A stretch of DNA of 64,000 bases, from NCBI GenBank assembly GCA_944407095.1, contig OX097180.1, forward strand, positions 310,001 to 374,000. The letters are read 5' to 3'. The notes beneath the pieces are model-generated. The model saw nothing but the letters and a program-made list of their open reading frames with translations. It was not told the DNA's origin and did not search any database. Positions within the stretch are counted from its first letter, which is position 1. The number at the start of each line of letters is the position of its first letter. Shown here piece after piece: positions 1 to 64,000 of this stretch. The position numbers and the translations under genes are program-made. The stretch comes from Candidatus Enterousia intestinigallinarum. GTDB taxonomy: Bacteria > Pseudomonadota > Alphaproteobacteria > Rs-D84.

Positions 1-1334
1 AACAGGAATACGTCTTGTGAAACCTCGGCAATATTATTTCGCAGGGATTGCAACGTGAACTTTTTAATATCAGTTTTGTTGATTTCAATCGTACCCCGCT
101 GTGGTTCGTAAAAACGTTCTATCAAATTAAACATAGTCGTTTTACCGCCACCGGATGGCCCCACCAGCGCACAAACTTTACCCGCCGGCACGTTCAGGTT
201 TACATCACGCAACACCGGTTCACCCGGCACATATTCAAAAGAAACGTGATTGAACTTTACGGACATTTTGCCCGGCTTTAATTCGACGGCATTCGGCGAA
301 TCCTGGATATCCGGCCGGCTGTCCAGGAAATCAAACAAAACTTCGGCCGCCAGCAATCCGTGCTGTATGGTGTTGCTGGTACTGGTTATACTGCGCGCTG
401 GTTTATACGCCGCGGTCAATGCCAACAGAAACGCCGTAAAGTCACCGGTTGTCATCGCCCCCGTCACAATAAAGTGACCACCCGCAATCAGCGCCATACA
501 CAACCCGATTGAAATCATCAGTTCCAATAACGGCGACTGCAATGCGAACGCCTGGGTTCCCTTGTACGAATTTACCATAGAAGAATTCAGCACACGTGCA
601 AACTTCTGCGATTCGGTTTTTTCGTTTGCAAACGCCTGAATCGTTTTCATTCCGTGCAGTGTCTGGTTCAAATGTTGCGACACATCGTTTGCAATACCAA
701 ACGATTCGCGCGACAGTTTGCGACGGCGACGCATAATCAGCACCATCGGTATCATAATCGCCGGCACCAGGAATATCAGAACCGCACATAATTGCGGCGC
801 ATAATACACCATCAGCCCCAGCGTCATCGCCAGGGTCGCGAACTGTTGAACCGTATTGATAAGCGTACCCGTCACCAGATTCAGCACCGCACCCGCCTGA
901 ACCCCGAAATAATTCAGATGCTTTCCAATTCCGTCCCCATAAAACTTAGCCAGGTTCATTTTAACCATATGGTCATAAATACGCTGCTGTAAAGTGGCAC
1001 TGGCGTTCAGGCCAGCTTTGGCCATCAGCAGTGATTTCGCATAACTGAATATACCCTTGAACCCAAAAGCGGCAATAACCTGCAGACCAAACAAGTAAAT
1101 ATGCGTCATACTTTTTTGTATAAACGCCTTGTCCACGACCTGTTGAACCAGGGTTATTGTGTATGCTTCGGCCGCGGCAGCCAGAACAGTCGCGACAACA
1201 CCGGCCAGCAGCCACCGCCACTGTGGTTTGCCAATTTCACGCCATACGCGTGCATACAGCGACCATTTTATGCGACCGTTGTTTTCGTCGCCCTTGACCA
1301 ATTTTTTTATACTTTTCTTTACATTCTTTAACAT
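1..1334 (-). CDS. ABC exporter, fused membrane and ATPase domains (partial, C-terminus off the window)
   Basis: Inner-membrane half-transporter of the MsbA/multidrug-lipid exporter type, expected to act as a homodimer that couples ATP hydrolysis to export. Reading the minus strand from an ATG at 1334 gives about 444 residues. First come hydrophobic membrane segments (for example around WRWLLAGVVATVLAAAAEAY and QLCAVLIFLVPAIMIPMVLI), then the start of a nucleotide-binding domain with Walker A GPSGGGKTT. The frame is still open at base 1, in the Q-loop region (EVSQDVFL). The signature motif, Walker B and stop lie outside the window. Family assignment is confident. The substrate (lipid A, drug or peptide) cannot be told from this part. 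Confidence 0.9.
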   Translation of the reverse strand, partial: MLKNVKKSIKKLVKGDENNGRIKWSLYARVWREIGKPQWRWLLAGVVATVLAAAAEAYTITLVQQVVDKAFIQKSMTHIYLFGLQVIAAFGFKGIFSYAKSLLMAKAGLNASATLQQRIYDHMVKMNLAKFYGDGIGKHLNYFGVQAGAVLNLVTGTLINTVQQFATLAMTLGLMVYYAPQLCAVLIFLVPAIMIPMVLIMRRRRKLSRESFGIANDVSQHLNQTLHGMKTIQAFANEKTESQKFARVLNSSMVNSYKGTQAFALQSPLLELMISIGLCMALIAGGHFIVTGAMTTGDFTAFLLALTAAYKPARSITSTSNTIQHGLLAAEVLFDFLDSRPDIQDSPNAVELKPGKMSVKFNHVSFEYVPGEPVLRDVNLNVPAGKVCALVGPSGGGKTTMFNLIERFYEPQRGTIEINKTDIKKFTLQSLRNNIAEVSQDVFL

Positions 1335-1406
1335 AGCAATATATTATAAGTTGCGTTATAAAACGTGTCCAGTGAAAGATTACAATCACAATTTTTCATT
1401 TTTAAT

Positions 1407-1435
1407 TTGACAATATTATCAAAAGTGTATAAAAT
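1407..1435 (+). promoter_or_regulatory. Sigma70-type promoter for tRNA-Ala/rpsU
   Basis: TTGACA at 1407-1412 and TAAAAT at 1430-1435 are 17 bases apart. This predicts a start near 1442, about 40 bases before the tRNA. Confidence 0.6.
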
Positions 1436-1481
1436 TTGTGGGCTTTCAAAGAGTTTTTGAAGCAACAAAGGGCAAAGTTTT

Positions 1482-1557
1482 GGGGTCATAGCTCAGTTGG
1501 TAGAGCACCTGCTTTGCAAGCAGGGGGTCGTCAGTTCGAGTCTGATTGGCTCCACCA
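1482..1557 (+). tRNA. tRNA-Ala (anticodon TGC)
   Basis: A 76-base cloverleaf with an encoded CCA end. The acceptor stem GGGGTCA pairs with TGGCTCC and includes the G3:U70 wobble that identifies alanine tRNAs. The anticodon loop is CTTTGCAAG in a CTGC-type stem, with TGC as anticodon, and the T-arm contains GTTCGAG. It is followed after 36 bases by rpsU, so both probably share one promoter. Confidence 0.97.
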
Positions 1558-1593
1558 AAAAATATAAAATGCGTTAAAGGGGGTGAATATACG

Positions 1594-1800
1594 ATGGTAA
1601 AAGTTCTGGTTCGCGACAATAACGTCGAACAGGCATTGCGTGTTGCAAAGCGCAAATCGCAAAAAGAAGGCCTGTATCGCGAGATGAAGGAACGTCAGCG
1701 TTATGAAAAACCAACCACAAAACGCAAACGTATGAAGGAAGAAGCCGTTCGCAACGAAAAGAAACGTCAATCAAAACAGCGTATGGTTTTCGGATTCTAA
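1594..1800 (+). CDS. rpsU: 30S ribosomal protein S21
   Basis: Small basic protein of the 30S subunit needed for efficient initiation. The 68 residues begin [16 protein letters not shown] and continue with the family's helical Arg/Lys-rich body ([20 protein letters not shown]) and a basic tail. The length is normal. The ATG at 1594 has a purine-rich AAAGGGGGTGA ribosome binding site. An upstream in-frame ATG inside the tRNA is not credible as a start. It lies directly behind tRNA-Ala and is closed by a strong terminator. Confidence 0.96.
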
Positions 1801-1814
1801 AAAAAATAATTATT

Positions 1815-1846
1815 AAAAAACGTCCCGACTGGGACGTTTTTTTATT
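1815..1846. terminator. Bidirectional intrinsic terminator
   Basis: Stem CGTCCC/GGGACG at 1821-1826 and 1831-1836 with T-runs on both strands. It can end rpsU and the convergent Cys-rich gene. Confidence 0.85.
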
Positions 1847-1848
1847 GG

Positions 1849-2676
1849 CTAATCTTCGGAATAATTACAATTTTGTGTAAATTGATATGTACCCGCGGTT
1901 TCAGTTATACTGCGATTTGCGGTAATATAGCACCTGGTTATATGCGACGGTTCGGGCTCGTTAATGGGGCACCCATTATCTGTTGTTCCATACACCCCAC
2001 CCAACGCCGGACAACGCAGACAGTCATAATCCTTGCCCTGATTGGTAATAACACCATCCACATAATTATTATTTACCAAATAATAACCTACGTCACAGCA
2101 CGGCAAGTTATCCGCACCAGCACATTCACCGTGTGTTGGACACGCCTTGCAATTTGGAGCTGCACCAAATATCAATTTACCCCCGCCATCATAATAGCCA
2201 CTTAAACAATCGCTATATTCACATCTGTTTGTCGATGTATTACAGCGCGTTTGGTAACCCTTGCCGGAAATAGTGGTCCAAGAAGTTTTGCCCTCGCACA
2301 CTAATCCATCGCATATCCTTTTACAATACGTCCACGTTACTTTACAATCTGTGGCTTCTGTTGATGTTGCCGTTACCGTCGTTAGTTCATATCCACTATA
2401 ACACGCTGTACAATATGTTTTCTTACGCTGAACATACTGGGACATATTTTGTGAATTACGTGCCATATAAGATATTGTTGCAGTCGCAGAACATCCCGTT
2501 GTTGATGTTGATGGGGTCAAACTGGCATCTTCCGCTATACTACTGCCATAAGAAGTGGTACAATTCCACCAAGTATTTTCACCCGCATCTGTTACCGATG
2601 CTGCCGCAAATGCCGCGGTACTGTATACAGTCGATACCAATATTGCCGTACAAAACTGACCGATTGTATTCGGCAA
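1849..2676 (-). CDS. Exported Cys-rich protein, unknown function
   Basis: Unrecognised family. The frame gives 275 residues with a hydrophobic N-terminal export signal ending near STAAFAAAS, then about 30 cysteines, many in C-x2-C or C-x2-GY patterns (TYCTACYSGYE, CKACPTHGEC). The last 30 residues (CYITANRSITETAGTYQF) resemble the C-terminal motif of the adjacent plus-strand Cys-rich protein and of the small cassette proteins. The start is unclear: the frame has no ATG, the best start is a TTG at 2676 without a good ribosome binding site, and the stop upstream is about 14 codons away. A promoter (TTGACG/TAAAAT) and a hairpin lie upstream. Extracytoplasmic location is inferred; the start is the weak point. 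Confidence 0.7.
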   Translation of the reverse strand: MPNTIGQFCTAILVSTVYSTAAFAAASVTDAGENTWWNCTTSYGSSIAEDASLTPSTSTTGCSATATISYMARNSQNMSQYVQRKKTYCTACYSGYELTTVTATSTEATDCKVTWTYCKRICDGLVCEGKTSWTTISGKGYQTRCNTSTNRCEYSDCLSGYYDGGGKLIFGAAPNCKACPTHGECAGADNLPCCDVGYYLVNNNYVDGVITNQGKDYDCLRCPALGGVYGTTDNGCPINEPEPSHITRCYITANRSITETAGTYQFTQNCNYSED

Positions 2677-2693
2677 AAATGGGGAGTAAAAAA

Positions 2694-2768
2694 ATGCAGA
2701 AATCAGGGATTTTTACAAAAATAAAACCATCACTTTTAATCGGTGGTTTATTTTCGGCATTTGTTTAA
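2694..2768 (+). pseudogene. Orphan signal-peptide stub (24 codons)
   Basis: A short frame encodes a 24-residue peptide beginning MQKSGIFTKIKPSLLIGG and then stops. It looks like an isolated signal peptide. It sits behind GGGGAG, and its upstream 27 bases repeat almost exactly the region before the real gene at 2859 (the shared block begins GACCGATT and runs through CGGCAAAAATGGGG). It is probably the leftover front end of a duplicated Cys-rich gene. It could also be an unexpressed chance frame. Confidence 0.4.
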
Positions 2769-2772
2769 TTTC

Positions 2773-2802
2773 ATTTTACCCCAATTTCTGCGCCCGCGTC
2801 AA
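2773..2802 (-). promoter_or_regulatory. Promoter for the minus-strand Cys-rich gene
   Basis: Reading the minus strand, TTGACG (2802-2797) and TAAAAT (2778-2773) are 18 bases apart. The predicted leader of about 90 bases holds a hairpin with an 8-bp stem (AAACCACC with GTGATGGTTT, one wobble) followed by a T-rich tract, so attenuation is possible. Confidence 0.5.
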
Positions 2803-2858
2803 CACCATTTTTGACGTTCCTTATCGACCGATTTTTTTCGGCAAAAATGGGGGAAAAT

Positions 2859-3539
2859 ATGTCACGCATAAAATTCAAATTGATACTATTAGCATTTTTA
2901 ATATCACCAAATATATCAAATGCTGCAAATGATATAGGCTATTACTGTGCCACAGATGCAGATATGCAATGTTATTGGTGTACTGCGGGCGGAATTGACC
3001 GTGGCGGATATTGTGGCAAAGATTACGCCGGCTGTAACGGCAAAGAGCCAATTTTGTTAAACAACGGGGACACCCGAACCAATTTGCGCCCAAATGCCAC
3101 CAGCCAATTTGACACATTACGCTGCACCACCAATGGTTTATGCCACACAAATTGCAGTTGGCGAACAAATGTTGAATACAGATATACGGACATATCTGGC
3201 GGTTTCGCCCAGGTCGAAGCAAATAACGGCGGATGTATGTGTAATGAATGGGTGCGCAACGGCTATGTTTGCGGCAGTGGATATTATGGCAGGGCAAATG
3301 AAACGGGGTCATCTGGTTGCACACAATGCCCGTCGTACACTAATACCGCGGGCCAAACATTTTACGGCAATAGCGAACCAGGCAGTAACACATTTATTAC
3401 AAATTGTTACCTGGACGGTGCAAACGGGCCTTTTTCCGATTCCGCCGGACAATATGATATAACAACGGACAAATGTTACTATGTCAACTATATTGTCGTT
3501 CCCGGTGTTCCAGGTGGCAGTATTGATATTACACAATAA
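2859..3539 (+). CDS. Exported Cys-rich protein, unknown function
   Basis: Unrecognised. It has 226 residues from the ATG at 2859, which follows GGGGGA; an in-frame upstream start at 2811 has no ribosome binding site. Residues 1-22 (MSRIKFKLILLAFLISPNIS, then NA) are a clear signal peptide with cleavage before AANDIG. The mature part carries about 20 cysteines in short loops (CMCNEWVRNGYVCGSGYYG, TQCPSY). Its last part, ITNCYLDGANGPFSDSAGQY, matches the [TS]D-x-SG-x-Y pattern that ends the cassette proteins. It probably folds outside the cytoplasm with disulfides. It is divergent from the minus-strand Cys-rich gene and ends at a terminator shared with clpX. Confidence 0.8.
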   Translation: MSRIKFKLILLAFLISPNISNAANDIGYYCATDADMQCYWCTAGGIDRGGYCGKDYAGCNGKEPILLNNGDTRTNLRPNATSQFDTLRCTTNGLCHTNCSWRTNVEYRYTDISGGFAQVEANNGGCMCNEWVRNGYVCGSGYYGRANETGSSGCTQCPSYTNTAGQTFYGNSEPGSNTFITNCYLDGANGPFSDSAGQYDITTDKCYYVNYIVVPGVPGGSIDITQ

Positions 3540-3568
3540 AAAACGGGGCGATTGCCCCGTTTTTTTAT
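3538..3568. terminator. Bidirectional intrinsic terminator
   Basis: ACGGGGC/GCCCCGT hairpin flanked by A- and T-runs, between the convergent Cys-rich gene and clpX. Confidence 0.85.
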
Positions 3569-4836
3569 GCAACCTTTTTTGCGTCGCGCAATATTTCAAT
3601 CGGCGGCTTTTTACCCAGCACAACGTTTTTATCAATCACGATTTCGGCCAGGTCTTCTTTTTCCGGTGCTTCGAACATCGGCTGTAACAGGATTTTTTCC
3701 AATATACTGCGCAGACCGCGTGCACCCGTCTTGCGTTCAACTGCCTTTTTGGCAATTTCGCGCAGCCCGTCATCCGTTATTGTCAGTTTAACGCCGTCCA
3801 TTTCCAACATTGCGGCATATTGCTTTACAATCGCGTTCTTCGGTTCGGTCAAGATTTTGACCAATGCGGCCTCGTCCAATTCCTGCAGGGTTGTAACAAT
3901 CGGCAATCGACCGACCAATTCCGGAATTATTCCGAACTTTACCAAATCTTCGGGTTGAACATCGCTCAGATAGTTTTTGGATTCGCGTTCTTTTTTCGAT
4001 TGAACGTTTGCGCCAAAACCGATGCCCGCACGTTCGTTTGTCCGCGCCCCAATAATCTTGTTCAGGCCGTCAAACGCCCCGCCGCAAATGAACAGAATCT
4101 TTGACGTGTCCAGTTGAACTGTGGCCTCGCCCGGGTGCTTGCGCCCCGCCCCGCCAGCCGGCACGTTTGCAACGGTACCTTCAACCAGTTTTAATAATGC
4201 CTGTTGAACACCTTCGCCGGAAACATCGCGGGTCAGTGACGGATTTTCCGATTTGCGCGCAATTTTATCAATTTCATCGATATAGATTATCCCGCGCCCC
4301 GCACGTTCAACATCAAAATTCGCATTTTGCAACAAACGCGTCAAAACACTTTCCACATCGTCGCCGACATATCCGGCCTCGGTCAGGGTGGTTGCGTCCG
4401 CGATTGCAAATGGTACGTCCAATATACGCGCCAACGTTTGCGCGAACAACGTTTTACCGGTGCCCGTCGGTCCAATCAGCAAAACATTTGATTTCTGGAT
4501 TTCAACATTGCTGTTCACCGCAACACTGTGGCGTTTGTAATGATTATATACGGCAACAGACAGCGTGCGCTTAGCATCATCCTGGCCGACAATATATTCG
4601 TTCAGAAAATTATAAATCTGACGCGGGGTCGGCAACTTTGACGTATCGGCGCCAGCTTCAGCCCGCATATCGTCCGCCATAATGTCGTTACACAGATTTA
4701 TACACTCGTCACAAATGCAGACATTGCGTCCGCTGACCAGTTTTTTCACCTCATACACGGCTTTGCCGCAAAAACTGCAGAACTGTGGCGCACCATTTTG
4801 TGCGGTATCACCAGAATTTATTTTATCGTCACTCAT
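3565..4836 (-). CDS. clpX: ATP-dependent Clp protease ATP-binding subunit ClpX
   Basis: AAA+ unfoldase that feeds tagged proteins to ClpP in the cytoplasm. The 423 residues match the usual length. An N-terminal zinc-binding domain has CSFCGK and CDECINLC. It is followed by Walker A GPTGTGKT, the pore loop in AGYVGDD, Walker [11 protein letters not shown], and the sensor region with [17 protein letters not shown]. The ATG at 4836 is preferred over an in-frame GTG 18 bases upstream because GGGGAGA then serves as the ribosome binding site and the product begins MSDDK as in relatives. It lies 32 bases downstream of clpP in the standard operon order. Confidence 0.98.
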
Positions 4837-4868
4837 ATCCAATAATCTCCCCACAAATTTGGATAAAA

Positions 4869-5450
4869 TTATTTACGTTTCAAAACACCGTCAATCAGGC
4901 CGAAATCCTTGGCTTCGTCCGGGGTCATCCAGTTATCGCGTTCCATTGCATCAAACAGTTCTTTTTCTTTACGTCCGGTAAATTCAGACATCTGTTTAAT
5001 CAATGTCTTTTTATTTTTCTGATACTGTGCCATACGGATTTCCATATCGGTAATTTGACCTTCGGCCCCGGCCAATGGCTGGTGTATCATAATTTGCGTA
5101 TTTGGCAAAACGAAACGCTTGCCCTTTTCACCCGCCGCCAACAGCACCGATCCCATTGACGCCACCAACCCCATACCTATTGTCGATACCGGCGATTTAA
5201 TATACTGCATAGTATCCATAATCGCCCACCCCGCCGAAACATCACCGCCCGGCGAATTTATATAAACAGAAATGTCCGCATTTGGATTTTCCGATTCCAA
5301 GAACAACAACTGTGCCACAACCGTATTTGCCATATTAGGTTCAATCTGGCCACATATCATAACAATTCGGTCGCGCAATAATCTGGAATATATGTCAAAG
5401 GAACGTTCGCCACGGGGCGATTCCTCGATAACCATAGGTATTAAAGCCAT
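4869..5450 (-). CDS. clpP: ATP-dependent Clp protease proteolytic subunit ClpP
   Basis: Serine peptidase that forms the tetradecameric chamber used with ClpX. The 193 residues are normal length. The catalytic serine lies in [19 protein letters not shown], the histidine in [17 protein letters not shown], and the third triad residue in the following helix. The N-terminal processing region [20 protein letters not shown] is typical of proteobacterial ClpP. It is the first gene of the clpP-clpX pair. Upstream, around 5502-5511, lies a palindrome ATTCGCGAAT whose role is unknown. Confidence 0.98.
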
Positions 5451-5560
5451 AATATAAATCCCTTTTTATTACAAATAAAACTATATCACACAAAAACCCG
5501 ATTCGCGAATTTATGATATATATAGTTTATAGTTATAAAAATACAAGTTTTATTCCAACA

Positions 5561-5588
5561 TTGACAAATGTTATGATTTGTATATCAT
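5561..5588 (+). promoter_or_regulatory. Promoter for the small helical protein
   Basis: TTGACA (5561-5566) and TATCAT (5583-5588) are spaced by 16 bases, just before the ribosome binding site AAAGGA. Confidence 0.6.
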
Positions 5589-5610
5589 ACACCCAAAAGG
5601 ATTTTTATTT

Positions 5611-5922
5611 ATGACACCAGAACACACAAACGGTTTTTATAATCTGGAAATGGCACGATTACGTTATGAAATTGCGCGCGCATACGCAACCAAGGCCGTA
5701 ATTAAACAAAGCAACCAAAATTTCCAGGATGCTTTAATCAACAAATCCATCAGTGTACACCAAGAAATTTTGGCATTGGAATCTGATTACATTGATATTC
5801 AAACATTACTATCCACATCACCAGAAACAAATATAATAAAATCCGCGATGAACATCGCATATCGACGCCATGACCATAAAATAGCAAAATATATATCCAA
5901 GTTGTGTGACCGCACACGATAA
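5611..5922 (+). CDS. Small hypothetical, mostly helical cytoplasmic protein
   Basis: Not recognised. From the ATG at 5611 the product has 103 residues, begins MTPEHTNGFYNLEMARLRYE and has no signal peptide or membrane segment. It looks largely helical, with heptad-like spacing in ARLRYEIARAYATKAVIKQS. A TTG at 5578 would add 11 residues, but the TTGACA/TATCAT promoter makes that region untranslated. It is monocistronic, between clpP and the first leader-RNA cassette. Coding status is supported by the good promoter and AAAGGA site. Confidence 0.65.
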   Translation: MTPEHTNGFYNLEMARLRYEIARAYATKAVIKQSNQNFQDALINKSISVHQEILALESDYIDIQTLLSTSPETNIIKSAMNIAYRRHDHKIAKYISKLCDRTR

Positions 5923-5927
5923 AAATA

Positions 5928-5957
5928 TTGCAAAACTTAAACTATATATAATATAAT
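5928..5957 (+). promoter_or_regulatory. Promoter of leader RNA copy A
   Basis: TTGCAA (5928-5933) and TATAAT (5952-5957) with an 18-base spacer predict a start at about 5964, exactly where the first hairpin of the leader begins. Confidence 0.65.
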
Positions 5958-5963
5958 ACTGAC

Positions 5964-6176
5964 GTTGACAGGTATTCTGTCAATGGGGTGTGACTACCCT
6001 TATGAACGCGTCGGAATATACAAACATGGCGCACAAAGTGCGCTGTTTTAATATTACGACGAAAAATAAACTCCTGAACATTTAGGTCAGGAGGGTCGCT
6101 GAATATCAAATACGCGACACAATTCGTTCAATTGTAGTCAACCTCCTGACCACCAAAACGCTTGGTGGTTTCTTTT
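5964..6176 (+). ncRNA. Structured leader RNA, copy A (upstream of cassette 1)
   Basis: Cis-regulatory RNA candidate. P1: TTGACAG 5965-5971 with CTGTCAA 5977-5983, then GGGGTG. P2 is long range: TGACTAC 5991-5997 with GTAGTCA 6134-6140, extended by TGAACG 6003-6008 with CGTTCA 6125-6130. An inserted hairpin (CGTCG...CGACG with GCGCAC/GTGCGC inside) lies at about 6009-6064. P3: CTCCTGA 6071-6077 with TCAGGAG 6087-6093. P4: GTCGC 6095-6099 with GCGAC 6114-6118 around the conserved GAATAT loop. A second CTCCTGA at 6143-6149 can compete for the P3 partner. It ends with terminator stem ACCACCAA/TTGGTGGT (6149-6156, 6162-6169) and TTTCTTTT. This copy is the most diverged, yet every helix is kept by paired changes. 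Confidence 0.8.
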
Positions 6177-6202
6177 AACCAAGAAAAAACAGGAGTTTGA
6201 AA

Positions 6203-6640
6203 ATGCACAAATATTTCTTAATCGCCGGCGCAATTTGTATCGCCACAATTTCACCAACTTTTGCAATATCCGTAATGCCAATTGGTGGTGTAACAAAATG
6301 CGTACAGTTATCACGTTCAACAACATGCGTCGCTGAACAACAAGCATCTACATCTAAAGTAGATTGGTCTGTAACTTGTGGCACAAAAAATATATCAGTC
6401 ATTGGAATTAGTATGTGCGCATCATCAAGCGGCAGTGCGGGCACCGCAAGCACATCATTATCAAGATCCGATGAAAATAATAACTGTTGGTGCAAAATGG
6501 TTTCACCTGCTGTTTCCAGATGGATATCCAGTGGCTTTTCTTCTGTTGCTTGCCACAGGGATTGCGCAGGTTCTTGCAGACGCGCATTGGAAGATAATTC
6601 CACCTTTCGTTCGGCAATGTTCAGTAATTTATCTGACTAA
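6203..6640 (+). CDS. Cassette 1 first gene: exported Cys-containing protein
   Basis: Unknown function; one of five paralogs. It has 145 residues. The ATG at 6203 follows AGGAG by 7 bases. The signal peptide MHKYFLIAGAICIATISPTF precedes a mature part with TKCVQL near the start, a variable middle, and the family block NNCWCKMVSPAVSRWI. It ends FRSAMFSNLSD as in the other copies. Predicted to be exported and disulfide-bonded. It is cotranscribed with the small partner gene 18 bases downstream. It sits behind a leader RNA with a terminator, so expression is probably attenuated. Compared with the other copies it has an extra segment (ISVMPIGG) after the signal peptide. Confidence 0.85.
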   Translation: MHKYFLIAGAICIATISPTFAISVMPIGGVTKCVQLSRSTTCVAEQQASTSKVDWSVTCGTKNISVIGISMCASSSGSAGTASTSLSRSDENNNCWCKMVSPAVSRWISSGFSSVACHRDCAGSCRRALEDNSTFRSAMFSNLSD

Positions 6641-6658
6641 ACAGATGGGGGACAAATC

Positions 6659-6961
6659 ATGAAACAAATATTTGTATTTATTATGGCAATCGCCCCAACA
6701 TGTGTGATTGCAGCCGCACCATCAACATCATGCCCCACGGGTTATGTCGCTATTACAGAAAGTTATTTAACCATTGAATCTGGCACCTGCCCATCGGGCA
6801 CTACGTCTGTTGGTTCAGCATACAGCTGTCTGGTATCAAATCCAAATGGTTCATGCATGATGTACGCGCCAACCGGGGTCAATTATACTGATAGTACCGG
6901 CACATACGAATTTACAGAACCATGCCCAATGTCTGGTATAAATATATCCCCTGTTGGATAA
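6659..6961 (+). CDS. Cassette 1 second gene: small exported protein
   Basis: Unknown function; 100 residues. The signal peptide MKQIFVFIMAIAPTCVIAAA is followed by PSTSCPTGYVAITESYLTIE, a central TCPSGTTSVGSAYSCL, and the family ending with CMMYAPTGVNYTDSTGTYEF. It has eight cysteines counting the one in the signal peptide, spaced as in the four other copies. This copy is the most diverged and has a longer tail. The ATG at 6659 is preceded by GGGGGAC. It is the last gene of the cassette, followed at once by a terminator shared with the convergent methyltransferase gene. Confidence 0.85.
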   Translation: MKQIFVFIMAIAPTCVIAAAPSTSCPTGYVAITESYLTIESGTCPSGTTSVGSAYSCLVSNPNGSCMMYAPTGVNYTDSTGTYEFTEPCPMSGINISPVG

Positions 6962-6990
6962 AAAAAACGGGGCGTCGGCCCCGTTTTTTA
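6961..6990. terminator. Bidirectional intrinsic terminator
   Basis: ACGGGGC/GCCCCGT hairpin with A- and T-runs, between cassette 1 and ccrM. Confidence 0.85.
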
Positions 6991-8088
6991 TGCAACTTTT
7001 TTCATATCACGCTTTACACTGCGCACATATTTGCGCAATTCGTCAATCGGAACCAGTGTCCCGTCGCGCTTTTCGGCCGACCAATAATCCCAACCGTTAA
7101 AACTGACACAATGCTGCAAACGCGCCGCCATAACGTGAATAGACGCTTTGCCGTGCAAACTGTGCGCCAACTGACCGTCGCGCGTAATCATAACACGTTC
7201 GCCACGCGGGCTGACCAATGTCTGGCCAACGTACAGCAATCCCGCCTCTATCAATTCTTTGAAGGCAACACGAATCTCGGCCCGTTTGGGGGTTGCCACC
7301 TCGATTTGCGACAAATCAATCGGCGTCACCGCATCAACACGGGCACGTGCCGCGGAAACATAAGATTCTTCGCGTTCAATACCGATAAAGTTACGTCCCA
7401 ATTCCTTGGCCGCGGCCGCAGTTGTACCACTGCCCAAAAACGGGTCTAAAATCACATCGCCCTGCTTGGTAGATGCCAAAATCACACGACGCAACAAATC
7501 CATCGGCTTTTGAGTATTGTGCAAACTTTTGCCACTTTCGTCCTTTACACGTTCTTCGCCCAGACAAATATTTATATTCCAGTCCGACCGCATTTGCTTG
7601 CCGCCGTTCAGTTTTTTCATTGTTTCATAATTAAATGTGTACTTGCCTGTCTTACGCGGGGTCGCCCAAATCAGCGTTTCGTGTGCATTTGTAAACCGTG
7701 TTCCACGGAAATTCGGCATAGGATTTGTTTTAACCCAAACAATATCGTTCAAAATCCAAAATCCCAAATCCTGTAAAATAGCACCCACCCGGAAAATATT
7801 ATGATAACTGCCGATAACCCACAATGCGCCATCCGGCTTCAACACCCGCTTACACTGGGTCAGCCAAGCACGAGTAAATTCGTCATACGCGGCGGGGCTT
7901 TCAAATGCGTCCCACGCATCACGCACGGCACGTGCCGCGGTTTGATCTTCGGGTCGATACAGCGTTTTTGCCCCCAGTTGCAGGTTATACGGCGCATCTG
8001 CAAATACCGCATCAACCGATGCATCGGGAATTCCGCGCATAACGTCGACACAATCGCCCGTTAAAATCTGGTTCAGGTACTTTTCCAT
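6988..8088 (-). CDS. ccrM: CcrM-type DNA adenine methyltransferase (predicted GANTC)
   Basis: Cell-cycle DNA methyltransferase of alphaproteobacteria, expected to methylate adenine in GANTC with S-adenosylmethionine. It has 366 residues. The order is typical of the beta class: the catalytic motif IV comes first ([10 protein letters not shown] near residue 30), then [14 protein letters not shown] and [11 protein letters not shown]. The SAM-binding motif (DPFLGSGTT) follows near residue 220 with [11 protein letters not shown]. The C-terminal roughly 85 residues ([13 protein letters not shown]... NGWDYW) are the CcrM extension needed for DNA binding. Oddity: motif IV reads DAPY instead of DPPY. 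It is monocistronic and convergent with cassette 1. The specificity comes from family knowledge. Confidence 0.93.
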
Positions 8089-8264
8089 CTCTCTCTGGTC
8101 TCAAAGTATATTTTATCACAAAACAGCCCCATTAAAAAGCCGCCGCACAAACCCCGAATATAAATAAAGTGCTTGATTTTTATAAAAAGCGCATTTTTTG
8201 CCCCAGAACCCGAAATTTAATTTCTTCTTTACAGTTGGGGATTTGATTGCTACCGTATATTAGT

Positions 8265-8774
8265 ATGAGATGTCCATATTGTAACTCTACCGACAGCCGG
8301 GTGACTGATTCCCGTCCAGATACCGAAGACGCCATTATTCGGCGCCGTCGCGTATGCAATCAATGCGGGGCCAAGTTCACCACCGTCGAACGCGTCCAGA
8401 TGCGCGACCTGATGGTTCGTAAAAACAGTGGCAAGTTGGAGGCATTTGACCGCGAAAAACTGCGTCGCAGTATAAAACTGGCGTGTCGCAACCGTGACGT
8501 CGGCGACGAACAGATTGAAAAATTGGTGACATCAATACACCGCAGATTGGAAACGGAAACCGCCGACGATACTGTTACCAGCACTATGGTCGGCCAAATG
8601 GTGTCAGATTCATTGCTGAATCTGGATCCGATTGCATTTGTGCGCTTTGTATCAGTATATCGTAAATTTTCGCGCATTTCGGATTTCAAGAAAATTCTGG
8701 CTCAAATACCAGAAGCCGACGACAACGCGGACGCCGCGACCGTTTGTCCACTGCCAAAAACATCACTATTTTGA
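8265..8774 (+). CDS. nrdR: Transcriptional repressor NrdR
   Basis: Zinc-ribbon, ATP-cone repressor of ribonucleotide reductase genes. It has 169 residues. The N-terminal zinc ribbon has CPYC and CNQC with the RRRRVC basic stretch, followed by an ATP-cone (residues about 49-139) with KLEAFDREKLRRSIK. The start is the ATG at 8265; a TTG 18 bases upstream is less likely. No clear ribosome binding site precedes it, so it may be leaderless. The lytic transglycosylase starts 8 bases after its stop, suggesting one operon. The C-terminus (ADDNADAATVCPLPKTSLF) is a lineage-specific tail. Confidence 0.96.
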   Translation: MRCPYCNSTDSRVTDSRPDTEDAIIRRRRVCNQCGAKFTTVERVQMRDLMVRKNSGKLEAFDREKLRRSIKLACRNRDVGDEQIEKLVTSIHRRLETETADDTVTSTMVGQMVSDSLLNLDPIAFVRFVSVYRKFSRISDFKKILAQIPEADDNADAATVCPLPKTSLF

Positions 8775-8782
8775 CACGACAT

Positions 8783-10513
8783 ATGAAAAAAATCTTCACA
8801 TTTTTAATAGCAATATTCTTGCCGTTTGCGGCGATTGCCGCCGACCGGCCTGATATCAATGTACTGTCCGACGCGGACGCAAGTTTATACACTCAAATTT
8901 TCCTGTTGCAAAGCGAAGAAGAAATTTCCGCGGCACAAAAATTGGAAAAGCAACTATCCGATCCATTATTGATGAACGAGGTTTTATACCAACGCTTCAT
9001 ATCCAAGACATATCGCACCCGTGGCAAAGAACTGGTATCCTGGATGGAAAAATATTATGATATGCCGGGTGCAGAACGTATGGCAAAACTGGCCAAAATA
9101 AAACAGGCAACCGTTCGCAAGCCATATCTTCCCCGCACAATCAGTGGCGGCGCATCAATCGAAACGGCCCAATCGGAAACCTGGACGGCAAAGAAATATA
9201 CCGGGGACACCAATACAAAGATTACCAAATTCAAGCGCGCAATCCGCAGTGGCGCCACAAAAACTGCCCGATTGATACTGGAAGACGCGTCGTTCAAGCG
9301 CAAACTGACCGAATCGGACTATGGTCGCCTGGCGGGACGTTTATCATTTATATATTATACGAACGGCGAATTTGAACTGGCGAAAAAATGGGGTTTTGTC
9401 GCATCCGATGCAAAATCGGAATACGGCCTGTGGGCAATGGGATTATTGTATTTCAAGGAAGAAAAATATAAAGAAAGTGAAAAGTATTTCAGTGCAATCC
9501 TGGATTTGGAACAAATAAACAACGCCAGAAAGACCGAGGCCGCATTCTGGGCTGGTCGTGCGGCGGACGCCAATGGCGAACGCAGTGCCGCTAAAAAATA
9601 CTGGAAAATTGCGGCGGCACACCCAATGGCGTTTTACGGTGCATTATCGTCGGTAATGCTGGGGCACACCCCGCGTTATGAATTTTTCGAACAGGACTGT
9701 ACCGACGAAGACATCGACACATTGCGCGAGACCAAGTACGGCAAAATCGCCCTGGGGCTATTACAGGTTGACCAGAAAGACCGCGCGGAACAATATCTGA
9801 AATATATGATTACGGCCAAGGTTTCTGACCGCACATTGCACGCAATAAATTCTGTGGCAACGGCGTACGGACTGCCCCGCGTATCAATTCAGGCGTCCAG
9901 TTTAATAAAAGACCGCGGCATTTTGGAAATCGACGACAATATTATTTATTCGGCACAATATCCCCTGCCCGATTGGGAACCGATGGGCGGCTGGTCTATT
10001 GACCGGGCATTGTTGCTGGCCATTACAAAGCAGGAAAGCGGTTTCCGCACAAACGCTAAATCTGGGGCTGGTGCAAACGGCCTGATGCAGATTATGCCCA
10101 GTACCGCCAAACGCGTCGCGCGTGAAAACAAGGTAAATATGTCCGATATTGATATGTTAAATCCAGAACACAATATGTTCCTGGGGCAACAGTATATTGT
10201 GGACCTGTTGGCGCATCCAAACATAAACAACAATATAATAAAAATGTTGGCCGCATATAACGCCGGGATGGGAACCCTGGTTGAATTTGAACGCGATTTT
10301 CAAACATACGATCCATTATTGTATATCGAAAGTTTTCCGACATACGAAACCCGCAGTTATATCAAGCGTGTAATGTCAAATATGTGGCTGTATCGCGCCC
10401 GACTAGATCAACCATTGACCACTATGCGTGATTTAGCGGACGGCGAATGGCCACTGTACAACAGCGAAGATGAATACGTTCAAAAGCAGATTGCCGACCG
10501 TATGGCGATTTAG
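8783..10513 (+). CDS. Soluble lytic murein transglycosylase (GH23, Slt70-like)
   Basis: Periplasmic enzyme that cleaves peptidoglycan glycan strands to 1,6-anhydro products. It has 576 residues. The signal peptide MKKIFTFLIAIFLPFAAIAA comes first, then a long helical repeat region (about residues 30-410, the U-shaped superhelix of Slt70), then the SLT catalytic domain. The catalytic glutamate lies in AITKQESGFRTNAKSGAGAN, followed by GLMQIMPSTAKRVA and MLAAYNAGMGTL. An upstream ATG at 8744 overlaps nrdR and would spoil the signal peptide, so 8783 is chosen. Its stop overlaps the stop of the convergent Xre gene by four bases. Confidence 0.95.
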   Translation: MKKIFTFLIAIFLPFAAIAADRPDINVLSDADASLYTQIFLLQSEEEISAAQKLEKQLSDPLLMNEVLYQRFISKTYRTRGKELVSWMEKYYDMPGAERMAKLAKIKQATVRKPYLPRTISGGASIETAQSETWTAKKYTGDTNTKITKFKRAIRSGATKTARLILEDASFKRKLTESDYGRLAGRLSFIYYTNGEFELAKKWGFVASDAKSEYGLWAMGLLYFKEEKYKESEKYFSAILDLEQINNARKTEAAFWAGRAADANGERSAAKKYWKIAAAHPMAFYGALSSVMLGHTPRYEFFEQDCTDEDIDTLRETKYGKIALGLLQVDQKDRAEQYLKYMITAKVSDRTLHAINSVATAYGLPRVSIQASSLIKDRGILEIDDNIIYSAQYPLPDWEPMGGWSIDRALLLAITKQESGFRTNAKSGAGANGLMQIMPSTAKRVARENKVNMSDIDMLNPEHNMFLGQQYIVDLLAHPNINNNIIKMLAAYNAGMGTLVEFERDFQTYDPLLYIESFPTYETRSYIKRVMSNMWLYRARLDQPLTTMRDLADGEWPLYNSEDEYVQKQIADRMAI

Positions 10514-10860
10514 TCCGCCACATTTAACGCCACAGCAATTTTGGCAATAACATCACGTTTTTTACCCGGCAATTTATAAATCAGGGTTATCAAATCTGCC
10601 ATTGGCTTATCGTGAATATAATCGGCATTTGATTCTGTGTAAAATGCGGACGGCGATATTTCAAATATATGACAAAGTTCATTTAACAGTGCGGCACTAA
10701 TTCGGCATTGGCCACTTTCATATTTGTGAATTTGCTGAAATGTGACACCTATTTTGTCACCTAATTCCCGTTGGGTCATTCCCATACGTGCACGTAGCAT
10801 CACCATAACACGTCCGACACAAATATCAAATTCGTTCACCTGATGCTTTTTTCCGCCCAT
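10510..10860 (-). CDS. Xre-family HTH transcriptional regulator
   Basis: DNA-binding regulator of 116 residues. A Cro/C1-type helix-turn-helix spans residues 15-70 (VGRVMVMLRARMGMTQRELG, then DKIGVTFQQIHKYESGQCRI). The C-terminal helical tail ends KRDVIAKIAVALNVAD. Many alphaproteobacteria have such proteins. The ATG at 10860 follows GGGGGGAATT, and a longer frame upstream runs into the leader RNA and is rejected. It is the only gene behind this leader RNA that is not a secreted-protein cassette, which suggests it shares their regulation or controls them. Target genes are unknown. Confidence 0.92.
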   Translation of the reverse strand: MGGKKHQVNEFDICVGRVMVMLRARMGMTQRELGDKIGVTFQQIHKYESGQCRISAALLNELCHIFEISPSAFYTESNADYIHDKPMADLITLIYKLPGKKRDVIAKIAVALNVAD

Positions 10861-10871
10861 AAATTCCCCCC

Positions 10872-11054
10872 ATAATAAAAAACCACCGGAAAATATTTTC
10901 AGGTGGGTTGGAGGTTCACAACTATTAGTACGAATAGCGTGCTTTATTGGATATTCAGCACCCTCCAACCCCAGGGTTGGAGAACTTTTCATTTCGTCTA
11001 TACGAAACGCGTACTATCGGGTTGTGACACCCCATACCGGCAACACGCCGATAC
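10872..11054 (-). ncRNA. Structured leader RNA, copy F (upstream of the Xre regulator)
   Basis: Read on the minus strand. P1: CGTATCGG/CCGGTATG (11054-11047 with 11039-11032), then GGGGTG. P2: TCACAAC (11026-11020) with GTTGTGA (10921-10915), extended by TAGTACG (11015-11009) with CGTACTA (10931-10925). A local hairpin TTTCGT/ACGAAA follows. P3: CCAACC (10979-10974) with GGTTGG (10969-10964). P4: GTGCT (10960-10956) with AGCAC (10942-10938) around GAATAT. The terminator is CCACC-tGAAAA/TTTTC-cGGTGG, then TTTTTT, ending near 10874. TATAAT at 11066-11061 places the transcript start at P1. Helix sequences differ from the other copies but still pair. Confidence 0.8.
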
Positions 11055-11117
11055 GACAATAATTATATATGAAAACTTTTCCATTTGCCATAAATTTATG
11101 GTATGGTTTTAATCGCT

Positions 11118-11729
11118 ATGAAAACGTGTCCTACATTTGATATTGAAAACGAAACCGGATTTGACATCGTTGCCGGCGTGGACGAGGCCGGCCGTGGCCC
11201 CCTGTGCGGGCCGGTTGTTGCGGCGGCTGTTATATTTCCGCACCGTGACATTGAAATCCCGGTTGTTATCCGCGATTCAAAACAAATGACGCCACATATG
11301 CGCGCCGCCGCGTTGGATTGGATAACACATAACACTATTTGGGCAACCGGCGCGTGCAGTCCGTCCGAAATCGACGAAATGAACATTTTGAACGCATCGC
11401 TGACCGCAATGGCACGTGCGGTACAAAAACTGTCCCGCACGCCCCAATTTTGTTTAATTGACGGGAACAGGTTGCCGCGACTTTTGACTGGACGCGCCGT
11501 TGTACGGGGCGATGCAAAATCACTGTCCATTGCCGCCGCATCAATTATTGCAAAGGAAACGCGTGATAAAATTATGCACGAATTAGCCGCCCAATATCCT
11601 ATGTATGGGTGGGATAAAAATTCGGGCTATCCGACCGCCGAACATTTGCACGCCATTGAAAAATATGGTATAAACGAACATTATCGAAAAACATATAAAC
11701 CAGTAAAAGAAAGGATACAGGAAAAATGA
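11118..11729 (+). CDS. rnhB: Ribonuclease HII
   Basis: Cytoplasmic enzyme that cuts the RNA strand of RNA-DNA hybrids and removes misincorporated ribonucleotides. About 203 residues. The first catalytic motif, VAGVDEAGRGPLCGPVVAAA, supplies the Asp-Glu pair and the GRG loop. Further conserved parts are RDSKQMT, the CLIDGNRLP acidic site, and GDAKSLSIAAASIIAKETRD. The start is the ATG at 11118 or the in-frame one at 11103; neither has a clear ribosome binding site. Its stop overlaps the pgk start (ATGA), so the two genes are translationally coupled. Confidence 0.95.
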   Translation: MKTCPTFDIENETGFDIVAGVDEAGRGPLCGPVVAAAVIFPHRDIEIPVVIRDSKQMTPHMRAAALDWITHNTIWATGACSPSEIDEMNILNASLTAMARAVQKLSRTPQFCLIDGNRLPRLLTGRAVVRGDAKSLSIAAASIIAKETRDKIMHELAAQYPMYGWDKNSGYPTAEHLHAIEKYGINEHYRKTYKPVKERIQEK

Positions 11730-12895
11730 AACTGCGCACAATTGAAAATCTGGATGTACGCGGCAAATTTGTTTTGCTGCGCGATGATTTCAACGTACAA
11801 ATCGTGGACGGTAAAATTACCGACGCATTTCGTATTGAACAAAGTATGCCAACGATAAACGCCCTGCGGGCGGGTGGCGCACGTATTGCGATTTGTGCAC
11901 ACCTGGGGCGGCCAAAGGGTGCGCGCAATATGGAATACACCCTGGCCCCGATTGCGGAATATATGCAAGTGCCGCTGATTGCCGACTGCCTGGATCGTGA
12001 TTTTATGCAAAATATGAACGACGGCGACGTGGTTCTGTTGGAAAATGTGCGCTTTTACCCGGGCGAAGAACAAAACGACCCAGAATTTGCAAAGAAACTG
12101 GCCGACGGGTTTGATATTTTTATCAATGACGCGTTTGCCGTATCGCACCGTGCACACGCCAGCACCGTCGGCGTTGCAGAAATTCTGCCGTCATATGCGG
12201 GCAAACTGTTGGCATCGGAAATAGAACACCTGGCCGCGGTTATGGAAAACCCGAAACGCCCGTTGTTATCCATTGTCGCCGGCAGCAAGGTTTCCACCAA
12301 AATCGGCGTGTTAAAGGCATTGGCCAAACTGTCCGATAAAATGATTATCGGTGGCGCATTGGGCACAACATTTAACTATGCAATGGGTGGCAAAGTCGGC
12401 AATTCGTTGTTCGAAGCCGACCAGAAAGATACCGCACTGGAAATTCTGGAATACGCCAAACAAAATAATTGCGAAGTGCTGTTGCCATTGGACAAGGGCG
12501 TGGCCAAAGAATTTACCCCAACCGCCACCCGCACGAACAAGGACTTCACCGAAATAGCCGACGACGACATCATCATTGATGCCGGCATTGCCACAACCGA
12601 ACGCGACACGGACGCCATACGCCACGCGGCGACGGTAATCTGGAACGGAACCGTTGGTATGGCGGAATGGCAGCCGACGTGGTCGTACGGTTCATTTGCG
12701 ATTGCAAAAACGATTGCGGAACAAACACGCGCCGGCAAACTGGAAAGTATTGTCGGCGGTGGTGACACCGTTGCCGCATTAGAGGCCTGTGGTGTAAAAT
12801 CCGACATCACATACGTATCAACCGGCGGCGGCGCATTTCTGGAATTTATCGAGGGCCGCACCCTGCCCGGCATTGCGATACTGGAAAGCAAATAA
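11726..12895 (+). CDS. pgk: Phosphoglycerate kinase
   Basis: Glycolytic enzyme that transfers phosphate from 1,3-bisphosphoglycerate to ADP. The 389 residues are normal length. Substrate-site motifs LRDDFNVQIVDGKITD and HLGRPKG lie in the N-domain, GSKVSTKIGVLKAL at the hinge, and the nucleotide site GGGDTVAALEACG with YVSTGGGAFLEFIEGRTLPG at the C-terminus. It starts inside the rnhB stop codon with AGGATACAGGA upstream. A terminator follows directly. Confidence 0.98.
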   Translation: MKLRTIENLDVRGKFVLLRDDFNVQIVDGKITDAFRIEQSMPTINALRAGGARIAICAHLGRPKGARNMEYTLAPIAEYMQVPLIADCLDRDFMQNMNDGDVVLLENVRFYPGEEQNDPEFAKKLADGFDIFINDAFAVSHRAHASTVGVAEILPSYAGKLLASEIEHLAAVMENPKRPLLSIVAGSKVSTKIGVLKALAKLSDKMIIGGALGTTFNYAMGGKVGNSLFEADQKDTALEILEYAKQNNCEVLLPLDKGVAKEFTPTATRTNKDFTEIADDDIIIDAGIATTERDTDAIRHAATVIWNGTVGMAEWQPTWSYGSFAIAKTIAEQTRAGKLESIVGGGDTVAALEACGVKSDITYVSTGGGAFLEFIEGRTLPGIAILESK

Positions 12896-12922
12896 AAAAC
12901 GGGGGCTATCCCCGTTTTTTAT
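12893..12922. terminator. Bidirectional intrinsic terminator
   Basis: AAAACGGGGG/CCCCGTTTTTT hairpin between pgk and the convergent cassette 2. Confidence 0.85.
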
Positions 12923-12931
12923 CGACGACCA

Positions 12932-13210
12932 CTATTCCAGCGGACACGCAGACGTAAATTCATATGAACCGCTGTCGTCGGTATAAGTTACCCCGGTTGG
13001 CGCATACATTATGCACGAACCGGCCGGTGACGACGCCAGACAACTGTCCGCCGTACCGGCGGATGTATATCCACTGGGACACGTGCTGTCCGCGATTTCC
13101 ATATACGATTCCACAACCGCAACATAACCCGCCGGACACGACGTGGACGGTGCGGCGGCAAATGCGCCAATCGGCGCAATCGCCATAATTAAAATAAATA
13201 TTCGTTTCAT
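12932..13210 (-). CDS. Cassette 2 second gene: small exported protein
   Basis: Unknown function; 92 residues. The signal peptide MKRIFILIMAIAPIGAFAAA is followed by PSTSCPAGYVAVVESYMEIA, a TCPSGYTSAG core and the ending SCIMYAPTGVTY plus DDSGSYEFTSACPLE. Its mature part is almost identical to copies at 20757, 55427 and 63147, which implies recent duplication or gene conversion. The ATG at 13210 follows GGGGGCG. It lies 12 bases behind its partner gene. Confidence 0.87.
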   Translation of the reverse strand: MKRIFILIMAIAPIGAFAAAPSTSCPAGYVAVVESYMEIADSTCPSGYTSAGTADSCLASSPAGSCIMYAPTGVTYTDDSGSYEFTSACPLE

Positions 13211-13222
13211 ATTCGCCCCCAT

Positions 13223-13645
13223 TTAGTCAGATAGTCCACTATACAGCCCCGCCCGCCCAGGCTCACTCTCCTCGGAGATGAACCCACAGTTGTTCGAGCA
13301 CCCGTCAGCGCAATGCCCGGCGGAATCGTGGGTGTAGGCGAAAACCCAGCGCGACACCGCGGGCGAAACCATTTTGCACCAACAATTTTTGTTATCGTCA
13401 CTGGTTGAACTGGTCGTGACTTTTTCGGATTTTGTACCCATTGAACCACCATTTTGAGATCCGCAAAATGCAACACCCTGAATTTCTATACCGCCACAGG
13501 TTGCTGACCAATTTGACTGACCGAACGCGCCAGAGACACTTGTACACGTTGTTGATGACGTTAGTTTTACGCATTTTGTGACCGCATACGCTGGTGGGAT
13601 TGATGCCGCACAAATTATGCCGGCGATGATTAAATGTTTTTTCAT
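13223..13645 (-). CDS. Cassette 2 first gene: exported Cys-containing protein
   Basis: Unknown function; 140 residues. The signal peptide MKKHLIIAGIICAASIPPAYA is followed by VTKCVKLTSSTTCT. A variable centre contains GSQNGGSMGTKSEKVTTSS. The conserved block KNCWCKMVSPAVSRWV follows, then a Cys-containing tail ending LYSGLSD. The ATG at 13645 has an ideal AGGAGG seven bases upstream; longer frames start inside the leader RNA. Its stretch from GGIEIQGVAFCGS is close to the copy at 54995, while the tail differs, as if parts were shuffled between copies. Confidence 0.87.
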   Translation of the reverse strand: MKKHLIIAGIICAASIPPAYAVTKCVKLTSSTTCTSVSGAFGQSNWSATCGGIEIQGVAFCGSQNGGSMGTKSEKVTTSSTSDDNKNCWCKMVSPAVSRWVFAYTHDSAGHCADGCSNNCGFISEESEPGRAGLYSGLSD

Positions 13646-13671
13646 TCTAAACCTCCTTTTCATTGCGAATG

Positions 13672-13833
13672 AAAAAACCACCAAAATATTTCAGGTGGTT
13701 GGAGGTTAGTAACTATTAAAGGTAATAGTGTCGTTTATTCAACATATTCACGAACCCTCCAACCCGTATCAGTTGGAGTATTGATTTCCTTTAAGAGGTT
13801 ACTACACCCCGCATTGGTAAAATCACCAATGCA
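13672..13833 (-). ncRNA. Structured leader RNA, copy B (upstream of cassette 2)
   Basis: Read on the minus strand. P1: GCATTGGT (13832-13825) with ACCAATGC (13818-13811), then GGGGTG. P2: TAGTAAC (13804-13798) with GTTACTA (13713-13707), extended by TTAAAGG (13794-13788) with CCTTTAA (13722-13716). P3: CTCCAAC (13778-13772) with GTTGGAG (13763-13757). P4: TCGT (13753-13750) with ACGA (13734-13731) around GAATAT. A second CCTCCAACC overlaps terminator stem AACCACC/GGTGGTT (13700-13694, 13682-13676), followed by TTTTTT. TATAGT at 13844-13839 places the start at P1. The T-run can also pair with AATGAAAA just before the AGGAGG site. Confidence 0.82.
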
Positions 13834-13868
13834 AAAACACTATACCGCACAAAAACGAATATTTCCAT

Positions 13869-13900
13869 AATAAAAACGGGGTATGCACCCCGCTTTTATT
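13869..13900. terminator. Intrinsic terminator for the flavodoxin gene
   Basis: ACGGGGTatgcACCCCG hairpin. The minus-strand product ends CCGTTTTTATT. Confidence 0.75.
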
Positions 13901-14407
13901 TTACTTATTCAACCATTTTCGAATCGGCTCAACACTGTCGCCGGCCGCCGATCCGACAATAGCCAATCCGTCGCGAACATCCGCACCCGGACACATTTTA
14001 CGAACATCGGACATACTGTGTCCCAGGCCACTGCCTTCGTGTGTACAGAACGGTTTGACAACTTTGCCCGACAAATCACACCCGTCCAACAATGTGAACA
14101 CCGCCATCGGCATTGTTCCCCAATAATTTGGATATCCCAAATATACGGTATCGTATTTATCCAAATGTTTTGGATATGATTTTATTTCTGGACGTGCGTT
14201 TGTTTGCTGATCACGTTTGGCAACCGCAGTACATTCGTCATAGTTTTCCGGATACGGTACAACTGGTTCTATTTTGAACAAATCGGCACCGGTTAAATCG
14301 TGAATAATTTGCGCGGCGCGTTCCGTGTTTCCAACATCTGTATGACGGATTCCGCCGTCAACCCAGTTTTCGCCCGCACGTGAAAAATAGATTACAATCG
14401 AACTCAT
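13901..14407 (-). CDS. Flavodoxin-like protein
   Basis: FMN-binding electron-transfer fold. From the ATG at 14407 (behind ACAGGAAAAA) it has 168 residues. The N-terminal strand and phosphate loop MSSIVIYFSRAGENWVDGG differ from classic flavodoxin but fit the flavodoxin_4 type, with GNTERAAQIIHDLTGADLF. The FMN-side loop is YDTVYLGYPNYWGTMPMAVF, and the C-terminal loop CTHEGSGLGHSMSDVRKMCP completes the fold. It may serve in reductive or stress metabolism; the partner is unknown. An upstream in-frame start at 14488 lies in the previous terminator region and is rejected. Monocistronic. Confidence 0.88.
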   Translation of the reverse strand: MSSIVIYFSRAGENWVDGGIRHTDVGNTERAAQIIHDLTGADLFKIEPVVPYPENYDECTAVAKRDQQTNARPEIKSYPKHLDKYDTVYLGYPNYWGTMPMAVFTLLDGCDLSGKVVKPFCTHEGSGLGHSMSDVRKMCPGADVRDGLAIVGSAAGDSVEPIRKWLNK

Positions 14408-14479
14408 TTTTTCCTGTCCCCCTGTTGTTAGGTGAATATAATTATAGTGCGCCATAAATATTTTTACAGTGGTACAAAA

Positions 14480-14510
14480 AAATCCCACCCAATCGGGCGG
14501 GATTTATATT
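14480..14510 (-). terminator. Intrinsic terminator for the DsbA-like gene
   Basis: Minus strand ATCCCGCCCgattGGGTGGGAT followed by TTTTTT. Confidence 0.8.
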
Positions 14511-14527
14511 TAGTCGTGAAAAAGATA

Positions 14528-15361
14528 TTATTCCGCTTCGTCCAATGCCGTTTCGATTTGTGCGGCCGGAATCGCGCCCGGGAACGCCTGTTCACCGATA
14601 ATCAGGAACGGTGTTCCGCTGATTTCAAAGCGCTGTGCCAAATCACGAACGTTTCTTAATTCGCGTGCGACAACATCGCTGTCCATATCTTTTTTCAACT
14701 GTTCTGTATCCAGACCTGCTTCGGCAGCCATTTTCATAACGTTGGCTTCAACCTTTTCAGCAATCTTGTCCTGGTCTTTCAGGTCGTCCTGGGTATAGAA
14801 TTCGCGGGTCATCAACATATTTGTCAGTTCTGCCGCCTTGGTTGGATCCTGCATATTTGCAGCAATCACCGCGCGCGCCGGTCCATCTGACAACGGCCCG
14901 TGGATAGAGAAGTTCTTGATAACTACGCGTGTATCGTCACGATCCGCCAATACGCGTTCGATTTCACCGTGTACACGGCGGCAATACGGACAAGAGAAGT
15001 CAGTCCATACATAAATCGTCTTTTTCGCATCGCGGTTACCCAAAATCGGGGCATCACGCATCATTTTGTCGCCTTCGGAACGAACAAATTTACGAATCTG
15101 TTTGTTCTTTTCGGCCTGTTGCTGTTCCTGCATACCGTTGACCATTTCCTGAACGATTGCCGGATTTATCGCTGTCAGATAGTACGGCGTATACAGACGG
15201 CACATACTGCCCGCAATCAGGATAATCGCAATAACGGAAATGCACTTTTTTGCAACGACTTTTCCAGCAGACGGCTTTTTCTCGTCACCCTTTGGCAGCA
15301 ACATACCGCCAAACAGGTACAGAAGAACACCAACCACCAGAACCAAGATTGTCCAAGTCAT
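14528..15361 (-). CDS. Membrane-anchored DsbA-like thiol-disulfide oxidoreductase
   Basis: Predicted to form or isomerise disulfides in exported proteins. It has 277 residues. Two N-terminal hydrophobic segments (MTWTILVLVVGVLLYLFGGM and ISVIAIILIAGSM) anchor it. A helical linker follows, then a thioredoxin fold of DsbA type with active site SCPYCRR after TIYVWTDF, and the cis-proline loop ISGTPFLIIG. The start at 15361 follows AAAGGAG. Relatives are common in alphaproteobacteria (Com1/DsbA family). The many Cys-rich exported proteins in this window are natural client candidates; that link is inference. Confidence 0.93.
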   Translation of the reverse strand: MTWTILVLVVGVLLYLFGGMLLPKGDEKKPSAGKVVAKKCISVIAIILIAGSMCRLYTPYYLTAINPAIVQEMVNGMQEQQQAEKNKQIRKFVRSEGDKMMRDAPILGNRDAKKTIYVWTDFSCPYCRRVHGEIERVLADRDDTRVVIKNFSIHGPLSDGPARAVIAANMQDPTKAAELTNMLMTREFYTQDDLKDQDKIAEKVEANVMKMAAEAGLDTEQLKKDMDSDVVARELRNVRDLAQRFEISGTPFLIIGEQAFPGAIPAAQIETALDEAE

Positions 15362-15440
15362 AGTTTTTCTCCTTTATCTGTTGAACCGAATAAAAGATAC
15401 TGAAAAAAAAACCTTTGTGCAAGGAATAAATTGAACAATA

Positions 15441-16094
15441 TTACGCGCCGCATATCATACGACGCGCCGCGGGCAAATCAACGCCCTGAAACATACAGGC
15501 ACGTTCCAAAAAACGCCGCGTTAAATCCAAATTCATCGGCAGTTTATACAATCGTTCCGCATATGGCGCCCCACAGTTTGCACACACCGCCCGCCCTGTG
15601 CGTGGTGACAGATATTCCAGATTGTCGTGCGTTCCACACCCAGAACAAGCATTCAAATTTAATGCATACCCCAATTCACGCAACAGCGATATTTCCCACC
15701 GTAAATATACATCGTACGGCGACGCCCCGGTCAACCCGTGCAACAAATCCAACGTTTCATCATACAGTGCACGGTACTGTTCACGTTCCGGTAACAATGC
15801 CGCAACCAGCGCAAACGCACTGTTCATATACGCCAACGTTTCAGCCGACATCATCAGCGTTGCGGCCAGATTTTTTTCCGCATCCCAATGAAACGCGCCC
15901 AGTTGCGAATCCAGCCGCGCGTTCCACGCGACGGCGCCGAATTGTCCGACCAACGGTTTGTTTTTGCGTGCAATTTGCGCCCCCCGCATCATTCCGCACA
16001 ACACACCGAAATCAGACGTAAAAATTCGCGCAACCGAATCACGTTCCCCAAACGGCCGCAGTGCAATCAAAATTCCATTTGATTCTAATTTCAT
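15441..16094 (-). CDS. recO: DNA repair protein RecO
   Basis: Recombination mediator that works with RecF/RecR to load RecA on gaps. It has 217 residues. The N-terminal OB-fold (SNGILIALRPFGERDSVARI, then FTSDFGVLCGMMRGAQ) is followed by a helical domain and a zinc site with CSGCG and CANCG. Length is slightly under the usual 230-250. Monocistronic; the 290 bases downstream of its start hold no clear gene. Confidence 0.95.
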   Translation of the reverse strand: MKLESNGILIALRPFGERDSVARIFTSDFGVLCGMMRGAQIARKNKPLVGQFGAVAWNARLDSQLGAFHWDAEKNLAATLMMSAETLAYMNSAFALVAALLPEREQYRALYDETLDLLHGLTGASPYDVYLRWEISLLRELGYALNLNACSGCGTHDNLEYLSPRTGRAVCANCGAPYAERLYKLPMNLDLTRRFLERACMFQGVDLPAARRMICGA

Positions 16095-16328
16095 CTTGGT
16101 GACATTATATATTTATAATGAATAAAAGTTTATGAAAAAAACTCTGTCCAAGCGGCCGATATCAATTCACACAAGATTACCACTATACCACAAACTAGTA
16201 CAGGCACTGTAGTCACCCCGGACACTGGCATTATTACCGGTAAAATAGTAAATAAATAATAAAAAATATTTGTCTTTTATCGGGCTGGTATAGAAAACCT
16301 ACTCTCTACTTATACCATCCCGCCCCCA
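16095..16328. other. Intergenic stretch without a supported gene
   Basis: Between recO and rplI. An open stretch reading TSTGTVVTPDTGIITGK ends at about 16259 but lacks a start codon and may be a gene remnant. A hairpin (TGGTATA/TATACCA type) lies near 16286-16322. No tRNA or promoter was recognised. Confidence 0.5.
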
Positions 16329-16362
16329 CAAAAAAACACCCCGCGTTTGCGGGGCGTTTTAC
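16329..16362 (-). terminator. Terminator of the rpsF-rpsR-rplI operon
   Basis: Minus strand CCCCGC-aaa-GCGGGG followed by TGTTTTTTTG. Confidence 0.85.
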
Positions 16363-16384
16363 AAAACAAAATATTATCTGTTTT

Positions 16385-16996
16385 TTATTCGGCGTCAGCA
16401 GTTTTTTCTGCGTCAGTTGCGTCAGATTTTTCCGCTGGCTGTTCCGCGGACTGAACATCCGCATCCGCCGCCGGCGTGTTTTCTTCTTCTTCAACCTTTT
16501 TAGTGCCAAATGTCAAAACCTTGCCAGCAACCAATGCCTCGATTTCATCCTGGGATTGGGCGACATAAATTTTAACAGGAACAATAACGTCCGGATGCAA
16601 TGCAATCTTAGTGTCAAATACACCAACCGATTTAATCGGGGCACCCAACATAACCTGGGCCGATTCGACGGAAACATTTGCAACTTCTTTCAACATACGC
16701 GCAATGTCACGTGTTGACACAGAACCATACAACTGGCCGGTATCCCCCGCCTGGCGAATCATATACAGTTTTGCGTTCTTGACCGCATCAACGTTAGATT
16801 CGGCCGCTTTCTTGGCAGCGTCCTGGCGTGCCTGCAGTTCGGCTTTTTTCGCTTCGAACAAAGCAACATTTTCACGCGACCAACGCATCGCCTTGCCCAG
16901 CGGCAACAAATAATTGCGTGCGAAACCGGTTTTAACCTCTACCGTGTCACCAATATTGCCCAATTTGGTAATTTTTTCTGTTAAAATAACTTTCAT
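16385..16996 (-). CDS. rplI: 50S ribosomal protein L9
   Basis: Elongated 50S protein near the L1 stalk that helps keep the reading frame. The N-domain begins MKVILTEKITKLGNIGDTVE with the typical GFARNYLLP motif, followed by the long connecting helix and C-domain. At 203 residues it is about 50 longer than usual; the extra is an acidic Ala/Glu-rich tail from about residue 165 (TKKVEEEENTPAADADVQSA). It is the last gene of the operon, about 150 bases after rpsR, with a large hairpin in between. Confidence 0.97.
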   Translation of the reverse strand: MKVILTEKITKLGNIGDTVEVKTGFARNYLLPLGKAMRWSRENVALFEAKKAELQARQDAAKKAAESNVDAVKNAKLYMIRQAGDTGQLYGSVSTRDIARMLKEVANVSVESAQVMLGAPIKSVGVFDTKIALHPDVIVPVKIYVAQSQDEIEALVAGKVLTFGTKKVEEEENTPAADADVQSAEQPAEKSDATDAEKTADAE

Positions 16997-17055
16997 TTTA
17001 TCTGTCCTTTATTTCAAGTTAGGGAAAATCCCAAATACTAATACCAATATTTATT

Positions 17056-17156
17056 GGATAATTATGTGTGCGAATTGGCAGCGTTCATTTCAGTTCCGAC
17101 GTGTATTAGACATACACGAGGAACTGTGAACGCAACAAGTCGCCACAGAATTATCC
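17056..17156 (-). ncRNA. Nested intercistronic hairpin between rpsR and rplI
   Basis: An imperfect, about 100-base inverted structure. Outer GGATAATT/AATTATCC (17149-17156 with 17056-17063), then GCGTTC/GAACGC, CAGTTCC/GGAACTG and CGTGTA/TACACG toward the loop. The base of the stem overlaps the rpsR stop codon. It may be a processing site, a translational control element or a dispersed palindrome. No T-run follows, so it is not an ordinary terminator. Confidence 0.6.
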
Positions 17157-17378
17157 AAGATTGTTGCGAACGAACGGCATCAACCCCAAATGACGCGCAC
17201 GTTTAATGGCGGTTGCCAATTCACGCTGGTCTTTCTGAGATACACCACTAATACGCGACGGAACAATTTTGCCACGTTCGGTGATATAGTGCGACAATGT
17301 CTTGATATCCTTGTAATCAATAACCTTGCCCTTTAACGGATTTGATTTTTTACGATAAATTGCTGCACGGACTGCCAT
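17151..17378 (-). CDS. rpsR: 30S ribosomal protein S18
   Basis: Partner of S6 on the 30S platform. The 75 residues are normal length, with the basic core [20 protein letters not shown] and [20 protein letters not shown]. Its start overlaps the rpsF stop by one base (TAATG), so translation is coupled. Confidence 0.98.
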
Positions 17379-17716
17379 TATTCTGCCTCCTCGGTATTCT
17401 TTTTCATCATAATAGACGGTGTTGTGGACAACGCCGCAACGCGAACGTTCAGGAAACGGATAACGTCTTCATCAATACGTGCACGACGTTCCAATTCCGC
17501 AATCTTGTCACCTGGCAGTTCAATGTTCAACATAACATAATGCGCCTTGCGATTTTTGCGGATAACATAGGCCAGGTTTTTCAAACCCCAAAATTCGGTA
17601 GATTTAACATCCCCGCCCAGTTCTTTAATAATATCAGTATATTTTGCCGCTTTTTCTTTGACCTGCGGTTCGGTCAGGTCCTGGCGGAAAACCAGAACGC
17701 TTTCATAGTAAGCCAT
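17378..17716 (-). CDS. rpsF: 30S ribosomal protein S6
   Basis: Binds 16S rRNA with S18. It has 112 residues and begins [20 protein letters not shown], with the family motif [20 protein letters not shown]. It is the first gene of rpsF-rpsR-rplI. Promoter TTGATT/CATAAT lies at 17804-17777 on the minus strand. The leader contains a CAATG/CATTG hairpin where S6-S18 autoregulation occurs in other bacteria; that role here is inferred. Confidence 0.97.
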
Positions 17717-17776
17717 TTTATTTCCTTTGGTCTTATGCAGCCAATGACACCATTGCCATTAGCAGGAACGCCCCAT

Positions 17777-17804
17777 ATTATGCCGAAAATTTTAATAAAA
17801 TCAA
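17777..17804 (-). promoter_or_regulatory. Promoter of the rpsF operon
   Basis: Minus-strand TTGATT (17804-17799) and CATAAT (17782-17777), spacer 16. Confidence 0.5.
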
Positions 17805-17873
17805 GTATTTTCTGGCCAAGCGATTTTTATAATATAAAAATATAAATAAGATTGGTTGGTTACTGGTTATCAC

Positions 17874-17903
17874 TTGACTTAAAAATACAAAATTTACTAA
17901 TAT
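17874..17903 (+). promoter_or_regulatory. Promoter of the MotA/TolQ-like operon
   Basis: TTGACT (17874-17879) and TAATAT (17898-17903) with an 18-base spacer. AAGAGAGA precedes the ATG. Confidence 0.55.
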
Positions 17904-17933
17904 CATTATATACAGCAGTAAGAAGAGAGATAT

Positions 17934-18710
17934 ATGACAAATCAATTTCACCGCGCATTAAATCGTATGGCGTTATTTACCGCATTATTGGTGGCGGGCT
18001 TGATTTTGTTTTATGAACCGTTTTTGCGCGTAGCGTCGGCAAATATACTGCTGAACGGGATTATTATCGGAACAACTATTTTTGGGATTGGATTATGTTT
18101 TGTCGAAATGTTCCGCCTGTTGCCTGAATATAAATGGGCACGCGCGTACTTTGCCGGGAAAAAGAATGCCCCCCTGCCCCCACGCCTGTTACGTCCCGTT
18201 GCATTGATACTGCGCGCGCGTCCGGTGCGTATATCTGCATCAACCCTGAACGGTATGTTGGATATGATATTATTACGATTCGAAGATTCGCGCGAATCCG
18301 TACGATATATAACAAACACGTTGATATTTCTGGGACTGCTGGGGACTTTTTGGGGATTGATTGTAACGGTTGGCGGTTTTGCCGATTTGATTGGTGCGCT
18401 GGATTTTGCGGACGAATCAGTTATGCAAACAATGCAGGCGGGTTTGACACGTCCCCTGTCGGGTATGGCAACCGCGTTCACCAGTTCGCTGATGGGACTG
18501 GCGGGCAGTTTGACAATCGGTTTTCTGGGACTGCAGGTACAACTGGCACAAAATGGAATATATCGCGAACTGGAAGATTACCTGTCCGCGCACACCAGTG
18601 TTGCCGCAACTGACACCGTTGCAACTGTACTGCCCCAGATAAACAACGCTGCAAATGAATTAAACAAAAGTGTACGCGAATTGCGGGAAACATTTTCTGA
18701 ACTGGCCTGA
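17934..18710 (+). CDS. MotA/TolQ/ExbB-family proton channel protein
   Basis: Inner-membrane protein of the proton-driven motor family, 258 residues. Early membrane segments (MALFTALLVAGLILFYEPF and ILLNGIIIGTTIFGIGL) are followed by a cytoplasmic part. Then come the conserved membrane pair: ITNTLIFLGLLGTFWGLIVT and the Pro/Gly-Met region LSGMATAFTSSLMGLAGSLT. The next gene is a MotB/OmpA-type protein 27 bases downstream, so they probably form one complex that uses proton flow to act on the envelope. No flagellar genes are visible nearby; a wall- or division-linked motor is more likely than flagellar rotation. Confidence 0.88.
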   Translation: MTNQFHRALNRMALFTALLVAGLILFYEPFLRVASANILLNGIIIGTTIFGIGLCFVEMFRLLPEYKWARAYFAGKKNAPLPPRLLRPVALILRARPVRISASTLNGMLDMILLRFEDSRESVRYITNTLIFLGLLGTFWGLIVTVGGFADLIGALDFADESVMQTMQAGLTRPLSGMATAFTSSLMGLAGSLTIGFLGLQVQLAQNGIYRELEDYLSAHTSVAATDTVATVLPQINNAANELNKSVRELRETFSELA

Positions 18711-18737
18711 CCAAGAATAAAAAAAAGAGAGAGAAAA

Positions 18738-19850
18738 ATGCTGAATATAAGATTTCGTGAAAAAACAAATACGTGGCCGGCGTTCGTAGATTTGTTTTCG
18801 AACCTGGTGATAATACTTATATTTCTGCTGATAGTGTTCGTGTTTCTGTGGACAACGACCAGCGTATTTAACAAGGACACAGGTGCTAAAACCGTCGCAG
18901 ATTTGCGCCGCACCAATGAAGAACAGGCACAAAAAATAGTTCAAATGACCGCCGATGAAGAAGAAGCGAAACGCCTGTTGGTTCTGGCACGTACGGAATT
19001 AGAAAATCTGTCTGCAAATAATGATGCGCTGGCCACCGAACTGGAACAGGTTGATGTCAGTGTTGAAGAACTGGTTGCGGAATATGAAGCACAGGTTGCC
19101 GAACTGCAATCCCAGGGTGCGGACTTACAAGCCCAGGTTGCAAACCTGACAACTCAGTTGAACCAGGCAACCCTGGACAAACAGCGCACTGCCGAACTGG
19201 AACAGGAACGTCGCGCATTACAGGAACAAATGGCAGCACAACGTGCATCATTGGCCGAACAACTAAATAAGTTACAGGCCGCCTTGGACGCCGCCGAAGA
19301 AGAATCACACCAAAAAGACATTCAGTATGTTGAAATGTCAACTCGTCTGAACAAGGCGCTGGCCGACAAAGTTGCTGAACTGAACGATGTGGCGCAATAT
19401 CAATCCGCGTTTTATAAAGCGATTAAAGATGCCCTGGGGGATGATAACTTTATCACAACCGAAGGCGACCGTTTCATCGTATCCAGTGACATTTTGTTCA
19501 GCAGTGGTTCATACACTCTGTCGCCAGAGGGAAAAAATCAACTGCGCCTGATTGCGAACGTGATAAAAGATTTAGAAAATAAAATTCCAACAAACATAGA
19601 TTGGATAATCCGTGTTGACGGCCACACCGACCGCAAACAGGTTATGCGCGGCACACGTGGATATTCAAATAATATGGAACTGTCACTACTGCGTGCAAAC
19701 GCGGTCGTGGACGAATTGGCACGTGACGGCGTATCGCGTCGTCGCCTGGTACCCAGTGGCTTTGGTGATTTGCATCCGGTCGCATTGGGTACAGATGCGT
19801 CCAGTTTGCAACAAAACCGTCGTATAGAATTACAACTGACGAATCGATAA
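18738..19850 (+). CDS. MotB-like protein with coiled coil and OmpA peptidoglycan-binding domain
   Basis: Partner of the preceding channel protein; 370 residues. One N-terminal membrane segment with the proton-carrying type Asp at its start (FVDLFSNLVIILIFLLIVFV) is followed by a long periplasmic coiled coil (about residues 55-210, repeated LAQ/ELQ heptads). The C-terminal OmpA/MotB domain has SDILFSSGSYTLSPEGKNQL, VDGHTD, and LSLLRANAVVDELARDGVSR. It should bind peptidoglycan. A terminator follows. Confidence 0.92.
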   Translation: MLNIRFREKTNTWPAFVDLFSNLVIILIFLLIVFVFLWTTTSVFNKDTGAKTVADLRRTNEEQAQKIVQMTADEEEAKRLLVLARTELENLSANNDALATELEQVDVSVEELVAEYEAQVAELQSQGADLQAQVANLTTQLNQATLDKQRTAELEQERRALQEQMAAQRASLAEQLNKLQAALDAAEEESHQKDIQYVEMSTRLNKALADKVAELNDVAQYQSAFYKAIKDALGDDNFITTEGDRFIVSSDILFSSGSYTLSPEGKNQLRLIANVIKDLENKIPTNIDWIIRVDGHTDRKQVMRGTRGYSNNMELSLLRANAVVDELARDGVSRRRLVPSGFGDLHPVALGTDASSLQQNRRIELQLTNR

Positions 19851-19854
19851 AATA

Positions 19855-19883
19855 ACAAACGGGGCGCCGCCCCGTTTGTTTTG
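19855..19883 (+). terminator. Intrinsic terminator
   Basis: ACGGGGCgccGCCCCGT hairpin followed by TTGTTTTG, after the MotB-like gene. Confidence 0.8.
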
Positions 19884-19889
19884 CTTGTT

Positions 19890-20066
19890 ACCAATTTTCA
19901 GTCATCGCGAACCACAACAGTGGCGCGTCAACCTTTCCTTTGCCACCGCATAATCATATCAGGCAACACTTTTATCATCGCACGAAAGGACGTCCATCAC
20001 CCCACAACGATCCAGGTTAATAAAGTTGCACGCATAAAGTAACACGCCCCAGACAAACATTTACTA
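19890..20066. other. Intergenic stretch without a supported gene
   Basis: Between the MotB-like gene and leader C. A minus-strand frame of 33 codons (20060-19959) is too short and weak to call. Otherwise nothing was recognised. Confidence 0.5.
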
Positions 20067-20095
20067 TTGATTTCCCACATATGTATTGTTATTAT
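20067..20095 (+). promoter_or_regulatory. Promoter of leader RNA copy C
   Basis: TTGATT (20067-20072) and TATTAT (20090-20095), spacer 17. The predicted start falls at P1 of the leader. Confidence 0.65.
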
Positions 20096-20101
20096 AAAAA
20101 T

Positions 20102-20273
20102 GATATGGGGTGTTCCCATATTGGGCTTAAGAACCCATCCGTTGCGTCGCCACGACGTAAAATGAAAATCCAACCTGTTGGGTTGGAGTGTGTTGAATAT
20201 ATTGAATAAAACACGCAATTCAACGGATTGTTCTTAAACTCCAACCACCTGAAGATTTCTGGTGGTTTTTTCA
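20102..20273 (+). ncRNA. Structured leader RNA, copy C (upstream of cassette 3)
   Basis: P1: ATATGGG 20103-20109 with CCCATAT 20115-20121, then GGG. P2: TTAAGAAC 20127-20134 with GTTCTTAA 20230-20237, extended by ATCCGTTG 20137-20144 with CAACGGAT 20221-20228. A local CGTCG-cca-CGACG hairpin follows. P3: CCAACC 20170-20175 with GGTTGG 20181-20186. P4: GTGTT 20190-20194 with AACAC 20210-20214 around GAATAT and AATAAA. A second CTCCAACC (20239-20246) overlaps terminator stem AACCACC/GGTGGTT (20243-20249, 20261-20267) with a T6 run. The T-run can also pair with ATGAAAAA before the GGGAG site. Confidence 0.85.
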
Positions 20274-20303
20274 TATCAAAAAATGAAAAAGGGAGATAAG
20301 AAT

Positions 20304-20744
20304 ATGAAAAAATATTTATTAATCGCCGGGTTGATTTGCACGGTAATAATTCCCCCGGCCGGCGCAGTCACCAAATGCGTGGAATTAAATAGTAGCACAA
20401 CGTGTACATCAAATTACACTGCATACTACAATAAAACTGATTGGGCAGCCACGTGTAATACAAATGGAGTAAGCATCCCAATAAGTGGCATAGGAATATG
20501 TAGTAGTACACAGGGAACTCAATATCAAACAGCAGCAGAACTAGATAGATCGTCCACACTGGACGAAAACATAAATTGCTGGTGTAAAATGACGAGTCCT
20601 GCTGTATCGCGCTGGGTGTATGTTTCAACGCCCACGTATGCCGATGGTTGCTTTAAGCTTTGCGCATACTACTGTGCAAACACTATTCGCATTCAGAGCT
20701 CTACGTCTTTCCGGTCTGCGTTGTTTAGTAATTTGTCTGACTAA
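20304..20744 (+). CDS. Cassette 3 first gene: exported Cys-containing protein
   Basis: Unknown function; 146 residues. The signal peptide MKKYLLIAGLICTVIIPPAG, then AVTKCVELNSSTTCTSNYTA. The middle, about 60 residues, is unlike the other copies. The conserved INCWCKMTSPAVSRWV block is followed by a five-Cys tail (GCFKLCAYYCANT) and the family ending FRSALFSNLSD. The ATG at 20304 follows GGGAGATAAG. Exported, probably disulfide-bonded. Partner gene 12 bases downstream. Confidence 0.87.
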   Translation: MKKYLLIAGLICTVIIPPAGAVTKCVELNSSTTCTSNYTAYYNKTDWAATCNTNGVSIPISGIGICSSTQGTQYQTAAELDRSSTLDENINCWCKMTSPAVSRWVYVSTPTYADGCFKLCAYYCANTIRIQSSTSFRSALFSNLSD

Positions 20745-20756
20745 TTGAGGGCGAAT

Positions 20757-21035
20757 ATGAAACGAATATTTATTTTAATTATGGCGATTGCGCCAATTGG
20801 CGCATTTGCCGCCGCGCCGTCTACTTCGTGTCCCGCCGGATACGTTGCGGTTGTGGAATCGTATATGGGAATCGCGAACAGCACGTGTCCCAGTGGATAT
20901 ACATCCGCCGGTACGGCGTACAGTTGTTTGGTATCGTCACCGGCCGGTTCGTGTATTATATATGCGCCAACCGGGGTAACTTATACCGACAGCAGTGGTT
21001 CATATGAATTTACATCCGCCTGTCCATTGGAATAA
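20757..21035 (+). CDS. Cassette 3 second gene: small exported protein
   Basis: Unknown function; 92 residues. Signal peptide MKRIFILIMAIAPIGAFAAA, mature part nearly identical to the other cassettes, with small changes (YMGIANSTCPSGYTSAGTAY, SCLVSSPAGSCIIY). The ATG at 20757 follows GAGGGCG. A perfect-looking terminator follows. Predicted to be exported; stable disulfides are likely from six cysteines in the mature part. Confidence 0.87.
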   Translation: MKRIFILIMAIAPIGAFAAAPSTSCPAGYVAVVESYMGIANSTCPSGYTSAGTAYSCLVSSPAGSCIIYAPTGVTYTDSSGSYEFTSACPLE

Positions 21036-21074
21036 AATAAAATTGGTCGCCATAGTGGTGACCAATTTTATCAA
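21036..21074. terminator. Bidirectional intrinsic terminator
   Basis: AAAATTGGTC-gCC/GGt-GACCAATTTT stem between cassette 3 and the convergent BOF-fold gene. Confidence 0.8.
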
Positions 21075-21091
21075 ATTTTTACACTGAAAAA

Positions 21092-21472
21092 TTACAATTT
21101 TTCGACGTAATCGACATCTATTTCGGTCTTGAATATACCGGCGTCAACTTCGCCATACAGTTTAACTGTATCTGACGGGGTTACCGTTTGACCGCGCCAA
21201 TCTTTGCGATCAATTTCAACAGTTACAGAACCTGTCGCATCTTCAAATAAATATTTTTCATCACCCATACGCTGAACAATGTTACCCTGGACAATAACCG
21301 GAACATCATCACGCATTTCTTTGACCTGCTTTACTGTAACGATGGTTTCAGTCCCACCGACAAAGCCACCACCAGCTGGCGCCGCCTGTTGCGGTGTGTT
21401 TGGTTGGAAATCAGCGCTGGCCGCACCAGTTACCAGTGCGCATACAGCCGCCATAATAGAAATTTTTTTCAT
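21092..21472 (-). CDS. Periplasmic BOF (OB-fold) protein, YgiW/YdeI/NirD family
   Basis: 126 residues from the ATG at 21472 (GGGGGC upstream). The signal peptide MKKISIMAAVCALVTGAASA is followed by a short Pro/Gly-rich linker and a single OB-fold. Family motifs are TVKQVKEMRDDVPVIVQGNI and KYLFEDATGSVTVEID. In enterobacteria YgiW/YdeI are periplasmic stress-tolerance proteins; here the role is inferred only from the family. Monocistronic. Confidence 0.87.
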   Translation of the reverse strand: MKKISIMAAVCALVTGAASADFQPNTPQQAAPAGGGFVGGTETIVTVKQVKEMRDDVPVIVQGNIVQRMGDEKYLFEDATGSVTVEIDRKDWRGQTVTPSDTVKLYGEVDAGIFKTEIDVDYVEKL

Positions 21473-21588
21473 ATATGCCCCCTTTTGTTCGTTTACGTAC
21501 ATATAATATCATATTTATATATAAAATTGTCCAGGAATTTATTGCAAAAACGAACCCGCATTTTAAGCGGGCCCGTAAAAGCAATTTT

Positions 21589-24159
21589 TTACATTGCTAT
21601 ATCTTCACATTTTTCAACTGGATCGGATTCAGTACATTTCAATTCATTCTTTGCACCAATTCCTAAAAATCCCTTTTTACTGATTGATTCGCACGATTTT
21701 GTGACAGTAGATGTACAATAATGACATATACGTGTTTCACGATTAAACAGTGACCACATTTCACGCGTGCCACTAGGTAATTCTATCTTTACACGATTAG
21801 AGCCCAACCCAGTGAATGAATTGATTATTTCTGATGCTTTACTTGCACCAGCTGTTGTATCCAATGTTGCAGTTCCACCAGTTGCACTGGCAGTGCGCCC
21901 AGCCCCTTGAATCAACATACTGTTATCCAAACCCGCGCCAACATCATAACTGATAGCATAAGGCTTAGTTAATGGTGTATCAACATCGGTTCCCCCCAAT
22001 ACTGCCCCACCGGTTGTTGGCAGCATCTGGCACATATATTGCGCCAGGTCGGTGGACGCGTTTTTGGTTGCTTCGGCGATTTCATAATTCAGTTTAGTAT
22101 TGTAATTATCCTGTGCCTGACGCAACGCGGATATCGCAATCTGCATTTTCACCTGGTTCAACAGGTTCGGGAAACGCCCAGTGGTTGACGCGTTCTTTTC
22201 CCCAGTAATTTGTGACAGGTCGCGTCCATTTACACAGTACTGAATTTCCGGATCTTCGGCAATCATATCAATAGTACGATTGATTGTACCGGCGATATTA
22301 TTCAATTCTTCTTCAATCGCAGAAATAATCCCTTCTGCGTTTTCAACACCGGCGTTGCTTTCGCGTATTTTGGCAATATATTCTGAAACACCAATTTCGC
22401 CGGGTCCCAGTTTTATTGTACCACCTTCGCCGTCATCGATTGTTTCGCCGTCACTATCGCCCATTTTGATACTGCCAAACGAAATCATACCAGTAACCCG
22501 ATACGTTGTACCATCTTTTTGGCTGCGCAGCGATCCAGTACCAATAGTGTCATCGGCCGCAAAGCGGTTACAATCAGACGTACTGCCGCAAACTTCAGCC
22601 ATTTTTTGGTCAACGATATTCTGGCACTGTTCCACCATAGCATTATCAATATTCAGATATAGTCCCATCAACATATCGTCCAAATCATCCATAGAGAAAT
22701 TTGGATTATTCGCCTTGCAGACGACCAAACTATCAATCGGGCAAATATCGTGGATATAGTCGTAGTCCATACCGATGCAATTTTCAAAATTCGGTCCACA
22801 GCGCGTATCTGCGGTAAAGCAATCCTTGACTTCTTGTGTACAGGCATCGACACGCATTGCCGCCAACTTATCTTCGACATATCCCCAAATCAGCGGTTCC
22901 ATACGTTCACAGGGATCAATTTCCACCTTGCAGAAACTGCGCGCCATTTCAGGCCGCGACAAACAGGCATCCATTGTTGCGACGCCCTTGCCCGCGATAT
23001 CATCACGGCACGCCGTCTGGATACATTCAGAAATATTAGTCAAACAAGATTGCCGGAATTTTGATTCAACAATACTTTCGGCCACCTTGATTGTTGGTGC
23101 GGCTTCACGCAGGAAATTAGGCCAAACCTGATCACGCACCGCAACACATTGATCCAAAACATTTTCACAAATTGGACGTTTTGCACTCAGCATTTCCATT
23201 GTTGATGCGGTAATATCATATGTATCAACCGTCTCAACAGTTGTGCCGGCTGTACTGGTGGCGGTATTGTTCTGCATATTTTCAGACGCAATCGTCATAA
23301 CACAGTTTTCCCAATCTTCGCCGCACGCATCATCGGTCTGCATACATTTTTTGAATTCAACCATACACTGCCCCAGGTCGTATTTGTTCGCGCTGTCGAA
23401 ACTTTCCTGTAAAGCAGTACGCACTTCTGATTCCGCCGCGGCCAGTTCGTTTTCCGCATTTGTACGTTGCTGTGCCAATGAATTTTTATATCCCAAGCAA
23501 TCAGATGTTATCTGACGTGAATACAACTGTTGTAAAAACACAATGTCACCAGCACAAGAATCTGGCACCTGAGCCAAACACAATTCGTTGGCAGCGTTAT
23601 ATAATTCCGTCCCAGACATATCAGCCATATTAGAAACAGCGCTTTGTGATTCCAGTTCGGACGAATCTTCATATATACTGGTGTTAAACAATGCCAACAA
23701 ATCGGCACGCTTTTGTGCCTTTTCTTCGGCTTCACTCAACTGACCTTCTGCCAAAATATTACCATCTTCGTCATAACGACGTTCACCGGTAAATATAATA
23801 TCTGCATCAGCCCCAGCTTTTACACGTTCAATTTCTTCGGTGCGCAAACGATTGGCTTCGCTTAAAATATCCTGAATGGCGGCCAATTCTTTATCATATT
23901 CGGCAATATTATCACTGCAGTTACAGGCACCACCACTGGCGTTATCAGTAATACAAAACTGATCCATACATCCAAAGTACGCATCATAACACGCTTGGTC
24001 ATACAGCCCTGTGGCCTCAACCTTGGTACGAACGGTCGTCCCCTGCTGTATAGCCGATTGACGCTTTGTGCCAGACGACGTAGTCAAACCATACGAATCC
24101 ACCGCCACAGCCAGTGCAGCCAAACAAACAACAGACCCTATTATTACTTTTATTTTCAT
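21589..24159 (-). CDS. Large exported Cys-rich protein, CMDxFC family
   Basis: Not a known family to me; 856 residues. Signal peptide MKIKVIIGSVVCLAALAVAV. Near residue 60 comes the shared module YFGCMDQFCITDNASGGACN, then helical coiled segments. Repeated Cys modules follow: FKKCMQTDDACGEDWENC, NVLDQCVAVRDQVW, and VKDCFTADTRCGPNFENC. The C-terminus has a Cys cluster (ICHYCTSTVTKSCESISKKG, then CEDIAM). Close paralog of the 996-residue protein at 59109; both share TTGRFPxLxxQ and the ICHxCTxT ending. It is second in a two-gene operon, 59 bases after the gene starting at 26393. Predicted to be exported; function unknown. Confidence 0.82.
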   Translation of the reverse strand: MKIKVIIGSVVCLAALAVAVDSYGLTTSSGTKRQSAIQQGTTVRTKVEATGLYDQACYDAYFGCMDQFCITDNASGGACNCSDNIAEYDKELAAIQDILSEANRLRTEEIERVKAGADADIIFTGERRYDEDGNILAEGQLSEAEEKAQKRADLLALFNTSIYEDSSELESQSAVSNMADMSGTELYNAANELCLAQVPDSCAGDIVFLQQLYSRQITSDCLGYKNSLAQQRTNAENELAAAESEVRTALQESFDSANKYDLGQCMVEFKKCMQTDDACGEDWENCVMTIASENMQNNTATSTAGTTVETVDTYDITASTMEMLSAKRPICENVLDQCVAVRDQVWPNFLREAAPTIKVAESIVESKFRQSCLTNISECIQTACRDDIAGKGVATMDACLSRPEMARSFCKVEIDPCERMEPLIWGYVEDKLAAMRVDACTQEVKDCFTADTRCGPNFENCIGMDYDYIHDICPIDSLVVCKANNPNFSMDDLDDMLMGLYLNIDNAMVEQCQNIVDQKMAEVCGSTSDCNRFAADDTIGTGSLRSQKDGTTYRVTGMISFGSIKMGDSDGETIDDGEGGTIKLGPGEIGVSEYIAKIRESNAGVENAEGIISAIEEELNNIAGTINRTIDMIAEDPEIQYCVNGRDLSQITGEKNASTTGRFPNLLNQVKMQIAISALRQAQDNYNTKLNYEIAEATKNASTDLAQYMCQMLPTTGGAVLGGTDVDTPLTKPYAISYDVGAGLDNSMLIQGAGRTASATGGTATLDTTAGASKASEIINSFTGLGSNRVKIELPSGTREMWSLFNRETRICHYCTSTVTKSCESISKKGFLGIGAKNELKCTESDPVEKCEDIAM

Positions 24160-24218
24160 TTATGCTCTCTCCTAGTCGTGCCGTGCGACACGCGCAATCC
24201 GGGGCGCATTTCCCCGGA

Positions 24219-26393
24219 TTACATATTTATATCCTCGCAAGATTCAATTTCCTGACAGAATTCCTGTTCACCGCCGGCACTGCGCCCCGCAAAGAACCCA
24301 CCGACACCGCCAACAATAGCGCCTATCGCGGTTCCCCATCCCGGCGAAACCATAGTCCCCGCAGACGCACCTGCCGCCAATCCACCGGCCGCGCCCTGGA
24401 CCCCGGCCGCACCCTTGGACTGACCGCCAACTTCGCACACCTGCTGCATACGGCATACGTGACAGTTACGCAACGCCGGCTCAAACGACACACTGCGGAT
24501 ATAACTGTAATTCTTGCTGGACTTATCCGGTGTTTCAACCTGATAAGTGTTATAACAGTTTTGTTCCGCCGCATCTAAATCCTGTTGGCGCGACAATTCT
24601 GCAATTTTTGTTTCCAGCTCACGCATAGCACGGTTTTCCGCATTTATTTGCGCAATCATTTTCGCACTGTTAAATACGCTGTCACCCAAACTTTCCCTGT
24701 CGGCCGGTTTCTGACTGTCCTGGCAGGCGGCAACCGTTTTATCCTGTTCAAACTGAGTAAAGAAATCATTGACAGCCGCTTCCGTATTAGCACGAACACT
24801 TTCGCGCAACGTGGCCAATTCTTCCTGGGTTTCGGGAACAGCAACTAGCGACGTAATTTGGGTATCGGTTGTCAGGCACGACATATCCGTTCCGCACACG
24901 GCCCCCAACTGTTCGCTGAAATAATTCAGGCATCCCTGCAGCATCTGATAATCCATTTGCAACATTGCGGCCTGAACAATAATATCAAACTGCGTTTCGT
25001 TTTTGCACGACGGGAACATATCCTGCGGGCACATAGCCGCGATTTCCAACGCACTTTTGCCAACACATTCTGGCGCAGTAAAGTTTTCACCGCATCTGTC
25101 GCGCAGACACGCATCAACGTCGTTCTGACAGAATTGTGTACGCAGGTACCCCAATTTATCGTTCACAACGGCCTTGATACCCGGAATCATTTCTTCACAT
25201 TCATCAATAACCGGACACACACCAGCCGCGACATTGACATCAGTCAAGCAAGCCGAGTTTGTTTCGGTTGAGCACCCATCTTCCAAGCACAACTGAATTC
25301 GCGCCAAACAAGTTGCACGCGCATTTCTGTCTGCATACTTGGCAGCATCGGCCAGGATACTGACGGCCTCTTCTTCCCAATCGTCCAAAACGTATTCGCG
25401 CACCGCCATACACTGATCCAACACGTTTTCACACGCGTTTGCGCGACGTTGCAACAAGTCAGCGTCCAGACAGTTTTCAAAATTCACACCACATCCGCCC
25501 TTGTCGGCGATGCAAGACCGATATGCCAACAGGCACTCACCACGGTTATATTTGTTTGTGGTATCCAACATCTGCAGACGCGCTTGACGAACCGCGGCCT
25601 CGGCCGTGCGTTTGTTAGATTCAGCAATAGATTTTTGATCCTGCAGGTAAGATTCAAACGTTTTACAATCCTGTACCACCATACGCGCATACAGCATTTC
25701 TTCCATTTCGGCATCATCACCACAGGCCTCTAACCGACTGGCGCAATATTCAGACGCCATTGCATACAGCGGATCGCCGATATCACTGTCACTGCCCAAA
25801 CTTACATCCTCTTCATCGGTACCGCTGTTTATCCAGTCAGCAAAACTAATACCAGATATACGGGAACTTTTTTGCGCTTTCTCGCTTTCACCGAACACCA
25901 GTCGCGCCTGAGCCCCCATTTGTTCACGTTCAACCCCCCCGGTATACAGCAGGTCGGCTTCTTCTTGAATTTCCTGAATTTCCTGAATCAATGATTTTGA
26001 CTGGTTTATATTTGACGAACAGGCGCAACGACTGCCTTCGGATTCATCAAGCAAACAAAACTCATCCATACAGGCACGATATGCTTCGCGACAGGTTTGA
26101 CTGTTTTGCGCGGGTGGTTCAGTTGTCACATCGCCACTGGTGCCCGGCGTTGTATCCGTATTACCACCAGTATTTCCACTGGTTGACCCGGAAATACCCG
26201 GATTTATATTTAGCGTCGGCATAGAATTTGATGCACTGGCGCCCCCACCCAAATTGACTGACATATTTGCCGAATGCACACCGGCCTGCGACATACGGTT
26301 CACACCAACCCGAACAGTCGCATCACCACGCGTTGCCGCGCCCGCAATTCCTGGTATGCAGCACAACAAGGTCAAAAATATTCCTAGTTTCAT
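24219..26393 (-). CDS. Large exported Cys-rich protein with C-terminal glycine-zipper
   Basis: Unrecognised; 724 residues from the ATG at 26393. Signal peptide MKLGIFLTLLCCIPGIAGAA, then a low-complexity Ser/Thr/Gly region with repeated GNTGG-type runs. The shared YRACMDEFCLLDESEGSRCA module follows near residue 110, then YRSCIADKGGCGVNFENC, VLDQCMAVREYVL, and further Cys modules. Close to the end is a Gly/Ala-rich hydrophobic segment (TAIGAIVGGVGGFFAGRSAG) like a glycine-zipper, followed by CQEIESCEDINM. It is first of two genes; the start fits GTGGGACGG upstream. Envelope or surface location is inferred. Confidence 0.82.
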   Translation of the reverse strand: MKLGIFLTLLCCIPGIAGAATRGDATVRVGVNRMSQAGVHSANMSVNLGGGASASNSMPTLNINPGISGSTSGNTGGNTDTTPGTSGDVTTEPPAQNSQTCREAYRACMDEFCLLDESEGSRCACSSNINQSKSLIQEIQEIQEEADLLYTGGVEREQMGAQARLVFGESEKAQKSSRISGISFADWINSGTDEEDVSLGSDSDIGDPLYAMASEYCASRLEACGDDAEMEEMLYARMVVQDCKTFESYLQDQKSIAESNKRTAEAAVRQARLQMLDTTNKYNRGECLLAYRSCIADKGGCGVNFENCLDADLLQRRANACENVLDQCMAVREYVLDDWEEEAVSILADAAKYADRNARATCLARIQLCLEDGCSTETNSACLTDVNVAAGVCPVIDECEEMIPGIKAVVNDKLGYLRTQFCQNDVDACLRDRCGENFTAPECVGKSALEIAAMCPQDMFPSCKNETQFDIIVQAAMLQMDYQMLQGCLNYFSEQLGAVCGTDMSCLTTDTQITSLVAVPETQEELATLRESVRANTEAAVNDFFTQFEQDKTVAACQDSQKPADRESLGDSVFNSAKMIAQINAENRAMRELETKIAELSRQQDLDAAEQNCYNTYQVETPDKSSKNYSYIRSVSFEPALRNCHVCRMQQVCEVGGQSKGAAGVQGAAGGLAAGASAGTMVSPGWGTAIGAIVGGVGGFFAGRSAGGEQEFCQEIESCEDINM

Positions 26394-26468
26394 CCGTCCC
26401 ACCTACGCTATAATTTACATATAATTTTATCAAATGCGCCCCCCTGGTGCAAGCAGATAAAAACAACT

Positions 26469-26497
26469 TGCATTTATTTTTGTAAAATTATATTATT
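26469..26497 (+). promoter_or_regulatory. Promoter of infA
   Basis: TTGCAT (26469-26474) and TATTAT (26492-26497), spacer 17. Confidence 0.6.
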
Positions 26498-26545
26498 AAA
26501 GCCGAAATTTTTTTAAGTAAATACATAGGATAAATAGGACAATAT

Positions 26546-26797
26546 ATGGCAAAAGATGATGTTATTGTTTTCAGCGGTGTTGTTATGGACAAACTGCCCA
26601 ACACAATGTTTCGTGTAAAGTTGGAAAACGGCCACGAAATTTTGGCGACAGTTTGTGGCAAAATGCGCAAGGCGCGCATCTGGGTCAATGTTGGCGAACG
26701 CGTCCGTGTTGAAATGACCCCATATGATTTGGACAAGGGACGTATAACATTTGTCGAACGCAATCGTCCAACATCGGACACGCCTGAAAACAACTAA
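26546..26797 (+). CDS. infA: Translation initiation factor IF-1
   Basis: Binds the ribosomal A site during initiation. It has 83 residues: S1-like OB-fold with [40 protein letters not shown] and [15 protein letters not shown]. The tail is 8-10 residues longer than the usual 72. Single gene with its own promoter and terminator, set between two Cys-rich giants. Confidence 0.97.
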
Positions 26798-26802
26798 ATT
26801 CA

Positions 26803-26828
26803 AAACCCGCTATATGCGGGTTTTTACA
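26803..26828 (+). terminator. Intrinsic terminator of infA
   Basis: ACCCGC-tatat-GCGGGT followed by TTTTA. Confidence 0.8.
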
Positions 26829-26914
26829 TTGGAAAAAATCAGCGACATTACACAAATAATCACTTTCCATAAAAATATATTTTTGTTATCATTTATTTAT
26901 ATATAGCGGAAGGT

Positions 26915-29443
26915 ATGAGGAAAACCGTACTTTTTATCATTGCGTGTTTAATCGGCATCGCAAATGCCGATGCTGCTGTGCGTGGCACAGACACGGTTTC
27001 ACGTACAAAAAACGCATCGTCTGACAACAGCACAACGGTAATAGCACGAACAACAACACGCATCCCAATTTCCACGTCAACATCGCAAACGACAACGACA
27101 CGAACCGGCACAACTGTCACGCGCAAGGATTCTGCAAACACGGTTTCACGCACGACCAGTTCTGCCCGTAACGCAACCAACAACGCAACCGTTTCACGAA
27201 CTGGCACAATCGCGCGTAATTCTGTTACAAACACTAACGGTTCTGCCACCGCGCGCAGCGCATCGACAAATACCGTTGCACGCAGTACCGCGACCCCGCG
27301 CACCGCCGCCACACCGACATCGGCCGCGCGCAGTGCACGCGCCGCCACAACGGCACGTGCAACCACATTGGCGCCATCCAGTGTAACCAATACATTTGGC
27401 ACGGAATATAACACTTGTCGCAATGCATATTTCACCTGTATGGATCAATTTTGCGCCACTGCGAACGACAGTTATCGCCGTTGCGTGTGCTCGTCCAGAT
27501 TGACAGATATCCAGGAACGTGAACGCGCCCTGTCCCAGGCATCTGGTCAATTACAAGATTTTAAGGACTTGAATATAGAAGTTATTCCAAAAACCGCGGA
27601 AGAAGTGAACGCAATGCTGACCGCCAGCGAAGGCGAACTGGCAATGATAGAAGACACATCTGAATCATCCCAGCAACTGGCTGGCATTCGCGAAGTTTTA
27701 TCATCAACAAAAAACAATGCGCTGTCAACACTTGGTACATTGGATATTGCTGGTGATATAAATCAGATATGGGCAACAACGGATTTAGCGTCCGGTCAAA
27801 ATATAGCCAACCTGACGGGCGAAGCACTATATAACGCCGTTCATTCCCAGTGTATTGATTTGATTGCCGACCAGTGCCCGTCGTCATCTACGCTGGATAT
27901 GGTTGTATCTGCATATGGTATGTATATAGAAAACGACTGCTCAACACTGCTAAACGCCTTGAATACCCAGCTGGTTCAAGCGAACAGTTCTATTCGCGAA
28001 ACCGAACGCGAAATGAACCAGGCCAGATTGGAAAATTATAACGCCCACAATTCAACGGCTATCAATGACTGTATCGCCCAAGTTCGCGCTGATATCACCG
28101 CAGACACCGCGTGCGGTACTGATTACGTTCATTGTCTGGACATAACCGGACGCTATTTGAATCGCGACACGGGCGAACCAATTTATTCGGCTGACTTTTA
28201 TCAGTTAGGTAATCAAATATCATTGGACGGTGACGTTTTGACCAATGCAACGAACCGTATGATTGTCGCCGAATTGAATAACAAGCGAATATATGCTGCA
28301 CGTGGTTTAGAAACGTGCCGCGACATCGCGGACGAAGTATGGGATGAATTTGTCCGCCAGGCCATTGTTGAAATATACCAGGGACAACAGGAAAAAATCC
28401 GCGACGTGAAAAATGAATGTCTGGACGTTGTAAATACTTGTTACGATGAACAAAGTGAATCGTTAAAGGACTTTAGTAACGTCAAAGAAGAATTGCTGAC
28501 TGGGTCGCGCCTGGAATTATCAGAAGAGTTATGCCAAGAAAAACTGTACGCGTGCAGCAACCTATACGGCGACCCGAACGGCGACGGTTTGGAATTGCTG
28601 TTGACCGCGATGCACGATATAACGGATCAAAAAATCGCAGCGCAATGCCAATCGCTGTTGGAAGCATTTGCCACCGATATGTGCGCTGTTCCCAGCAACG
28701 ACACACTGCACAACTATCCGTACGGATGCCGTGTATACGCACCCGGCGACGCAATATACGCATCAAATTGGTTCTGTAACCAGTTACAGTGGGATAATTC
28801 TTCGTCTGGCAGTGGTGGCACCGGTGGCGGTGATATAATAACGCCAATAACTGGATATTCGTGTCCGACGTTCAAAAAGTACACTTCCTGTAATTACGGA
28901 TATTATATGGCAACGCAAAATGCAGAAGGATCGTGGTCGTATAACGGAACACCTGTTGCGGGCAACCGTTGTCTGGTCTGTCCTGCGGGATCGCAATGTC
29001 CTGGTGGCACAGATGGTCCCCAGGGGGGCACGGTGGGTGCCGAAGTTGACGAAGATTGTGGTGACGACTACGCGGGCAGCTTGTATCAAAGAATGGTCAA
29101 ATATGCAACACAAGTGTGTGTGCGTCCGTCTGATTACGACAAAATAACAACCGGCGAATTGTCTATTCCAACCACGGTATTACAGGACGTCAATATCGTT
29201 ATGGATAAAATTCGTGTGGATATGGCAACCGTATTGTCAACTGAGTGCGACCGATTGGGCGGCACGTGGGTTGACACGCAATGGATTGATGAAACCGGTG
29301 CAGAAAACGGTGGTGGTGACGGAAAACACGACAAAACCGGACATCAGCAGTATAAATATTTCTATGATGAAACTGGGTCTAACACAAAGTGGGGATATTG
29401 CGCGGATACAGAAAGCGTATCAACCGCAACCCAGGGATTATAA
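26915..29443 (+). CDS. Large exported Cys-rich protein with Ser/Thr-rich N-terminus
   Basis: Unrecognised; 842 residues. Signal peptide MRKTVLFIIACLIGIANADA. Residues about 25-160 are low-complexity Thr/Ser/Arg/Ala, likely extended. The module YFTCMDQFCATANDSYRRCV and CSSRL follow, then helical segments, ADTACGTDYVHC, and LETCRDIADEVWDEFV, which matches the VLDQC..V...VW module of its paralogs. The C-terminal third has CxxC clusters (RCLVCPAGSQCPGG). The ATG at 26915 follows GGAAGG. It is followed by a secreted protein with its own promoter. Predicted surface or periplasmic protein. Confidence 0.8.
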   Translation: MRKTVLFIIACLIGIANADAAVRGTDTVSRTKNASSDNSTTVIARTTTRIPISTSTSQTTTTRTGTTVTRKDSANTVSRTTSSARNATNNATVSRTGTIARNSVTNTNGSATARSASTNTVARSTATPRTAATPTSAARSARAATTARATTLAPSSVTNTFGTEYNTCRNAYFTCMDQFCATANDSYRRCVCSSRLTDIQERERALSQASGQLQDFKDLNIEVIPKTAEEVNAMLTASEGELAMIEDTSESSQQLAGIREVLSSTKNNALSTLGTLDIAGDINQIWATTDLASGQNIANLTGEALYNAVHSQCIDLIADQCPSSSTLDMVVSAYGMYIENDCSTLLNALNTQLVQANSSIRETEREMNQARLENYNAHNSTAINDCIAQVRADITADTACGTDYVHCLDITGRYLNRDTGEPIYSADFYQLGNQISLDGDVLTNATNRMIVAELNNKRIYAARGLETCRDIADEVWDEFVRQAIVEIYQGQQEKIRDVKNECLDVVNTCYDEQSESLKDFSNVKEELLTGSRLELSEELCQEKLYACSNLYGDPNGDGLELLLTAMHDITDQKIAAQCQSLLEAFATDMCAVPSNDTLHNYPYGCRVYAPGDAIYASNWFCNQLQWDNSSSGSGGTGGGDIITPITGYSCPTFKKYTSCNYGYYMATQNAEGSWSYNGTPVAGNRCLVCPAGSQCPGGTDGPQGGTVGAEVDEDCGDDYAGSLYQRMVKYATQVCVRPSDYDKITTGELSIPTTVLQDVNIVMDKIRVDMATVLSTECDRLGGTWVDTQWIDETGAENGGGDGKHDKTGHQQYKYFYDETGSNTKWGYCADTESVSTATQGL

Positions 29444-29468
29444 AAACGCAATTTACAAATATGGGGTC

Positions 29469-29497
29469 TTGCCTTGGATACAAAATTTTGTTAGAAT
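29469..29497 (+). promoter_or_regulatory. Promoter of the 235-residue secreted protein
   Basis: TTGCCT (29469-29474) and TAGAAT (29492-29497), spacer 17. Confidence 0.6.
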
Positions 29498-29517
29498 TTT
29501 TATAACAAGAGAGAAAA

Positions 29518-30225
29518 ATGAAAAAAACGTTTGCTATTTCAATGATTTGTTTAATCTGTGCCCCTGGTGCATTTGCTGCATCACTGCCCTGGTGGGAACA
29601 ACCGACGGTATGCAAACTGGATCCGACGGATTGTTACGCAACAATGGGCGCCGGATATGACAGTGAACTGTGGGATTCCGGAACGGGATGTTGGGGTATG
29701 AAAATGATTTGTCCCGAAGCACTGACAACAGATGAATACCAACCGGTTCCTATGGGTCGTGACGAAATTGCCAAGGGTACAAATATAAACAAAGATTTTG
29801 ACACAGACATTTTGAACGGCGATTGTTTTGGTGTACGCAAAACAACAGAAAATGGTGCGATGGCGTCTGTGAACGGCGAATACGTACGTGTGTGGTGTAA
29901 CGGAATTTTGGATAATGCCGATGAATATTTGGAAAATGGCGAAATAACATATGGGGCTCAACCGACTTGTGCGGAACTGGCTGAATATGGATATGTTGCG
30001 ACCGTGAACGACAAGTGTTATGGAAAATATTATGATTCATCGAAATATTATATCCAATGTGACGGCAGCGATATCTTACCAAGTAAGATAATTGTTGTGA
30101 ACGGTGCGGATTATTCAACATCGTCGTCAAATGCGCCCGCCGATGCGTCCGCGGCCAATAAAATATTTGACTCAATGCAGGATGTATCAGAATCTCAACG
30201 CAAAATATATTTCACAAACGATTAA
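29518..30225 (+). CDS. Secreted Cys-containing protein, unknown function
   Basis: 235 residues with signal peptide MKKTFAISMICLICAPGAFA. The mature region is acidic and has about 13 cysteines (CKLDPTDCYATMG, CWGMKMIC, KCYGKYYD), then a Ser/Ala-rich segment near residue 205 and a short helical tail. No family recognised. The ATG follows AGAGAGAAAA. It is only 74 bases after the Cys-rich giant, but with its own promoter and terminator. Confidence 0.8.
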   Translation: MKKTFAISMICLICAPGAFAASLPWWEQPTVCKLDPTDCYATMGAGYDSELWDSGTGCWGMKMICPEALTTDEYQPVPMGRDEIAKGTNINKDFDTDILNGDCFGVRKTTENGAMASVNGEYVRVWCNGILDNADEYLENGEITYGAQPTCAELAEYGYVATVNDKCYGKYYDSSKYYIQCDGSDILPSKIIVVNGADYSTSSSNAPADASAANKIFDSMQDVSESQRKIYFTND

Positions 30226-30253
30226 AAAAACGCCCAAATGGGCGTTTTTTTAG
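30224..30253. terminator. Bidirectional intrinsic terminator
   Basis: AAACGCCCaaatGGGCGTTTTTTT between convergent genes. Confidence 0.85.
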
Positions 30254-32583
30254 AATGTATATCTGAACTTCAGCATACCTGTTTGGGATGTATAGTGTTC
30301 GTGCAAATCCAAATCATAGTTTGCGGAAAATTCCCACTCATTATAATGCACGGACAGTCCCAATCCAAATTCACCCCCAAAACGTGACAGCCGCTGACCC
30401 GGTACAACATATGATCCGGCCCCTGGTATAATCATTGTTGCTGTTGCCGCATCGGACATAACATCATAAGTTGCCGCCGCACGCAGTTCTGGGCGGAACA
30501 TCAACCGACCTTCTGATTCTATTGTAAAAGCATACTTTACACCCGCGATGCCGGTTAAATAATCAGTATCCAGCGCATCTATATCGGCCAGACCATTATT
30601 GTATCCGTCCTGTGATATATGCAGGTAACGCAATCCAACCGCCGGTGTCAGGCCAAACGCAAAATCATATCCACCCGTAACCTGGCCGCCGAACGAATCG
30701 ACATCATATTCTGGATCAAATGTAACACCAAACGCCGTTGCCATTTCCGTATAAGTCGCCATTGTATAGTTCAACGCAGCATTGATATACCATTTGTTCG
30801 GCTTATACTGCCCATATAAAAATACACTGTTACTTTCAATATCGGTATCGCGAGCGCCCGCGTTTATGTCGGTCTGGTTATATGCATATCCGATACCAAC
30901 GGTGTATTTCCCGGAAATCAATGTATCTATACCCGCCGAAATACCATTTGTATCACCACTGAAAACATCTGAATATTTTGTGCGGTTCATCAATCCCTGA
31001 ACCCATACACCATATTCGGCATTTACCCCGTCACCACCACTGCGGCCAACTGTGCCACCGGTCATACGTCCCGTGGCCAAGCTCAACACCTGGTTCTGAA
31101 CGGATGTGGCAACAGATTGCACAACGGGCGTGCTGTCTGGTTGCAGTTTTGCGGTTTCCCGTTCAATATATTCAGTATTACCGGCCGCCAACGCGGACTG
31201 AGCATTCAATGACGCAATATTCATCGAATAGTTATCACTGTTGGCCAAGCCAACCAGCGCCAGAGCCGCCCCACCCGTCAGATTTGACGACGCTGCAATT
31301 TCATCGGCTGACTTTGTCGCAACAATAATGTTTGTACCGTCAACAGTCACGTTATATATCGCATCGTTATAAATAATATTGTCAGTATTGATTGCGGTGC
31401 CAAAATCATATGTCCCGGTCGATCCCAACATCAAATCAAACTTTCCATTGATGCCAATATTTATCTTGTCCACATTGATTTTGCCGAATGCGGCCTCGTT
31501 CACGATTGATGCGGACAAAGTACCGTCCAGATTCAACGTCCCCTGCTCTAGCGTGGTGGAACCAATACTTAAAGTCGCCCCATCTGCAACGGTCAGTGTC
31601 CCGTCACCCGTAATTCCCCCGCTGATTGTTGTGGTACCGTCGGCAATGTTTATTACACCTTTGTTATGTATATCGTTTGCGGCCCCATTAGCAAAATTTC
31701 CAGTAAAAGTATTATCGCCATTGAACGTGATAGTGCCATTTGTTTCATTAAAAATTGCACCGCCCTGTTTCCCGGCCGAATTTCCAGAAAATGTAGAATC
31801 GGTTATCGATTCGATTAGTCCGGCGTTCACTATTGCGCCACCCTGTTGCACGTCACCGTTCAGCGCGCGATTGCTGTTAAACGACGCCTTTATTTTTCCA
31901 ATAACGCCCAATGAACCATTATTTATCGCCCCACCATTTCCAGCCGTATTTCCAATAAAGGCCACTGTTTCAATCGTTCCGATTTTACCCTGGTTGCGAA
32001 TTGCGCCACCTTGGTTGGCACCAGCTGAATTTTCAATAAACGACGCATTGGCGATTTTATCAATAATACCGCCACCGATCGCGCCGGTCAGATTTGAATT
32101 ATTTATCGCCCCGCCAAAGTTACCGTAATTACGCTGAAATAAAGTATGTGAAATTTCACTGATGACGCCGGTATCAGAATTATAAATCGCGCCACCAATA
32201 TTGGATTTGTTTCCACCGAACAACGCGTTGCCGTTGTCGCTGGTAATCTGCATTGTGCCGGTATTATAAATTGCGCCACCCGCAGTTTCAGAACTGTTGT
32301 TAGTGAACCGACCACTGACGTTTAATTGCCCAGTACTGTAAATTGCCCCGCCATTGGTCGCCGCGTTCGCGGACATAGTAACATCGGATTTTATATCCAG
32401 TCGCCCTGCATTGGACACAACGCCACCATTTTGATCCGCCGCATCATATTCGCTGTATTCGGCATTTTCAAACGTTTGACTTTCACCAGCATCAATAATA
32501 ATTCTGTCGGCCGCCATTGCCGGCGCCGCCGCCAACACTGCAAATATAGATATTCCACAGACCAAGCCAATCCGATAAGCCAT
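30250..32583 (-). CDS. Autotransporter with pectate-lyase-like passenger and beta-barrel
   Basis: Type V secreted adhesin-like protein, 777 residues from the ATG at 32583 (GAAAGGGGAC upstream). Signal peptide MAYRIGLVCGISIFAVLAAA, then a passenger with repeated GGAIYN/GGAIxN motifs (polymorphic-outer-membrane-protein or pectate-lyase-like beta helix) to about residue 380. A linker with SVQNQVLSLATGRMTGGTVG follows, then a C-terminal barrel ending in aromatic KFRYTF. Its barrel and the end of its passenger resemble those of the autotransporter at 33211, which points the other way. The two flank tRNA-Gln and a ncRNA. Ligand unknown. Confidence 0.92.
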   Translation of the reverse strand: MAYRIGLVCGISIFAVLAAAPAMAADRIIIDAGESQTFENAEYSEYDAADQNGGVVSNAGRLDIKSDVTMSANAATNGGAIYSTGQLNVSGRFTNNSSETAGGAIYNTGTMQITSDNGNALFGGNKSNIGGAIYNSDTGVISEISHTLFQRNYGNFGGAINNSNLTGAIGGGIIDKIANASFIENSAGANQGGAIRNQGKIGTIETVAFIGNTAGNGGAINNGSLGVIGKIKASFNSNRALNGDVQQGGAIVNAGLIESITDSTFSGNSAGKQGGAIFNETNGTITFNGDNTFTGNFANGAANDIHNKGVINIADGTTTISGGITGDGTLTVADGATLSIGSTTLEQGTLNLDGTLSASIVNEAAFGKINVDKINIGINGKFDLMLGSTGTYDFGTAINTDNIIYNDAIYNVTVDGTNIIVATKSADEIAASSNLTGGAALALVGLANSDNYSMNIASLNAQSALAAGNTEYIERETAKLQPDSTPVVQSVATSVQNQVLSLATGRMTGGTVGRSGGDGVNAEYGVWVQGLMNRTKYSDVFSGDTNGISAGIDTLISGKYTVGIGYAYNQTDINAGARDTDIESNSVFLYGQYKPNKWYINAALNYTMATYTEMATAFGVTFDPEYDVDSFGGQVTGGYDFAFGLTPAVGLRYLHISQDGYNNGLADIDALDTDYLTGIAGVKYAFTIESEGRLMFRPELRAAATYDVMSDAATATMIIPGAGSYVVPGQRLSRFGGEFGLGLSVHYNEWEFSANYDLDLHEHYTSQTGMLKFRYTF

Positions 32584-32702
32584 TTTCTGTCCCCTTTCCT
32601 TTTGACACGAAATATCATAAAAACAAATCCACCCAGTTTCAATGAATTTATATTCACGGCACACAACCAATAATTAAACCCGCTGTACGCGGGTTGAATT
32701 CT

Positions 32703-32776
32703 TGGTTGGGGCAGCTGGATTCGAACCAACACTGACGGAGTCAGAGTCCGGAGTTCTACCGTTAAACTATGCCCCA
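32703..32776 (-). tRNA. tRNA-Gln (anticodon CTG)
   Basis: 74 bases on the minus strand with encoded CCA. The acceptor TGGGGCA pairs with TGCCCCA (U1:A72, typical of glutamine tRNAs). The anticodon loop is CTCTGAC, giving CTG. The T-arm has GGTTCGAATCC. Promoter TTGCAA/TATAAT at 32816-32788 on the minus strand. Confidence 0.95.
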
Positions 32777-32787
32777 ATGTGCGCCAC

Positions 32788-32816
32788 ATTATATATTGCT
32801 TTGTGCGGCTTTGCAA
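32788..32816 (-). promoter_or_regulatory. Promoter of tRNA-Gln
   Basis: Minus-strand TTGCAA (32816-32811) and TATAAT (32793-32788), spacer 17. Confidence 0.6.
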
Positions 32817-32829
32817 TCTATTTTTTTGT

Positions 32830-32858
32830 TTGATTTATCGTAACTGTCAACGTATACT
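32830..32858 (+). promoter_or_regulatory. Promoter of the rod-like ncRNA
   Basis: TTGATT (32830-32835) and TATACT (32853-32858), spacer 17. Predicted start is about 32865. Confidence 0.65.
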
Positions 32859-32864
32859 TAAATT

Positions 32865-33115
32865 ACGAATCCACAGGGATGTGGGTTCGGGGTCGTAAGA
32901 AAACCTAACCAAATCCGACATATCGTTATGTCGTAATCCGCCTGGGGATAAATTACGGCGCGATTTGGGCGCCTTTTATTATCCCGCACCCCGCAATACA
33001 GGTCGGGGGGCCGTCAGTTATAAAACAGGGTTTCCCGAAAACTGGCGGGGTCACGATTTGGTTGATTTTCTTAACTCCCCGACCGCCACATCTGTGCTGA
33101 TTTGGCGGCGTTTTT
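32865..33115 (+). ncRNA. Candidate structured ncRNA with a long closing rod
   Basis: A gene-free stretch with promoter, structure and terminator. Bases 32868-32915 and 33055-33102 form an imperfect inverted repeat of 48 bases each. Segments that pair include CACAG/CTGTG, ATGTGG/CCACAT, CGGGG/CCCCG, TAAGAAAA/TTTTCTTA and AACCAAATC/GATTTGGTT. Inside are hairpins CGACAT/ATGTCG (32916-32933), GGGATAA/TTATCCC around GGCGC/GCGCC (32945-32985), and CCGTCAGTT/AACTGGCGG (33011-33048). The terminator CCGCC...GGCGG-cgTTTTTA is at 33083-33115. I saw no conserved pieces of RNase P, SRP RNA or tmRNA. 6S RNA was considered, but the multi-branched inside does not fit. Confidence 0.7.
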
Positions 33116-33143
33116 ATTGGGGAAAAAATCCTGACAAATTTTA

Positions 33144-33171
33144 TTGCACATTTTTTCAACTGTGATACGCT
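33144..33171 (+). promoter_or_regulatory. Promoter of the second autotransporter
   Basis: TTGCAC (33144-33149) and TACGCT (33166-33171) with an extended TG; spacer 16. A leader of about 35 bases ends in AAAGGAG. Confidence 0.5.
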
Positions 33172-33210
33172 GAAAAATCGAAGGACAGTTTATATACAAA
33201 AGGAGAAAAT

Positions 33211-36200
33211 ATGTCCAGATACAAACATTTAGCCGATTTGCTAAAGATTTGCTCTGTACTGCCCGCGTTGGCCGTTATGCCGGCGTTTGCAGCAGTTGAT
33301 ATAACCGAAGGGCAAGTAATAGAAAATCAAACAAATAATGACGGTGCTAATCAGAATGCTGCGGGATTGACAATTACATATGGTGATTCACTGACAACGT
33401 CGGGGGTCAACAATGTAACATTTAATAATAATTCATCCGTAAATTCTGGCGGTGCGATGAAGGCATTAAATGGATTTGTCGCGGGTGATGGCTGGACATT
33501 TACAAATAACCATTCTGACAAGATGTCTGGTGGTCTGTACGTAAAAATCCCAGAAGATGCCGAATCAAACAGAAATATTGTACTTGGAAACGGGACAACA
33601 TTTTCTGGCAATACATCGGTAGGGCCGGGTGGTGCACTGGGTATTGAATCCGCAGGCACGGTCACAATCGGTGACAACACGAAATTTGAATCCAATTCCA
33701 CAGAAGCGGACGGTGGCGCAATCGCAATCTGGACAGACAAATCCAATGGCGCAACAAGTGGCACTGAACTGACACTGGGACGTACTGATTTTACCGGCAA
33801 TACGGCTGCAAACCGTGGTGGTGCCATTGCCAACCTGAATAATGACAAAGCTGAAGATAAAACAGATTTCTATAACACCGTAAATATTGCATCTGGTTCG
33901 ACGTTTACGGGAAATTCTGCCAAAACAGGTGGTGCGATTTACAATCTAGGAACAATGAATGTCGATGGCACATTTGACGGCAACAGCACAACTGCTACAC
34001 GTGGTCACGGCGGCGCAATTTATAACGCTGGCGAAATGTCCGTTGCTGGAACATTTAAAAATAACACCGCAACAAATGCAGCCAGCCAAGGTGGCGCAAT
34101 ATATAACAGCGGCACCCTGACCGTTGCAGACAATACCGTATTCAGTGGCAATTCAACCGATACCGGTGACGGTGGGGCAATATACAATTCCGGTACGTTA
34201 AACATTGGTGACAATGTTACGTTTTCTGGAAACACCGGCGACGGCACATTGTTTATGGGCACCGGTGCCACAACCACAATCGGCGACAATGTAAAGTTTG
34301 TTGATAACACACACGGAACACGCGGTTTACAATCTGGTGCAATATCCCTGGGTAATAATGGTAATTTGACAATCGGCAAAGACGCCTTGTTCCAGGGTAA
34401 CAAAGCAGCCCTAACAGGTGGCGGTGCAATAAAAGCATCATATGCAGATTCACATCTGACAATCGCTGATTACGCACAGTTCATTGCCAATTCCAGTACA
34501 AAAGCTGGTGGTGCATTATATCTGGGCAGCAATAATATGAATCTGGGCAGTGACTTTATATTTGTAAATAATACTGCAACCCAGGGTGGTGCCATATTCT
34601 ATAATTCAATGAACACAAATCTGGCACTAAATAATTTCACATTTTCTGGCAACAAAGCAACAGATACCGCCGCTGGCATAGGTGGTGCCATTGCAGTTGG
34701 AACAAATGCCGCAGGCGAATTGAATATAAATAATTCAATATTCAGTTCTAATACGGCGGCTGTTGCTGGTGGTGCGATATCTCAGGCCGATGGGTCAACC
34801 GCGACGATAAACATTGATGAATCAATATTTAAATCGAACTCGGTCGATGCCGAAGGTGGCGCCATTGTTTCCGATGCGACAATGACGATTACTAATTCTG
34901 AATTTATCGGGAACAAAACAACTGGAACGGTAAAAATCGAGGATGTTGAAGAAGGTCAACCCGCCTATTATGCAAATAATGGTGGTGGCGCAATATTCTT
35001 GTATGACCAATCCAACACCACAGTTCGTGATTCTGTGTTCAGCCAGAATTCATCCGGCACATACGGCGGTGCAATTTCCACACGTATCGGCGCATCGGCA
35101 GAAAATTCATCGTTGACGATTGACGGTGCAACATTTACCGACAATACAGCTGGTGTGAACGGTGGTGCAATATATAACACCGTTGCTATGACCCTGAACG
35201 GTGAAAACGTGTTCAGTGGCAATATGGCGGGCGGTGCTGCAAACGATATTCATAATATCGGCACAATGACGGTTGCATCCGGCACAACAACACTGGGCGG
35301 TGGCATCACTGGAAACGGCGCGTTGACAATCGCAGACGGTGCAACATTGGATATCGGCACAACAACCGTTGAACAGGCATCCATCGACATCGACGGTACA
35401 TTGAACGCATCTATGTTGAGTTCCGACAACTATGGCAAATTGTTGGCTGACAGCATTACAACCGGTGAAAACGGCAAACTGCAACTGACAATCGGCAGTG
35501 TCGGCACATACGACATATTCGGCGGCATTGCGCACGAAGACATCACCATTGATGCTGGCCTGGCGTACGACGTCATAAACAATGGCGCGGACGGTATTGA
35601 AATCGCTATCAAGGCGGTTGAAGATATCGCGGCAGACACCGGCCTGTCCAACCAGGGCGCAGCCACAATCGCGGTGTTGGCCAATACAGATGACGATGTT
35701 CTGACTGCAATTTCATTGCGCGCCCAAACTGAACTGGAGGCAGGCAATGTTGATTATGTCGAACACGAAACGGCTAAACTGAATCCAGAAAACAAACCGG
35801 TTGCACATTCCATTTCGTCATCCGTCCAGAACCAGGTTCTGTCACTGGCGGCGGGCCGTATGACTGGCGGCACAGTTGGACGCAGCGGTGGTGATTTGGC
35901 AAATGCAGATTATGGCATCTGGGCCCAGGGTCTGTATAACCATTCTAAATTAAATGGCCAGTTCAAGGGCGACACGACCGGTATTTCCGTCGGTGCAGAC
36001 GCATTAATTGACGGTAAATACACAATCGGTATCGGTTATGCGTACAACGATACAGACGTTGATTCTGATTCTCGCGATACGAAAATCGAATCGAACAGCT
36101 TGTTCCTGTACGGCCAATACAAACCGAACAACTGGTATGTCAATGCCGCGTTGAACTATACAATGGGCAACTATACGGAAACATCAAATCCGTTCGGTGT

Positions 36201-36675
36201 TCAGTTTGAATCCGAATACGATGTCGATTCGTTCGGTGGCCAAGTTATGACCGGTTATGATTTCGCATCTGGTCTGACCCCGGAAATCGGCGCACGTTAC
36301 CTGCACATCAGCCAGGACGCGTATGACGTCGCTTTGGGTCACGTTGACGGCGCAGATATGGATTATCTGACCGGTGTTGCGGGTATCCGTTACGCGTTCG
36401 AAATCGAATCGGATATGGAATTGAAATTCCGTCCAGAACTGCGTGCGGCGGCGACATATGATTTCTTGTCTGATGCAGCGGTTGCGACAATAACCGCCCC
36501 GGGCAGCGTATCATACGTCATCGACGCCGATCGTCTGTCACGCTTTGGCGGCGAATTTGGCATCGGCCTGGCTGCCGAATGGCGTGGTCTGACAGTATCA
36601 TTGAACTATGATTTGGATCTGCACGAAGATTACACTTCACAGACCGGTATGTTAAAGTTCAGATACGACTTCTAA
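33211..36675 (+). CDS. Autotransporter with long GGAI-repeat passenger and beta-barrel
   Basis: Type V secreted surface protein, 1154 residues. The signal region MSRYKHLADLLKICSVLPAL ends at AFAA. The passenger is a right-handed beta helix with more than a dozen GG(A)I(Y/F)N-type motifs and NxxFxGN turns to about residue 700. The linker has SSVQNQVLSLAAGRMTGGTV. The last roughly 260 residues are the barrel, ending LKFRYDF. It resembles the minus-strand autotransporter at 30250 through the passenger end (GGAANDIHN) and the whole barrel. The ATG follows AAAGGAG. Probable adhesin; the ligand is unknown. Confidence 0.93.
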   Translation: MSRYKHLADLLKICSVLPALAVMPAFAAVDITEGQVIENQTNNDGANQNAAGLTITYGDSLTTSGVNNVTFNNNSSVNSGGAMKALNGFVAGDGWTFTNNHSDKMSGGLYVKIPEDAESNRNIVLGNGTTFSGNTSVGPGGALGIESAGTVTIGDNTKFESNSTEADGGAIAIWTDKSNGATSGTELTLGRTDFTGNTAANRGGAIANLNNDKAEDKTDFYNTVNIASGSTFTGNSAKTGGAIYNLGTMNVDGTFDGNSTTATRGHGGAIYNAGEMSVAGTFKNNTATNAASQGGAIYNSGTLTVADNTVFSGNSTDTGDGGAIYNSGTLNIGDNVTFSGNTGDGTLFMGTGATTTIGDNVKFVDNTHGTRGLQSGAISLGNNGNLTIGKDALFQGNKAALTGGGAIKASYADSHLTIADYAQFIANSSTKAGGALYLGSNNMNLGSDFIFVNNTATQGGAIFYNSMNTNLALNNFTFSGNKATDTAAGIGGAIAVGTNAAGELNINNSIFSSNTAAVAGGAISQADGSTATINIDESIFKSNSVDAEGGAIVSDATMTITNSEFIGNKTTGTVKIEDVEEGQPAYYANNGGGAIFLYDQSNTTVRDSVFSQNSSGTYGGAISTRIGASAENSSLTIDGATFTDNTAGVNGGAIYNTVAMTLNGENVFSGNMAGGAANDIHNIGTMTVASGTTTLGGGITGNGALTIADGATLDIGTTTVEQASIDIDGTLNASMLSSDNYGKLLADSITTGENGKLQLTIGSVGTYDIFGGIAHEDITIDAGLAYDVINNGADGIEIAIKAVEDIAADTGLSNQGAATIAVLANTDDDVLTAISLRAQTELEAGNVDYVEHETAKLNPENKPVAHSISSSVQNQVLSLAAGRMTGGTVGRSGGDLANADYGIWAQGLYNHSKLNGQFKGDTTGISVGADALIDGKYTIGIGYAYNDTDVDSDSRDTKIESNSLFLYGQYKPNNWYVNAALNYTMGNYTETSNPFGVQFESEYDVDSFGGQVMTGYDFASGLTPEIGARYLHISQDAYDVALGHVDGADMDYLTGVAGIRYAFEIESDMELKFRPELRAAATYDFLSDAAVATITAPGSVSYVIDADRLSRFGGEFGIGLAAEWRGLTVSLNYDLDLHEDYTSQTGMLKFRYDF

Positions 36676-36706
36676 ATAAAAACGCCCCAAATGGGGCGTT
36701 TTTATT
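36675..36706 (+). terminator. Intrinsic terminator
   Basis: ACGCCCCaaatGGGGCGTTTTTA after the autotransporter. Confidence 0.85.
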
Positions 36707-36772
36707 TGATATGTTATAAATCTAGATATCTTTCCTGTGGAATAAAATGTCCGCACATCGCATAATAGCAAT

Positions 36773-37870
36773 ATGGGAAAGAGAAAAGTTTTTTCTGCGC
36801 TGGCCGTAATATTGGGCACTATTTGCGCAAACGGGGCAGATGCCTGTACGGGCATCACCCTGAAATCCAAAGATAACGGTGTTGTCACCGCCCGCACGAT
36901 TGAGTGGGGCGAATCGGAAATGGAAAATTTATACACCATTGTTCCACGTGGCTATATCCAGCAATCAATGCTGCCGGGTGGCGACACGGGCGGTATGACG
37001 TTTTCCAGTATGTATGGATACGTTGGTCTGGCCGTGGTGCAACCGGGCTGGGTTATGGACGGTATGAACGAAGCAGGCCTGTCCGCGGGATTGTTTTATT
37101 TTCCCGGATACGGCGAATACCCGGAATATAACCCGGAAAACAAGGCGCGCACAATTTCGGATTTTCAACTGGTATCGTGGATACTGTCGCGATTTTCAAC
37201 CGTTGACCAGGTACGCAACGCAATTCAAAACATCGACGTTGTCAGCATAGATCCGCGCGCTTCAACTGCACACTGGCGTGTAACGGAACCGTCCGGCAAA
37301 CAGATTATTATTGAATTTGTCGACGGCCGCCCCCAGGTATACGAAAGCGAACTGGGCGTACTGACAAATTCACCAGAATATCCGTGGCAGTTAAAGAACC
37401 TGAACAATTACGTAAATTTAATACCGGGTACGGCCGGGCCAGTAAAAATGGGGCCGATTACACTGCGCGCGTTTGGCGCGGGGTCGGGATTTTTGGGATT
37501 GCCGGGTGACTTTACACCACCGTCGCGATTTGTGCGTGCCGCGTTTTTGCAGACCTATTCCGTGCAACAGGATACTTCATACGCTTCGGTTCTGCAGGCG
37601 TTTCATATTTTGAACAATTTTGACGTGCCATTGGGAACGGAATTTCCCGTCGGCCAAGTACCAGTAAATATGCCGTCGGCAACACAATGGACAATCGCCA
37701 CCGATATGCACGACCGCATAGTGTACTATCACACTATGTACAACCGGACATTGCGTTCAATCGATATGAACAAGATTGATTTTGCAAACGTCCCGTTCCA
37801 GTCGCATCCATTGGATACAACTAAACGCGAAACCGTGATACCGGTTCAGATAAACAGAACAGCGCAGTAA
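36773..37870 (+). CDS. Choloylglycine hydrolase-family amidase, exported (copy 1)
   Basis: Linear amide C-N hydrolase of the bile salt hydrolase/penicillin V acylase group, Ntn fold. 365 residues. The signal peptide ends ANGADA, and the catalytic nucleophile is Cys25 in ACTGITL. The conserved Arg is in VTARTIEWG, the Asp position of the active site is here Glu (TIEW), and other conserved parts are DGMNEAGLSAGLFYF, LTNSPEYPWQLKNLNNYVNL and SRFVRAAF. Location is periplasmic or secreted. Substrate (conjugated bile salt, acyl-homoserine lactone or penicillin-like amide) is not decidable. It is followed after 5 bases by a paralog. No clear ribosome binding site. Confidence 0.9.
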   Translation: MGKRKVFSALAVILGTICANGADACTGITLKSKDNGVVTARTIEWGESEMENLYTIVPRGYIQQSMLPGGDTGGMTFSSMYGYVGLAVVQPGWVMDGMNEAGLSAGLFYFPGYGEYPEYNPENKARTISDFQLVSWILSRFSTVDQVRNAIQNIDVVSIDPRASTAHWRVTEPSGKQIIIEFVDGRPQVYESELGVLTNSPEYPWQLKNLNNYVNLIPGTAGPVKMGPITLRAFGAGSGFLGLPGDFTPPSRFVRAAFLQTYSVQQDTSYASVLQAFHILNNFDVPLGTEFPVGQVPVNMPSATQWTIATDMHDRIVYYHTMYNRTLRSIDMNKIDFANVPFQSHPLDTTKRETVIPVQINRTAQ

Positions 37871-37875
37871 GCAAA

Positions 37876-38970
37876 ATGAAAACGAAACAAATTATATTTG
37901 CAACCGCGGTTGCATTGGCTGGATTTTATACCCAAAATAATACGGCGTCGGCCTGTACTGGCATAACACTTACGGCGAACGACGGTGCAGTTATCGTTGC
38001 ACGCACTATGGATTGGTCACGCGAAGAAATGGACAGTTTTTATCTGATTGCGCCCCGCGGATATGCCCAACAATCAATGCTGCCCGACGGTGCAAATGAC
38101 GGAAATACGTTTGCCGCGCGATACGGTTTTGTTGGATTGGGACTGGCGCAAACAGAATTTGTTATTGACGGCATAAACGAAGCGGGCTTGTCGGCCGCCC
38201 TGTTCTATTTCCCGGAATACGGTCAATATCCCGAATACAATCCGGAATATAAGTCACAAACATTGGCCGACGCCCAGGTGGTGCCCTGGATTCTGTCACA
38301 GTTTTCAACCATTGACCAGGTCAAAGACGCCATAAAAAACGTACGCATAGTACACGTTGACCCGCGCATAGACACCCTGCACTGGCGCATAACCGAACCA
38401 TCTGGTCGCCAGGTTATTTTGGAAATCATAAACGGCGTTGCAACATTTTACGACAGCAAACTGGGCGTTTTAACAAATGCCCCCGAATACCCGTGGCACA
38501 TAAAGAATTTGAATAACTATGTAAATCTGCATCCTGGCACGACCGGGCCGGTAAAAATGGGGCCGATAACATTGCGCGCATTTGGGGCGGGTTCTGGATT
38601 GCTGGGACTGCCGGGCGATTTTACACCGCCGTCACGATTTGTGCGCGCCGCGTTTTTACAAGAATATTCCCTGCCCCAGGAAAACGGACACGATACCGCA
38701 ATGGCAGCATTTCATATACTGAATAACTTTGATGTGCCACTGGGGGTTCAGTTTGCACAAAACGCCGCACCAAATAATATGCCGTCGGCAACCCAATGGA
38801 CAATCGCCACCGACACACGCAACAAAGTCGTGTACTATCACACAATGTACAACCGCACAATCCGCGAAATAGATTTATCAAAAATCGATTTTGACACTAT
38901 ACCGTTTCAAACACACCCATTGGACACACCACAGGTTGAAACAATAATTCCGGTACAAATAAATCGATAA
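37876..38970 (+). CDS. Choloylglycine hydrolase-family amidase, exported (copy 2)
   Basis: Paralog of the preceding gene, 364 residues. The signal peptide ends NNTASA, and nucleophile Cys27 is in ACTGITL. Here the Arg and Asp sit in VARTMDWS, the usual form. LTNAPEYPWHIKNLNNYVNL and FTPPSRFVRAAFL are conserved. Two genes 5 bases apart imply co-expression. The first copy has Glu where this one has Asp, so the pair may differ in substrate. In gut bacteria such enzymes often cleave conjugated bile salts; this is family knowledge and not shown here. Confidence 0.91.
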   Translation: MKTKQIIFATAVALAGFYTQNNTASACTGITLTANDGAVIVARTMDWSREEMDSFYLIAPRGYAQQSMLPDGANDGNTFAARYGFVGLGLAQTEFVIDGINEAGLSAALFYFPEYGQYPEYNPEYKSQTLADAQVVPWILSQFSTIDQVKDAIKNVRIVHVDPRIDTLHWRITEPSGRQVILEIINGVATFYDSKLGVLTNAPEYPWHIKNLNNYVNLHPGTTGPVKMGPITLRAFGAGSGLLGLPGDFTPPSRFVRAAFLQEYSLPQENGHDTAMAAFHILNNFDVPLGVQFAQNAAPNNMPSATQWTIATDTRNKVVYYHTMYNRTIREIDLSKIDFDTIPFQTHPLDTPQVETIIPVQINR

Positions 38971-39057
38971 AATCAATCAAAATATTTTTGCTGGTGGCAC
39001 TTTTCCTTTTTGTTTTATGAGTATATAATTTATACCAAACACCAAAAAGGAGAACAT

Positions 39058-40296
39058 ATGAAAATCAAACCATTTGCTGGTGTACGTCCACCCAAAGAAC
39101 TGGCCGCCGACGTAGCATCACGTCCGTACGACGTTCTGAACTCTGCCGAAGCCAAAGCCGAAGCTGGTGAAAAATCATTACTGCATATTATCAAACCGGA
39201 AATTGATTTCGACCCGATTGCCGACGAACATTCACAGCCCGTATATGACAAAGCAGTTGAAAATTTCAAACTGTGGCAGGAACGTGGCTGGCTGGTTCAA
39301 GATGACAAAGAAATGTACTACATCTATGCCCAAACAATGGACGGTCGCACTCAATACGGTTTGGTTGCCGCCGCCAATGTTGATGATTATATGAACGGCA
39401 AAATAAAAAAACACGAACTGACCCGTCGCGACAAAGAAGACGACCGTATGATTCACGTACGTATTCAAAACGCGAATATTGAACCAGTATTTTTTGCATA
39501 TCCGGACGTTGATGAAATGAACAAAATCATTGCGGACTATGTCGCATCACACGAACCGGAATACGACTTTGTTGCACCGGACGGATTTGGCCACACATTT
39601 TGGAAAATTGACGATGACAAAATCATAAACCGTATAACGGAAATATTCCGTGATATTCCGGCAATGTACGTCGCGGACGGTCACCACAGAACCGCCGCCG
39701 CTGCACGCGTCGGCGCGGAAAAGCGTGAACAAAACCCGAATCACACTGGGGATGAAGAATACAACTATTTCCTGGCCGTGATATTCCCGGAAAGCCAGTT
39801 AAAGGTCATCGACTATAACCGCGTGGTGAAAGATTTGAACGGCCTTAGCCCGGATGAATTTTTGGAAAAACTACGCGAATCATTTGACGTTGTTGAAATG
39901 GGCACGGAAATATACAAGCCGACAAAACTGCATAACTTTGGAATGTATTTGAACGGCAAATGGTATTCACTGACGGCAAAGCCGGGCACATATAACGACA
40001 ACGACCCGATTGGTGTTCTGGACGTAACGGTGCTGTCCAATTTGGTATTTGATAAAATATTAAATCTGGGCGACCTGCGTACCAGCAAGCGAATCGATTT
40101 CGTCGGTGGTATTCGTGGTCTGGGCGAATTGCAACGGCGTGTTGATTCCGGTGAAATGGCAGCAGCATTTGCACTGTACCCCGTAACGATGCGTCAAATC
40201 ATTGATATTGCGGACACTGGCAATATTATGCCACCAAAAACAACGTGGTTTGAACCCAAACTGCGCAGTGGCCTGGTAATCCACAAACTGTCATAA
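39058..40296 (+). CDS. DUF1015 family protein
   Basis: 412 residues from the ATG at 39058 (AAGGAG upstream); an in-frame ATG at 39010 would need translation of the AT-rich leader and is rejected. The family pattern is clear: MKIKPFAGVRPPKELAADVA with SRPYDVL, KKHELTRRDKEDDRM, IPAMYVADGHHRTAAAARVG, FLAVIFPESQL. DUF1015 proteins are cytoplasmic and of uncertain function; relatives have been linked to serine or phosphate-related metabolism, with no support from this context. Monocistronic; a terminator follows. Confidence 0.9.
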   Translation: MKIKPFAGVRPPKELAADVASRPYDVLNSAEAKAEAGEKSLLHIIKPEIDFDPIADEHSQPVYDKAVENFKLWQERGWLVQDDKEMYYIYAQTMDGRTQYGLVAAANVDDYMNGKIKKHELTRRDKEDDRMIHVRIQNANIEPVFFAYPDVDEMNKIIADYVASHEPEYDFVAPDGFGHTFWKIDDDKIINRITEIFRDIPAMYVADGHHRTAAAARVGAEKREQNPNHTGDEEYNYFLAVIFPESQLKVIDYNRVVKDLNGLSPDEFLEKLRESFDVVEMGTEIYKPTKLHNFGMYLNGKWYSLTAKPGTYNDNDPIGVLDVTVLSNLVFDKILNLGDLRTSKRIDFVGGIRGLGELQRRVDSGEMAAAFALYPVTMRQIIDIADTGNIMPPKTTWFEPKLRSGLVIHKLS

Positions 40297-40325
40297 AAAA
40301 TCCCCCGAACGGGGGATTTTTTATT
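40296..40325. terminator. Bidirectional intrinsic terminator
   Basis: AAATCCCCCgaacGGGGGATTTTTT between convergent DUF1015 and PpiD-like genes. Confidence 0.85.
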
Positions 40326-41733
40326 TCGCAAAGAAGCGATTAAACACCTTTTCGTTCACCTTTACCGGATATTCACGAATCAGGAACGCATTGTAATCAT
40401 CAATGATATCCTGAGTTGATGTTTTTTCCAGTTCGGCACGAATATCGGCCATCTTTTTTTCGTCATCCGACGGCATAATTTCACGTTCTATATGCAATAC
40501 ATAAAACGCGTCTGGAGCCGTTACAATGGAATTTGTACCAATTTCCGAATTAAACGCGGCACTCAACACATCCAGCGGCGCGCCTGACGCACGTGTCACA
40601 GTTACCGTCTTTTTGCCGGCCAATTCGCCACCATCGTTCAAATCAACCAGTAATTCATTTGCACGAACGTACGCCTGTTTGCGCTGTTCCGCACGCGTCC
40701 AGCCGGTGACCAACTGTTCACGTACGTCATCAAATTCGGCGTTATGCGCGGGAATTACTTTATCAACACGAACAATGACGAAACCTTTTTTGGTTTCAAT
40801 CAGTTCGCTTTCCAGTCCCTCTTCCATACCAAATACACGATTCATCATCGCATCGGTCAGGATTTCATCAACCGGGCGGCTGTCCGCATCAAACGTTCCC
40901 AGCGCAACGTATTTCGCATCGTGTGCCGCGGCCGCATCCGCCATAGCGTCACCTGCGATAATTGCATCTTCAACCGCAATAGCATTTTCATACGCGGCAT
41001 CATAACTGTCCGGTTTATCCATTTCCGCTGGAATCAGAACATAGGACACGGTGCGCTGTTCCGGGACAACGTGCGGATTCTGGTCATAAAACGCACGCAA
41101 CTGTTCCGTTGTCGGCGTACCAACCGTAAAATCAGAAAACTTTACCGTGGCATAATCTATCGCCCGTTGGGCATAGCGCGCATCGTATGCCGCCCGAACT
41201 GCAAAGTCGGGCACTGCAACCGGCACAGACATCGCCCCCAACGTATATCCGCGCAATACCTGGCGACGCAGGACGTCGGCAAATGCGGCCTCGCTATATC
41301 CGCTGTTGGCCAAAACGGTATCAAACATATATGTTGAAAACTGGCCGTCTATTTGAAATTCCGGAAATTCGCGAATTTCGCGCGCAATCTGAGCGTCTGA
41401 TACAACAAACCCCAAATCGGCGGCACGACTGTCGGCCATCGCCTGGGTTGTCAGATTGGACATAATACGCCCGTTCAGCGCATCTGTCTGGGCCGGGTCG
41501 GCATACAGCGCACGCTGTTGTTCACGCGTCATCGCAGCCAATTCACGCGATTTTTCCAAACTGAACTGTTGGATTGTAACCTCTGAACTGCCGGCACGAA
41601 CCAATGTCGTATCACTGGCCGCGCCGCCGAAAATCCATTCCGCCACGCCCCAGCCAACAAAAGAAAACGCCAAAATTCCAATCAGAATCTTTGCGACCGG
41701 CTTGTCCGCCGCATTACGTAAATATTCTAGCAT
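40321..41733 (-). CDS. PpiD/SurA-like periplasmic folding factor
   Basis: Membrane-anchored chaperone of the peptidyl-prolyl isomerase group. 470 residues. One N-terminal segment (AKILIGILAFSFVGWGVAEW) follows the typical MLEYLRNAADKP. A SurA N-terminal helical domain (ASDTTLVRAGSSEVTIQQFS onward) is next. The parvulin region around residues 240-340 is weak but has a recognisable EETKKGFVIVRVDKV-like strand. A C-terminal helical part folds back. Predicted to help outer-membrane proteins such as autotransporters fold. Start AAAAGGGGATTA-ATG. Divergent from tpiA. Confidence 0.88.
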   Translation of the reverse strand: MLEYLRNAADKPVAKILIGILAFSFVGWGVAEWIFGGAASDTTLVRAGSSEVTIQQFSLEKSRELAAMTREQQRALYADPAQTDALNGRIMSNLTTQAMADSRAADLGFVVSDAQIAREIREFPEFQIDGQFSTYMFDTVLANSGYSEAAFADVLRRQVLRGYTLGAMSVPVAVPDFAVRAAYDARYAQRAIDYATVKFSDFTVGTPTTEQLRAFYDQNPHVVPEQRTVSYVLIPAEMDKPDSYDAAYENAIAVEDAIIAGDAMADAAAAHDAKYVALGTFDADSRPVDEILTDAMMNRVFGMEEGLESELIETKKGFVIVRVDKVIPAHNAEFDDVREQLVTGWTRAEQRKQAYVRANELLVDLNDGGELAGKKTVTVTRASGAPLDVLSAAFNSEIGTNSIVTAPDAFYVLHIEREIMPSDDEKKMADIRAELEKTSTQDIIDDYNAFLIREYPVKVNEKVFNRFFAK

Positions 41734-41801
41734 TTAATCCCCTTTTGCGATACCATAGCAAAACGATATCACGAAAATCAACGAAAAAAAGGGGAAAATC
41801 A

Positions 41802-42506
41802 ATGAAAGTTATTGCTGGGAATTGGAAAATGAACGGATCACGCACCGCACTGCGTGAAATGGTTGATGCACTGCAAAGTGTGGAAACAGAAAACAAGGTT
41901 GTTTTGTGCGTACCCTATACAATGCTGTGTGTTGACGGTGGTCACGTCGCCCTGGGTGCCCAGGACGTCAGCGCGCACGACCACGGTGCATATACGGGTG
42001 AAGTTTCCGCCGCTATGATTGCCGATACCGGCGCCAAATATGTTATTGTCGGCCACAGTGAACGTCGCCAATACCACGGTGAAACTAATGATACCGTCCG
42101 TCAAAAGGCCGCCGCTGCAATCGCCGCAGGATTGACACCGATTATATGTGTCGGCGAAACAATGGACGAAAAGCAGGCCGGAAAAACAATGGACATTATT
42201 GAATCTGGCGTACGCGAATCCGTCCCCAGTGACGTTGATGCTGATATAATTATCGCATATGAACCGCGTTGGGCGATTGGGGCTGATCTGACCCCGACAG
42301 CGGCGGAAATTGCCGAAGCCCACAAACTGATTGCGGATACATTGGCGTCTATGGGTCTGGGCGGAACGCCGGTTCTGTACGGTGCCAGTGTAAAGGCCGC
42401 AAACGCCGCGGACATTATGTCCATACCACACGTTGACGGCGTTTTAGTTGGTGGCGCATCCTTGAAACCGGACGATTTCATACCTATAATAACCAGTGTT
42501 AAATAA
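41802..42506 (+). CDS. tpiA: Triosephosphate isomerase
   Basis: Interconverts dihydroxyacetone phosphate and glyceraldehyde 3-phosphate. 234 residues, a little shorter than the usual 250. Substrate Lys in GNWKMNGS, catalytic His in VGHSERRQYHGE, catalytic Glu in IAYEPRWAIG, phosphate loop GASVKAAN and GVLVGGASL. Oddity: the flexible loop reads EPRWAIGADLTPT, where most family members have EPVWAIGTG. The start is the ATG at 41802 behind AGGGGAA; the longer frame starts inside the divergent gene. Confidence 0.96.
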   Translation: MKVIAGNWKMNGSRTALREMVDALQSVETENKVVLCVPYTMLCVDGGHVALGAQDVSAHDHGAYTGEVSAAMIADTGAKYVIVGHSERRQYHGETNDTVRQKAAAAIAAGLTPIICVGETMDEKQAGKTMDIIESGVRESVPSDVDADIIIAYEPRWAIGADLTPTAAEIAEAHKLIADTLASMGLGGTPVLYGASVKAANAADIMSIPHVDGVLVGGASLKPDDFIPIITSVK

Positions 42507-42562
42507 ATGTATAGTTAAACCGGGGGCGCATATCCGCCGCCCCCAAACTGTTACAGGCAGGT

Positions 42563-43153
42563 ATGAATATGGACGAAAAAAACGTAAAGATTGATGAAGT
42601 TTCTATTTCCACCGAACCGGAAAGTACGACTGCACCGCAATCGGACACAGCACCCGAAAAAGCGGACGCAAAAAATACACCCGATACACCGGCAAATGAA
42701 AACGCCGCAGATTCTGAAACAGACAAATTAAATGCCCAAATTGCCGAACTGACGGATAAATTTTTACGTCTGGCAGCGGAATTGGAAAACACCCGTCGTC
42801 GTGCCGCATTGGATATTGAATCAAGTGCCCGCAACCGCGCTATGTCTGTTGCAAAAAAGTTTTTACCGGTAATGGATGCAATCGAAGCGGCACAAAAACA
42901 CGCGCCTGATGACGCAGGTATCAAATCAATGGCAATGGCAATGAATGACGCATTTGCCCAGGTCGGTATAATAAAAATCGATTCGGTCGGCCAGGTTTTG
43001 GATCCAAAATTTCATAACGCGATTCAGGTTATCGACGCCCCTGCGGATGCCGATCCGCGTCCCGCGCCAAATACTATTATTGAGGAACTGCAACCTGGAT
43101 ATATGTTCGGCGATACAGTTTTACGAACAGCAATGGTTGTTGTATGTAAATAG
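42563..43153 (+). CDS. grpE: Nucleotide exchange factor GrpE
   Basis: Co-chaperone that releases ADP from DnaK. 196 residues. An acidic disordered head (to about residue 52) is followed by the long helix with AELTDKFLRLAAELENTRRR and the beta-wing: GIIKIDSVGQVLDPKFHNAI, LQPGYMFGDTVLRTAMVVV. ATG at 42563 or the in-frame one two codons later. Follows tpiA by 56 bases, with no visible terminator between them, so the two may be cotranscribed. dnaK and dnaJ are not nearby. Confidence 0.95.
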   Translation: MNMDEKNVKIDEVSISTEPESTTAPQSDTAPEKADAKNTPDTPANENAADSETDKLNAQIAELTDKFLRLAAELENTRRRAALDIESSARNRAMSVAKKFLPVMDAIEAAQKHAPDDAGIKSMAMAMNDAFAQVGIIKIDSVGQVLDPKFHNAIQVIDAPADADPRPAPNTIIEELQPGYMFGDTVLRTAMVVVCK

Positions 43154-43154
43154 T

Positions 43155-43190
43155 CAAAACGCCCCACAATTACGGGGCGTTTTTTTATTG
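43155..43190 (+). terminator. Intrinsic terminator of grpE
   Basis: ACGCCCCacaattaCGGGGCGT followed by TTTTTT. Confidence 0.8.
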
Positions 43191-43305
43191 CTGTAATAAC
43201 AATTTTATGTATAAGAATATGAACCAGTTGTATCACTTCCACCAGTAACATAACACGATGTTATGCGAAGGCATTTTTATCGGACGGCGAAATAACAGAT
43301 ACAAA

Positions 43306-43710
43306 TTATTTTACCCTGCCCTGCATCTGCTGACGAATGATTTCCAACCGTTCGTTTATTTCCGTATAATGACGCGCTTGATAAACATCGATACTGTCAA
43401 CAAAACGACGTGCTGGCGTATTTTTACCCAAAGATTTTGCCAGAACCCGCAGACACGGTTCCTTTTTATAATGATATGTTGTAATATGTGATTTCGCTGG
43501 AATCCCGTTCCGCACCAACAAATACTTGGCCAATGAAAGATTATTTTCCGTACCCGGGAAATAATAAAAATAATTTTTCCCGTTTCTGGCCGTCAAGAAC
43601 AATGCTTCACGCCCAATAGCAGATAAAATTTTTACGTCTTCAACCGGATTAGCATATTTAACACTGTATGCCGGGGCAAAATAATCCTTTATCGTTTGCA
43701 AAATTTTCAT
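43306..43710 (-). CDS. Hypothetical protein
   Basis: Not recognised. 134 residues, no signal peptide or membrane segment; basic, starting MKILQTIKDYFAPAYSVKYA, with a compact beta-rich part (REALFLTARNGKNYFYYFPG) and a basic helical C-terminus (RHYTEINERLEIIRQQMQGR). It has a clear promoter (TTGATA/TAATAT at 43768-43741 on the minus strand), which supports real expression. The only cysteine is near residue 85. Confidence 0.65.
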   Translation of the reverse strand: MKILQTIKDYFAPAYSVKYANPVEDVKILSAIGREALFLTARNGKNYFYYFPGTENNLSLAKYLLVRNGIPAKSHITTYHYKKEPCLRVLAKSLGKNTPARRFVDSIDVYQARHYTEINERLEIIRQQMQGRVK

Positions 43711-43740
43711 TTATTTAACCTTTTTCGTTTTTGTCAACCA

Positions 43741-43768
43741 ATATTACACCACAAATTTTTTTTATCAA
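43741..43768 (-). promoter_or_regulatory. Promoter of the 134-residue hypothetical
   Basis: Minus-strand TTGATA (43768-43763) and TAATAT (43746-43741), spacer 16. Confidence 0.55.
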
Positions 43769-43784
43769 GTACATTTCACGGGAA

Positions 43785-43815
43785 TAAAAACCCCGCGGAA
43801 AAATCCGCGGGGATG
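43785..43815 (-). terminator. Terminator of the subtilase-like autotransporter gene
   Basis: Minus strand CCCCGCGGA-tttt-TCCGCGGGG followed by TTTTTA. Confidence 0.85.
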
Positions 43816-43830
43816 CCGGACGAATATCTG

Positions 43831-46800
43831 TTAAATACCAAGTCGATGTGTCATTTTCATCATAAATATGGACTCGTTTCCAAACTCATCGGTATTATTC
43901 GGATTCACACGATATATAAACCCTATTGCCCCGTCTGTAAATTCCCCAAAGTTATGACGATATGCACCCGCAAATCGTACTTCGCGCTTATCAGGACTTA
44001 AATTGACATTTTCTATATGCATATCTGTTATATCTAAATCATATTTACCGTCACCCAAATCAACTAATTCGTATTCGGCATATGGGAATTGCATATACCC
44101 ACGGCTGACCGTCAACGGTTGCGATACGCTGAAACTGAAATTGCCGGCATCAACACCAAATGCAAACGCATTGGAATCTATATCACTCATCCCCAGGATA
44201 AATTGTCCTGTGGCGTCGGCGGTGGTACGTGCAAATGTCGACCGCATAGTCAGCGTAACATTTTCCGCCGGACTATACCGAAATTCCGAATCAACATATA
44301 TAGTGTCGCCGTTACCCATATCCAGCAATCCACCAGACACCGCCCCCAATAAAGTATTATTTTCGTGTGCGGCACCAACTGACGTGGTAAATCCGAAACG
44401 TTCACCCTGCCACGAGATGTCTGATTGTGCACCCTGCATCAGCCCCAGACGCGCAGGCAAATATTGTGACGCCAATGTCGGATCACTGTCCAGCATAGTT
44501 TCATCAGTAATTGCCCCCGAAAACGCGCGTGCCCCAAATGTCCAGCGTCCCATATTATACGCAACATCTGTTGTCATCGCATTTGACGTCAGTCCCAAAA
44601 TCGGATTGGACATACCATCAAAGCGCGACGCCCCATCGGTAAAGTGACGCTGATACCCGGCTGCAAAATTCCAATTACCGGACGTATAATCCAAGCGCAT
44701 ATTATCCAATCCGTTCAAGTTATCAGCATACGGCTTTTCCGATGTTGTCATTGAAAAACCAAAGTTTCCAAATTGCACGCGTTGCGGGGCGTCATTACGA
44801 GTTTTGAATTCACCCAATACGTCACCCATATACAACCCGCGCTTGTCGGTAACACCCAACGCAAATTCATTTTTCCAAACACGCGGCAGGGTCATTTTGC
44901 CATCAACACTTTCCAATATGTCAAAGAACGGCGCGCTAATTTTCGCGGTACTGGGGCTGAACGCGGACGACGCACGAAAAACGGTGTTAGACGCCGCGCG
45001 CCAATACGCATTTCCATTACCAGACACAATACTGTTTCCGTCATAATAATAAATCTTGTTACCGGGCGTCATTGCACGTTCCAGATTTATCATACCGTAA
45101 CCGTAAACTTCGGCAAAGGCATCCAAATAATCCTGGCCGGTCAATTCAGACGCGTGATAATCCGGCGGCAAAGAATACATCGTTTTCAGATATGACACCA
45201 ACGAATCAACCGTAAATGCATTACCGGCATTATCAGTTCCCAAATATGGCCCGTCTGCGGTCAACGCCATCAAAGTGAAAATATCACCGTTTGTCATATA
45301 AGGGAACGCCCCCTTTAACGCAGCCACCGCCCCCGCGGCGGACGCTGTTGCCATTTCAGCGGTCGGTCCGGCGGCGGAAAAACACCACGGATCGACGCCA
45401 TTTAATCCCAATCCCGCAATACCACACTTACGCGACATATAACGCGTGTCGTCACTGGTATCATCGGGCGTACCGTTATTGTCCGTCCACATAGACAGAT
45501 ACAGTGGCCCGAAATCATCATTTATACCATTACCATAATCACCAATGCTGTCTGCATCAGACGTTCCCTTGGAATGCTGAACAGCAACAACGGTCATAAA
45601 CATATGTTCCAAATTACTGTCATACAGTGCAGGCGCATAGTTTTCAAACGTTGCATCCAACACGTTCATTGTTTTTCCATCGCCCTGTCCCCAAGCAAAT
45701 TCGCCCGCCGGCATAACCAAAATCGGCAAACTGGAATTATATCCATTAAATATGGAATTTGCATAGCCACCCTGGGTTGTGGAATCAGACGAATCCTTTT
45801 CATAATAATTATTTATCAGCGCAGCGAATAACGTTTTTTTATCTGTACTGCCCCCCAGCGCAAAATATGATTCTATTTCACCAATATTGGTATATGAAAC
45901 CTTGCGCGATTCGGGATTTAATGCAACATTGGCAATAACAGCGGAACCATTAGTACGCGCGTTATATATCGCTTCAAAATTTCGGACATCGGATTCCTTC
46001 CACTCTTTTTGCACGTAAATATTGTTATCATTTATAACATACACCGCATCAACCGTATCGCCACCAGTACTGTTCACATAATAGTACCCGTCAGTACCCT
46101 GATAAATCGCAATGTCGGAAACATTTTCACATTCCGACGGTGTATCGCTGGTACAGGTTCCCTTTAGCAGTATGCTGCCCGCGCCCAGTTTATATGTTTT
46201 GCCATTTATTTCTATGGTTGGATTGGTAACCCCCGCATCATCCAGCGCATTAGATATTGTATATTTAACACCGTTTGCCAACGTTATAACATCACCGGGC
46301 TCAATCGTTCCAACCTGAGTCGTAGCCCCAGAATCCGTCAGCGTACCAATCAATTCCCCACTGGTTGGGTCTTCAACATCAACCCATTTTCCACCGCCAC
46401 CGGTTCTGTAAATCGCCAACTGACCGTTTGGCACAAATCCGTACAAGTCGCCGTATGCACGACCACCCGCTTCCCAGCCACCGACAATTTTTGCCAACGC
46501 ACTTTCCGTTGCACTTGCAAACGGGTTCATTGCCGTACCACTGCCCGACAGGTCAAATCCGGATATTTCCGTCCCCAGATTTCCATTTGACGGTTTGTTG
46601 TAATTAGCATACTTATCAAATCTGTCTGTATTGGAATTCACCGCCGTTGAATCCGACCAAGCAATACCATCAACCGAACGTGCCGCGGAACCGGCCGCAT
46701 TTATACCATTTGCGGTAATCAAAGATGCTAAAACAGGGCGTCCACCACCGGTTGAATTTAATACGCGTATAGGATTATGATTATCGTCACGGAACGTTGT

Positions 46801-47577
46801 CTGTCCCATATACCCATTTGCAAACGAAGAATATCCGTGCATTATCAGCAAATAGTTTTGCAACGGCAACAAAATACCATCAACAACATAATTGTTTTCC
46901 GGCTGTGTTGTTGGGCGGAAATAATTAAAGTCCGCTTCACGCACCCCACCAGCCGACGGATCCCACTGTGCCAAGTTTGATTCATACGCTGCTGTGCTGT
47001 ACGCGATTTCGCCGTCAGACGTAAAATACGCCGGGCCCACGGGAATTTCGGCCCCCGCCGTGGCACTTCCGCCACCATTGTCATTATCACCACCGCCGTT
47101 TGGCCGATTGCCAGATGAAGACCCGCCACCATTTTCATTTCCCGGATCCAACCAATCAGTCAACAAAAAAAGCCCACCTACAACAACGGCGGCCCCCGCC
47201 GCCGCCAAAGATATTGTCTGGGCGGAGGATAATCCGCTGAACAGCCCCCCACTGCTTTCCGTTTGCGTTCGCGAATTATATTGCTTTATCTGGCGGTCAC
47301 ATTGTGACGCGTCCGCGCCATACATTTGTAAAATTTGTGCCGCCCGAACGTCATTGTTCATCAACGCGGTACAAACCAACGACAATCCCGTACTGTCAAC
47401 ATAGTTCACATTTGCACCATTGCTTATCAGCAACTGCACCTGTTGAATATCGGCATTTTTTGCCGCGGCCAATAATTGCGCCGCAACCATAAATTCGCTG
47501 TTATTTGCGGTTGTCGCCGCAACAGCACCCGCCGGAATCAAAAACAATGCAAACAGTAATAATCTGATGTATTTCAT
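43831..47577 (-). CDS. Large autotransporter-like protein: ankyrin repeats, degenerate subtilase, beta-barrel
   Basis: 1248 residues from the ATG at 47577 (GAGAG upstream). Signal peptide MKYIRLLLFALFLIPAGAVA. Two ankyrin-like repeats (residues about 30-105: VQLLISNGANVNYVDSTG; RAAQILQMYGADAS). A single hydrophobic segment (QTISLAAAGAAVVVGGLFLL) and a Gly/Asn-rich linker follow, then a long S8 peptidase-like region. The usual GTSMAAP serine motif is replaced by TAEMATASAAGAVAALKG, so the serine seems lost. The last roughly 300 residues look like an outer-membrane barrel ending MTHRLGI. Probably exported and perhaps catalytically dead; function unknown. Confidence 0.8.
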   Translation of the reverse strand: MKYIRLLLFALFLIPAGAVAATTANNSEFMVAAQLLAAAKNADIQQVQLLISNGANVNYVDSTGLSLVCTALMNNDVRAAQILQMYGADASQCDRQIKQYNSRTQTESSGGLFSGLSSAQTISLAAAGAAVVVGGLFLLTDWLDPGNENGGGSSSGNRPNGGGDNDNGGGSATAGAEIPVGPAYFTSDGEIAYSTAAYESNLAQWDPSAGGVREADFNYFRPTTQPENNYVVDGILLPLQNYLLIMHGYSSFANGYMGQTTFRDDNHNPIRVLNSTGGGRPVLASLITANGINAAGSAARSVDGIAWSDSTAVNSNTDRFDKYANYNKPSNGNLGTEISGFDLSGSGTAMNPFASATESALAKIVGGWEAGGRAYGDLYGFVPNGQLAIYRTGGGGKWVDVEDPTSGELIGTLTDSGATTQVGTIEPGDVITLANGVKYTISNALDDAGVTNPTIEINGKTYKLGAGSILLKGTCTSDTPSECENVSDIAIYQGTDGYYYVNSTGGDTVDAVYVINDNNIYVQKEWKESDVRNFEAIYNARTNGSAVIANVALNPESRKVSYTNIGEIESYFALGGSTDKKTLFAALINNYYEKDSSDSTTQGGYANSIFNGYNSSLPILVMPAGEFAWGQGDGKTMNVLDATFENYAPALYDSNLEHMFMTVVAVQHSKGTSDADSIGDYGNGINDDFGPLYLSMWTDNNGTPDDTSDDTRYMSRKCGIAGLGLNGVDPWCFSAAGPTAEMATASAAGAVAALKGAFPYMTNGDIFTLMALTADGPYLGTDNAGNAFTVDSLVSYLKTMYSLPPDYHASELTGQDYLDAFAEVYGYGMINLERAMTPGNKIYYYDGNSIVSGNGNAYWRAASNTVFRASSAFSPSTAKISAPFFDILESVDGKMTLPRVWKNEFALGVTDKRGLYMGDVLGEFKTRNDAPQRVQFGNFGFSMTTSEKPYADNLNGLDNMRLDYTSGNWNFAAGYQRHFTDGASRFDGMSNPILGLTSNAMTTDVAYNMGRWTFGARAFSGAITDETMLDSDPTLASQYLPARLGLMQGAQSDISWQGERFGFTTSVGAAHENNTLLGAVSGGLLDMGNGDTIYVDSEFRYSPAENVTLTMRSTFARTTADATGQFILGMSDIDSNAFAFGVDAGNFSFSVSQPLTVSRGYMQFPYAEYELVDLGDGKYDLDITDMHIENVNLSPDKREVRFAGAYRHNFGEFTDGAIGFIYRVNPNNTDEFGNESIFMMKMTHRLGI

Positions 47578-47642
47578 TGAAAATTCTCTCTGTAAAAACA
47601 TCATAACATACAATCAAATTCTATGTCTAGAAAAAACTTTCC

Positions 47643-47678
47643 ATAAAAATAGCCCGGACAGTACACCTGTCCGGGTCA
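47643..47678 (-). terminator. Terminator of the first TM/coiled-coil gene
   Basis: Minus strand CCCGGACAG-gtgta-CTGTCCGGG, then CTATTTTTA. Confidence 0.85.
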
Positions 47679-47703
47679 ACAATACTTTATATATTATATT
47701 ATG

Positions 47704-48249
47704 TTATCGCGTTTTTACGTGCAACGTGTCGATAACATTGCGCAAAGAATCACGACTGGTAACAATAATTTTGTCACCGCCAATAATTATATTTCCATCA
47801 TTGACCGCACCGTTACCCAAAACGATTTCTATTTCATCGCCACGCGTAGCATCTGCTGGAACAATAATGTTTTTATTATTTTTTGCATTTTCTTGCATAC
47901 GAACAGTTGTTTTTCCACTGACCGGCTTGGTCGATGCAACCGCACGACGCGTCACTGTTGGTGTGGTCGTATGCCGCACAACAATTACGCCACTGTCGCG
48001 CGCCGCCGTTTTCTTCACCGGCACACTGTCACGCAGCGCGGCAACAGAATCACGATATTCCACAATATTACGCAAAGAATCATTTTGACGCCGCACATCG
48101 ACCAATTCTTGCTTGGTATCGGCAATAGTTTTATAAGATTCCTGAATAGCATCACTGACCCGCTGGTCTGAACAAGTTTTCGCAAAAAACACAACCGCAA
48201 CAGCCGCCACCACTACGGAACCAGCACCAATAATTCTTTTCCAATTCAT
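47704..48249 (-). CDS. Membrane-anchored coiled-coil protein (paralog 1)
   Basis: 181 residues from the ATG at 48249 (AAGGAT upstream). An N-terminal membrane segment (GAGSVVVAAVAVVFFAKTC) with a following Cys, then a coiled coil (TIADTKQELVDVRRQNDSLR), a Pro/Thr-rich linker and a short beta-type end with NDGNIIIGGDKIIV. It ends DSLRNVIDTLHVKTR. Same layout as the gene at 48404, with similar end motifs. Not recognised; predicted to be anchored in the inner membrane and facing the periplasm. Confidence 0.75.
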   Translation of the reverse strand: MNWKRIIGAGSVVVAAVAVVFFAKTCSDQRVSDAIQESYKTIADTKQELVDVRRQNDSLRNIVEYRDSVAALRDSVPVKKTAARDSGVIVVRHTTTPTVTRRAVASTKPVSGKTTVRMQENAKNNKNIIVPADATRGDEIEIVLGNGAVNDGNIIIGGDKIIVTSRDSLRNVIDTLHVKTR

Positions 48250-48339
48250 TTTTTTATCCTTGTACAGTTTTATACGCCATTCCCCCTGTCCAGAATCATA
48301 ATACACACTGTTTTATTATTTGTCTAGTGGAAAAGGCAT

Positions 48340-48378
48340 ATAAAAAAACACCCCGTATCGATAGAACGGGGATGTTTT
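48340..48378 (-). terminator. Terminator of the second TM/coiled-coil gene
   Basis: Minus strand CCCCGT-tctatcgat-ACGGGG followed by TGTTTTTTT. Confidence 0.8.
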
Positions 48379-48403
48379 ATATAGTCAACATACGCGTTAT
48401 CAT

Positions 48404-49090
48404 TTAGCGTGTACGAGTATATGTTTTCACCTTTTTAATAACAACAACACTGGACCCAGCAAACGAATTACCGTTTTTCATTTGCAATGAATCAACCGCA
48501 TTGCGCAGTGAATCTATTGCCGCCTGGTTAGACGAGATTGTAACCGTGCCACCATTATTGACGACAATCTGGCCATTATTTGTTGTACCATTACCCAGGG
48601 TTATTTCCGTATCATTGCCGTTTCCACCATCATTTTGAACAACGATTTGTTCGTTATTGATGGAATTGTCACGCATATCAATTCTGGTACGGTTTCCATT
48701 ATGCGGTTCGGTCGGCTTTACCGGTGTCGGACGCGTCGGTGTTGGGCGTGTCGGCGTCGGCTTACGCTTTCCCTTTCTGCAGTCATCCAGTTGACCTTGA
48801 ACCAAATCCAGCGAATCGTTCAGAACCGCAATAGAATCATTCAGAACGATAATGGAATCGGCCTGAATCAAATTAGCATCCAGCAAACTGTCCAACACAC
48901 AAGTCGCACGTTTCAGCGTTTCATTTGCCGCCTGCATTTCTTGTCTATTAGATTCAATCTTGCGCATTGCGGAATCGTTGGCTTCACGTTCGCTACGCTT
49001 TTGGCTGCATTGTGTGATGCCAAACGCCAACAAAATTACGGCCGCAATCCCAGCGCCAGTATGAATCAAAACCTTTTTATTCAAAGCCAT
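48404..49090 (-). CDS. Membrane-anchored coiled-coil protein (paralog 2)
   Basis: 228 residues; ATG at 49090 behind AAAGGGAT. Membrane segment HTGAGIAAVILLAFGITQC, a coiled coil with heptads (DSIIVLNDSIAVLNDSLDLV), a Thr-Pro repeat linker (KPTPTRPTPTRPTPVKPTEP), then repeated beta-like motifs NNEQIVVQNDGG and NNGQIVVNNGG and the paralog-shared IDSLRNAVDSLQ. Unknown function; the Thr-Pro linker suits a span through the periplasm or wall. It lies between divergent genes and its own terminator. Confidence 0.78.
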   Translation of the reverse strand: MALNKKVLIHTGAGIAAVILLAFGITQCSQKRSEREANDSAMRKIESNRQEMQAANETLKRATCVLDSLLDANLIQADSIIVLNDSIAVLNDSLDLVQGQLDDCRKGKRKPTPTRPTPTRPTPVKPTEPHNGNRTRIDMRDNSINNEQIVVQNDGGNGNDTEITLGNGTTNNGQIVVNNGGTVTISSNQAAIDSLRNAVDSLQMKNGNSFAGSSVVVIKKVKTYTRTR

Positions 49091-49243
49091 TTTTTATCCC
49101 TTTGTTTTCTACACACGATAATATAGGACAAATTTAATTATTTGTCAACTATAAAATCAAAATTTTTATTTATCGGGCAATTTATTACTTATTTTCACTT
49201 TGCACGCAATCCGTTTTTTGATATACTTTATGGAAAGAGAGAA

Positions 49244-50113
49244 ATGAAAAAAAGTACCCTATTTTTTATATGTGGCTTGATTGCCTGCCCTGGTATTGCG
49301 GTGGCGGCCACGTGTTCGACAATGAATTTGACGCGATGTCTGGATTCCGTATGCGCGATAAACGTATCGTCAAATCCGGCTGCGCGGTGCCAGTATTGCG
49401 GCACATCCAGTGCGGGCACTCCGCCGGCATCATCCGGTATGCGCAGTTTATCACTGGGGGCATCCGCCCGATATACTTTAAGTGAAGACGAATTGGAAGA
49501 CGCGCCAACCGATCCTGGTCAGCGATATGTCTGGGCAACTGCGCAATGTATTAAAAAGGTTGACGGTTGCACGCCGGACGATGTATCCGACGTATATGAT
49601 GAATTGATTGAACAGTCCTGTCGTGCGGCTGGTATCAGCGCACAAATGTCCGCAACAATTGCTGACGCAAATAAAAACACAGCCAGCGCGTCCAGTTGTA
49701 CATCTACAATTCGTGCGTGTATGGTTGATGCAAAACGATGCGGTCCGGATTACAGTGCGTGCGAAGATGACGCCGCATTTGATAATTTCTTTTCCGCCTG
49801 CAGTGTAGAGGCAACGGGTTGCGGCGATTATATTGCCGACATACGGACGACGCTGACCGCTGCACGCGATACAGCGATTGAAAACGCCGACACGCTGATT
49901 GCCAGTTTAGTTGCTGGATATCAAACCGCACGCGAACAAAAAATGGTAACGGCACAGGCGAATTGCACAAATAACGCCGGTCGCGACGCGTGCATTGAAA
50001 CGGTATGCGAACGCAATATGCCGAACAAGTGCGGCGAAGGATACGAATCGGAACGTGTAAATGCAAACCTGCTGTGTGAATTTTATGACACAGCGTGCAA
50101 CCTGTTGGACTAG
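49244..50113 (+). CDS. Exported Cys-rich protein, first gene of a three-gene operon
   Basis: Unrecognised; 289 residues. ATG at 49244 after AGAGAG; a longer frame from 49142 is AT-rich leader. Signal peptide MKKSTLFFICGLIACPGIAV. Cysteines recur in NLTRCLDSVCAI, the CQYCG motif, and the family module IRACMVDAKRCGPDYSAC. Helical middle; the C-terminus has RNMPNKCGEGYESER and CEFYDTACNLLD. Eight bases separate it from the next gene, so it is the start of a Cys-rich/OmpA operon. Confidence 0.82.
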   Translation: MKKSTLFFICGLIACPGIAVAATCSTMNLTRCLDSVCAINVSSNPAARCQYCGTSSAGTPPASSGMRSLSLGASARYTLSEDELEDAPTDPGQRYVWATAQCIKKVDGCTPDDVSDVYDELIEQSCRAAGISAQMSATIADANKNTASASSCTSTIRACMVDAKRCGPDYSACEDDAAFDNFFSACSVEATGCGDYIADIRTTLTAARDTAIENADTLIASLVAGYQTAREQKMVTAQANCTNNAGRDACIETVCERNMPNKCGEGYESERVNANLLCEFYDTACNLLD

Positions 50114-50121
50114 TGGAATAA

Positions 50122-51966
50122 ATGATTAGTACACAAAAAAAATTTTATCGATACACCCCAGCATTTCGTGGAATTATATGCTCTGCGATAATGGCATTGT
50201 TTGCATTTGACGCAAATGCGGCGGTTGTATCTCGTGGCGCGGCATCAAATGTTTCCGCACGCCCAACGGTATCGACGCGCACAAACAATACCGGCCGAAT
50301 GCCGTCGGCAACCGTGTCAACATCGACAACAACTACAACAACGACGACGGAAACAGAAACCGAAACAACCGCACCCGAAACAGACAGCACGGATGACGAA
50401 GTTGTAATTGAAAACAAGGCATCACAATTTGACACTACATTATCAACGGCCAGCACAACTGCCACAGATACATCGTCGGACCGCTTGGCAGAACTAATTC
50501 GTCAACAGCGCGCCGAATTGGATGCACAAAGTGCAATAAATACGGCCACAACATCCACCACGACAGGTGGGCGCAATGCCTGTGATTCTGGTCTGCGTGC
50601 CTGTATGCAGGAAAAATGTGGTACCGACTTTACAAATTGCAGTGGCGACACCGACACCACGTGGGGTAATAAAATGGATTCGTGTCGCAATTCTATTGAT
50701 GCCACCTGTACTGGCGAAGAATACAGATTATTCGCCGCGGAAATAAAATCGGACCGCGATATGAACGCACGATTGGCATCATATAACGCCATATTGGATT
50801 GTGGCAATCGTTATAACGACTGTATCGTGACAGAATGCGGAACAACGTTCAGCAAGTGCCTGGGCAAATCTGCAGGCGACGCGGCAATCGCAAAATGTAA
50901 AACAATCGCCGATAACTGTACACAACAAGACAGTGGTCTGGCATCACGCGCGATGCAGGTATTTGCAAACCTGCGCGTTGACGCCGAAGAACAGGTTCAG
51001 CGTGATGAACAACGCTTGTATGAATTGCGCGACGAAATGGCGGCTCAGTGTCAAACATTGGGCGCAATGTTCGATGAACGCACATTCAGCTGCGTCTATA
51101 CGGTCAATTTCTATGCTAGGGATGATACAACACTGTATGCATCGAAAAAGGCGTACGCCGGTGACATATTCAGTTGCACCCCGAATTGGTTTGGAATCGA
51201 TATAACAACATTTATGGAAAACGCATATCGTCTGACCCGGTCACAAACATCGGCATCATCGGCATTACTTGGCTCTGGTTTGGGTGTTGCGGCGGGCGCT
51301 ATTACATCCGGCGCTATTACACGTGCGATTGACCGTCAAAAGGCCGAAAATGCACTGAAAGACGCCCAGGCGGAGTACGACGAAAACTATGGCGACAGTG
51401 ACAATGCTGATACCGATGACAACACACCGGACGCGGCCACCGAATCCGATACAGATTCAGAATCTGATACAACAGATAACGGGACACTGTCCTCTCGCCC
51501 TGATGCGGCGGCCCGCCAGGCCGAATGTGAAAAGATGGGGGGCACGTGGCGAAACGGTTTTTGCAGCGAACCACAATGTGGCGACGGTCAAATTTGGGAC
51601 GATTTTAATGGCCGGTGCAAGGAACGTGCCCCAGAAACCACACCACTTCTAATCAGTGAACAAGAACAGCGTTGTAAAATTGTTGGTTCGTGGGTAAATG
51701 GTCAATGCATTTGCAATAATGGTGGTACATTTAATAATGTAACCGGTATGTGCGAATGTGGTGCAAATCAAATATATAATTCTGAAACAAAAAAATGTGA
51801 ACTGAATTTGCAGATTGATTTAACATCTGGTTTAACTGGTAATAATACTGGTGGCGGTTTGCTGGGCGGAACAAATTCCGGCATTGGCAATATGTTGGGT
51901 ACGGGAACCAGTGGCGGCACATTAGGAACACGCACGGTATCAACACGTGGCGTATCATCGCGTTAA
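50122..51966 (+). CDS. Exported Cys-rich protein with glycine-zipper, second operon gene
   Basis: 614 residues. N-terminal signal (about residues 15-36, GIICSAIMALFAFDANAA), then a Thr-rich low-complexity stretch. CG modules LRACMQEKCGTDFTNC and YNDCIVTECGTTFSKC, helical segments, then a hydrophobic Gly/Ala segment (LLGSGLGVAAGAITSGAITR). An acidic Asp/Ser/Thr linker and EGF-like Cys-rich repeats follow, ending with Gly/Ser/Thr-rich residues. Unknown function. Tightly linked to both neighbours (8 bases before, 21 after). Confidence 0.82.
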   Translation: MISTQKKFYRYTPAFRGIICSAIMALFAFDANAAVVSRGAASNVSARPTVSTRTNNTGRMPSATVSTSTTTTTTTTETETETTAPETDSTDDEVVIENKASQFDTTLSTASTTATDTSSDRLAELIRQQRAELDAQSAINTATTSTTTGGRNACDSGLRACMQEKCGTDFTNCSGDTDTTWGNKMDSCRNSIDATCTGEEYRLFAAEIKSDRDMNARLASYNAILDCGNRYNDCIVTECGTTFSKCLGKSAGDAAIAKCKTIADNCTQQDSGLASRAMQVFANLRVDAEEQVQRDEQRLYELRDEMAAQCQTLGAMFDERTFSCVYTVNFYARDDTTLYASKKAYAGDIFSCTPNWFGIDITTFMENAYRLTRSQTSASSALLGSGLGVAAGAITSGAITRAIDRQKAENALKDAQAEYDENYGDSDNADTDDNTPDAATESDTDSESDTTDNGTLSSRPDAAARQAECEKMGGTWRNGFCSEPQCGDGQIWDDFNGRCKERAPETTPLLISEQEQRCKIVGSWVNGQCICNNGGTFNNVTGMCECGANQIYNSETKKCELNLQIDLTSGLTGNNTGGGLLGGTNSGIGNMLGTGTSGGTLGTRTVSTRGVSSR

Positions 51967-51987
51967 AGTTTGGGGGCAACAGGAAGT

Positions 51988-54657
51988 ATGAGAAAATATT
52001 TGTTCGGATTTTTTGCAGTATTATTCGCCCTGCCCGCATTCGGCGCAATCGATATTGACGCGGAGATTGATTTTTTTAGCCAAATATGTAACATAGCCAG
52101 CGGTTCGTCAATAAACTGCAATCGTGTTACAAGTGGCGGCAACGTAAATATTGATAACTCAATTTCCTGTGCCGGCGGATTCAAATCAAGCGTAACTGCC
52201 GAACAACGTGCCGAAATGATACGCAATTACTGCGAAAAAACATTAAATGAAAATTCGTCAGAATTAAATTCCGCAGCTGCAACAATGACAATATCTGGTC
52301 GTATTGTTGATGAAAACGGTGAACCTTTAATTGGCGCGACTATTGTTCCATCTGGTGAGTCCACGGGTATTGGTACAACATCTGATATGGATGGAAATTT
52401 TACACTTGATAATTTCCCCAGTGACCGTGATGTTCAAATATCATACATCGGGTTCAAAGACCAAACCCTGACCCCCGGTCAAAATATGAATATAACTTTG
52501 GTTGAAGATGCCGAATTACTGGATGAAATTGTTGTTGAGGAACAATGGAAATCACGTAACTGTACGGGCGAAGAATTAGCCGCAATAAATGCCACATCTG
52601 GTCACACCGCCCGTAATGCCGACGGCAATGGTGTATACTGTGTTCCGGACGATTGCGCATATGGTTACACATTAAACAAAAAAGCAAATACTTGTGATGC
52701 ATTAAACTGTGAATCGCCACGCTATGTATTAAATGCCGCCGGCGATAAATGTGAAGATCAGGTTGGCAAGGAATGCACCGCAACCGATGCAAATGCATCA
52801 AAATCCGAATATGTTTGGGAAAACAATACACTAAAATGCAAAATTAAAAAGTGTAACAAGGGATATTTACCAAACGATGCCGGCACCGCCTGTGATGTCA
52901 GCGAAGGTCCCTGTACCGACGCCCAAGTTCAACAAATCGAACACGCAACGGCCGGTGAACTAAAGCGTGGCGTCTGTCACGCAACTGAATGCGATGCCGG
53001 ATATGAGGTATCGGGCGGCAAATGTATTGCTATATCTGGCAACTGCAGTCCGATGCCGGAAAATGCGACATCTGCACATCGTGAATACGATTCCACCGCC
53101 GGTGTCGAGGTATGTATTATAGACGCCTGTCGCGACGGCTACAGTATCAGCAATGATAAAAAATCCTGTATCGAACCAACCCTGTCACAGGAAGATGCCC
53201 AAAAGCAAATCGCGGAATTACAGGAAAACGCCGACGCAATGAAAGAGCGTGAACAATCGTTAGCAAATCGTCTGATTGGTGGTGCGGGTATCGGCGCAAT
53301 GGGTATTGGCGGGATGCAGGTAGCATCCGCACTGGCCGAACAAAATGCCGATGCGGACGCCGAACGTGATATGGCGGCGTATCTTGCAACGTTCAAATGC
53401 GACTATGGCCAGGGTATGACAATCAGCGGTGGCGAAACAAATATACAACTGCCCGGCGCAAATGTGTTATTGCCAATATATAACGAATATACGACATTAG
53501 CGGCAGATTTGAAAACGCGTAAAGAGGCCCTTGGTATGACCCCAGGTATAGAATCCGAAGTTATTCTGGATGCGGCGACGTCTGGTTTGTACGACAATGC
53601 GGCGACTGGTATAACCGACGGTGCATATACGTCACTGTCACGCGCGTTGTCTAATCCGACTGGCGCGGATGCGGCAGAATGGGCGGCGCAGAAGTCCGAT
53701 ACATCATCGCAATTAAAAACAGGTGCTATTGTTGCCGGCGCGGGCGCGGTTGTTGGAATTGTGGGCGATGTGTTGACTAACTATGTCGGTGATAAACCAC
53801 GCGAAAGTTCTGACGAAATTCTGGCAAAATATGAACCATTAAAGAAATTACGCGACAATACCGCAAAATTGCCGGACACTGAATCTACGGCTAAATGTCC
53901 GTCTGACGCAACTGGAACATATCCGAACTGCGTATGCACAAACACAAAATACATACATAACGCAAATACAAATATGTGCGAATCCTGTCCCGGCGATATG
54001 GTTTCTGTAAATAACACCTGTGGCTGTCCAGACGGAACATTACCCGGCGAAAACAATACGTGTGTTACCCCCACAGCACCGACCGTAACGGCAAAATGTG
54101 ATACTTCCGCCGGACACGTCACCGTTGACCCAAACACCGGTGATTGCAGTTGCACCGACGGATATACTTTAAGCAGTGACGCAACACCAAAATGCCACTG
54201 CCCGACCGCAACACACGAAATCAATGCCCAGGGTCAATGCGTTACAAAGCAGATAATTCCTGCTGTAACCGAAATTGTTCAACCAGTTGTCGAAATTCCA
54301 ACAATTACATTGAATACAGGCAACCTGTTTGAATTGAACTCGTCAAATTTAACATCCGATGCACAAAATGTTCTGAACACATTTGTCACAGACGTTAAAG
54401 CCCAGGTTGGCACCAATACAGATTATTGTATTACCGTTACTGGTCACACAGATAAAAGCGGTACCGATGCAATAAATCAGCCACTATCCGAACGACGTGC
54501 AAATGCGGTTAAAAATGCACTGGTATCTGGTGGGCTGTCCGCGTCAAACATAACGGCCAGCGGTGTTGGTTCGACCCAATGTAACAGCACCAGCAAGTAT
54601 GATAAAAATTGCCGCAAGGTAGAAGTACAATTTTCTAATAATAAATGCGCATCATAA
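51988..54657 (+). CDS. Exported multidomain protein: Bacteroidetes-like beta-sandwich, EGF-like repeats, OmpA domain
   Basis: 889 residues; ATG at 51988 after AGGAAG. Signal peptide MRKYLFGFFAVLFALPAFGA. At residues 95-180 is a carboxypeptidase-regulatory-like domain: TISGRIVDENGEPLIGATIV, GTTSDMDGNFTLDN, VQISYIGFKDQTL, LLDEIVVEE. This is the typical front domain of Bacteroidetes SusC/TonB transporters. Cys-rich EGF-like repeats follow, then two hydrophobic Gly-rich segments (GGAGIGAMGIGGMQVASALA, AIVAGAGAVVGIVGDVLTNY), more Cys loops, and a C-terminal OmpA domain (GHTDKSGTDAINQPLSERRA). The OmpA part should bind peptidoglycan. The fusion is odd for an alphaproteobacterium and suggests domain transfer. 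Confidence 0.88.
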   Translation: MRKYLFGFFAVLFALPAFGAIDIDAEIDFFSQICNIASGSSINCNRVTSGGNVNIDNSISCAGGFKSSVTAEQRAEMIRNYCEKTLNENSSELNSAAATMTISGRIVDENGEPLIGATIVPSGESTGIGTTSDMDGNFTLDNFPSDRDVQISYIGFKDQTLTPGQNMNITLVEDAELLDEIVVEEQWKSRNCTGEELAAINATSGHTARNADGNGVYCVPDDCAYGYTLNKKANTCDALNCESPRYVLNAAGDKCEDQVGKECTATDANASKSEYVWENNTLKCKIKKCNKGYLPNDAGTACDVSEGPCTDAQVQQIEHATAGELKRGVCHATECDAGYEVSGGKCIAISGNCSPMPENATSAHREYDSTAGVEVCIIDACRDGYSISNDKKSCIEPTLSQEDAQKQIAELQENADAMKEREQSLANRLIGGAGIGAMGIGGMQVASALAEQNADADAERDMAAYLATFKCDYGQGMTISGGETNIQLPGANVLLPIYNEYTTLAADLKTRKEALGMTPGIESEVILDAATSGLYDNAATGITDGAYTSLSRALSNPTGADAAEWAAQKSDTSSQLKTGAIVAGAGAVVGIVGDVLTNYVGDKPRESSDEILAKYEPLKKLRDNTAKLPDTESTAKCPSDATGTYPNCVCTNTKYIHNANTNMCESCPGDMVSVNNTCGCPDGTLPGENNTCVTPTAPTVTAKCDTSAGHVTVDPNTGDCSCTDGYTLSSDATPKCHCPTATHEINAQGQCVTKQIIPAVTEIVQPVVEIPTITLNTGNLFELNSSNLTSDAQNVLNTFVTDVKAQVGTNTDYCITVTGHTDKSGTDAINQPLSERRANAVKNALVSGGLSASNITASGVGSTQCNSTSKYDKNCRKVEVQFSNNKCAS

Positions 54658-54688
54658 AACGTCCCGCCAACTGGCGGGATTTTTCTTT
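54657..54688 (+). terminator. Intrinsic terminator of the three-gene operon
   Basis: TCCCGCCaactGGCGGGA followed by TTTTTC. Confidence 0.8.
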
Positions 54689-54755
54689 GCCGACAGCCCC
54701 CCCAAAAAAAACAGAACAAACTTATAAACGACCGACAATAAAAAACTATTATCCC

Positions 54756-54784
54756 TTGCATTAAAATAACTAACACGATATTAT
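54756..54784 (+). promoter_or_regulatory. Promoter of leader RNA copy D
   Basis: TTGCAT (54756-54761) and TATTAT (54779-54784), spacer 17. Start at P1 of the leader. Confidence 0.65.
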
Positions 54785-54790
54785 AAACAA

Positions 54791-54964
54791 TGTCGGTGGG
54801 TATTCCGCCGATGGGCTTAAGAACCCGTCAGTAGCGTCGGCAAGACGTAAAATAAATCCAACCGTATTTTGGTTGGAGTGTGGTGAATATATTGAATAAA
54901 CCACGCAATTACTACTGATTGTTCTTAAACTCCAACCACCTGAAGATTTCTGGTGGTTTTTTCA
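54791..54964 (+). ncRNA. Structured leader RNA, copy D (upstream of cassette 4)
   Basis: P1: TCGGTGG 54793-54799 with CCGCCGA 54805-54811, then GGG. P2: TTAAGAAC 54817-54824 with GTTCTTAA 54921-54928, extended by GTCAGTAG 54827-54834 with CTACTGAT 54912-54919; copy C has ATCCGTTG/CAACGGAT here, a clean set of paired changes. Hairpin CGTC-ggcaa-GACG. P3: CCAACC 54858-54863 with GGTTGG 54871-54876. P4: GTGG 54880-54883 with CCAC 54901-54904 around GAATAT. The terminator AACCACC/GGTGGTT (54934-54940, 54952-54958) overlaps a second CTCCAACC. Confidence 0.85.
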
Positions 54965-54994
54965 TATCAAAAAATGAAAAAGGGAGATAAGAAT

Positions 54995-55414
54995 ATGAAA
55001 AAACATTTAATCATCGCCGGCATAATTTGTGTGGCATCAATTCCATCGGCGTATGCAGTCACAAAATGCGTGAAACTAACGTCGTCAACAACGTGTACAA
55101 CTTTTTCAGGTAATGGGTCAAATTGGTCAGCAACCTGTGGCGGTATAGAAATTCAGGGCGTTGCATTTTGCGGTTCTCGAAAAGGTGGTTCAATGGGTGC
55201 AACAACCGAATCTGTCACGATCAGTTCAACCAGTGACAATAACAAATATTGTTGGTGCAAAATGGTTTCACCCGCGGTTTCGTCTTGGGTGTTCTACAAT
55301 TACTCGAGCACAACCGCCGGCTATTGCGCGTACAATTGCGCGTACGACTGTGCGACCGGCGCTCGGAACTACTCCGCTTTACGGTCGGCGCTGTTTAGTG
55401 GACTATCTGACTAA
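54995..55414 (+). CDS. Cassette 4 first gene: exported Cys-containing protein
   Basis: 139 residues. Signal peptide MKKHLIIAGIICVASIPSAY, then AVTKCVKLTSSTTCTTF, WSATCGGIEIQGVAFCGS, a short variable part (RKGGSMGATTESVTIS), and KYCWCKMVSPAVSSWVF. The tail has CAYNCAYDCATG and the ending ALRSALFSGLSD. Close to cassette 2 in the centre. The ATG follows GGGAGATAAG. Unknown function; exported. Confidence 0.87.
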   Translation: MKKHLIIAGIICVASIPSAYAVTKCVKLTSSTTCTTFSGNGSNWSATCGGIEIQGVAFCGSRKGGSMGATTESVTISSTSDNNKYCWCKMVSPAVSSWVFYNYSSTTAGYCAYNCAYDCATGARNYSALRSALFSGLSD

Positions 55415-55426
55415 ACGGGGGCGAAT

Positions 55427-55705
55427 ATGAAACGAATATTTATTTTAATTATGTCGATTGCGCCGATTGGCGCATTTGCCGCCGCGCCGTCCACTTCGTG
55501 TCCCGCTGGATATGTTGCGGTTGTGGAATCGTATATGGAAATCGCGGACAGCACGTGTCCCAGTGGATATACATCTGCCGGTACGGCGGACAGTTGTCTG
55601 GCGTCGTCACCCGCCGGTTCGTGTATAATGTATGCGCCAACCGGTGTAACTTATACCGACGACAGCGGTTCATATGAATTTACATCTGCCTGTCCATTGG
55701 AATAA
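55427..55705 (+). CDS. Cassette 4 second gene: small exported protein
   Basis: 92 residues. Signal peptide MKRIFILIMSIAPIGAFAAA. Its mature protein appears identical to that of cassette 2, including YMEIADSTCPSG and DDSGSYEF. The ATG follows GGGGGCG. Such strong identity of only the second gene implies recent copying or purifying selection, while the first gene varies. A terminator follows. Confidence 0.87.
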   Translation: MKRIFILIMSIAPIGAFAAAPSTSCPAGYVAVVESYMEIADSTCPSGYTSAGTADSCLASSPAGSCIMYAPTGVTYTDDSGSYEFTSACPLE

Positions 55706-55708
55706 TAT

Positions 55709-55741
55709 AAAATAAAAAACCGCCCTTGCGGGCGGTTTTGA
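55709..55741. terminator. Bidirectional intrinsic terminator
   Basis: AACCGCCcttgcGGGCGGTTTT between convergent genes. Confidence 0.8.
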
Positions 55742-55756
55742 CACCTTGGGTAAAAC

Positions 55757-57856
55757 TTATTCACACGCACCGTACGATTTGGCAACCGGATAATTTTCTA
55801 TGCACACGCTGCCCGATACTGTGCACGCCGTCGGTACCAACGTTGTTGTCGCCGCATCGGCCGGTTTATAATTTAACTGAGCCGACGCACACTGTTCCAG
55901 GTTAGTAATTGTACTGCACGCGCGTTTCCAAGAATCACAATCCACCGCCGTTCCCGTTGGGGTAATTGTGTCTGGCAGATTCAGGTTCCATTTGACATAG
56001 AAATCTTTCAGCGACCCAATCGAATATGATTTGCCATATCCGACCTGCGCCAGTCCGTCACCAACGTGACAACTGATGTTACTGCGTTCAACGAACGCGG
56101 TAATCGCCGTTGCCAACCCACCGGCACCTGCGCCGACACCAACGCCAATACCGATTGACTTGCCCATATTGGATTCTTCGCCATTTTGTAACAGGTCCTT
56201 GATTTCAGATGTGAATATATCGTCCAGACGTTCTACATCCACCGATATTTGAACCGCATTTTGACATCCCGCCCCGCCGGCGTTACAGTATATGCCGGTA
56301 CCACTGGCGCGCGCCAGATTCAACGGTTGGAACGAACAGAACTCATTTTCCGACGCTGCCGGATCATTATCCACCAACGCAGCGGCCGCATCCGCATTTT
56401 GTTGGGCTAAGAAGTTCGCGCACTGTTGTGCCGTGGTAAATCCCTGTCCTTTGCAAGGATTCAGCATAGCAACATTAGAAAAGCAATCTTCAATATTTAT
56501 ATAATTGTTACATTGTACCGCAACATCGGAATAAATCGTTGTTTCAGACGATGTGACTTCAATCGTATTGCATTTTTTCAGTGCCTCTTTTACCTGAACA
56601 AACTTGTCATACAGCAACACAATCTGTTCACATTGGTCGCGTGTTATTTCATCAACCGTTGCCAAAATCGGGTCTTCCAGATATTCACTGATTGAACCAA
56701 AACTGGCTTCTGCCCGCAATTCTTCGGTCAGCATTTCACGATGGCTGGCCTTGCTGCAGTCAAAGGCACGTGCGCCGTGTCCAACAATCGCACCAACCCC
56801 GGCACCAACAACCGCGCCACCACCGACACCAACAACCGCCGCAGTATTTGTCTGGTTCATCAATGAAAAGCCAAACAAATCACGGTTGCACGTAAATGTT
56901 TCACCCGCCTGGCGCCATACTTCGGCCGGCTGGTCGTTTCCAGCGGCACCAAACAACCAACTGTTTTTAATTTGGGTATCTTTATTATACGCCGCAACAC
57001 GCAGCCAGCATTCCGCCGTCGTTGGATCCCAACGCGCATAATGACCACGCTGGCCATCGACCCCGGGATTGCCATAGTTCAATTCAGCCCCCTGGGGATT
57101 ATTTTTAATCAGCATATTTCCGTTCTGGCTGTTATAAGCACCGACACCGATGTTATATTCTGATGTAACGCTGCCCGAATTAGCAACCGCATTAAACGCA
57201 GAACCATATGTATTCACGTCCAGTAACAGACACGTATTTTCCGCCTGGTTCGGCGTCAATCCCGTCTTGCGTAAAACAAAGTTATAGTAAGCGGGCTGAA
57301 CCTTGCGCGCATTAAAGTCAATCCACACATCTGCGGCCGACCGATAAACATACGAACAGTTTTTACGAACATTTGCGATACAGTATTCAACCTGGGTGGC
57401 ACACAGATTCATACCGTTCACAATGGAATTGCGCAAATCTTCATTAAACAAATCGTTCAATCCACCCGGCAACGCCCCGGTGTTTATACACATCAGCACA
57501 TCGTTCATACAGCTGTCAACGGTATATTCAGAATCCTTGACCCCACCGTCCGGACATTCCGGCTCTGGTTCCGGGTCGGGATTATCAGGATTATCCGGTT
57601 CATCCGGGTCACCTGGGTTACTGGGGGTTGTATTATTCGGCAAATCTGGTGACACATTTCCAACCGTAAAATTCGGCAATGTCGGCATAGTCGGCATACG
57701 CTGTGACGACACAGAAGTGGTTACGCCGGCCCGACTGTTCCATTGGGCAACATTTCCCGCAGTATTGCGCGCGGTAACGGCATACGCATTGCCAACAAAG
57801 ACAAAGATTCCCAGTCCCGCCACAGATGTACCAAATAACTTCAGCAAAGATTGCAT
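55757..57856 (-). CDS. Large exported Cys-rich protein with two glycine-zipper segments
   Basis: Unrecognised; 699 residues. The ATG at 57856 follows AAGGGGGAG. Hydrophobic N-terminal signal (LFGTSVAGLGIFVFVGNAYA), then a Pro/Asp/Asn-rich linker (DEPDNPDNPDPEPEPE). The Cys-containing body has CMNDVLMCINTGAL and NCSYVYRSAADVWIDF, reminiscent of the C..V..VW module of the paralogs. Two Gly-rich hydrophobic stretches (VVGVGGGAVVGAGVGAIVGH and IGIGVGVGAGAGGLATAITA) could insert in a membrane. The C-terminus has spaced cysteines (ACTVSGSVCIEN). Function unknown; monocistronic, convergent with cassette 4. Confidence 0.8.
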   Translation of the reverse strand: MQSLLKLFGTSVAGLGIFVFVGNAYAVTARNTAGNVAQWNSRAGVTTSVSSQRMPTMPTLPNFTVGNVSPDLPNNTTPSNPGDPDEPDNPDNPDPEPEPECPDGGVKDSEYTVDSCMNDVLMCINTGALPGGLNDLFNEDLRNSIVNGMNLCATQVEYCIANVRKNCSYVYRSAADVWIDFNARKVQPAYYNFVLRKTGLTPNQAENTCLLLDVNTYGSAFNAVANSGSVTSEYNIGVGAYNSQNGNMLIKNNPQGAELNYGNPGVDGQRGHYARWDPTTAECWLRVAAYNKDTQIKNSWLFGAAGNDQPAEVWRQAGETFTCNRDLFGFSLMNQTNTAAVVGVGGGAVVGAGVGAIVGHGARAFDCSKASHREMLTEELRAEASFGSISEYLEDPILATVDEITRDQCEQIVLLYDKFVQVKEALKKCNTIEVTSSETTIYSDVAVQCNNYINIEDCFSNVAMLNPCKGQGFTTAQQCANFLAQQNADAAAALVDNDPAASENEFCSFQPLNLARASGTGIYCNAGGAGCQNAVQISVDVERLDDIFTSEIKDLLQNGEESNMGKSIGIGVGVGAGAGGLATAITAFVERSNISCHVGDGLAQVGYGKSYSIGSLKDFYVKWNLNLPDTITPTGTAVDCDSWKRACSTITNLEQCASAQLNYKPADAATTTLVPTACTVSGSVCIENYPVAKSYGACE

Positions 57857-57955
57857 AAAAACTCCCCCTTGATATATCTGTTTAATTATACCATTAAAGC
57901 AACACTAAAAAAAGCACTTTTTAGACATAAAATAAACACAAACTCAACAAGTTTA

Positions 57956-57983
57956 TTGACAAATAAATAAAATTGTCTATAAT
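57956..57983 (+). promoter_or_regulatory. Promoter of the two-TM protein, probably leaderless
   Basis: TTGACA (57956-57961) and TATAAT (57978-57983), spacer 16. The predicted start is within a base or two of the ATG at 57991. Confidence 0.65.
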
Positions 57984-57990
57984 AATAAAG

Positions 57991-59031
57991 ATGAAAAAAG
58001 TCCTGGAATTTTTGCAAAAAAATAAATATGCGCTGATATGGACGATTTGTTATGGCGTGATTATATGGGCTGTTTTGAAATGGCTGTTCAACTTTGACAT
58101 ATTTTCCGGCGCACAGTGGCATATTTTGATGCACGCACAACTGCGTGGTTTTCCGGGCTTTGTTTTCGGGATACTGATTTTGGCGACAATACCGATGTAC
58201 ATTGCCACAACAAGTATCATTTTACGCACTAAAAAGCCGTTGTTCACAATACCATTACCACAATTTATGCAGCCCGTCCCAGACGATACAATCAAACCGA
58301 CCCAGGACACAGAACCCCAAAACGCGGACACGGCGCCGATTGTCGATACCACCCCGACACCCGCGCCAAAAGAAATTCCAACGGAACTGCGTGCGGCATT
58401 TATTCGTGCACGCGCGCACAGTGGCCACGCCCCAAAATCCAACTTTGATATCAGCAATATTACATCATCCCCCCCAGCCACACCAGCCCCGCAACCGGAA
58501 CTACAGCCCGCAACAGAACTGCCCTTGCCCACAGATTTTGATGTTGCCGAAGACAATCCGTTTGATATGGGCACACCAACATTTGCGCCGGTATTTTCCG
58601 ATGTGAACTTTGACAATGACACCGGCACCACCGACGCTGATACTGACACACAAGCGCCAATAGAAAACAAGCCAACCCCCGCCCCAACACAATTACCCGG
58701 CGATGTAACGGACGATTTAAGACCGGTTGCTGAATACTTATCTGCCAAAGGCATCGAACACACAATAGAATCCGGGATAATATTCACATTACAAGATGCG
58801 ATTGCCGCGCATAATGACCCCGATTTCTGGATAGCCGACGACACAAACTGGTTTGCATCTGGGAAACAAAAGCCATCACCCGCCGACGCGGTATTGGCGG
58901 CCGGCGCGGCGCGCGGCGTGCGTCCAGTATTGTACCTGGGACAAACGAACATACTTGACCTGGACGCACGCCGCGCGCAATGGACCCGCGATGGTATAAC
59001 AGTTATAACCGATTTGAACGACCTGCACTAA
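57991..59031 (+). CDS. Inner-membrane protein with Pro-rich linker and C-terminal globular domain
   Basis: 346 residues, not recognised. Two membrane segments (ALIWTICYGVIIWAVLKWLF and FVFGILILATIPMYIATTSI), then a long Pro/Thr/Asp-rich disordered part. The C-terminal roughly 110-residue domain (from DDLRPVAEYLSAKGIEH) contains ARGVRPVLYLGQTNILDLDA. A restriction-endonuclease-like or NYN-like fold is possible but I see no decisive motif. The consensus promoter ends so close to the ATG that the mRNA should be leaderless; an alternative start 18 bases upstream lies inside the promoter and is rejected. Confidence 0.78.
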   Translation: MKKVLEFLQKNKYALIWTICYGVIIWAVLKWLFNFDIFSGAQWHILMHAQLRGFPGFVFGILILATIPMYIATTSIILRTKKPLFTIPLPQFMQPVPDDTIKPTQDTEPQNADTAPIVDTTPTPAPKEIPTELRAAFIRARAHSGHAPKSNFDISNITSSPPATPAPQPELQPATELPLPTDFDVAEDNPFDMGTPTFAPVFSDVNFDNDTGTTDADTDTQAPIENKPTPAPTQLPGDVTDDLRPVAEYLSAKGIEHTIESGIIFTLQDAIAAHNDPDFWIADDTNWFASGKQKPSPADAVLAAGAARGVRPVLYLGQTNILDLDARRAQWTRDGITVITDLNDLH

Positions 59032-59080
59032 CTGTTATTCGCGATATAATCTTATTTTTATAATTCTGTACCAACACAAC

Positions 59081-59108
59081 AAAAACGGGGCGAATGCCCC
59101 ATTTTTGT
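59081..59108 (-). terminator. Terminator of the 996-residue Cys-rich gene
   Basis: Minus strand GGGGC-attc-GCCCC then GTTTTTG. Confidence 0.8.
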
Positions 59109-62099
59109 TTAGAACTGGGTATCCGTACAAGTTTCAACCGGATCAGCCCAAGTTTTGCAATACTTGCTACCAAACAATGGGTTCTTGGTCTTGCTGCACT
59201 GCTGTGTACGCGTGCACTTGTGGCAAATCAGCGTATCCCATTCAAACGTTGAAGTAATGGTTTCTTTGTAATTCCATTGATTCAACTGTTTGGAACCAAT
59301 CAGTTCACGCTGTGCCGATGCATCCGCGCCATTTGCACTGCCCGAACCAACATTGCCCAGCAATCCAATTCCGGCCACCGTGGCACCCGCAGCGGCCACG
59401 CCTACCCCAGCGCTTACTGCACCACCGACGCCCGCAATTGCAACCGCCGACAAACCACCAGTAAACGGTATTGCAACTGCTGCGCCAACCAAAGCCACCG
59501 CAGACAAGATTTTACCAAATGCGTTTTTCGGTGGATCCGGTGATTTTGGCAAACTGGCCATTTCTGCAAAATTCACACACGCAATACGTGCAATTTCACG
59601 TCTGGCATCCAATGCATTTTCACCCTGAATTTCCGCCATACGTTCACCAATTGTGGCGTAATCCTGTAACATTTTTTCATTTAATTCATCATACTTTTTA
59701 TAATAATTATCTTTAGCCACTTTTAATGCGGCATTGGCAATTATCATACGCATTTGTTTAGTCAGTTCCGGGAAGCGCCCCGTCGTGCTGGAACTGCGGT
59801 CAACGACATTGCGGTTTGTAATACCGTCAACATTGCGCCCAGTCATACAGAATTGTACTTTGGGGTCGGCCTCTATCGCATTGATTGCGGTATCAATATT
59901 TTTCTGTAATACCGCCAATTCCGACGACAATTTATCCTTGGTCGCCGCATTCATATTTGTTTCACCAATGTTTTCCAGATAATCATCTACGCTGGCCAGG
60001 CGACCATCTTCGTCAATTTCAACGCTTTCCCAGTAAATAGTACCGTCAATAACGCCGGCGAACGGGGTAACTGGGCCTAATTCGCTGCTGGTCGAGCCCT
60101 CAACACGTCCCAATTCAGTATCCAAAATTTGCGAAACATCCGTTCTACATTTGGCATAATCAATATCCAAACTGTTATCACTGCTGGTGTATTCACAAAT
60201 CTTGTATTCCAGCGAACGCGCACCGATATTTTCATCTGTGGTCAGATTAGTACAGGTTTCTGTATCGCCACAGACCTTTATCATAGCTTCATTTGCGGCA
60301 TTTTGGCATTCGGTCAGCATATTATTATCGATATTCAGGAAAATACCCTGTGCGATATTATACAATTCATCATAAACGTCTTCGCCCATAATTTCGGTTT
60401 CACCGTACTGTTGCTGACATCCGACCAGCGTATCATAGGGGCACATACGCATAATGGTATCCGTATCCAATCCGATACATTGAGTATAATCAGGTCCGCA
60501 CCGGTCTGTAGATTGGAGACACTCTTTGAACTGAGTAGAGCAGGAATTGACGCGCATAGAGGCCAAACGCGCGACGACAAATTCCCAAATAGGAGATTCT
60601 TCAGCATCACTTGCGGACGCGGTAGAAATCCCACAGGCGTTCAAAGGAACCTGGCACAGATTTAACATAGTTTCTGGTCTGGTCAGACACATATCATAAG
60701 AGCCGTCTGGATCATTTGGGTCAATAGTATCACGACAGGCCTGTTGGAAACAGGAAGAAATATTACCGATGCAGTTTTGTCTTGCATTGTTTTCAGCAAT
60801 AAGTTCTGCAGATTTGACCTGTGGTGCGACTTCACGCAGGAAAGTATCCCAGACCTGGTCAGCGACCAACTGACACTGCTTCGTAACGCCTTCGCACAAG
60901 GGCTTTTTAGATAACAAGATATCGTACGTTGATGCTTGGATTTCTATGCTGGTTGCACTACCCTGAATTTCATATGTATCGGCACCGCTGCCACGTCCAC
61001 GTGTATTTGTTGAATCAAACGCGGCAACAGACGCACAGCCAGAAAAATCGTCCCCACAGCCACCCGTTGAAATCATACAATTCTTAAACTCAACGGTACA
61101 CTGCCCCAGGTCATATTTATTAGCTGTCTGGTATTGTTCCAGTGCCGCTTCACGCAGTGCCTGTTCCGCCGCATACAGTTTTTGTGCACTGGCATTTTTC
61201 TGCTGTTTCAAACTGTTTTCATACGCGCTGCAGTCAGAACGAATTTGTTGCGCGTACATCAGTTGCAACATACTCATTTCATTGCTGCATTCCGGCATTT
61301 GTTGTGCACAAATCTGATGCGATGCCTGGTACAGTGCGTCGCCTTCCTTGCCCTCAATCGGGCTGGTCATCATACCGGTATCGGCAAAAATGTCTTCAGA
61401 AGAAAAATCAACCGGCGACAACCACGACGTCAAATCCAACGTGCGACGGTCATCTTCTTCCTCTTTGGCGGCTTCGTCCATAATTGACTGTGCCACCGCA
61501 TTTGCGTTTGCAATTGCAACATCGGCCGCATCACCCATTTCAATACGTTCAACGCCGTACGTCGCCATTTGATACGACTGTTGATCCAATTCTTCTATTT
61601 GAGCCAAAATGTCGTCATATTCGGCATTTTTATCACTGCAGATACAGCGGCCACCACTGTCGTTATCCAACATACAAAAAGAATCCATACAACCATAGTA
61701 TTTCTGGCGACATTCCGCGCTGACAACAACATTTTCATTTGCCGCGGCAACACTGGTACCAGTATTCAAGACCTTTTGTGTTGTACCAGCACGGGCCGTG
61801 GTTGCACTGCGTGTGACCGTACTGGCCGATGTTGTTGATGTTGCGGTGGGGGTTCTGCTGACAGTGGTACGACCGGCCGTCGCCGCGCGTGCCGTGGTGG
61901 CGGGTGTTGCCGCACTGCGGGTGGCGGTCGCACTGCGTGCGGTTGTGGCACTACGCGCAGTCGCCGCACCAGACGAACGCGTTGCAGTCGTCGTACCCGT
62001 TGCTGCAGACGTGCTGCCCCGCGGATTACGTGCAGTTGCCGCATCTGCGTTATATACAAAACCCATCAATAATGCACAAAAAATTGCAATTTTTCTCAT
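59109..62099 (-). CDS. Very large exported Cys-rich protein, CMDxFC family
   Basis: 996 residues, paralog of the 856-residue protein at 21589. Signal peptide MRKIAIFCALLMGFVYNADA, followed by a Thr/Ala/Arg-rich low-complexity region to about residue 120. The module YYGCMDSFCMLDNDSGGRCI follows, then repeated FKNCMISTGGCGDDFSGC, CEGVTKQCQLVADQVW, FKECLQSTDRCGPDYTQC, and STTGRFPELTKQ. Near the end lies a long Gly/Ala hydrophobic stretch (VAIAGVGGAVSAGVGVAAAG) and ICHKCTRTQQCSKTKNPLFG. Predicted to be exported, with membrane contact through the Gly-rich segment. No known family; function unknown. Confidence 0.82.
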   Translation of the reverse strand: MRKIAIFCALLMGFVYNADAATARNPRGSTSAATGTTTATRSSGAATARSATTARSATATRSAATPATTARAATAGRTTVSRTPTATSTTSASTVTRSATTARAGTTQKVLNTGTSVAAANENVVVSAECRQKYYGCMDSFCMLDNDSGGRCICSDKNAEYDDILAQIEELDQQSYQMATYGVERIEMGDAADVAIANANAVAQSIMDEAAKEEEDDRRTLDLTSWLSPVDFSSEDIFADTGMMTSPIEGKEGDALYQASHQICAQQMPECSNEMSMLQLMYAQQIRSDCSAYENSLKQQKNASAQKLYAAEQALREAALEQYQTANKYDLGQCTVEFKNCMISTGGCGDDFSGCASVAAFDSTNTRGRGSGADTYEIQGSATSIEIQASTYDILLSKKPLCEGVTKQCQLVADQVWDTFLREVAPQVKSAELIAENNARQNCIGNISSCFQQACRDTIDPNDPDGSYDMCLTRPETMLNLCQVPLNACGISTASASDAEESPIWEFVVARLASMRVNSCSTQFKECLQSTDRCGPDYTQCIGLDTDTIMRMCPYDTLVGCQQQYGETEIMGEDVYDELYNIAQGIFLNIDNNMLTECQNAANEAMIKVCGDTETCTNLTTDENIGARSLEYKICEYTSSDNSLDIDYAKCRTDVSQILDTELGRVEGSTSSELGPVTPFAGVIDGTIYWESVEIDEDGRLASVDDYLENIGETNMNAATKDKLSSELAVLQKNIDTAINAIEADPKVQFCMTGRNVDGITNRNVVDRSSSTTGRFPELTKQMRMIIANAALKVAKDNYYKKYDELNEKMLQDYATIGERMAEIQGENALDARREIARIACVNFAEMASLPKSPDPPKNAFGKILSAVALVGAAVAIPFTGGLSAVAIAGVGGAVSAGVGVAAAGATVAGIGLLGNVGSGSANGADASAQRELIGSKQLNQWNYKETITSTFEWDTLICHKCTRTQQCSKTKNPLFGSKYCKTWADPVETCTDTQF

Positions 62100-62201
62100 A
62101 AAAAGGCCCTTCCTATTTATCAGATTTTATCACATTTAATGAATTTATTGAAAGCATTTTTTCTGTCGCAATTATATTTTTAACATAAAAAACGCTAGAT
62201 A

Positions 62202-62231
62202 TTGACAATCGGTTATTTTGTACTATATAAT
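62202..62231 (+). promoter_or_regulatory. Promoter of the DUF3419 gene
   Basis: TTGACA (62202-62207) and TATAAT (62226-62231), spacer 18. Confidence 0.65.
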
Positions 62232-62260
62232 ATTGAGTAAAGAATAACTGAGGGAGCGAA

Positions 62261-63121
62261 ATGAAATACGCAACACCAAGATTAAATATTGACAATGCCC
62301 ACGCTGAATACATTATCGGTGGGAACGGCACAACATTTTATAATCAAATGTTGGGCTTTTCAAACTATTCCCCGTCGTACGTCCTGACAAATGAAGATAT
62401 TCGTTGGGTTTCGGAACTGACAAAAAATGACGGTCCGCGCGTTTTGACTGTTGCGGCGTCTGGTGATCATCCTATGTTTTATGCTATGCGCGGCGCAACA
62501 AAAATCGATACATTCGACCTGTCTTTCTGTGCCAAAGCGGCAATGGACATTAAAACCGCTGCGTTAAAGAAATTATCCCGTGCGGAATATATACAGCTGT
62601 TGTCCGATATGCATACCGCGCAGCGCGCATTGGATATACGGCAAATCGGAACATTGATTGATGACATTCCGCAAAACAGCGCATATTTTATAAAGCAAAT
62701 GGCGGCTTATCCTATATTCAGTAACGGATTAAACCCGTCGTACTATGCGAATATTGTACCAACAGACGACGAATATACCCAAATGCGTAACAAAATACAC
62801 GAACCGTTCAAATTCATATGGTCGGATATAAAAACATTGCACACACATCTGACCGATGAATATGATACAATAAATCTGTCAAATATATTTGAATATATGA
62901 CCCCGCAACAAATACACCAGACATTGGCGTCGTTGCGCAACCACGTCCGTCCGGGTGGCACGATAATAGCCCAAACCGGCAACTGGGGTATAGCGCACAA
63001 AATTACAGCATATCGTGATGCTGTAAAAAAATTCAAACGCTGGGCTCGCATTGGCTGCATACGCAAAGACAAAACAAATATCAATTCAGAAATGATTGTG
63101 ATATTACAACGTACCAGATAA
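62261..63121 (+). CDS. DUF3419 family protein, SAM-dependent transferase-like
   Basis: 286 residues; ATG at 62261 after GAGGGAGC. Predicted SAM-binding region RVLTVAASGDHPMFYAMRGA followed by IDTFDLSFCAKAAMDIKTAA and LKKLSRAEYIQLL, which fits the DUF3419/BtaA-like pattern (aminocarboxypropyl transferases in betaine lipid synthesis). The C-terminal methyltransferase-like part has YDTINLSNIFEYMTPQQIHQ and LRNHVRPGGTIIAQTGNWG. No btaB-type partner is visible here, so a lipid role is only a family-level guess. Monocistronic with its own promoter and terminator. Confidence 0.82.
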   Translation: MKYATPRLNIDNAHAEYIIGGNGTTFYNQMLGFSNYSPSYVLTNEDIRWVSELTKNDGPRVLTVAASGDHPMFYAMRGATKIDTFDLSFCAKAAMDIKTAALKKLSRAEYIQLLSDMHTAQRALDIRQIGTLIDDIPQNSAYFIKQMAAYPIFSNGLNPSYYANIVPTDDEYTQMRNKIHEPFKFIWSDIKTLHTHLTDEYDTINLSNIFEYMTPQQIHQTLASLRNHVRPGGTIIAQTGNWGIAHKITAYRDAVKKFKRWARIGCIRKDKTNINSEMIVILQRTR

Positions 63122-63147
63122 CAAAACGCCCATTTGGGCGTTTTGCT
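63120..63147. terminator. Bidirectional intrinsic terminator
   Basis: AAAACGCCCatttGGGCGTTTTG between convergent genes. Confidence 0.8.
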
Positions 63148-63428
63148 TATTCCAACGGACAGGCGGATGTAAATTCATATGAACCGCTGTCGTCGGTATA
63201 AGTTACCCCGGTTGGCGCATACATAATACACGAACCGGCCGGTGACGACGCCAGGCAACTGTACGCCGTACCAGCAGATGTATATCCACTGGGACACGTG
63301 CTGTCCGCGATTTCCATATACGATTCCACAACCGCAACGTATCCAGCGGGACACGAAGTGGACGGCGCGGCGGCAAATACACTAATTGGCAAAACTAATA
63401 AAAATAAAATAAATATAAATTTGTTCAA
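63147..63428 (-). CDS. Cassette 5 second gene: small exported protein with TTG start
   Basis: 93 residues. The only in-frame start with a ribosome binding site (GGGGGAAAAA) is the TTG at 63428. The signal peptide MNKFIFILFLLVLPISVFAA is unlike the other copies, yet from AAPSTSCPAGYVAVV onward the mature protein is almost identical to cassettes 2 and 4. This points to recombination at the signal-peptide/mature boundary. Exported, six cysteines in the mature part; function unknown. Confidence 0.85.
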   Translation of the reverse strand: MNKFIFILFLLVLPISVFAAAPSTSCPAGYVAVVESYMEIADSTCPSGYTSAGTAYSCLASSPAGSCIMYAPTGVTYTDDSGSYEFTSACPLE

Positions 63429-63443
63429 TTTTTCCCCCTTATG

Positions 63444-63848
63444 TCAATTTTCAAAACTGCCAAACATCCCCTGCTTGAAGTCAGCATTTGTAAAAGCCGT
63501 ACTACATTGTTTCGCACAGCCGTCAGAACACGTGCCATACGATGCCATTGTCCAATCAGATACAGCAGGCACCGTCATTTTACAAAAACAATACCTTCCA
63601 CTTTCAGAAATATTGACGGCTTCCTGTGTTTTTCCCGTTGTGGGTGGCATTGGTCCAGTACTTGAACATACAGCCACCCCAGATATTGGAACGCCACCAC
63701 ATCTGCCATTAAAATCTGTATTTGAACCCGAAGTCGCCGAAACTGTACAAGAAGAACTGGCAGTAAATGCTACACACTTTGTCACCGCATACGCTGGTGG
63801 GATTGATGCCGAACAGATTATGCCGGCGATGATTAAATGTTTTTTCAT
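63444..63848 (-). CDS. Cassette 5 first gene: exported Cys-containing protein
   Basis: 134 residues. Signal peptide MKKHLIIAGIICSASIPPAY as in cassettes 2 and 4, then AVTKCVAFTASSSCTVSATS. The middle is unique (NTDFNGRCGGVPISGVAVCS). The WCKM block is replaced by YCFCKMTVPAVSDWTM, and the tail has CSDGCAKQC and the diverged ending KQGMFGSFEN. The most altered C-terminus in the family. The ATG at 63848 follows AGGAGG. Partner gene 15 bases downstream. Confidence 0.85.
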   Translation of the reverse strand: MKKHLIIAGIICSASIPPAYAVTKCVAFTASSSCTVSATSGSNTDFNGRCGGVPISGVAVCSSTGPMPPTTGKTQEAVNISESGRYCFCKMTVPAVSDWTMASYGTCSDGCAKQCSTAFTNADFKQGMFGSFEN

Positions 63849-63874
63849 TCTAATCCTCCTTTTCATTGCGAATG

Positions 63875-64000
63875 AAAAAACCACCAAAATATTTCAGGTG
63901 GTTGGAGGTTAGTAGCTATTGTAATAATAGTGTTGTTTATTCGTGATATTCACAACCCTCCAACCTAAATTGTGGAGGCGATATTTTATGTCATCTCTGA
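63875..64000 (-). ncRNA. Structured leader RNA, copy E (cut by window end)
   Basis: Minus strand, 3' part only. P3: CCTCCA (63978-63973) with TGGAGG (63962-63957). P4: GTTGT (63956-63952) with ACAAC (63936-63932) around GAATAT (63951-63946) and GAATAAA. The P2 3' strand is present (AATAGCTACTAA), but its partner lies outside the window. Terminator AACCACC/GGTGGTT (63903-63897 with 63885-63879) with a T6 run. Sequence is close to copy B near the gene. Confidence 0.78.

Follow-up and report, generated by a model that had tools for sequence, protein, structure and literature searches.

Dispersed two-gene cassettes in a Candidatus Enterousia genome as probable descendants of a retroelement target operon

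How did one small two-gene cassette come to be present five times within 64,000 bases of a bacterial genome, and what might its products do? The window analyzed here is that whole stretch, positions 310001-374000 of a single-contig genome (G000; 1,001,484 bases, 99% complete) of Candidatus Enterousia, a genus of gut Alphaproteobacteria with reduced genomes that belongs to the order Rs-D84 (PMC12306168). An earlier note had placed five cassettes in the window, on both strands, and described in each a leader RNA followed by a first protein (P1), a gap of 12-18 bases, a second protein (P2) and a terminator. Every P1 and P2 lies where that note put it, and the order recurs in five of five cassettes, with P1-P2 spacings of 18, 12, 12, 12 and 15 bases in c1 to c5 and a terminator-like hairpin 3' of each P2. 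The features, in window coordinates, are listed below; R1 is the covariance model of the leader RNA, and VR denotes the variable repeat considered further on.

5984..6174 (genome 315984-316174), plus strand: leader RNA c1 (R1, E 9e-28)
6203..6640, plus strand: P1 c1, a protein of the variable type found in diversity-generating retroelements (DGRs); VR approx. 6518-6637, its residues identical in another species
6659..6961, plus strand: P2 c1
13672..13811, minus strand: leader RNA c2 (R1, E 1e-31)
13223..13645, minus strand: P1 c2; VR at the C-terminal end
12932..13210, minus strand: P2 c2
20121..20271, plus strand: leader RNA c3 (R1, E 4e-36)
20304..20744, plus strand: P1 c3
20757..21035, plus strand: P2 c3
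54812..54962, plus strand: leader RNA c4 (R1, E 6e-36)
54995..55414, plus strand: P1 c4; VR approx. 55286-55411, its DNA 100% identical to that of the copy at 261 kb; AlphaFold2 pLDDT 92
55427..55705, plus strand: P2 c4
63875..64000, minus strand: leader RNA c5, with 26 bases more beyond the window (genome 373875-374026; R1, E 3e-35)
63444..63848, minus strand: P1 c5
63147..63428, minus strand: P2 c5; signal peptide divergent, mature part 90-96% identical to the other P2s compared

The P1 proteins of the window are 134-146 amino acids long and contain exactly 10 cysteines each, whereas the P2 proteins span 92-100 amino acids. Identity to the P1 of c4 ranges from 42 to 71% among the other P1 copies, and the P2 copies are 65-99% identical; both ranges are far above chance. 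The N-termini of P1 and P2 are typical signal peptides with AYA or AFA ends, by which both proteins appear to be exported, as had been proposed. Further copies exist, and the earlier note's count of five gives way to a genome total of 12 P1 and 11 P2 genes. At 208 kb, two tandem P1 genes share one unit; the P1-P2 pair at 984 kb has no leader RNA; and a typical leader precedes 9 of the 11 P1-P2 units. A 275-amino-acid open reading frame at window positions 1849-2676 (minus strand) matches the P2 profile weakly (E 0.18) and has no Pfam match.

The identity of P1 becomes apparent in related genomes, among which Candidatus Enterousia excrementavium and Ca. E. scatequi were recovered with P1 as query. 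An RVT_1 domain scores above cut-off in 23 of 59 genomes of the genus. Twenty reverse transcriptase (RT) loci were fetched and scanned for pairs of a template repeat (TR) and a VR; only pairs in which the A or T bias was 75% or higher were reported, so the total of other repeats cannot be told from the scan. Fourteen of these loci yielded 15 pairs, each longer than 100 bases, in which 208 of the 218 mismatches fall at template adenines. With one exception (G010), the repeat that carries the changes forms the C-terminal end of a P1-family protein, and its partner is found close to the RT. This adenine-specific pattern near an RT is the hallmark of a DGR, and the P1-family homologues are its targets, with a C-terminal VR that differs from a nearby TR at the adenines of the TR. 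The earlier note, which considered a secreted two-component factor or surface pair plausible, missed this relationship and hence both the origin of P1 and its likely role.

The P1-family target adjoins a DGR-type RT in G032, G003, G021 and other genomes. The locus of G032 reads P1, TR, a gene for 108 amino acids, P2 and RT; P2 can therefore belong to a DGR operon. The closest solved relative of the G032 RT is the DGR RT of phage BPP-1 (8ub7, E 2.5e-45), with other RTs at about 1e-20 or weaker. In its motif 4 the G032 enzyme has IGNLTSQ, the variant characteristic of DGR RTs. The 108-amino-acid gene is conserved beside the RT in most loci with TR/VR pairs and has no Pfam match. Its product (MTLDEI...KIDKYYSFS; L068:3424-3747, with homologues in L134-L153) is encoded where an accessory gene, Avd for example, would be expected. 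The exceptional G010 locus (L135) encodes a divergent DGR RT (32% identical) and a different type of VR (FWSASSDEGRLVRCADYNGD...), with 13 of 14 mismatches at A.

What remains of this machinery in G000 lies directly after the leaderless P1-P2 pair at 984 kb, where genome positions 984843-985169 encode a 109-amino-acid RT fragment that is 72% identical over its 109 residues to the intact RT of G032. The fragment matches the BPP-1 RT structure 8ub7 (E 2.6e-7) and the PHROG 1423 reverse transcriptase (E 1.6e-25). No RVT_1 domain, and thus no complete DGR RT, was found in the G000 genome, and no A-biased repeat was found in the six cassette regions scanned for a TR. A different set of parts survives in G027, where the peptidase gene that also precedes the G000 locus is followed by P1, a shortened TR, the 108-amino-acid gene and P2, and the RT is absent from the corresponding place. 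The 984-kb locus of G000 retains P1, P2 and the RT fragment and is missing the 108-amino-acid gene. G032 has the intact DGR, and G027 and G000 would represent stages of its loss. Because only an RT fragment and no detected TR are left, the cassettes of G000 look like frozen products of former hypermutation.

Since no TR was found in the six regions of G000, adenine specificity in this genome was assessed with the TR of G032 as a surrogate, from which the older copies have drifted. Codon positions 1 and 2 of the G000 VRs differ from this template at 58% of A sites and 27% of non-A sites (p 9e-20). Codons corresponding to AAY in the template have kept the form NNY in 98 of 130 cases, compared with 194 of 355 at other sites (p 4e-5). 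The best fit comes from the copies that have drifted least (c4 and those at 261 kb, 11 kb and 984 kb), which show NNY at nearly all AAY-equivalent sites. Ordinary diversifying selection could account for part of the variability at VR sites. Across the genus, an RT was detected in 0 of 7 genomes with at least 10 P2 genes and in 24 of 52 others (Fisher p 0.035, uncorrected for phylogeny), which is only suggestive of a link between many P2 copies and loss of the RT; in the draft genomes of relatives, an absent RT may reflect incompleteness.

The copies in G000 bear the marks of recombination. From the sequence CWCKM through the VR and into the signal peptide of P2, c4 and the copy at 261 kb are 100% identical, whereas upstream their identity falls to 58-90%. 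Cassette c5 is 90-96% identical to others in P2, whereas a large part of its P1 shows an identity of about 40%. Exchange also crosses species boundaries: c1 together with about 450 bases upstream is about 98% identical to the corresponding region of G066 (L087), an island within syntenic flanks that are about 80% identical. This agrees with the earlier proposal that the cassettes move or are exchanged as units. The residues of the c1 VR are identical in G066, and judging from this comparison they are frozen. The site of c2 is empty in G027, whose cassette sits one gene block further on. A 103-amino-acid open reading frame (window 5611-5919, plus strand) lies just 5' of leader c1 within the exchanged island. 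In G082 (L061), the gene block next to the c2 site, a set of housekeeping genes at window positions 14476-18496, is inverted beside cassettes, suggesting recombination between inverted cassettes.

We consider it very probable that the window cassettes are dispersed descendants of a P1-P2 target operon whose DGR has decayed and that they encode an exported recognition module. The descendants might still be diversified in trans by an RT and TR present in other members of the population or in a missed part of the genome, as trans-diversified targets are reported in Thiohalocapsa PB-PSB1 (PMC10907252); the NNY codons of the least drifted copies would fit such a process. That system resembles G000 in that a single genome contains several scattered target loci, with duplications and with loci that are incomplete, but it keeps its RTs, and what is targeted there are the CLec domains of conflict-system proteins, whereas the machinery appears lost from G000 and its targets are small exported Cys proteins. 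Continued diversification is made very unlikely by a 99% complete single-contig genome with an RT fragment only, by c1 VR residues shared between species and by the DNA identity of c4 and the 261-kb copy. Moreover, even in RT-positive G032 the TR matches its cis VR only, among the loci fetched, and for this reason we read the dispersed copies as past duplicates rather than present trans targets. A lineage-specific, positively selected family of ordinary small exported Cys-rich proteins with no DGR history is barely credible. Searches of Pfam, NCBIfam and PHROGs gave nothing convincing for P1 or P2, as might be expected of such a family, and Cys-rich exported families are common in G000; yet P1 has direct homologues among DGR targets whose TR/VR pairs are A-specific, and an RT remnant stands beside a P1-P2 pair. 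The DGR loci of relatives already contradict a history of this kind.

Recombining paralogues with a variable core between conserved ends also recall antigenic variation by gene conversion, as with pilS and pilE or Borrelia vls, in which many silent donors feed a single expression site. The mosaic copies, the transfer of VRs and two chimeric leaders in G027 (L065 and L075) accord with this likeness. Most G000 copies nevertheless look independently expressible: a promoter-like site lies 5' of 8 of the 9 leader-bearing copies examined, the copies have an intact frame, ribosome site and terminator, and no unique expression site was found. In addition, variability tracks former adenine sites, the starting diversity would stem from a retroelement, and we regard a silent-cassette system as unlikely. 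It is distinctly unlikely that P1 and P2 are cargo of a mobile element or integron-like cassette. The c1 island exchanged between species and the empty c2 site in G027 would fit such an element, but no transposase or integrase was noticed next to the cassettes, and a search for terminal repeats of the c1 island found only short, chance-like ones. Homologous recombination using flanking identity accounts for that island, and the leader occurs apart from P1-P2 genes.

In this clade the pair encoded by the descendants of the target operon is a genuine unit, as had been claimed: all 11 P2 genes of G000 lie 3' of a P1 gene, and elsewhere the two are fused in both orders (P2-P1 in one open reading frame of 213 amino acids in L086 and in two in L033; P1-P2 in L220). 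The pair is not inseparable, however. In most sister species P1 is found with no P2, an outcome that the earlier note had named as evidence against its own proposal. In other species the P1 domain is terminal or internal in much longer Cys-rich proteins. These proteins and the fusions lead us to favor a split adhesin-like recognition module, for which we infer ligand binding, P1-P2 contact and export.

The AlphaFold2 model of mature c4 P1 (pLDDT 92) shows five strands followed by a helix at residues 87-104. When the G032 TR is mapped onto the model, the AAY-derived residues lie mostly in this helix (89, 92, 93, 96, 97, 100, 101 and 104) and largely on one side of it, with a CxxxCxxxC motif behind them. 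A survey of 36,611 DGR targets found annotated VRs systematically in C-type lectin folds (PMC8144416). In the c4 model, the VR domain has no detected resemblance to a C-type lectin, and its variable residues would lie mainly on a helix. Foldseek returned no match at E 0.001 in PDB or BFVD, the best VIA hit (Z 4.0) was a single-stranded DNA-binding protein, and a sequence profile found no PDB match for P1; such missing matches neither exclude a C-type lectin nor establish a new fold. The P2 model is not confident (pLDDT 46), and no P2 was found in IMG/VR viral contigs.

In our proposed mechanism, the RT of related species would copy the intergenic TR into the C-terminus of P1 and randomize the template adenines, and each window cassette would fix one variant of the former P1-P2 target operon. 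What now maintains and alters the repertoire would be the duplication of copies, their recombination with one another and their passage from species to species, in place of adenine mutagenesis. P1 would present a varied, disulfide-braced surface centered on the helix, and P2 would serve as a short Cys-rich partner or linker. The loci of relatives share with known DGRs (BPP-1 Mtd and the cellular DGRs of Legionella and Treponema) an RT closest to that of BPP-1, a TR near the RT, a C-terminal VR, adenine-specific mismatches and an exported target. They depart from them in the gene without a Pfam match at the accessory position, and G000 departs further in that its RT is reduced to a fragment, no TR was detected in the six regions and its target is a two-gene family with many members. 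With less assurance, we lean toward a broader reading: an orphaned repertoire of DGR targets, multiplied and shuffled by recombination like germline-encoded receptors, with the VR borne on a helix of a disulfide-rich exported domain other than a C-type lectin, and an undescribed order-wide leader that also controls HTH regulators. Our literature search found nothing relevant on abandoned DGRs or on riboswitches of Rs-D84. DGRs that are intact, in partial decay or altogether lost occur side by side in this metabolically reduced gut lineage, which makes the fate of an abandoned hypermutation system traceable. A helix-based VR domain, if confidently established, would widen the range of targets of adenine mutagenesis and supply a new scaffold.

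The leader RNA is a new, separate, covarying RNA family that extends through the order. Two-sided changes occur at 18 base pairs, with a covariation score of 0.372 compared with 0.125 in shuffled alignments (0 of 500 as high). In an alignment of 22 leaders, 91% of cells pair and 124 two-sided changes are seen, whereas shuffles give 37 (0 of 500 as many); the signal vanishes when the partners are shifted. The 39 cassette leaders have kept a long-range helix, two or three hairpins, a GGTGG terminator hairpin and a short clasp that forms a pseudoknot, and in these a 6-base-pair helix retains its pairing with a different sequence in nearly every copy. Rfam gave nothing consistent for the leader at gathering or relaxed thresholds.

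R1 identifies 24 strong leader copies in G000, of which 9 precede P1 and 15 precede other genes: those for Cys-rich exported proteins, small HTH proteins and a 387-amino-acid protein, along with one or two whose identity is unclear. One of the 15 is a sixth leader in the window.

10877..11034, minus strand: leader RNA ahead of an HTH regulator rather than P1 (R1, E 4e-25)
10513..10860, minus strand: XRE/Cro-type HTH protein behind the sixth leader (HTH_3, E 9e-11)

About seven small HTH genes of G000 share the P1-type leader. It was detected in 35 of 35 genomes sampled from the genus, in 12 of 18 from the rest of the order and in 0 of 6 outside it. This order-wide spread, mostly before other genes, argues against the idea that the leader is a cassette-specific part; it belongs instead to a larger family that is also found 5' of HTH regulators and of exported proteins other than P1. 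Its copies number 46, 41 and 39 in G010, G019 and G023, whose genomes do not exceed about 1 Mb. For an RNA that reaches 46 copies in a genome of this size and is absent from Rfam, the signal it responds to is a testable question.

Most copies would be transcribed from their own promoter-like site through this structured 5' element, which ends in an intrinsic terminator. Because the stable fold includes the terminator, regulated readthrough is a natural hypothesis, and from the modeled fold the leader probably acts by regulated termination. It resembles terminator-type riboswitches and attenuators in its multi-helix 5' structure, its two-sided covariation and the terminator before the gene, and differs from them in that the simple antiterminator tested does not remove the terminator. 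That candidate, a pairing of GGTTGGAG with CTCCAACC, is kept in 39 of 39 leaders but is about 11.6 kcal/mol worse, and as the terminator forms anyway in 38 of 39 leaders, we do not claim an antiterminator switch. Several leaders 5' of P1 are irregular. In the chimeric L065 and L075, the 5' and 3' halves derive from different leader types and the long-range helix is broken, and L080 and L084 are decayed remnants followed by an inverted-repeat region (CCGTTTGGATTCG ... CGAATCCAAACGG). An element like this inverted repeat also lies near the leaderless unit at 984 kb.

Follow-up and report, generated by a model that had tools for sequence, protein, structure and literature searches.

Candidate transcription attenuators before dozens of genes in Candidatus Enterousia, distantly related to the phage small RNA sRNA-Xcc1

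The window, i.e., the whole 64,000-nucleotide stretch of DNA analysed, contains six leaders of one common fold; the genome (1.0 Mb) has 24 of them, and relatives have as many as 55 each. These leaders look like real, tightly co-evolving on/off switches placed before dozens of genes, and the comparative analysis of their sequences indicates that each is probably a cis-acting transcription attenuator built on an antisense module of the sRNA-Xcc1 type. The original prediction had proposed an attenuator from competing copies of one strand at positions 20239–20273; as an observation it is partly confirmed, and its interpretation is partly supported. The participation of two long-range pairings (X:X' and Y:Y') in the device, its recurrence throughout the order Rs-D84 and its kinship with sRNA-Xcc1, a new result of the present analysis, go beyond that prediction.

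Leader architecture and distribution

The 5' half of a leader consists of hairpin P1, hairpin P2 with an 8-nt loop (X), segment Y, an optional hairpin, strand a and strand b; the 3' half comprises hairpin P4, hairpin P5 with loop Y', segment X', strand c and an intrinsic terminator, followed by the ribosome site and the gene. Strand b can pair either with a (helix P3) or with c (helix P6), and the last 3–4 nt of strand c are the start of the 5' arm of the terminator. A putative -10 box lies a few bases 5' of P1, and similar boxes precede other copies. The features of copy D are as follows.

20090–20095, + strand: putative -10 box TATTAT, 7 nt before P1 (from sequence)
20103–20121, + strand: P1 hairpin, loop GTGTT (from folding)
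20123–20136, + strand: P2 hairpin GGG-CTTAAGAA-CCC, the loop being X
20137–20144, + strand: Y, ATCCGTTG, complement of Y'
20169–20175, + strand: strand a, TCCAACC, 5' half of P3
20181–20188, + strand: strand b, GGTTGGAG, common to P3 and P6
20190–20214, + strand: P4 hairpin with conserved GAATAT-NNN-GAATAA
20216–20230, + strand: P5 hairpin, the loop being Y'
20230–20237, + strand: X', GTTCTTAA, partner of X
20239–20246, + strand: strand c, CTCCAACC, 3' half of P6, with a 4-nt overlap with the terminator
20243–20267, + strand: intrinsic terminator stem-loop, then a T-run (from folding)
20243–20249 and 20261–20267, + strand: terminator arms AACCACC and GGTGGTT, with the T-run at 20266–20271
20304–20744, + strand: regulated gene, a secreted Cys-rich protein of 146 aa with no Pfam family

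The other copies in the window are listed below.

5985–6169, + strand: copy A leader, P2 to terminator, class GTCAGGAG/CTCCTGAC; gene start 6203
10883–11054, - strand: copy B leader, P1 to terminator; XRE/HTH_3 gene start 10860
13676–13832, - strand: copy C leader, P1 to terminator; secreted Cys-rich gene start 13645
54792–54958, + strand: copy E leader, P1 to terminator; secreted Cys-rich gene start 54995
63879–64000, - strand: copy F leader, the 5' part past the window edge and present in locus L011; gene start 63848

Strand c, the terminator arms and the T-run of copy D were all found where the original prediction had placed them, and the three segments said to have changed together in copy A are present as CTCCTGA (6071–6077), GTCAGGAG (6086–6093) and CTCCTGAC (6143–6150). 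Exceptions to the pattern described are copy C, whose upstream strand is CTCCAACt (CCAAC in place of CCAACC), copy F, with only CTCCA, and copy B, where, owing to an extra C, the terminator and the end of strand c coincide only with a shift of one base.

The recurrence of these strands is far above chance. The window contains 11 occurrences of CTCCAACC, the expected number being 1.05, and none of 100 shuffles contained at least 11; the pattern GGTTGGAG-N30-60-CTCCAACC gave 16 matches in the 1.0-Mb genome, and a control pattern gave none. Genome-wide copies were counted with R1, a covariance model spanning the 67-nt module, which found the 24 copies in the window genome and matched 179 of the 201 genomes of the order, with 49, 43 and 55 copies in the relatives G171, G023 and G183; since the relatives include redundant genomes, these counts do not represent independent events. 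The assembly of the window is congeneric with Candidatus Enterousia excrementavium: one copy (G018:C5:3994-4059) is identical to a copy in JADINE010000017.1 (locus L123) of that species. The genus has been assigned to Rs-D84, an order of uncultured gut bacteria whose genomes measure about 1 Mb (PMC12306168). In G040, a member of another family of the order (L076, L084, L092), P4 is much longer, the module measures 100–113 nt, the P6 strands are different and the genome carries 20 module copies. Pattern-scan matches in Paenibacillus and Omnitrophota (L128, L148) were attributed to chance, since the model did not confirm them, and a direct search for DNA similarity between a window copy and phages revealed none.

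Co-variation, terminators and long-range pairing

Strands b and c fall into several classes within the order (GGTTGGAG/CTCCAACC, GGCTGGAG/CTCCAGCC, GTCAGGAG/CTCCTGAC and GGCAGGAG/CTCCTGCC), and other strand classes, including GGCGGGAG, GACTGGAA, GGGCGGAT and GACCGGAA, are found outside it. Across 82 modules, 97.6% of the alignment cells of P6, P4 and P5 are paired, a value that leans upward because the alignment was fitted to the same structure; 15 of the 20 pairs show two-sided changes, and the level of pairing was reached in none of 500 shuffles. The alternative helix is maintained as well: in 45 of the 55 leaders with a non-standard b, the upstream region is a better partner for the leader's own b than for GGTTGGAG, and the median rank of the own b for this pairing among 22 other b sequences is 1. 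A terminator-like hairpin overlapping strand c was found in 159 of 195 members of the order (about 18% lack one by the hairpin scan), in 12 of 20 other Alphaproteobacteria and in 2 of 86 gamma-proteobacterial loci, while 17 of 212 control windows contained any terminator-like hairpin in a stricter scan. The letters shared by strand c and the terminator co-vary with the 3' arm (AACC..GGTT, AGCC..GGCT). This is the arrangement of a transcription attenuator, in which a terminator and an antiterminator exclude each other on paper and are both maintained by co-variation. The switch proposed in the original prediction thereby gains strong comparative support, b co-varying with both a and c in many strand classes and the 5' arm of the terminator co-varying with the end of c in which it begins.

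The same data bear on the reading that there is no switch at all, the small RNA simply ending at the terminator and the gene living on constant read-through. A terminator combined with a stable fold would indeed yield a discrete RNA of ~170 nt, and the kin of the module are annotated as sRNA; strand a, however, would then be unneeded, yet it co-varies with b, and the distance from the element to the start codon is short and regular before many unrelated genes, so that this reading is considered very unlikely. A further claim of the original prediction, pairing of the T-run with AATGAAAA before the ribosome site as a source of translational control, has fared less well: the pairing is visible in the fold, yet it was found in 82 of 169 leaders with a T-run against 65 when the downstream bases were shuffled, and composition thus explains most of it.

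The predicted fold contains two further pairings, X:X' and Y:Y', whose complementarity is private to the individual leader in almost all cases. The figure of 97% obtained for X:X' is biased, because P2 was located by the same match; the unbiased tests are those of duplex energy and of the Y helix. The X-Y/Y'-X' duplex has an energy of -17.0 kcal/mol with its own partner and -10.6 kcal/mol with swapped partners, and a Y helix of at least 6 bp is formed by 91% of own and 28% of swapped partners. Most modules match their own leader best within their genome; L219 contains a leader whose X-Y fits the module before it and not the one that it belongs to. No further copy of X-Y was found over the start site in the window's order (-8.4 for own and -8.2 for swapped partners).

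In five of the six window copies, i.e., in the full leaders, nested minimum-energy folding gave the terminated form, with X-Y:Y'-X', P3 and the terminator; the exception is copy F, whose 5' half is absent from the window. Forcing P6 in the nested folds costs 0.5–12 kcal/mol before any pseudoknot gain, so that on paper the default state would be OFF. The assignment of the OFF and ON states is presumptive and depends on nested energies that ignore pseudoknots, because X:X' could topologically persist in both states.

Relationship to sRNA-Xcc1 and to other known RNAs

Outside the order Rs-D84, model R1 has matches in 16 genomes of further Alphaproteobacteria with small genomes, and a second model built with those loci (R2) reaches other classes of the phylum, with one or two copies per genome. 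Rfam assigns eight of the nine loci so reached in other classes to RF02221 (sRNA-Xcc1) at 65–77 bits and at the position of the R2 match, L288 not being reported; taken over all scans, the gamma-proteobacterial loci score 63–77 bits with RF02221. The reverse search of the intermediates with RF02221 gave 66 bits for L275 and also matched L271, L272 (45 bits), L278 and L276, so the homology is continuous through intermediates in both search directions. The RF02221 structure line contains the same closing helix, P4 and P5 as the module, and the consensus folds share the AAUA..AAUAA internal loop of P4 and an unpaired 3' segment. The window copies themselves stay below the RF02221 gathering score (53 bits), the window scan at gathering yielding only tRNAs, and copy D gives no RF02221 match at E up to 1. 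Since RF02221 does not report copy D even permissively, the window leaders, as judged from their sequences, are distant relatives of sRNA-Xcc1 connected through intermediates and are not direct members of the family.

In gamma-proteobacterial phages, prophages and plasmids, the module is located just 5' of antirepressor, KilA-N, P22AR and other small genes; in Xanthomonas integrons, a 2025 study places sRNA-Xcc1 upstream of symE (PMC12444791). The gamma-proteobacterial loci carry P2-X-Y upstream of the module and a second copy, X2-Y2, over the ribosome site, e.g., TTTCGAAAAAACAAGGAAAACCCCATG in Vibrio phage VPBES and AACAAATAAGGAGGTCATCATG in Escherichia phage PhiR5_2; the match to the start site is -18.5 for own and -12.9 for swapped partners (86 distinct modules). 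The two expression platforms thus differ. The gamma-proteobacterial loci have the start-site copy and almost never a terminator that overlaps strand c (2 of 86). In the window's order, this terminator is present and the start-site copy absent; the same module therefore appears to drive two outputs depending on lineage. Copy numbers differ too, with 24 copies in the window genome and one or two in each gamma- or beta-proteobacterial genome matched.

These data suggest a function-level reading for sRNA-Xcc1, annotated as a trans-acting small RNA: with complementary targets both upstream and on the gene start site, it appears, in phages and prophages where it stands just before antirepressor or symE-like genes, to block the start site of the neighbouring gene. 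They also suggest that one antisense module serves either start-site cover or transcription termination, and that a 1.0-Mb genome uses it at 24 loci; all of this lends itself to direct tests in phage systems of E. coli and Vibrio. A description of sRNA-Xcc1 as a C4-like start-site blocker was not found in the open-access papers searched.

The gamma-proteobacterial relatives resemble the C4 RNA of phages P1 and P7 (RF01695, c4-a1b1) in having two short antisense segments, an antirepressor gene downstream, and cognate targets both upstream and over the start site. In the phage P1 C4 antisense RNA, segment b' covers the start site and a' provides specificity (PMC5320573; also PMC12197685). Cover of the start site of the downstream gene is seen in the gamma-proteobacterial relatives and was not found in the window's order, where the predicted output is, in contrast to C4, a terminator. 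Because no RF01695 covariance match was obtained in the gamma-proteobacterial loci up to E = 10 or in loci of the window type, the likeness is one of working principle and not of family membership. Multi-copy C4-like RNAs of Acinetobacter baumannii, reported as processed sRNAs (PMC5320573), are likewise a phage antisense fold amplified in a bacterial genome, whereas the window copies are gene leaders with terminators.

Several observations concern the surroundings of these loci. Many gamma-proteobacterial loci (e.g., L289, L292 and L296) contain a terminator-like hairpin with a T-run (CCAAC..GTTGG, CCCACC..GGTGGG) between the upstream X-Y and the module. A leader of the sRNA-Xcc1 type precedes a gene with a P22AR domain in L418 (E. 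coli GMM060) and L419 (a Klebsiella plasmid); in GMM060 this unit adjoins an ISL3-family transposase, and 13 similar places occur in the chromosome, as if the unit travelled with an insertion sequence. Beside the sRNA-Xcc1 locus of G939 (L292:1203-1763) there are repeated weak CRISPR-repeat matches, several of them 66 nt apart, which are possibly a CRISPR array.

Proposed switch and the genes downstream

In the OFF state, upstream X-Y would pair with Y'-X' of the module and open P5; pairing of b with a in P3 would free strand c, which could form the intrinsic terminator with the next bases, and termination is expected after GGTGGTTTTTT. In the ON state, the module would fold on itself, with P5 closed and b paired with c in P6, and the terminator, deprived of its first 3–4 pairs, would let transcription continue into the gene. 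Termination by RNA polymerase and the identity of the OFF state are presumed here, and the balance may be tipped by a ligand, a protein, a matching RNA or the speed of transcription. In the gamma-proteobacterial relatives, X2-Y2 would allow the module to cover the start site of the gene that follows, in the manner of phage C4 RNA. The start-site copy would have been lost from the window's order and replaced by the terminator, the module having been amplified in Candidatus Enterousia and its relatives.

The window leaders share with terminator/antiterminator leaders of the riboswitch type the competition of three strands (a, b and c) and the overlap with the terminator, but differ from them in the hypervariable private long-range pairing and in the absence of an Rfam riboswitch match. 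A known riboswitch or another Rfam family was rejected as an explanation, the window giving no match at gathering and nothing recurrent at permissive thresholds. An orphan riboswitch, in which a small molecule would bind the P4 internal loop (RAAUAW on both strands) and stabilise P6, causing antitermination, would fit the same attenuator architecture, only the trigger being another. The letters of the P4 loop are the most conserved unpaired positions, and 24–55 copies before diverse genes resemble a signalling regulon; on the other hand, the RF02221 kin are described as small RNAs and not as aptamers, and the regulated genes suggest no common metabolite, which makes such a ligand rather improbable. 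Two ligands were considered unlikely: c-di-GMP, since no GGDEF gene was found in the window genome, and c-di-AMP as a general ligand, its cyclase being present in the window genome and missing in the RNA-carrying G040 and G417. The diadenylate cyclase (DAC) domain of the window genome lies at G000:C1:431071-431421.

In the window's order, the genes following the leaders encode mainly secreted Cys-rich, List_Bact_rpt and small XRE/HTH proteins, others having no known family; in genomes that do not belong to the order, reading of the sequences revealed genes of type IV pilin-like, outer-membrane, XRE and antirepressor-like proteins. Two or three full leaders stand in series before one gene in several genomes; L068/L069, L073, L172, L214, L215, L216 and L219 have 2–4 serial leaders per gene, ~200–260 nt apart.

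Bare modules, devoid of P1–P3, X or Y, also occur (L021, L214:681-745, L215:1481-1548, L218:471-538 and L219:499-563) and may be small RNAs or sponges. Those at L021, L214:681, L215:1481 and L219:499 cannot switch as proposed, because a, X or Y is missing; standalone modules and mismatched clusters (L214, L215, L219, L021) show that decay, or some other role, is also found in the family. If they were released as small RNAs, modules could act in trans and flip leaders with the same key by X-Y pairing. The accumulation of sRNA-Xcc1 in Xanthomonas as an 88-nt RNA with mapped ends (PMC2996969), the existence of standalone modules with a -10 box of their own and the private character of the X and Y keys are in keeping with such an action, but the own leader was usually the best partner when pairing between the leaders of one genome was tested, and for the standalone modules no other leader of the same genome is a clear match; trans-acting antisense control is thus unlikely. 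Little probability is likewise given to protein-dependent antitermination, in which an RNA-binding protein would recognise P4-P5-P6 and stabilise P6: the module is compact and conserved, and the bare-module array of L021 could titrate such a protein, but no candidate protein was identified.

Beyond the preferred reading of a cis-acting attenuator, a wider scenario can be proposed, tentatively and with some doubt, in which an antisense RNA of the phage antirepressor type was captured by small-genome gut Alphaproteobacteria and amplified into genome-wide transcription switches; the private two-part X/Y keys would insulate sister copies from one another, tandem copies would serve as gates in series, and bare modules would be keys that act in trans. 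The L021 array (G023:C12) consists of four bare modules 3' of a carD-like gene, and single bare modules have their own -10 box and usually occupy the 5' end of a full-leader cluster.

Follow-up and report, generated by a model that had tools for sequence, protein, structure and literature searches.

The window analysed here, 64,000 nucleotides of the genome of Candidatus Enterousia intestinigallinarum, contains at six places a leader RNA with the same arrangement of helices, and raises the question of what kind of RNA this is and how it might act on the genes behind it. C4-type RNAs are folded RNAs with which bacterial viruses keep a gene of their own silent. The leaders are likely to be chromosomal, multi-copy relatives of the C4 and sRNA-Xcc1 antisense RNAs, rebuilt as two-state transcription attenuators that act in cis.

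An earlier note had described a repeated leader RNA with covarying helices and a terminator at six positions in the window. A covariance model built from five copies (R1) and refined on 82 copies (R2) recovers exactly these six and no others (Table 1), and the P4-loop pattern has six matches in the window with none expected from 100 shuffles; the P2 and P4 pairings listed in that note are also correct. It missed the competition between helices, a promoter at the 5′ end, another copy (the seventh) belonging to a second class, and the gene context that the copies have in common.

Table 1. Leader copies in the window and parts of the copy at 54789-54963 (window coordinates)
Feature	Position	Strand	Evidence or context
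Leader copy, described in parts below	54789-54963	+	P1 at predicted transcription start through terminator; R2 186 bits, E=2e-45
Leader copy, long form with additional hairpin	5961-6175	+	5′ of gene A-type ORF 6203-6640
Leader copy	10876-11057	-	5′ of XRE/HTH_3 regulator, ORF 10510-10860
Leader copy	13671-13835	-	5′ of gene A-type ORF 13223-13645 and gene B-type ORF 12932-13222
Leader copy	20099-20272	+	5′ of gene A-type ORF 20304-20744 and gene B-type ORF 20745-21035
Leader copy	63874-64000	-	5′ end outside window, runs on to contig position 374049; 5′ of gene A-type ORF 63444-63848 and gene B-type ORF 63147-63428
Class-2 leader, seventh copy	32866-33118	+	Upstream of autotransporter-like ORF 33211-36675; helices
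Promoter TTGCAT, 17 bp, TATTAT	54756-54784	+	Sequence
P1 hairpin, counterpart of first c4-a1b1 hairpin	54792-54812	+	8/8 pairs change on both sides
H2 hairpin GGG/CCC, 8-nt loop with a1	54813-54826	+	Same element in RF03163
a1, 5′ strand of P2a	54817-54824	+	Partner a′ 54921-54928; covariation
b1, 5′ strand of P2b	54827-54834	+	Partner b′ 54912-54919 in P5 loop; covariation
P2c hairpin CGTC/GACG	54835-54847	+	Covariation
Segment a, 5′ arm of P3	54857-54863	+	Pairs with b
Segment b, 3′ arm of P3 and 5′ strand of C4 outer stem	54870-54879	+	GGU start, cf. C4 RNase P site
P4, conserved loop TGAATATATTGAATAAA	54878-54906	+	Loop pattern, covariation; P4 of RF02221
P5 hairpin CAAT/ATTG, loop is b′	54906-54921	+	Covariation; P5 of RF02221 and C4
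a′, 3′ strand of P2a	54921-54928	+	Covariation
Segment c, partner of b in C4 outer stem, putative antiterminator	54929-54938	+	3′ end is terminator 5′ arm
Intrinsic terminator AACCACC/GGTGGTT and U-run	54934-54962	+	Sequence
Gene A, small exported Cys-rich protein, 139 aa	54995-55414	+	No Pfam match
Gene B, small exported Cys-rich protein, 92 aa	55427-55705	+	No Pfam match above cutoff

The 1.0-Mb genome contains about 27 leader copies (covariance model, E<1e-3), and seven of those that match the exact loop pattern are clustered within 66 kb around the window. Class-2 leaders have the same switch layout as class 1, with the P4 loop UAUACAACAG or one near to it, and are long and divergent, which hinders a good alignment (n=6). 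The class-2 copy in the window has the P4 loop TTATAAAACAG and a b:c stem of GGTCGGGGGG/CTCCCCGACC, is matched by the Rfam family RF02221 (E=8e-6; contig positions 343001-343092), and stands before a gene with an autotransporter-like product of 1154 aa. Further class-2 copies are located at contig positions 6061, 30245, 217168, 448455, 651860 and 790745.

Across 115 distinct copies, in an alignment fitted to the model so that the pairing figures lean towards the model's own helices, 95.1% of cells pair and 42 of the 50 pairs vary on both sides; none of 500 shuffles is as good and slid registers give 31-46%. Double changes are found in 1279 cells as against 332 in shuffles. A phylogeny-aware null, computed with our own script by re-placing substitutions on the tree in 100 simulations, leaves 22 model pairs significant (E<0.05), and the proposed covariation holds. 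The best-conserved unpaired bases are those of the P4 loop. Class-1 copies also fall into two subtypes (GGGC..U..G..A/U..A and GGGG..G..A..U/A..C at alignment columns 28, 91, 117, 119, 131 and 140) whose letters change jointly, partly across non-pairing positions.

The fold of the earlier note was built on P2, and its helices are real, but P2 is not the sole fold: three helices outside the model compete with helices of that fold and likewise covary in register (95.0% of cells pair when they are taken together, matched by 0 of 500 shuffles). The first, b:c, joins the 3′ arm of P3 to the segment between P2a and the terminator and rivals both P3 and the terminator (pair 89-138, E=0.03; pair 84-143, E=0.3). 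H2 is the GGG/CCC helix around the 5′ strand of P2a, which it rivals, with the exchanges GAGG/CCUC, GUGG/CCAC, CGAG/CUCG and UCGGA/UCCGA. P5, in the same relation to P2b, is the CAAU/AUUG helix around the P2b 3′ strand and is exchanged for CUAU/AUAG, CUGU/ACAG, CCGU/ACGG and CUAC/GUAG. A free hairpin search finds P5 in 163/169 but also in 49% of shuffles and is not discriminating; support for the predicted P5 comes from its covariation and from RF02221. The b:c helix is 9-11 bp long in 161/169, mostly taking 4-5 nt of the terminator 5′ arm, and the letters of b and c vary jointly across at least 10 types (e.g. CUCCAACC, CUCCUGACC, CUCUCGCC, CUUCCUGCC and CUCCCCGGCA).

Mean computed energies are -12.4 kcal/mol for P3, -10.0 for the terminator and -17.9 for the b:c duplex. 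Enforcing b:c gives a pseudoknot-free fold of P1, H2, P2c and a b:c stem around P4 and P5, which is the nested C4 fold; it is ~14 kcal/mol less stable than the terminator fold, and 8 kcal/mol less stable before the terminator 3′ arm exists. Interlocked pseudoknots (H2 with P2a, P5 with P2b) were our first reading, which was set aside since the comparison with C4 and the precedent of IsrK make two alternative folds the simpler account; H2 and P5 could nevertheless coexist with P2 as pseudoknots, which would count against two folds.

An intrinsic terminator is present in 169 of 172 elements, and a TATAAT-like box (at least 4/6) lies 5′ of the element in 168 of 172, usually at a spacing of 3-4 nt; boxes of at least 5/6 are found in 142 elements as against 15% in controls. 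Because this sigma-70-like promoter ends 3-4 nt upstream in most copies, P1 is probably the 5′ end of the transcript. The start codon of the next gene lies 15-32 nt 3′ of the terminator in 24 of the 27 genome copies, and one further copy precedes a 32-codon ORF. Eighteen of the products are exported (mostly Cys-rich and without Pfam match; signal peptides judged by eye), six are XRE/HTH-like, and one resembles the PDC-S11 candidate defence nucleases; four orthologous genes of ~385 aa behind leaders are PDC-S11-like (E=3e-9 for the copy tested). The exported Cys-rich families A and B have no Pfam match above cutoff and are always paired, the pairs in the window sitting at the five gene A-type ORFs of Table 1 and the ORFs next to them.

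Within the order, 180 of the 201 genomes searched carry the element, as do 19 of 23 genera, and 14 genomes from other families of the class have weaker full-length matches (E 1e-8 to 1e-18); copy numbers from these multi-genome scans are lower bounds because just the best candidates per genome were scored. Genes behind the leaders encode glycosyltransferases, RgpF and PAP2 in relatives, and pseudopilin-like proteins, outer-membrane barrels, lipoproteins and XRE proteins in the other families of the class, where several copies lie close to the ends of contigs, like repeats in assemblies. Among public genomes the loop pattern also caught an Alphaproteobacteria MAG from horse faeces. Gene A was not found in viral contigs, and the copy at 54789-54963 has no nucleotide match in phage and plasmid records; the 27 loop-pattern matches in viral contigs are at about chance level for an AT-rich pattern. 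Tandem gene-less units, each with its own promoter, lie 22-86 nt apart in runs of up to five. Such runs of 2-5 promoter-leader-terminator units stand 5′ of small XRE-like genes, and neighbouring units keep their flanks but have different P2a and P2b, changed as matched pairs in the way that internal gene conversion might leave them.

The earlier note knew no described RNA family with this layout. It is true that no Rfam family matches the class-1 copies of the window at gathering score, but the order of parts is that of phage C4 (RF01695) together with c4-a1b1 (RF03163), and the nearest Rfam relative is sRNA-Xcc1 (RF02221). As in C4, a hairpin (P1) is followed by a hairpin with a1 in its loop (H2), by b1 (the 5′ strand of P2b), and by a core in which the outer stem b:c encloses P4 and P5 with b′ in its loop, a′ standing before c; at C4 loci RF01695 corresponds to the core and RF03163 to P1 and H2. 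In one alphaproteobacterial copy the 5′ half has a weak match to RF03163 (E=0.004), and RF01695 has no match in the genome, so that the leaders lie below its gathering cutoff. Segment b begins with GGW in 141 of 164, as does the site at which C4 is cut by RNase P (PMC5320573), and cleavage of the leaders is putative.

The C4 RNA of phages P1 and P7 uses a2b2, located at the ribosome site, to repress icd/ant translation, whereas the leaders lack a2b2: around the ribosome site behind the alphaproteobacterial leaders, own segments find no more matches than permuted and shuffled controls do. The leaders also differ from C4 in that their terminator overlaps the outer stem and their genes are not antirepressors. 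A terminator precedes the core in 11/169 alphaproteobacterial leaders (control region 17/169) and follows it in 165/169, whereas the counts before and after the core are 23/30 and 1/30 at RF02221 loci and 7/11 and 0/11 at C4 loci. What is new is an outer core stem that consumes 4-5 nt of a post-core terminator missing in phage-type loci. Given the late terminator and the missing ribosome-site target, the output has probably shifted from translation to transcription. The IsrK family (RF01394; Salmonella prophage Gifsy-1) overlies the 5′ half of C4-type loci, and its transcript switches experimentally between two alternative folds that match those proposed below, its read-through transcript being a trans target of short IsrK (PMC4825925); unlike the leaders, its output is translation of orf45/anrP and its terminator stands before the core. 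The C4-like Group 1 RNAs of Acinetobacter baumannii have many copies per genome, variable a′ and GGW processing (PMC5320573), but are described as sRNAs and not as attenuator leaders.

RF02221 has no match to a class-1 copy of the window even at E<10, and matches class-2 leaders from this genome, as well as distant alphaproteobacterial copies, at E=6e-7 to 5e-4 over b-P4-P5-c, with scores of up to 49.2 bits for class 2 and 51.7 for a distant copy (gathering cutoff 53). The RF02221 consensus fold (outer stem, P4 with AAUACAA...GGAAUAA, P5) is found in the alignments and helices, its outer stem being b:c. The sRNA-Xcc1 RNAs resemble the leaders in their b-P4-P5-a′-c core, outer stem and upstream P1/H2(a1)/b1 half, and the P4 loops are alike (GAAUAU...GAAUAA in the class-1 leaders). 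At 30 loci of other Proteobacteria the flanks outside the Rfam model contain strands complementary to a′ and b′, corresponding to H2/a1 and b1 (best complement 8.8 as against 6.2 in shuffles; at least 7 in 90% of own and 21% of shuffled flanks), and a correctly placed, full-length R2 match falls at one such locus (E=0.003). The RF02221 loci differ from the leaders in that the terminator stands ahead of the core with none behind, and copies of a and b often lie at the ribosome site of the gene that follows. These 30 loci stand upstream of antirepressor-like genes (Bro-N and KilA-N type by eye) and others. In Xanthomonas sRNA-Xcc1 lies upstream of symE, a position like that of the leaders (PMC12444791), in Xylella it is present in five tandem copies (PMC12189769), and it has been observed as an 88-nt RNA (PMC2996969).

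On these comparisons, sRNA-Xcc1 looks like a C4-type RNA of which the Rfam model covers the 3′ half alone; in the literature searched, the one paper naming both treats them as separate families. The sequences point to homology of the class-1 copies of the window to RF02221 and C4 by way of intermediates, their own scores lying below any Rfam threshold. The family is a divergent C4/sRNA-Xcc1 variant with a new output stage, and is real, abundant and order-wide. The leaders are not described in the available parts of the literature searched, where the thousands of unnamed motifs of a human-microbiome screen (PMC8040213) could include them.

The leader has the layout of an attenuator, with a terminator and an antiterminator that are mutually exclusive, and its predicted function is as follows. 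Transcription would start at P1. In fold A, a1:a′ (P2a), b1:b′ (P2b) and a:b (P3) would pair and leave c free, so that its 3′ end forms the terminator and transcription stops with the release of a ~172-nt RNA (OFF). Fold B is the C4 fold: here H2 and P5 would close on themselves and b:c would enclose P4 and P5, using up the 5′ arm of the terminator so that polymerase reads into the gene (ON). OFF is the expected default because computed energies favour the terminator fold; some factor would have to favour fold B, and the large energy gap, with which fold B would be rare unless so favoured, counts against the scheme. Fold B may be favoured by an RNA that competes in trans for a/b or a′/b′, as short IsrK does, or alternatively by a factor that binds P4. 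For such a factor P4 is the likeliest site, because it differs between class 1 and class 2 while the switch is common to both. Segments a and b fit between genome copies in 8 of 552 ordered pairs and within their own copy in 19 of 24, and such private sequences would insulate any action in trans; their divergence may also be neutral, since P1 drifts just as freely although nothing elsewhere pairs with it.

Other accounts place the control elsewhere. An RNA-binding antiterminator protein acting on P4 could govern a surface-protein regulon, and the presence of one loop, the most conserved of the unpaired bases, in many copies is consistent with this; the genome encodes a single NusG-type protein, which also removes an RfaH/LoaP-like antiterminator from consideration, and we hold this account to be unlikely. 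A metabolite riboswitch, in which P4 and the junction form an aptamer and a common small molecule flips the two folds, would suit the terminator/antiterminator layout, the large common regulon, and the one P4 loop conserved across class 1 with a different one conserved in class 2. It is, however, quite improbable: RF02221 and C4, to which the leaders are related, are antisense RNAs and not riboswitches, the regulated genes have no common pathway, and c-di-GMP and (p)ppGpp are unlikely signals because the genome encodes neither GGDEF nor RelA/SpoT domains. No known Rfam riboswitch class matches the leaders above gathering score, the best being the azaaromatic riboswitch at a chance level of E=1.2. 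An attenuator of the trp type, with ribosome stalling, was rejected as there is no conserved leader-peptide frame (the distance from the P1 loop to b modulo 3 is distributed 29/50/43); no ribosome site was found between promoter and P1.

The leaders might instead constitute a C4-type family of trans-acting sRNAs, with a terminated or RNase P-processed core that hits other mRNAs and an adjacent gene that is incidental. The 88-nt form of sRNA-Xcc1, the GGW start of b and the gene-less tandem copies with promoters of their own are in keeping with this, but the start of a gene 15-32 nt behind the terminator in 24 of 27 copies, the lack of a ribosome-site target in cis and the scarcity of cross-compatible a/b pairs leave it little credence. 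That the leaders are an unrelated class of RNA with a C4-like layout reached by convergence would agree with the missing Rfam match of the class-1 copies in the window, and is highly improbable in view of the graded chain from class 1 through class 2 and distant copies to RF02221 (E to 6e-7) with the same seven-part order.

The cis-acting attenuator derived from C4/sRNA-Xcc1 remains the preferred reading, and under it sRNA-Xcc1, which is classed among trans-acting sRNAs, would probably represent the 3′ half of a leader of C4 type, with symE directly behind it in Xanthomonas. A more tentative idea, possible but rather doubtful, is that throughout the order an RNA of phage immunity has been domesticated into a set of privately addressed attenuators, in which RNA from a gene's own locus silences or switches that gene through its own a/b sequences. 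If true, a 1-Mb genome without GGDEF or RelA/SpoT, the usual enzymes of nucleotide second messengers, would contain dozens of insulated RNA switches, and an RNA of phage superinfection immunity could turn into a host-wide device of gene control, its block of translation becoming an end to transcription. The leader offers a handle on the control of exported Cys-rich, outer-membrane and XRE genes in little-studied gut-type bacteria.
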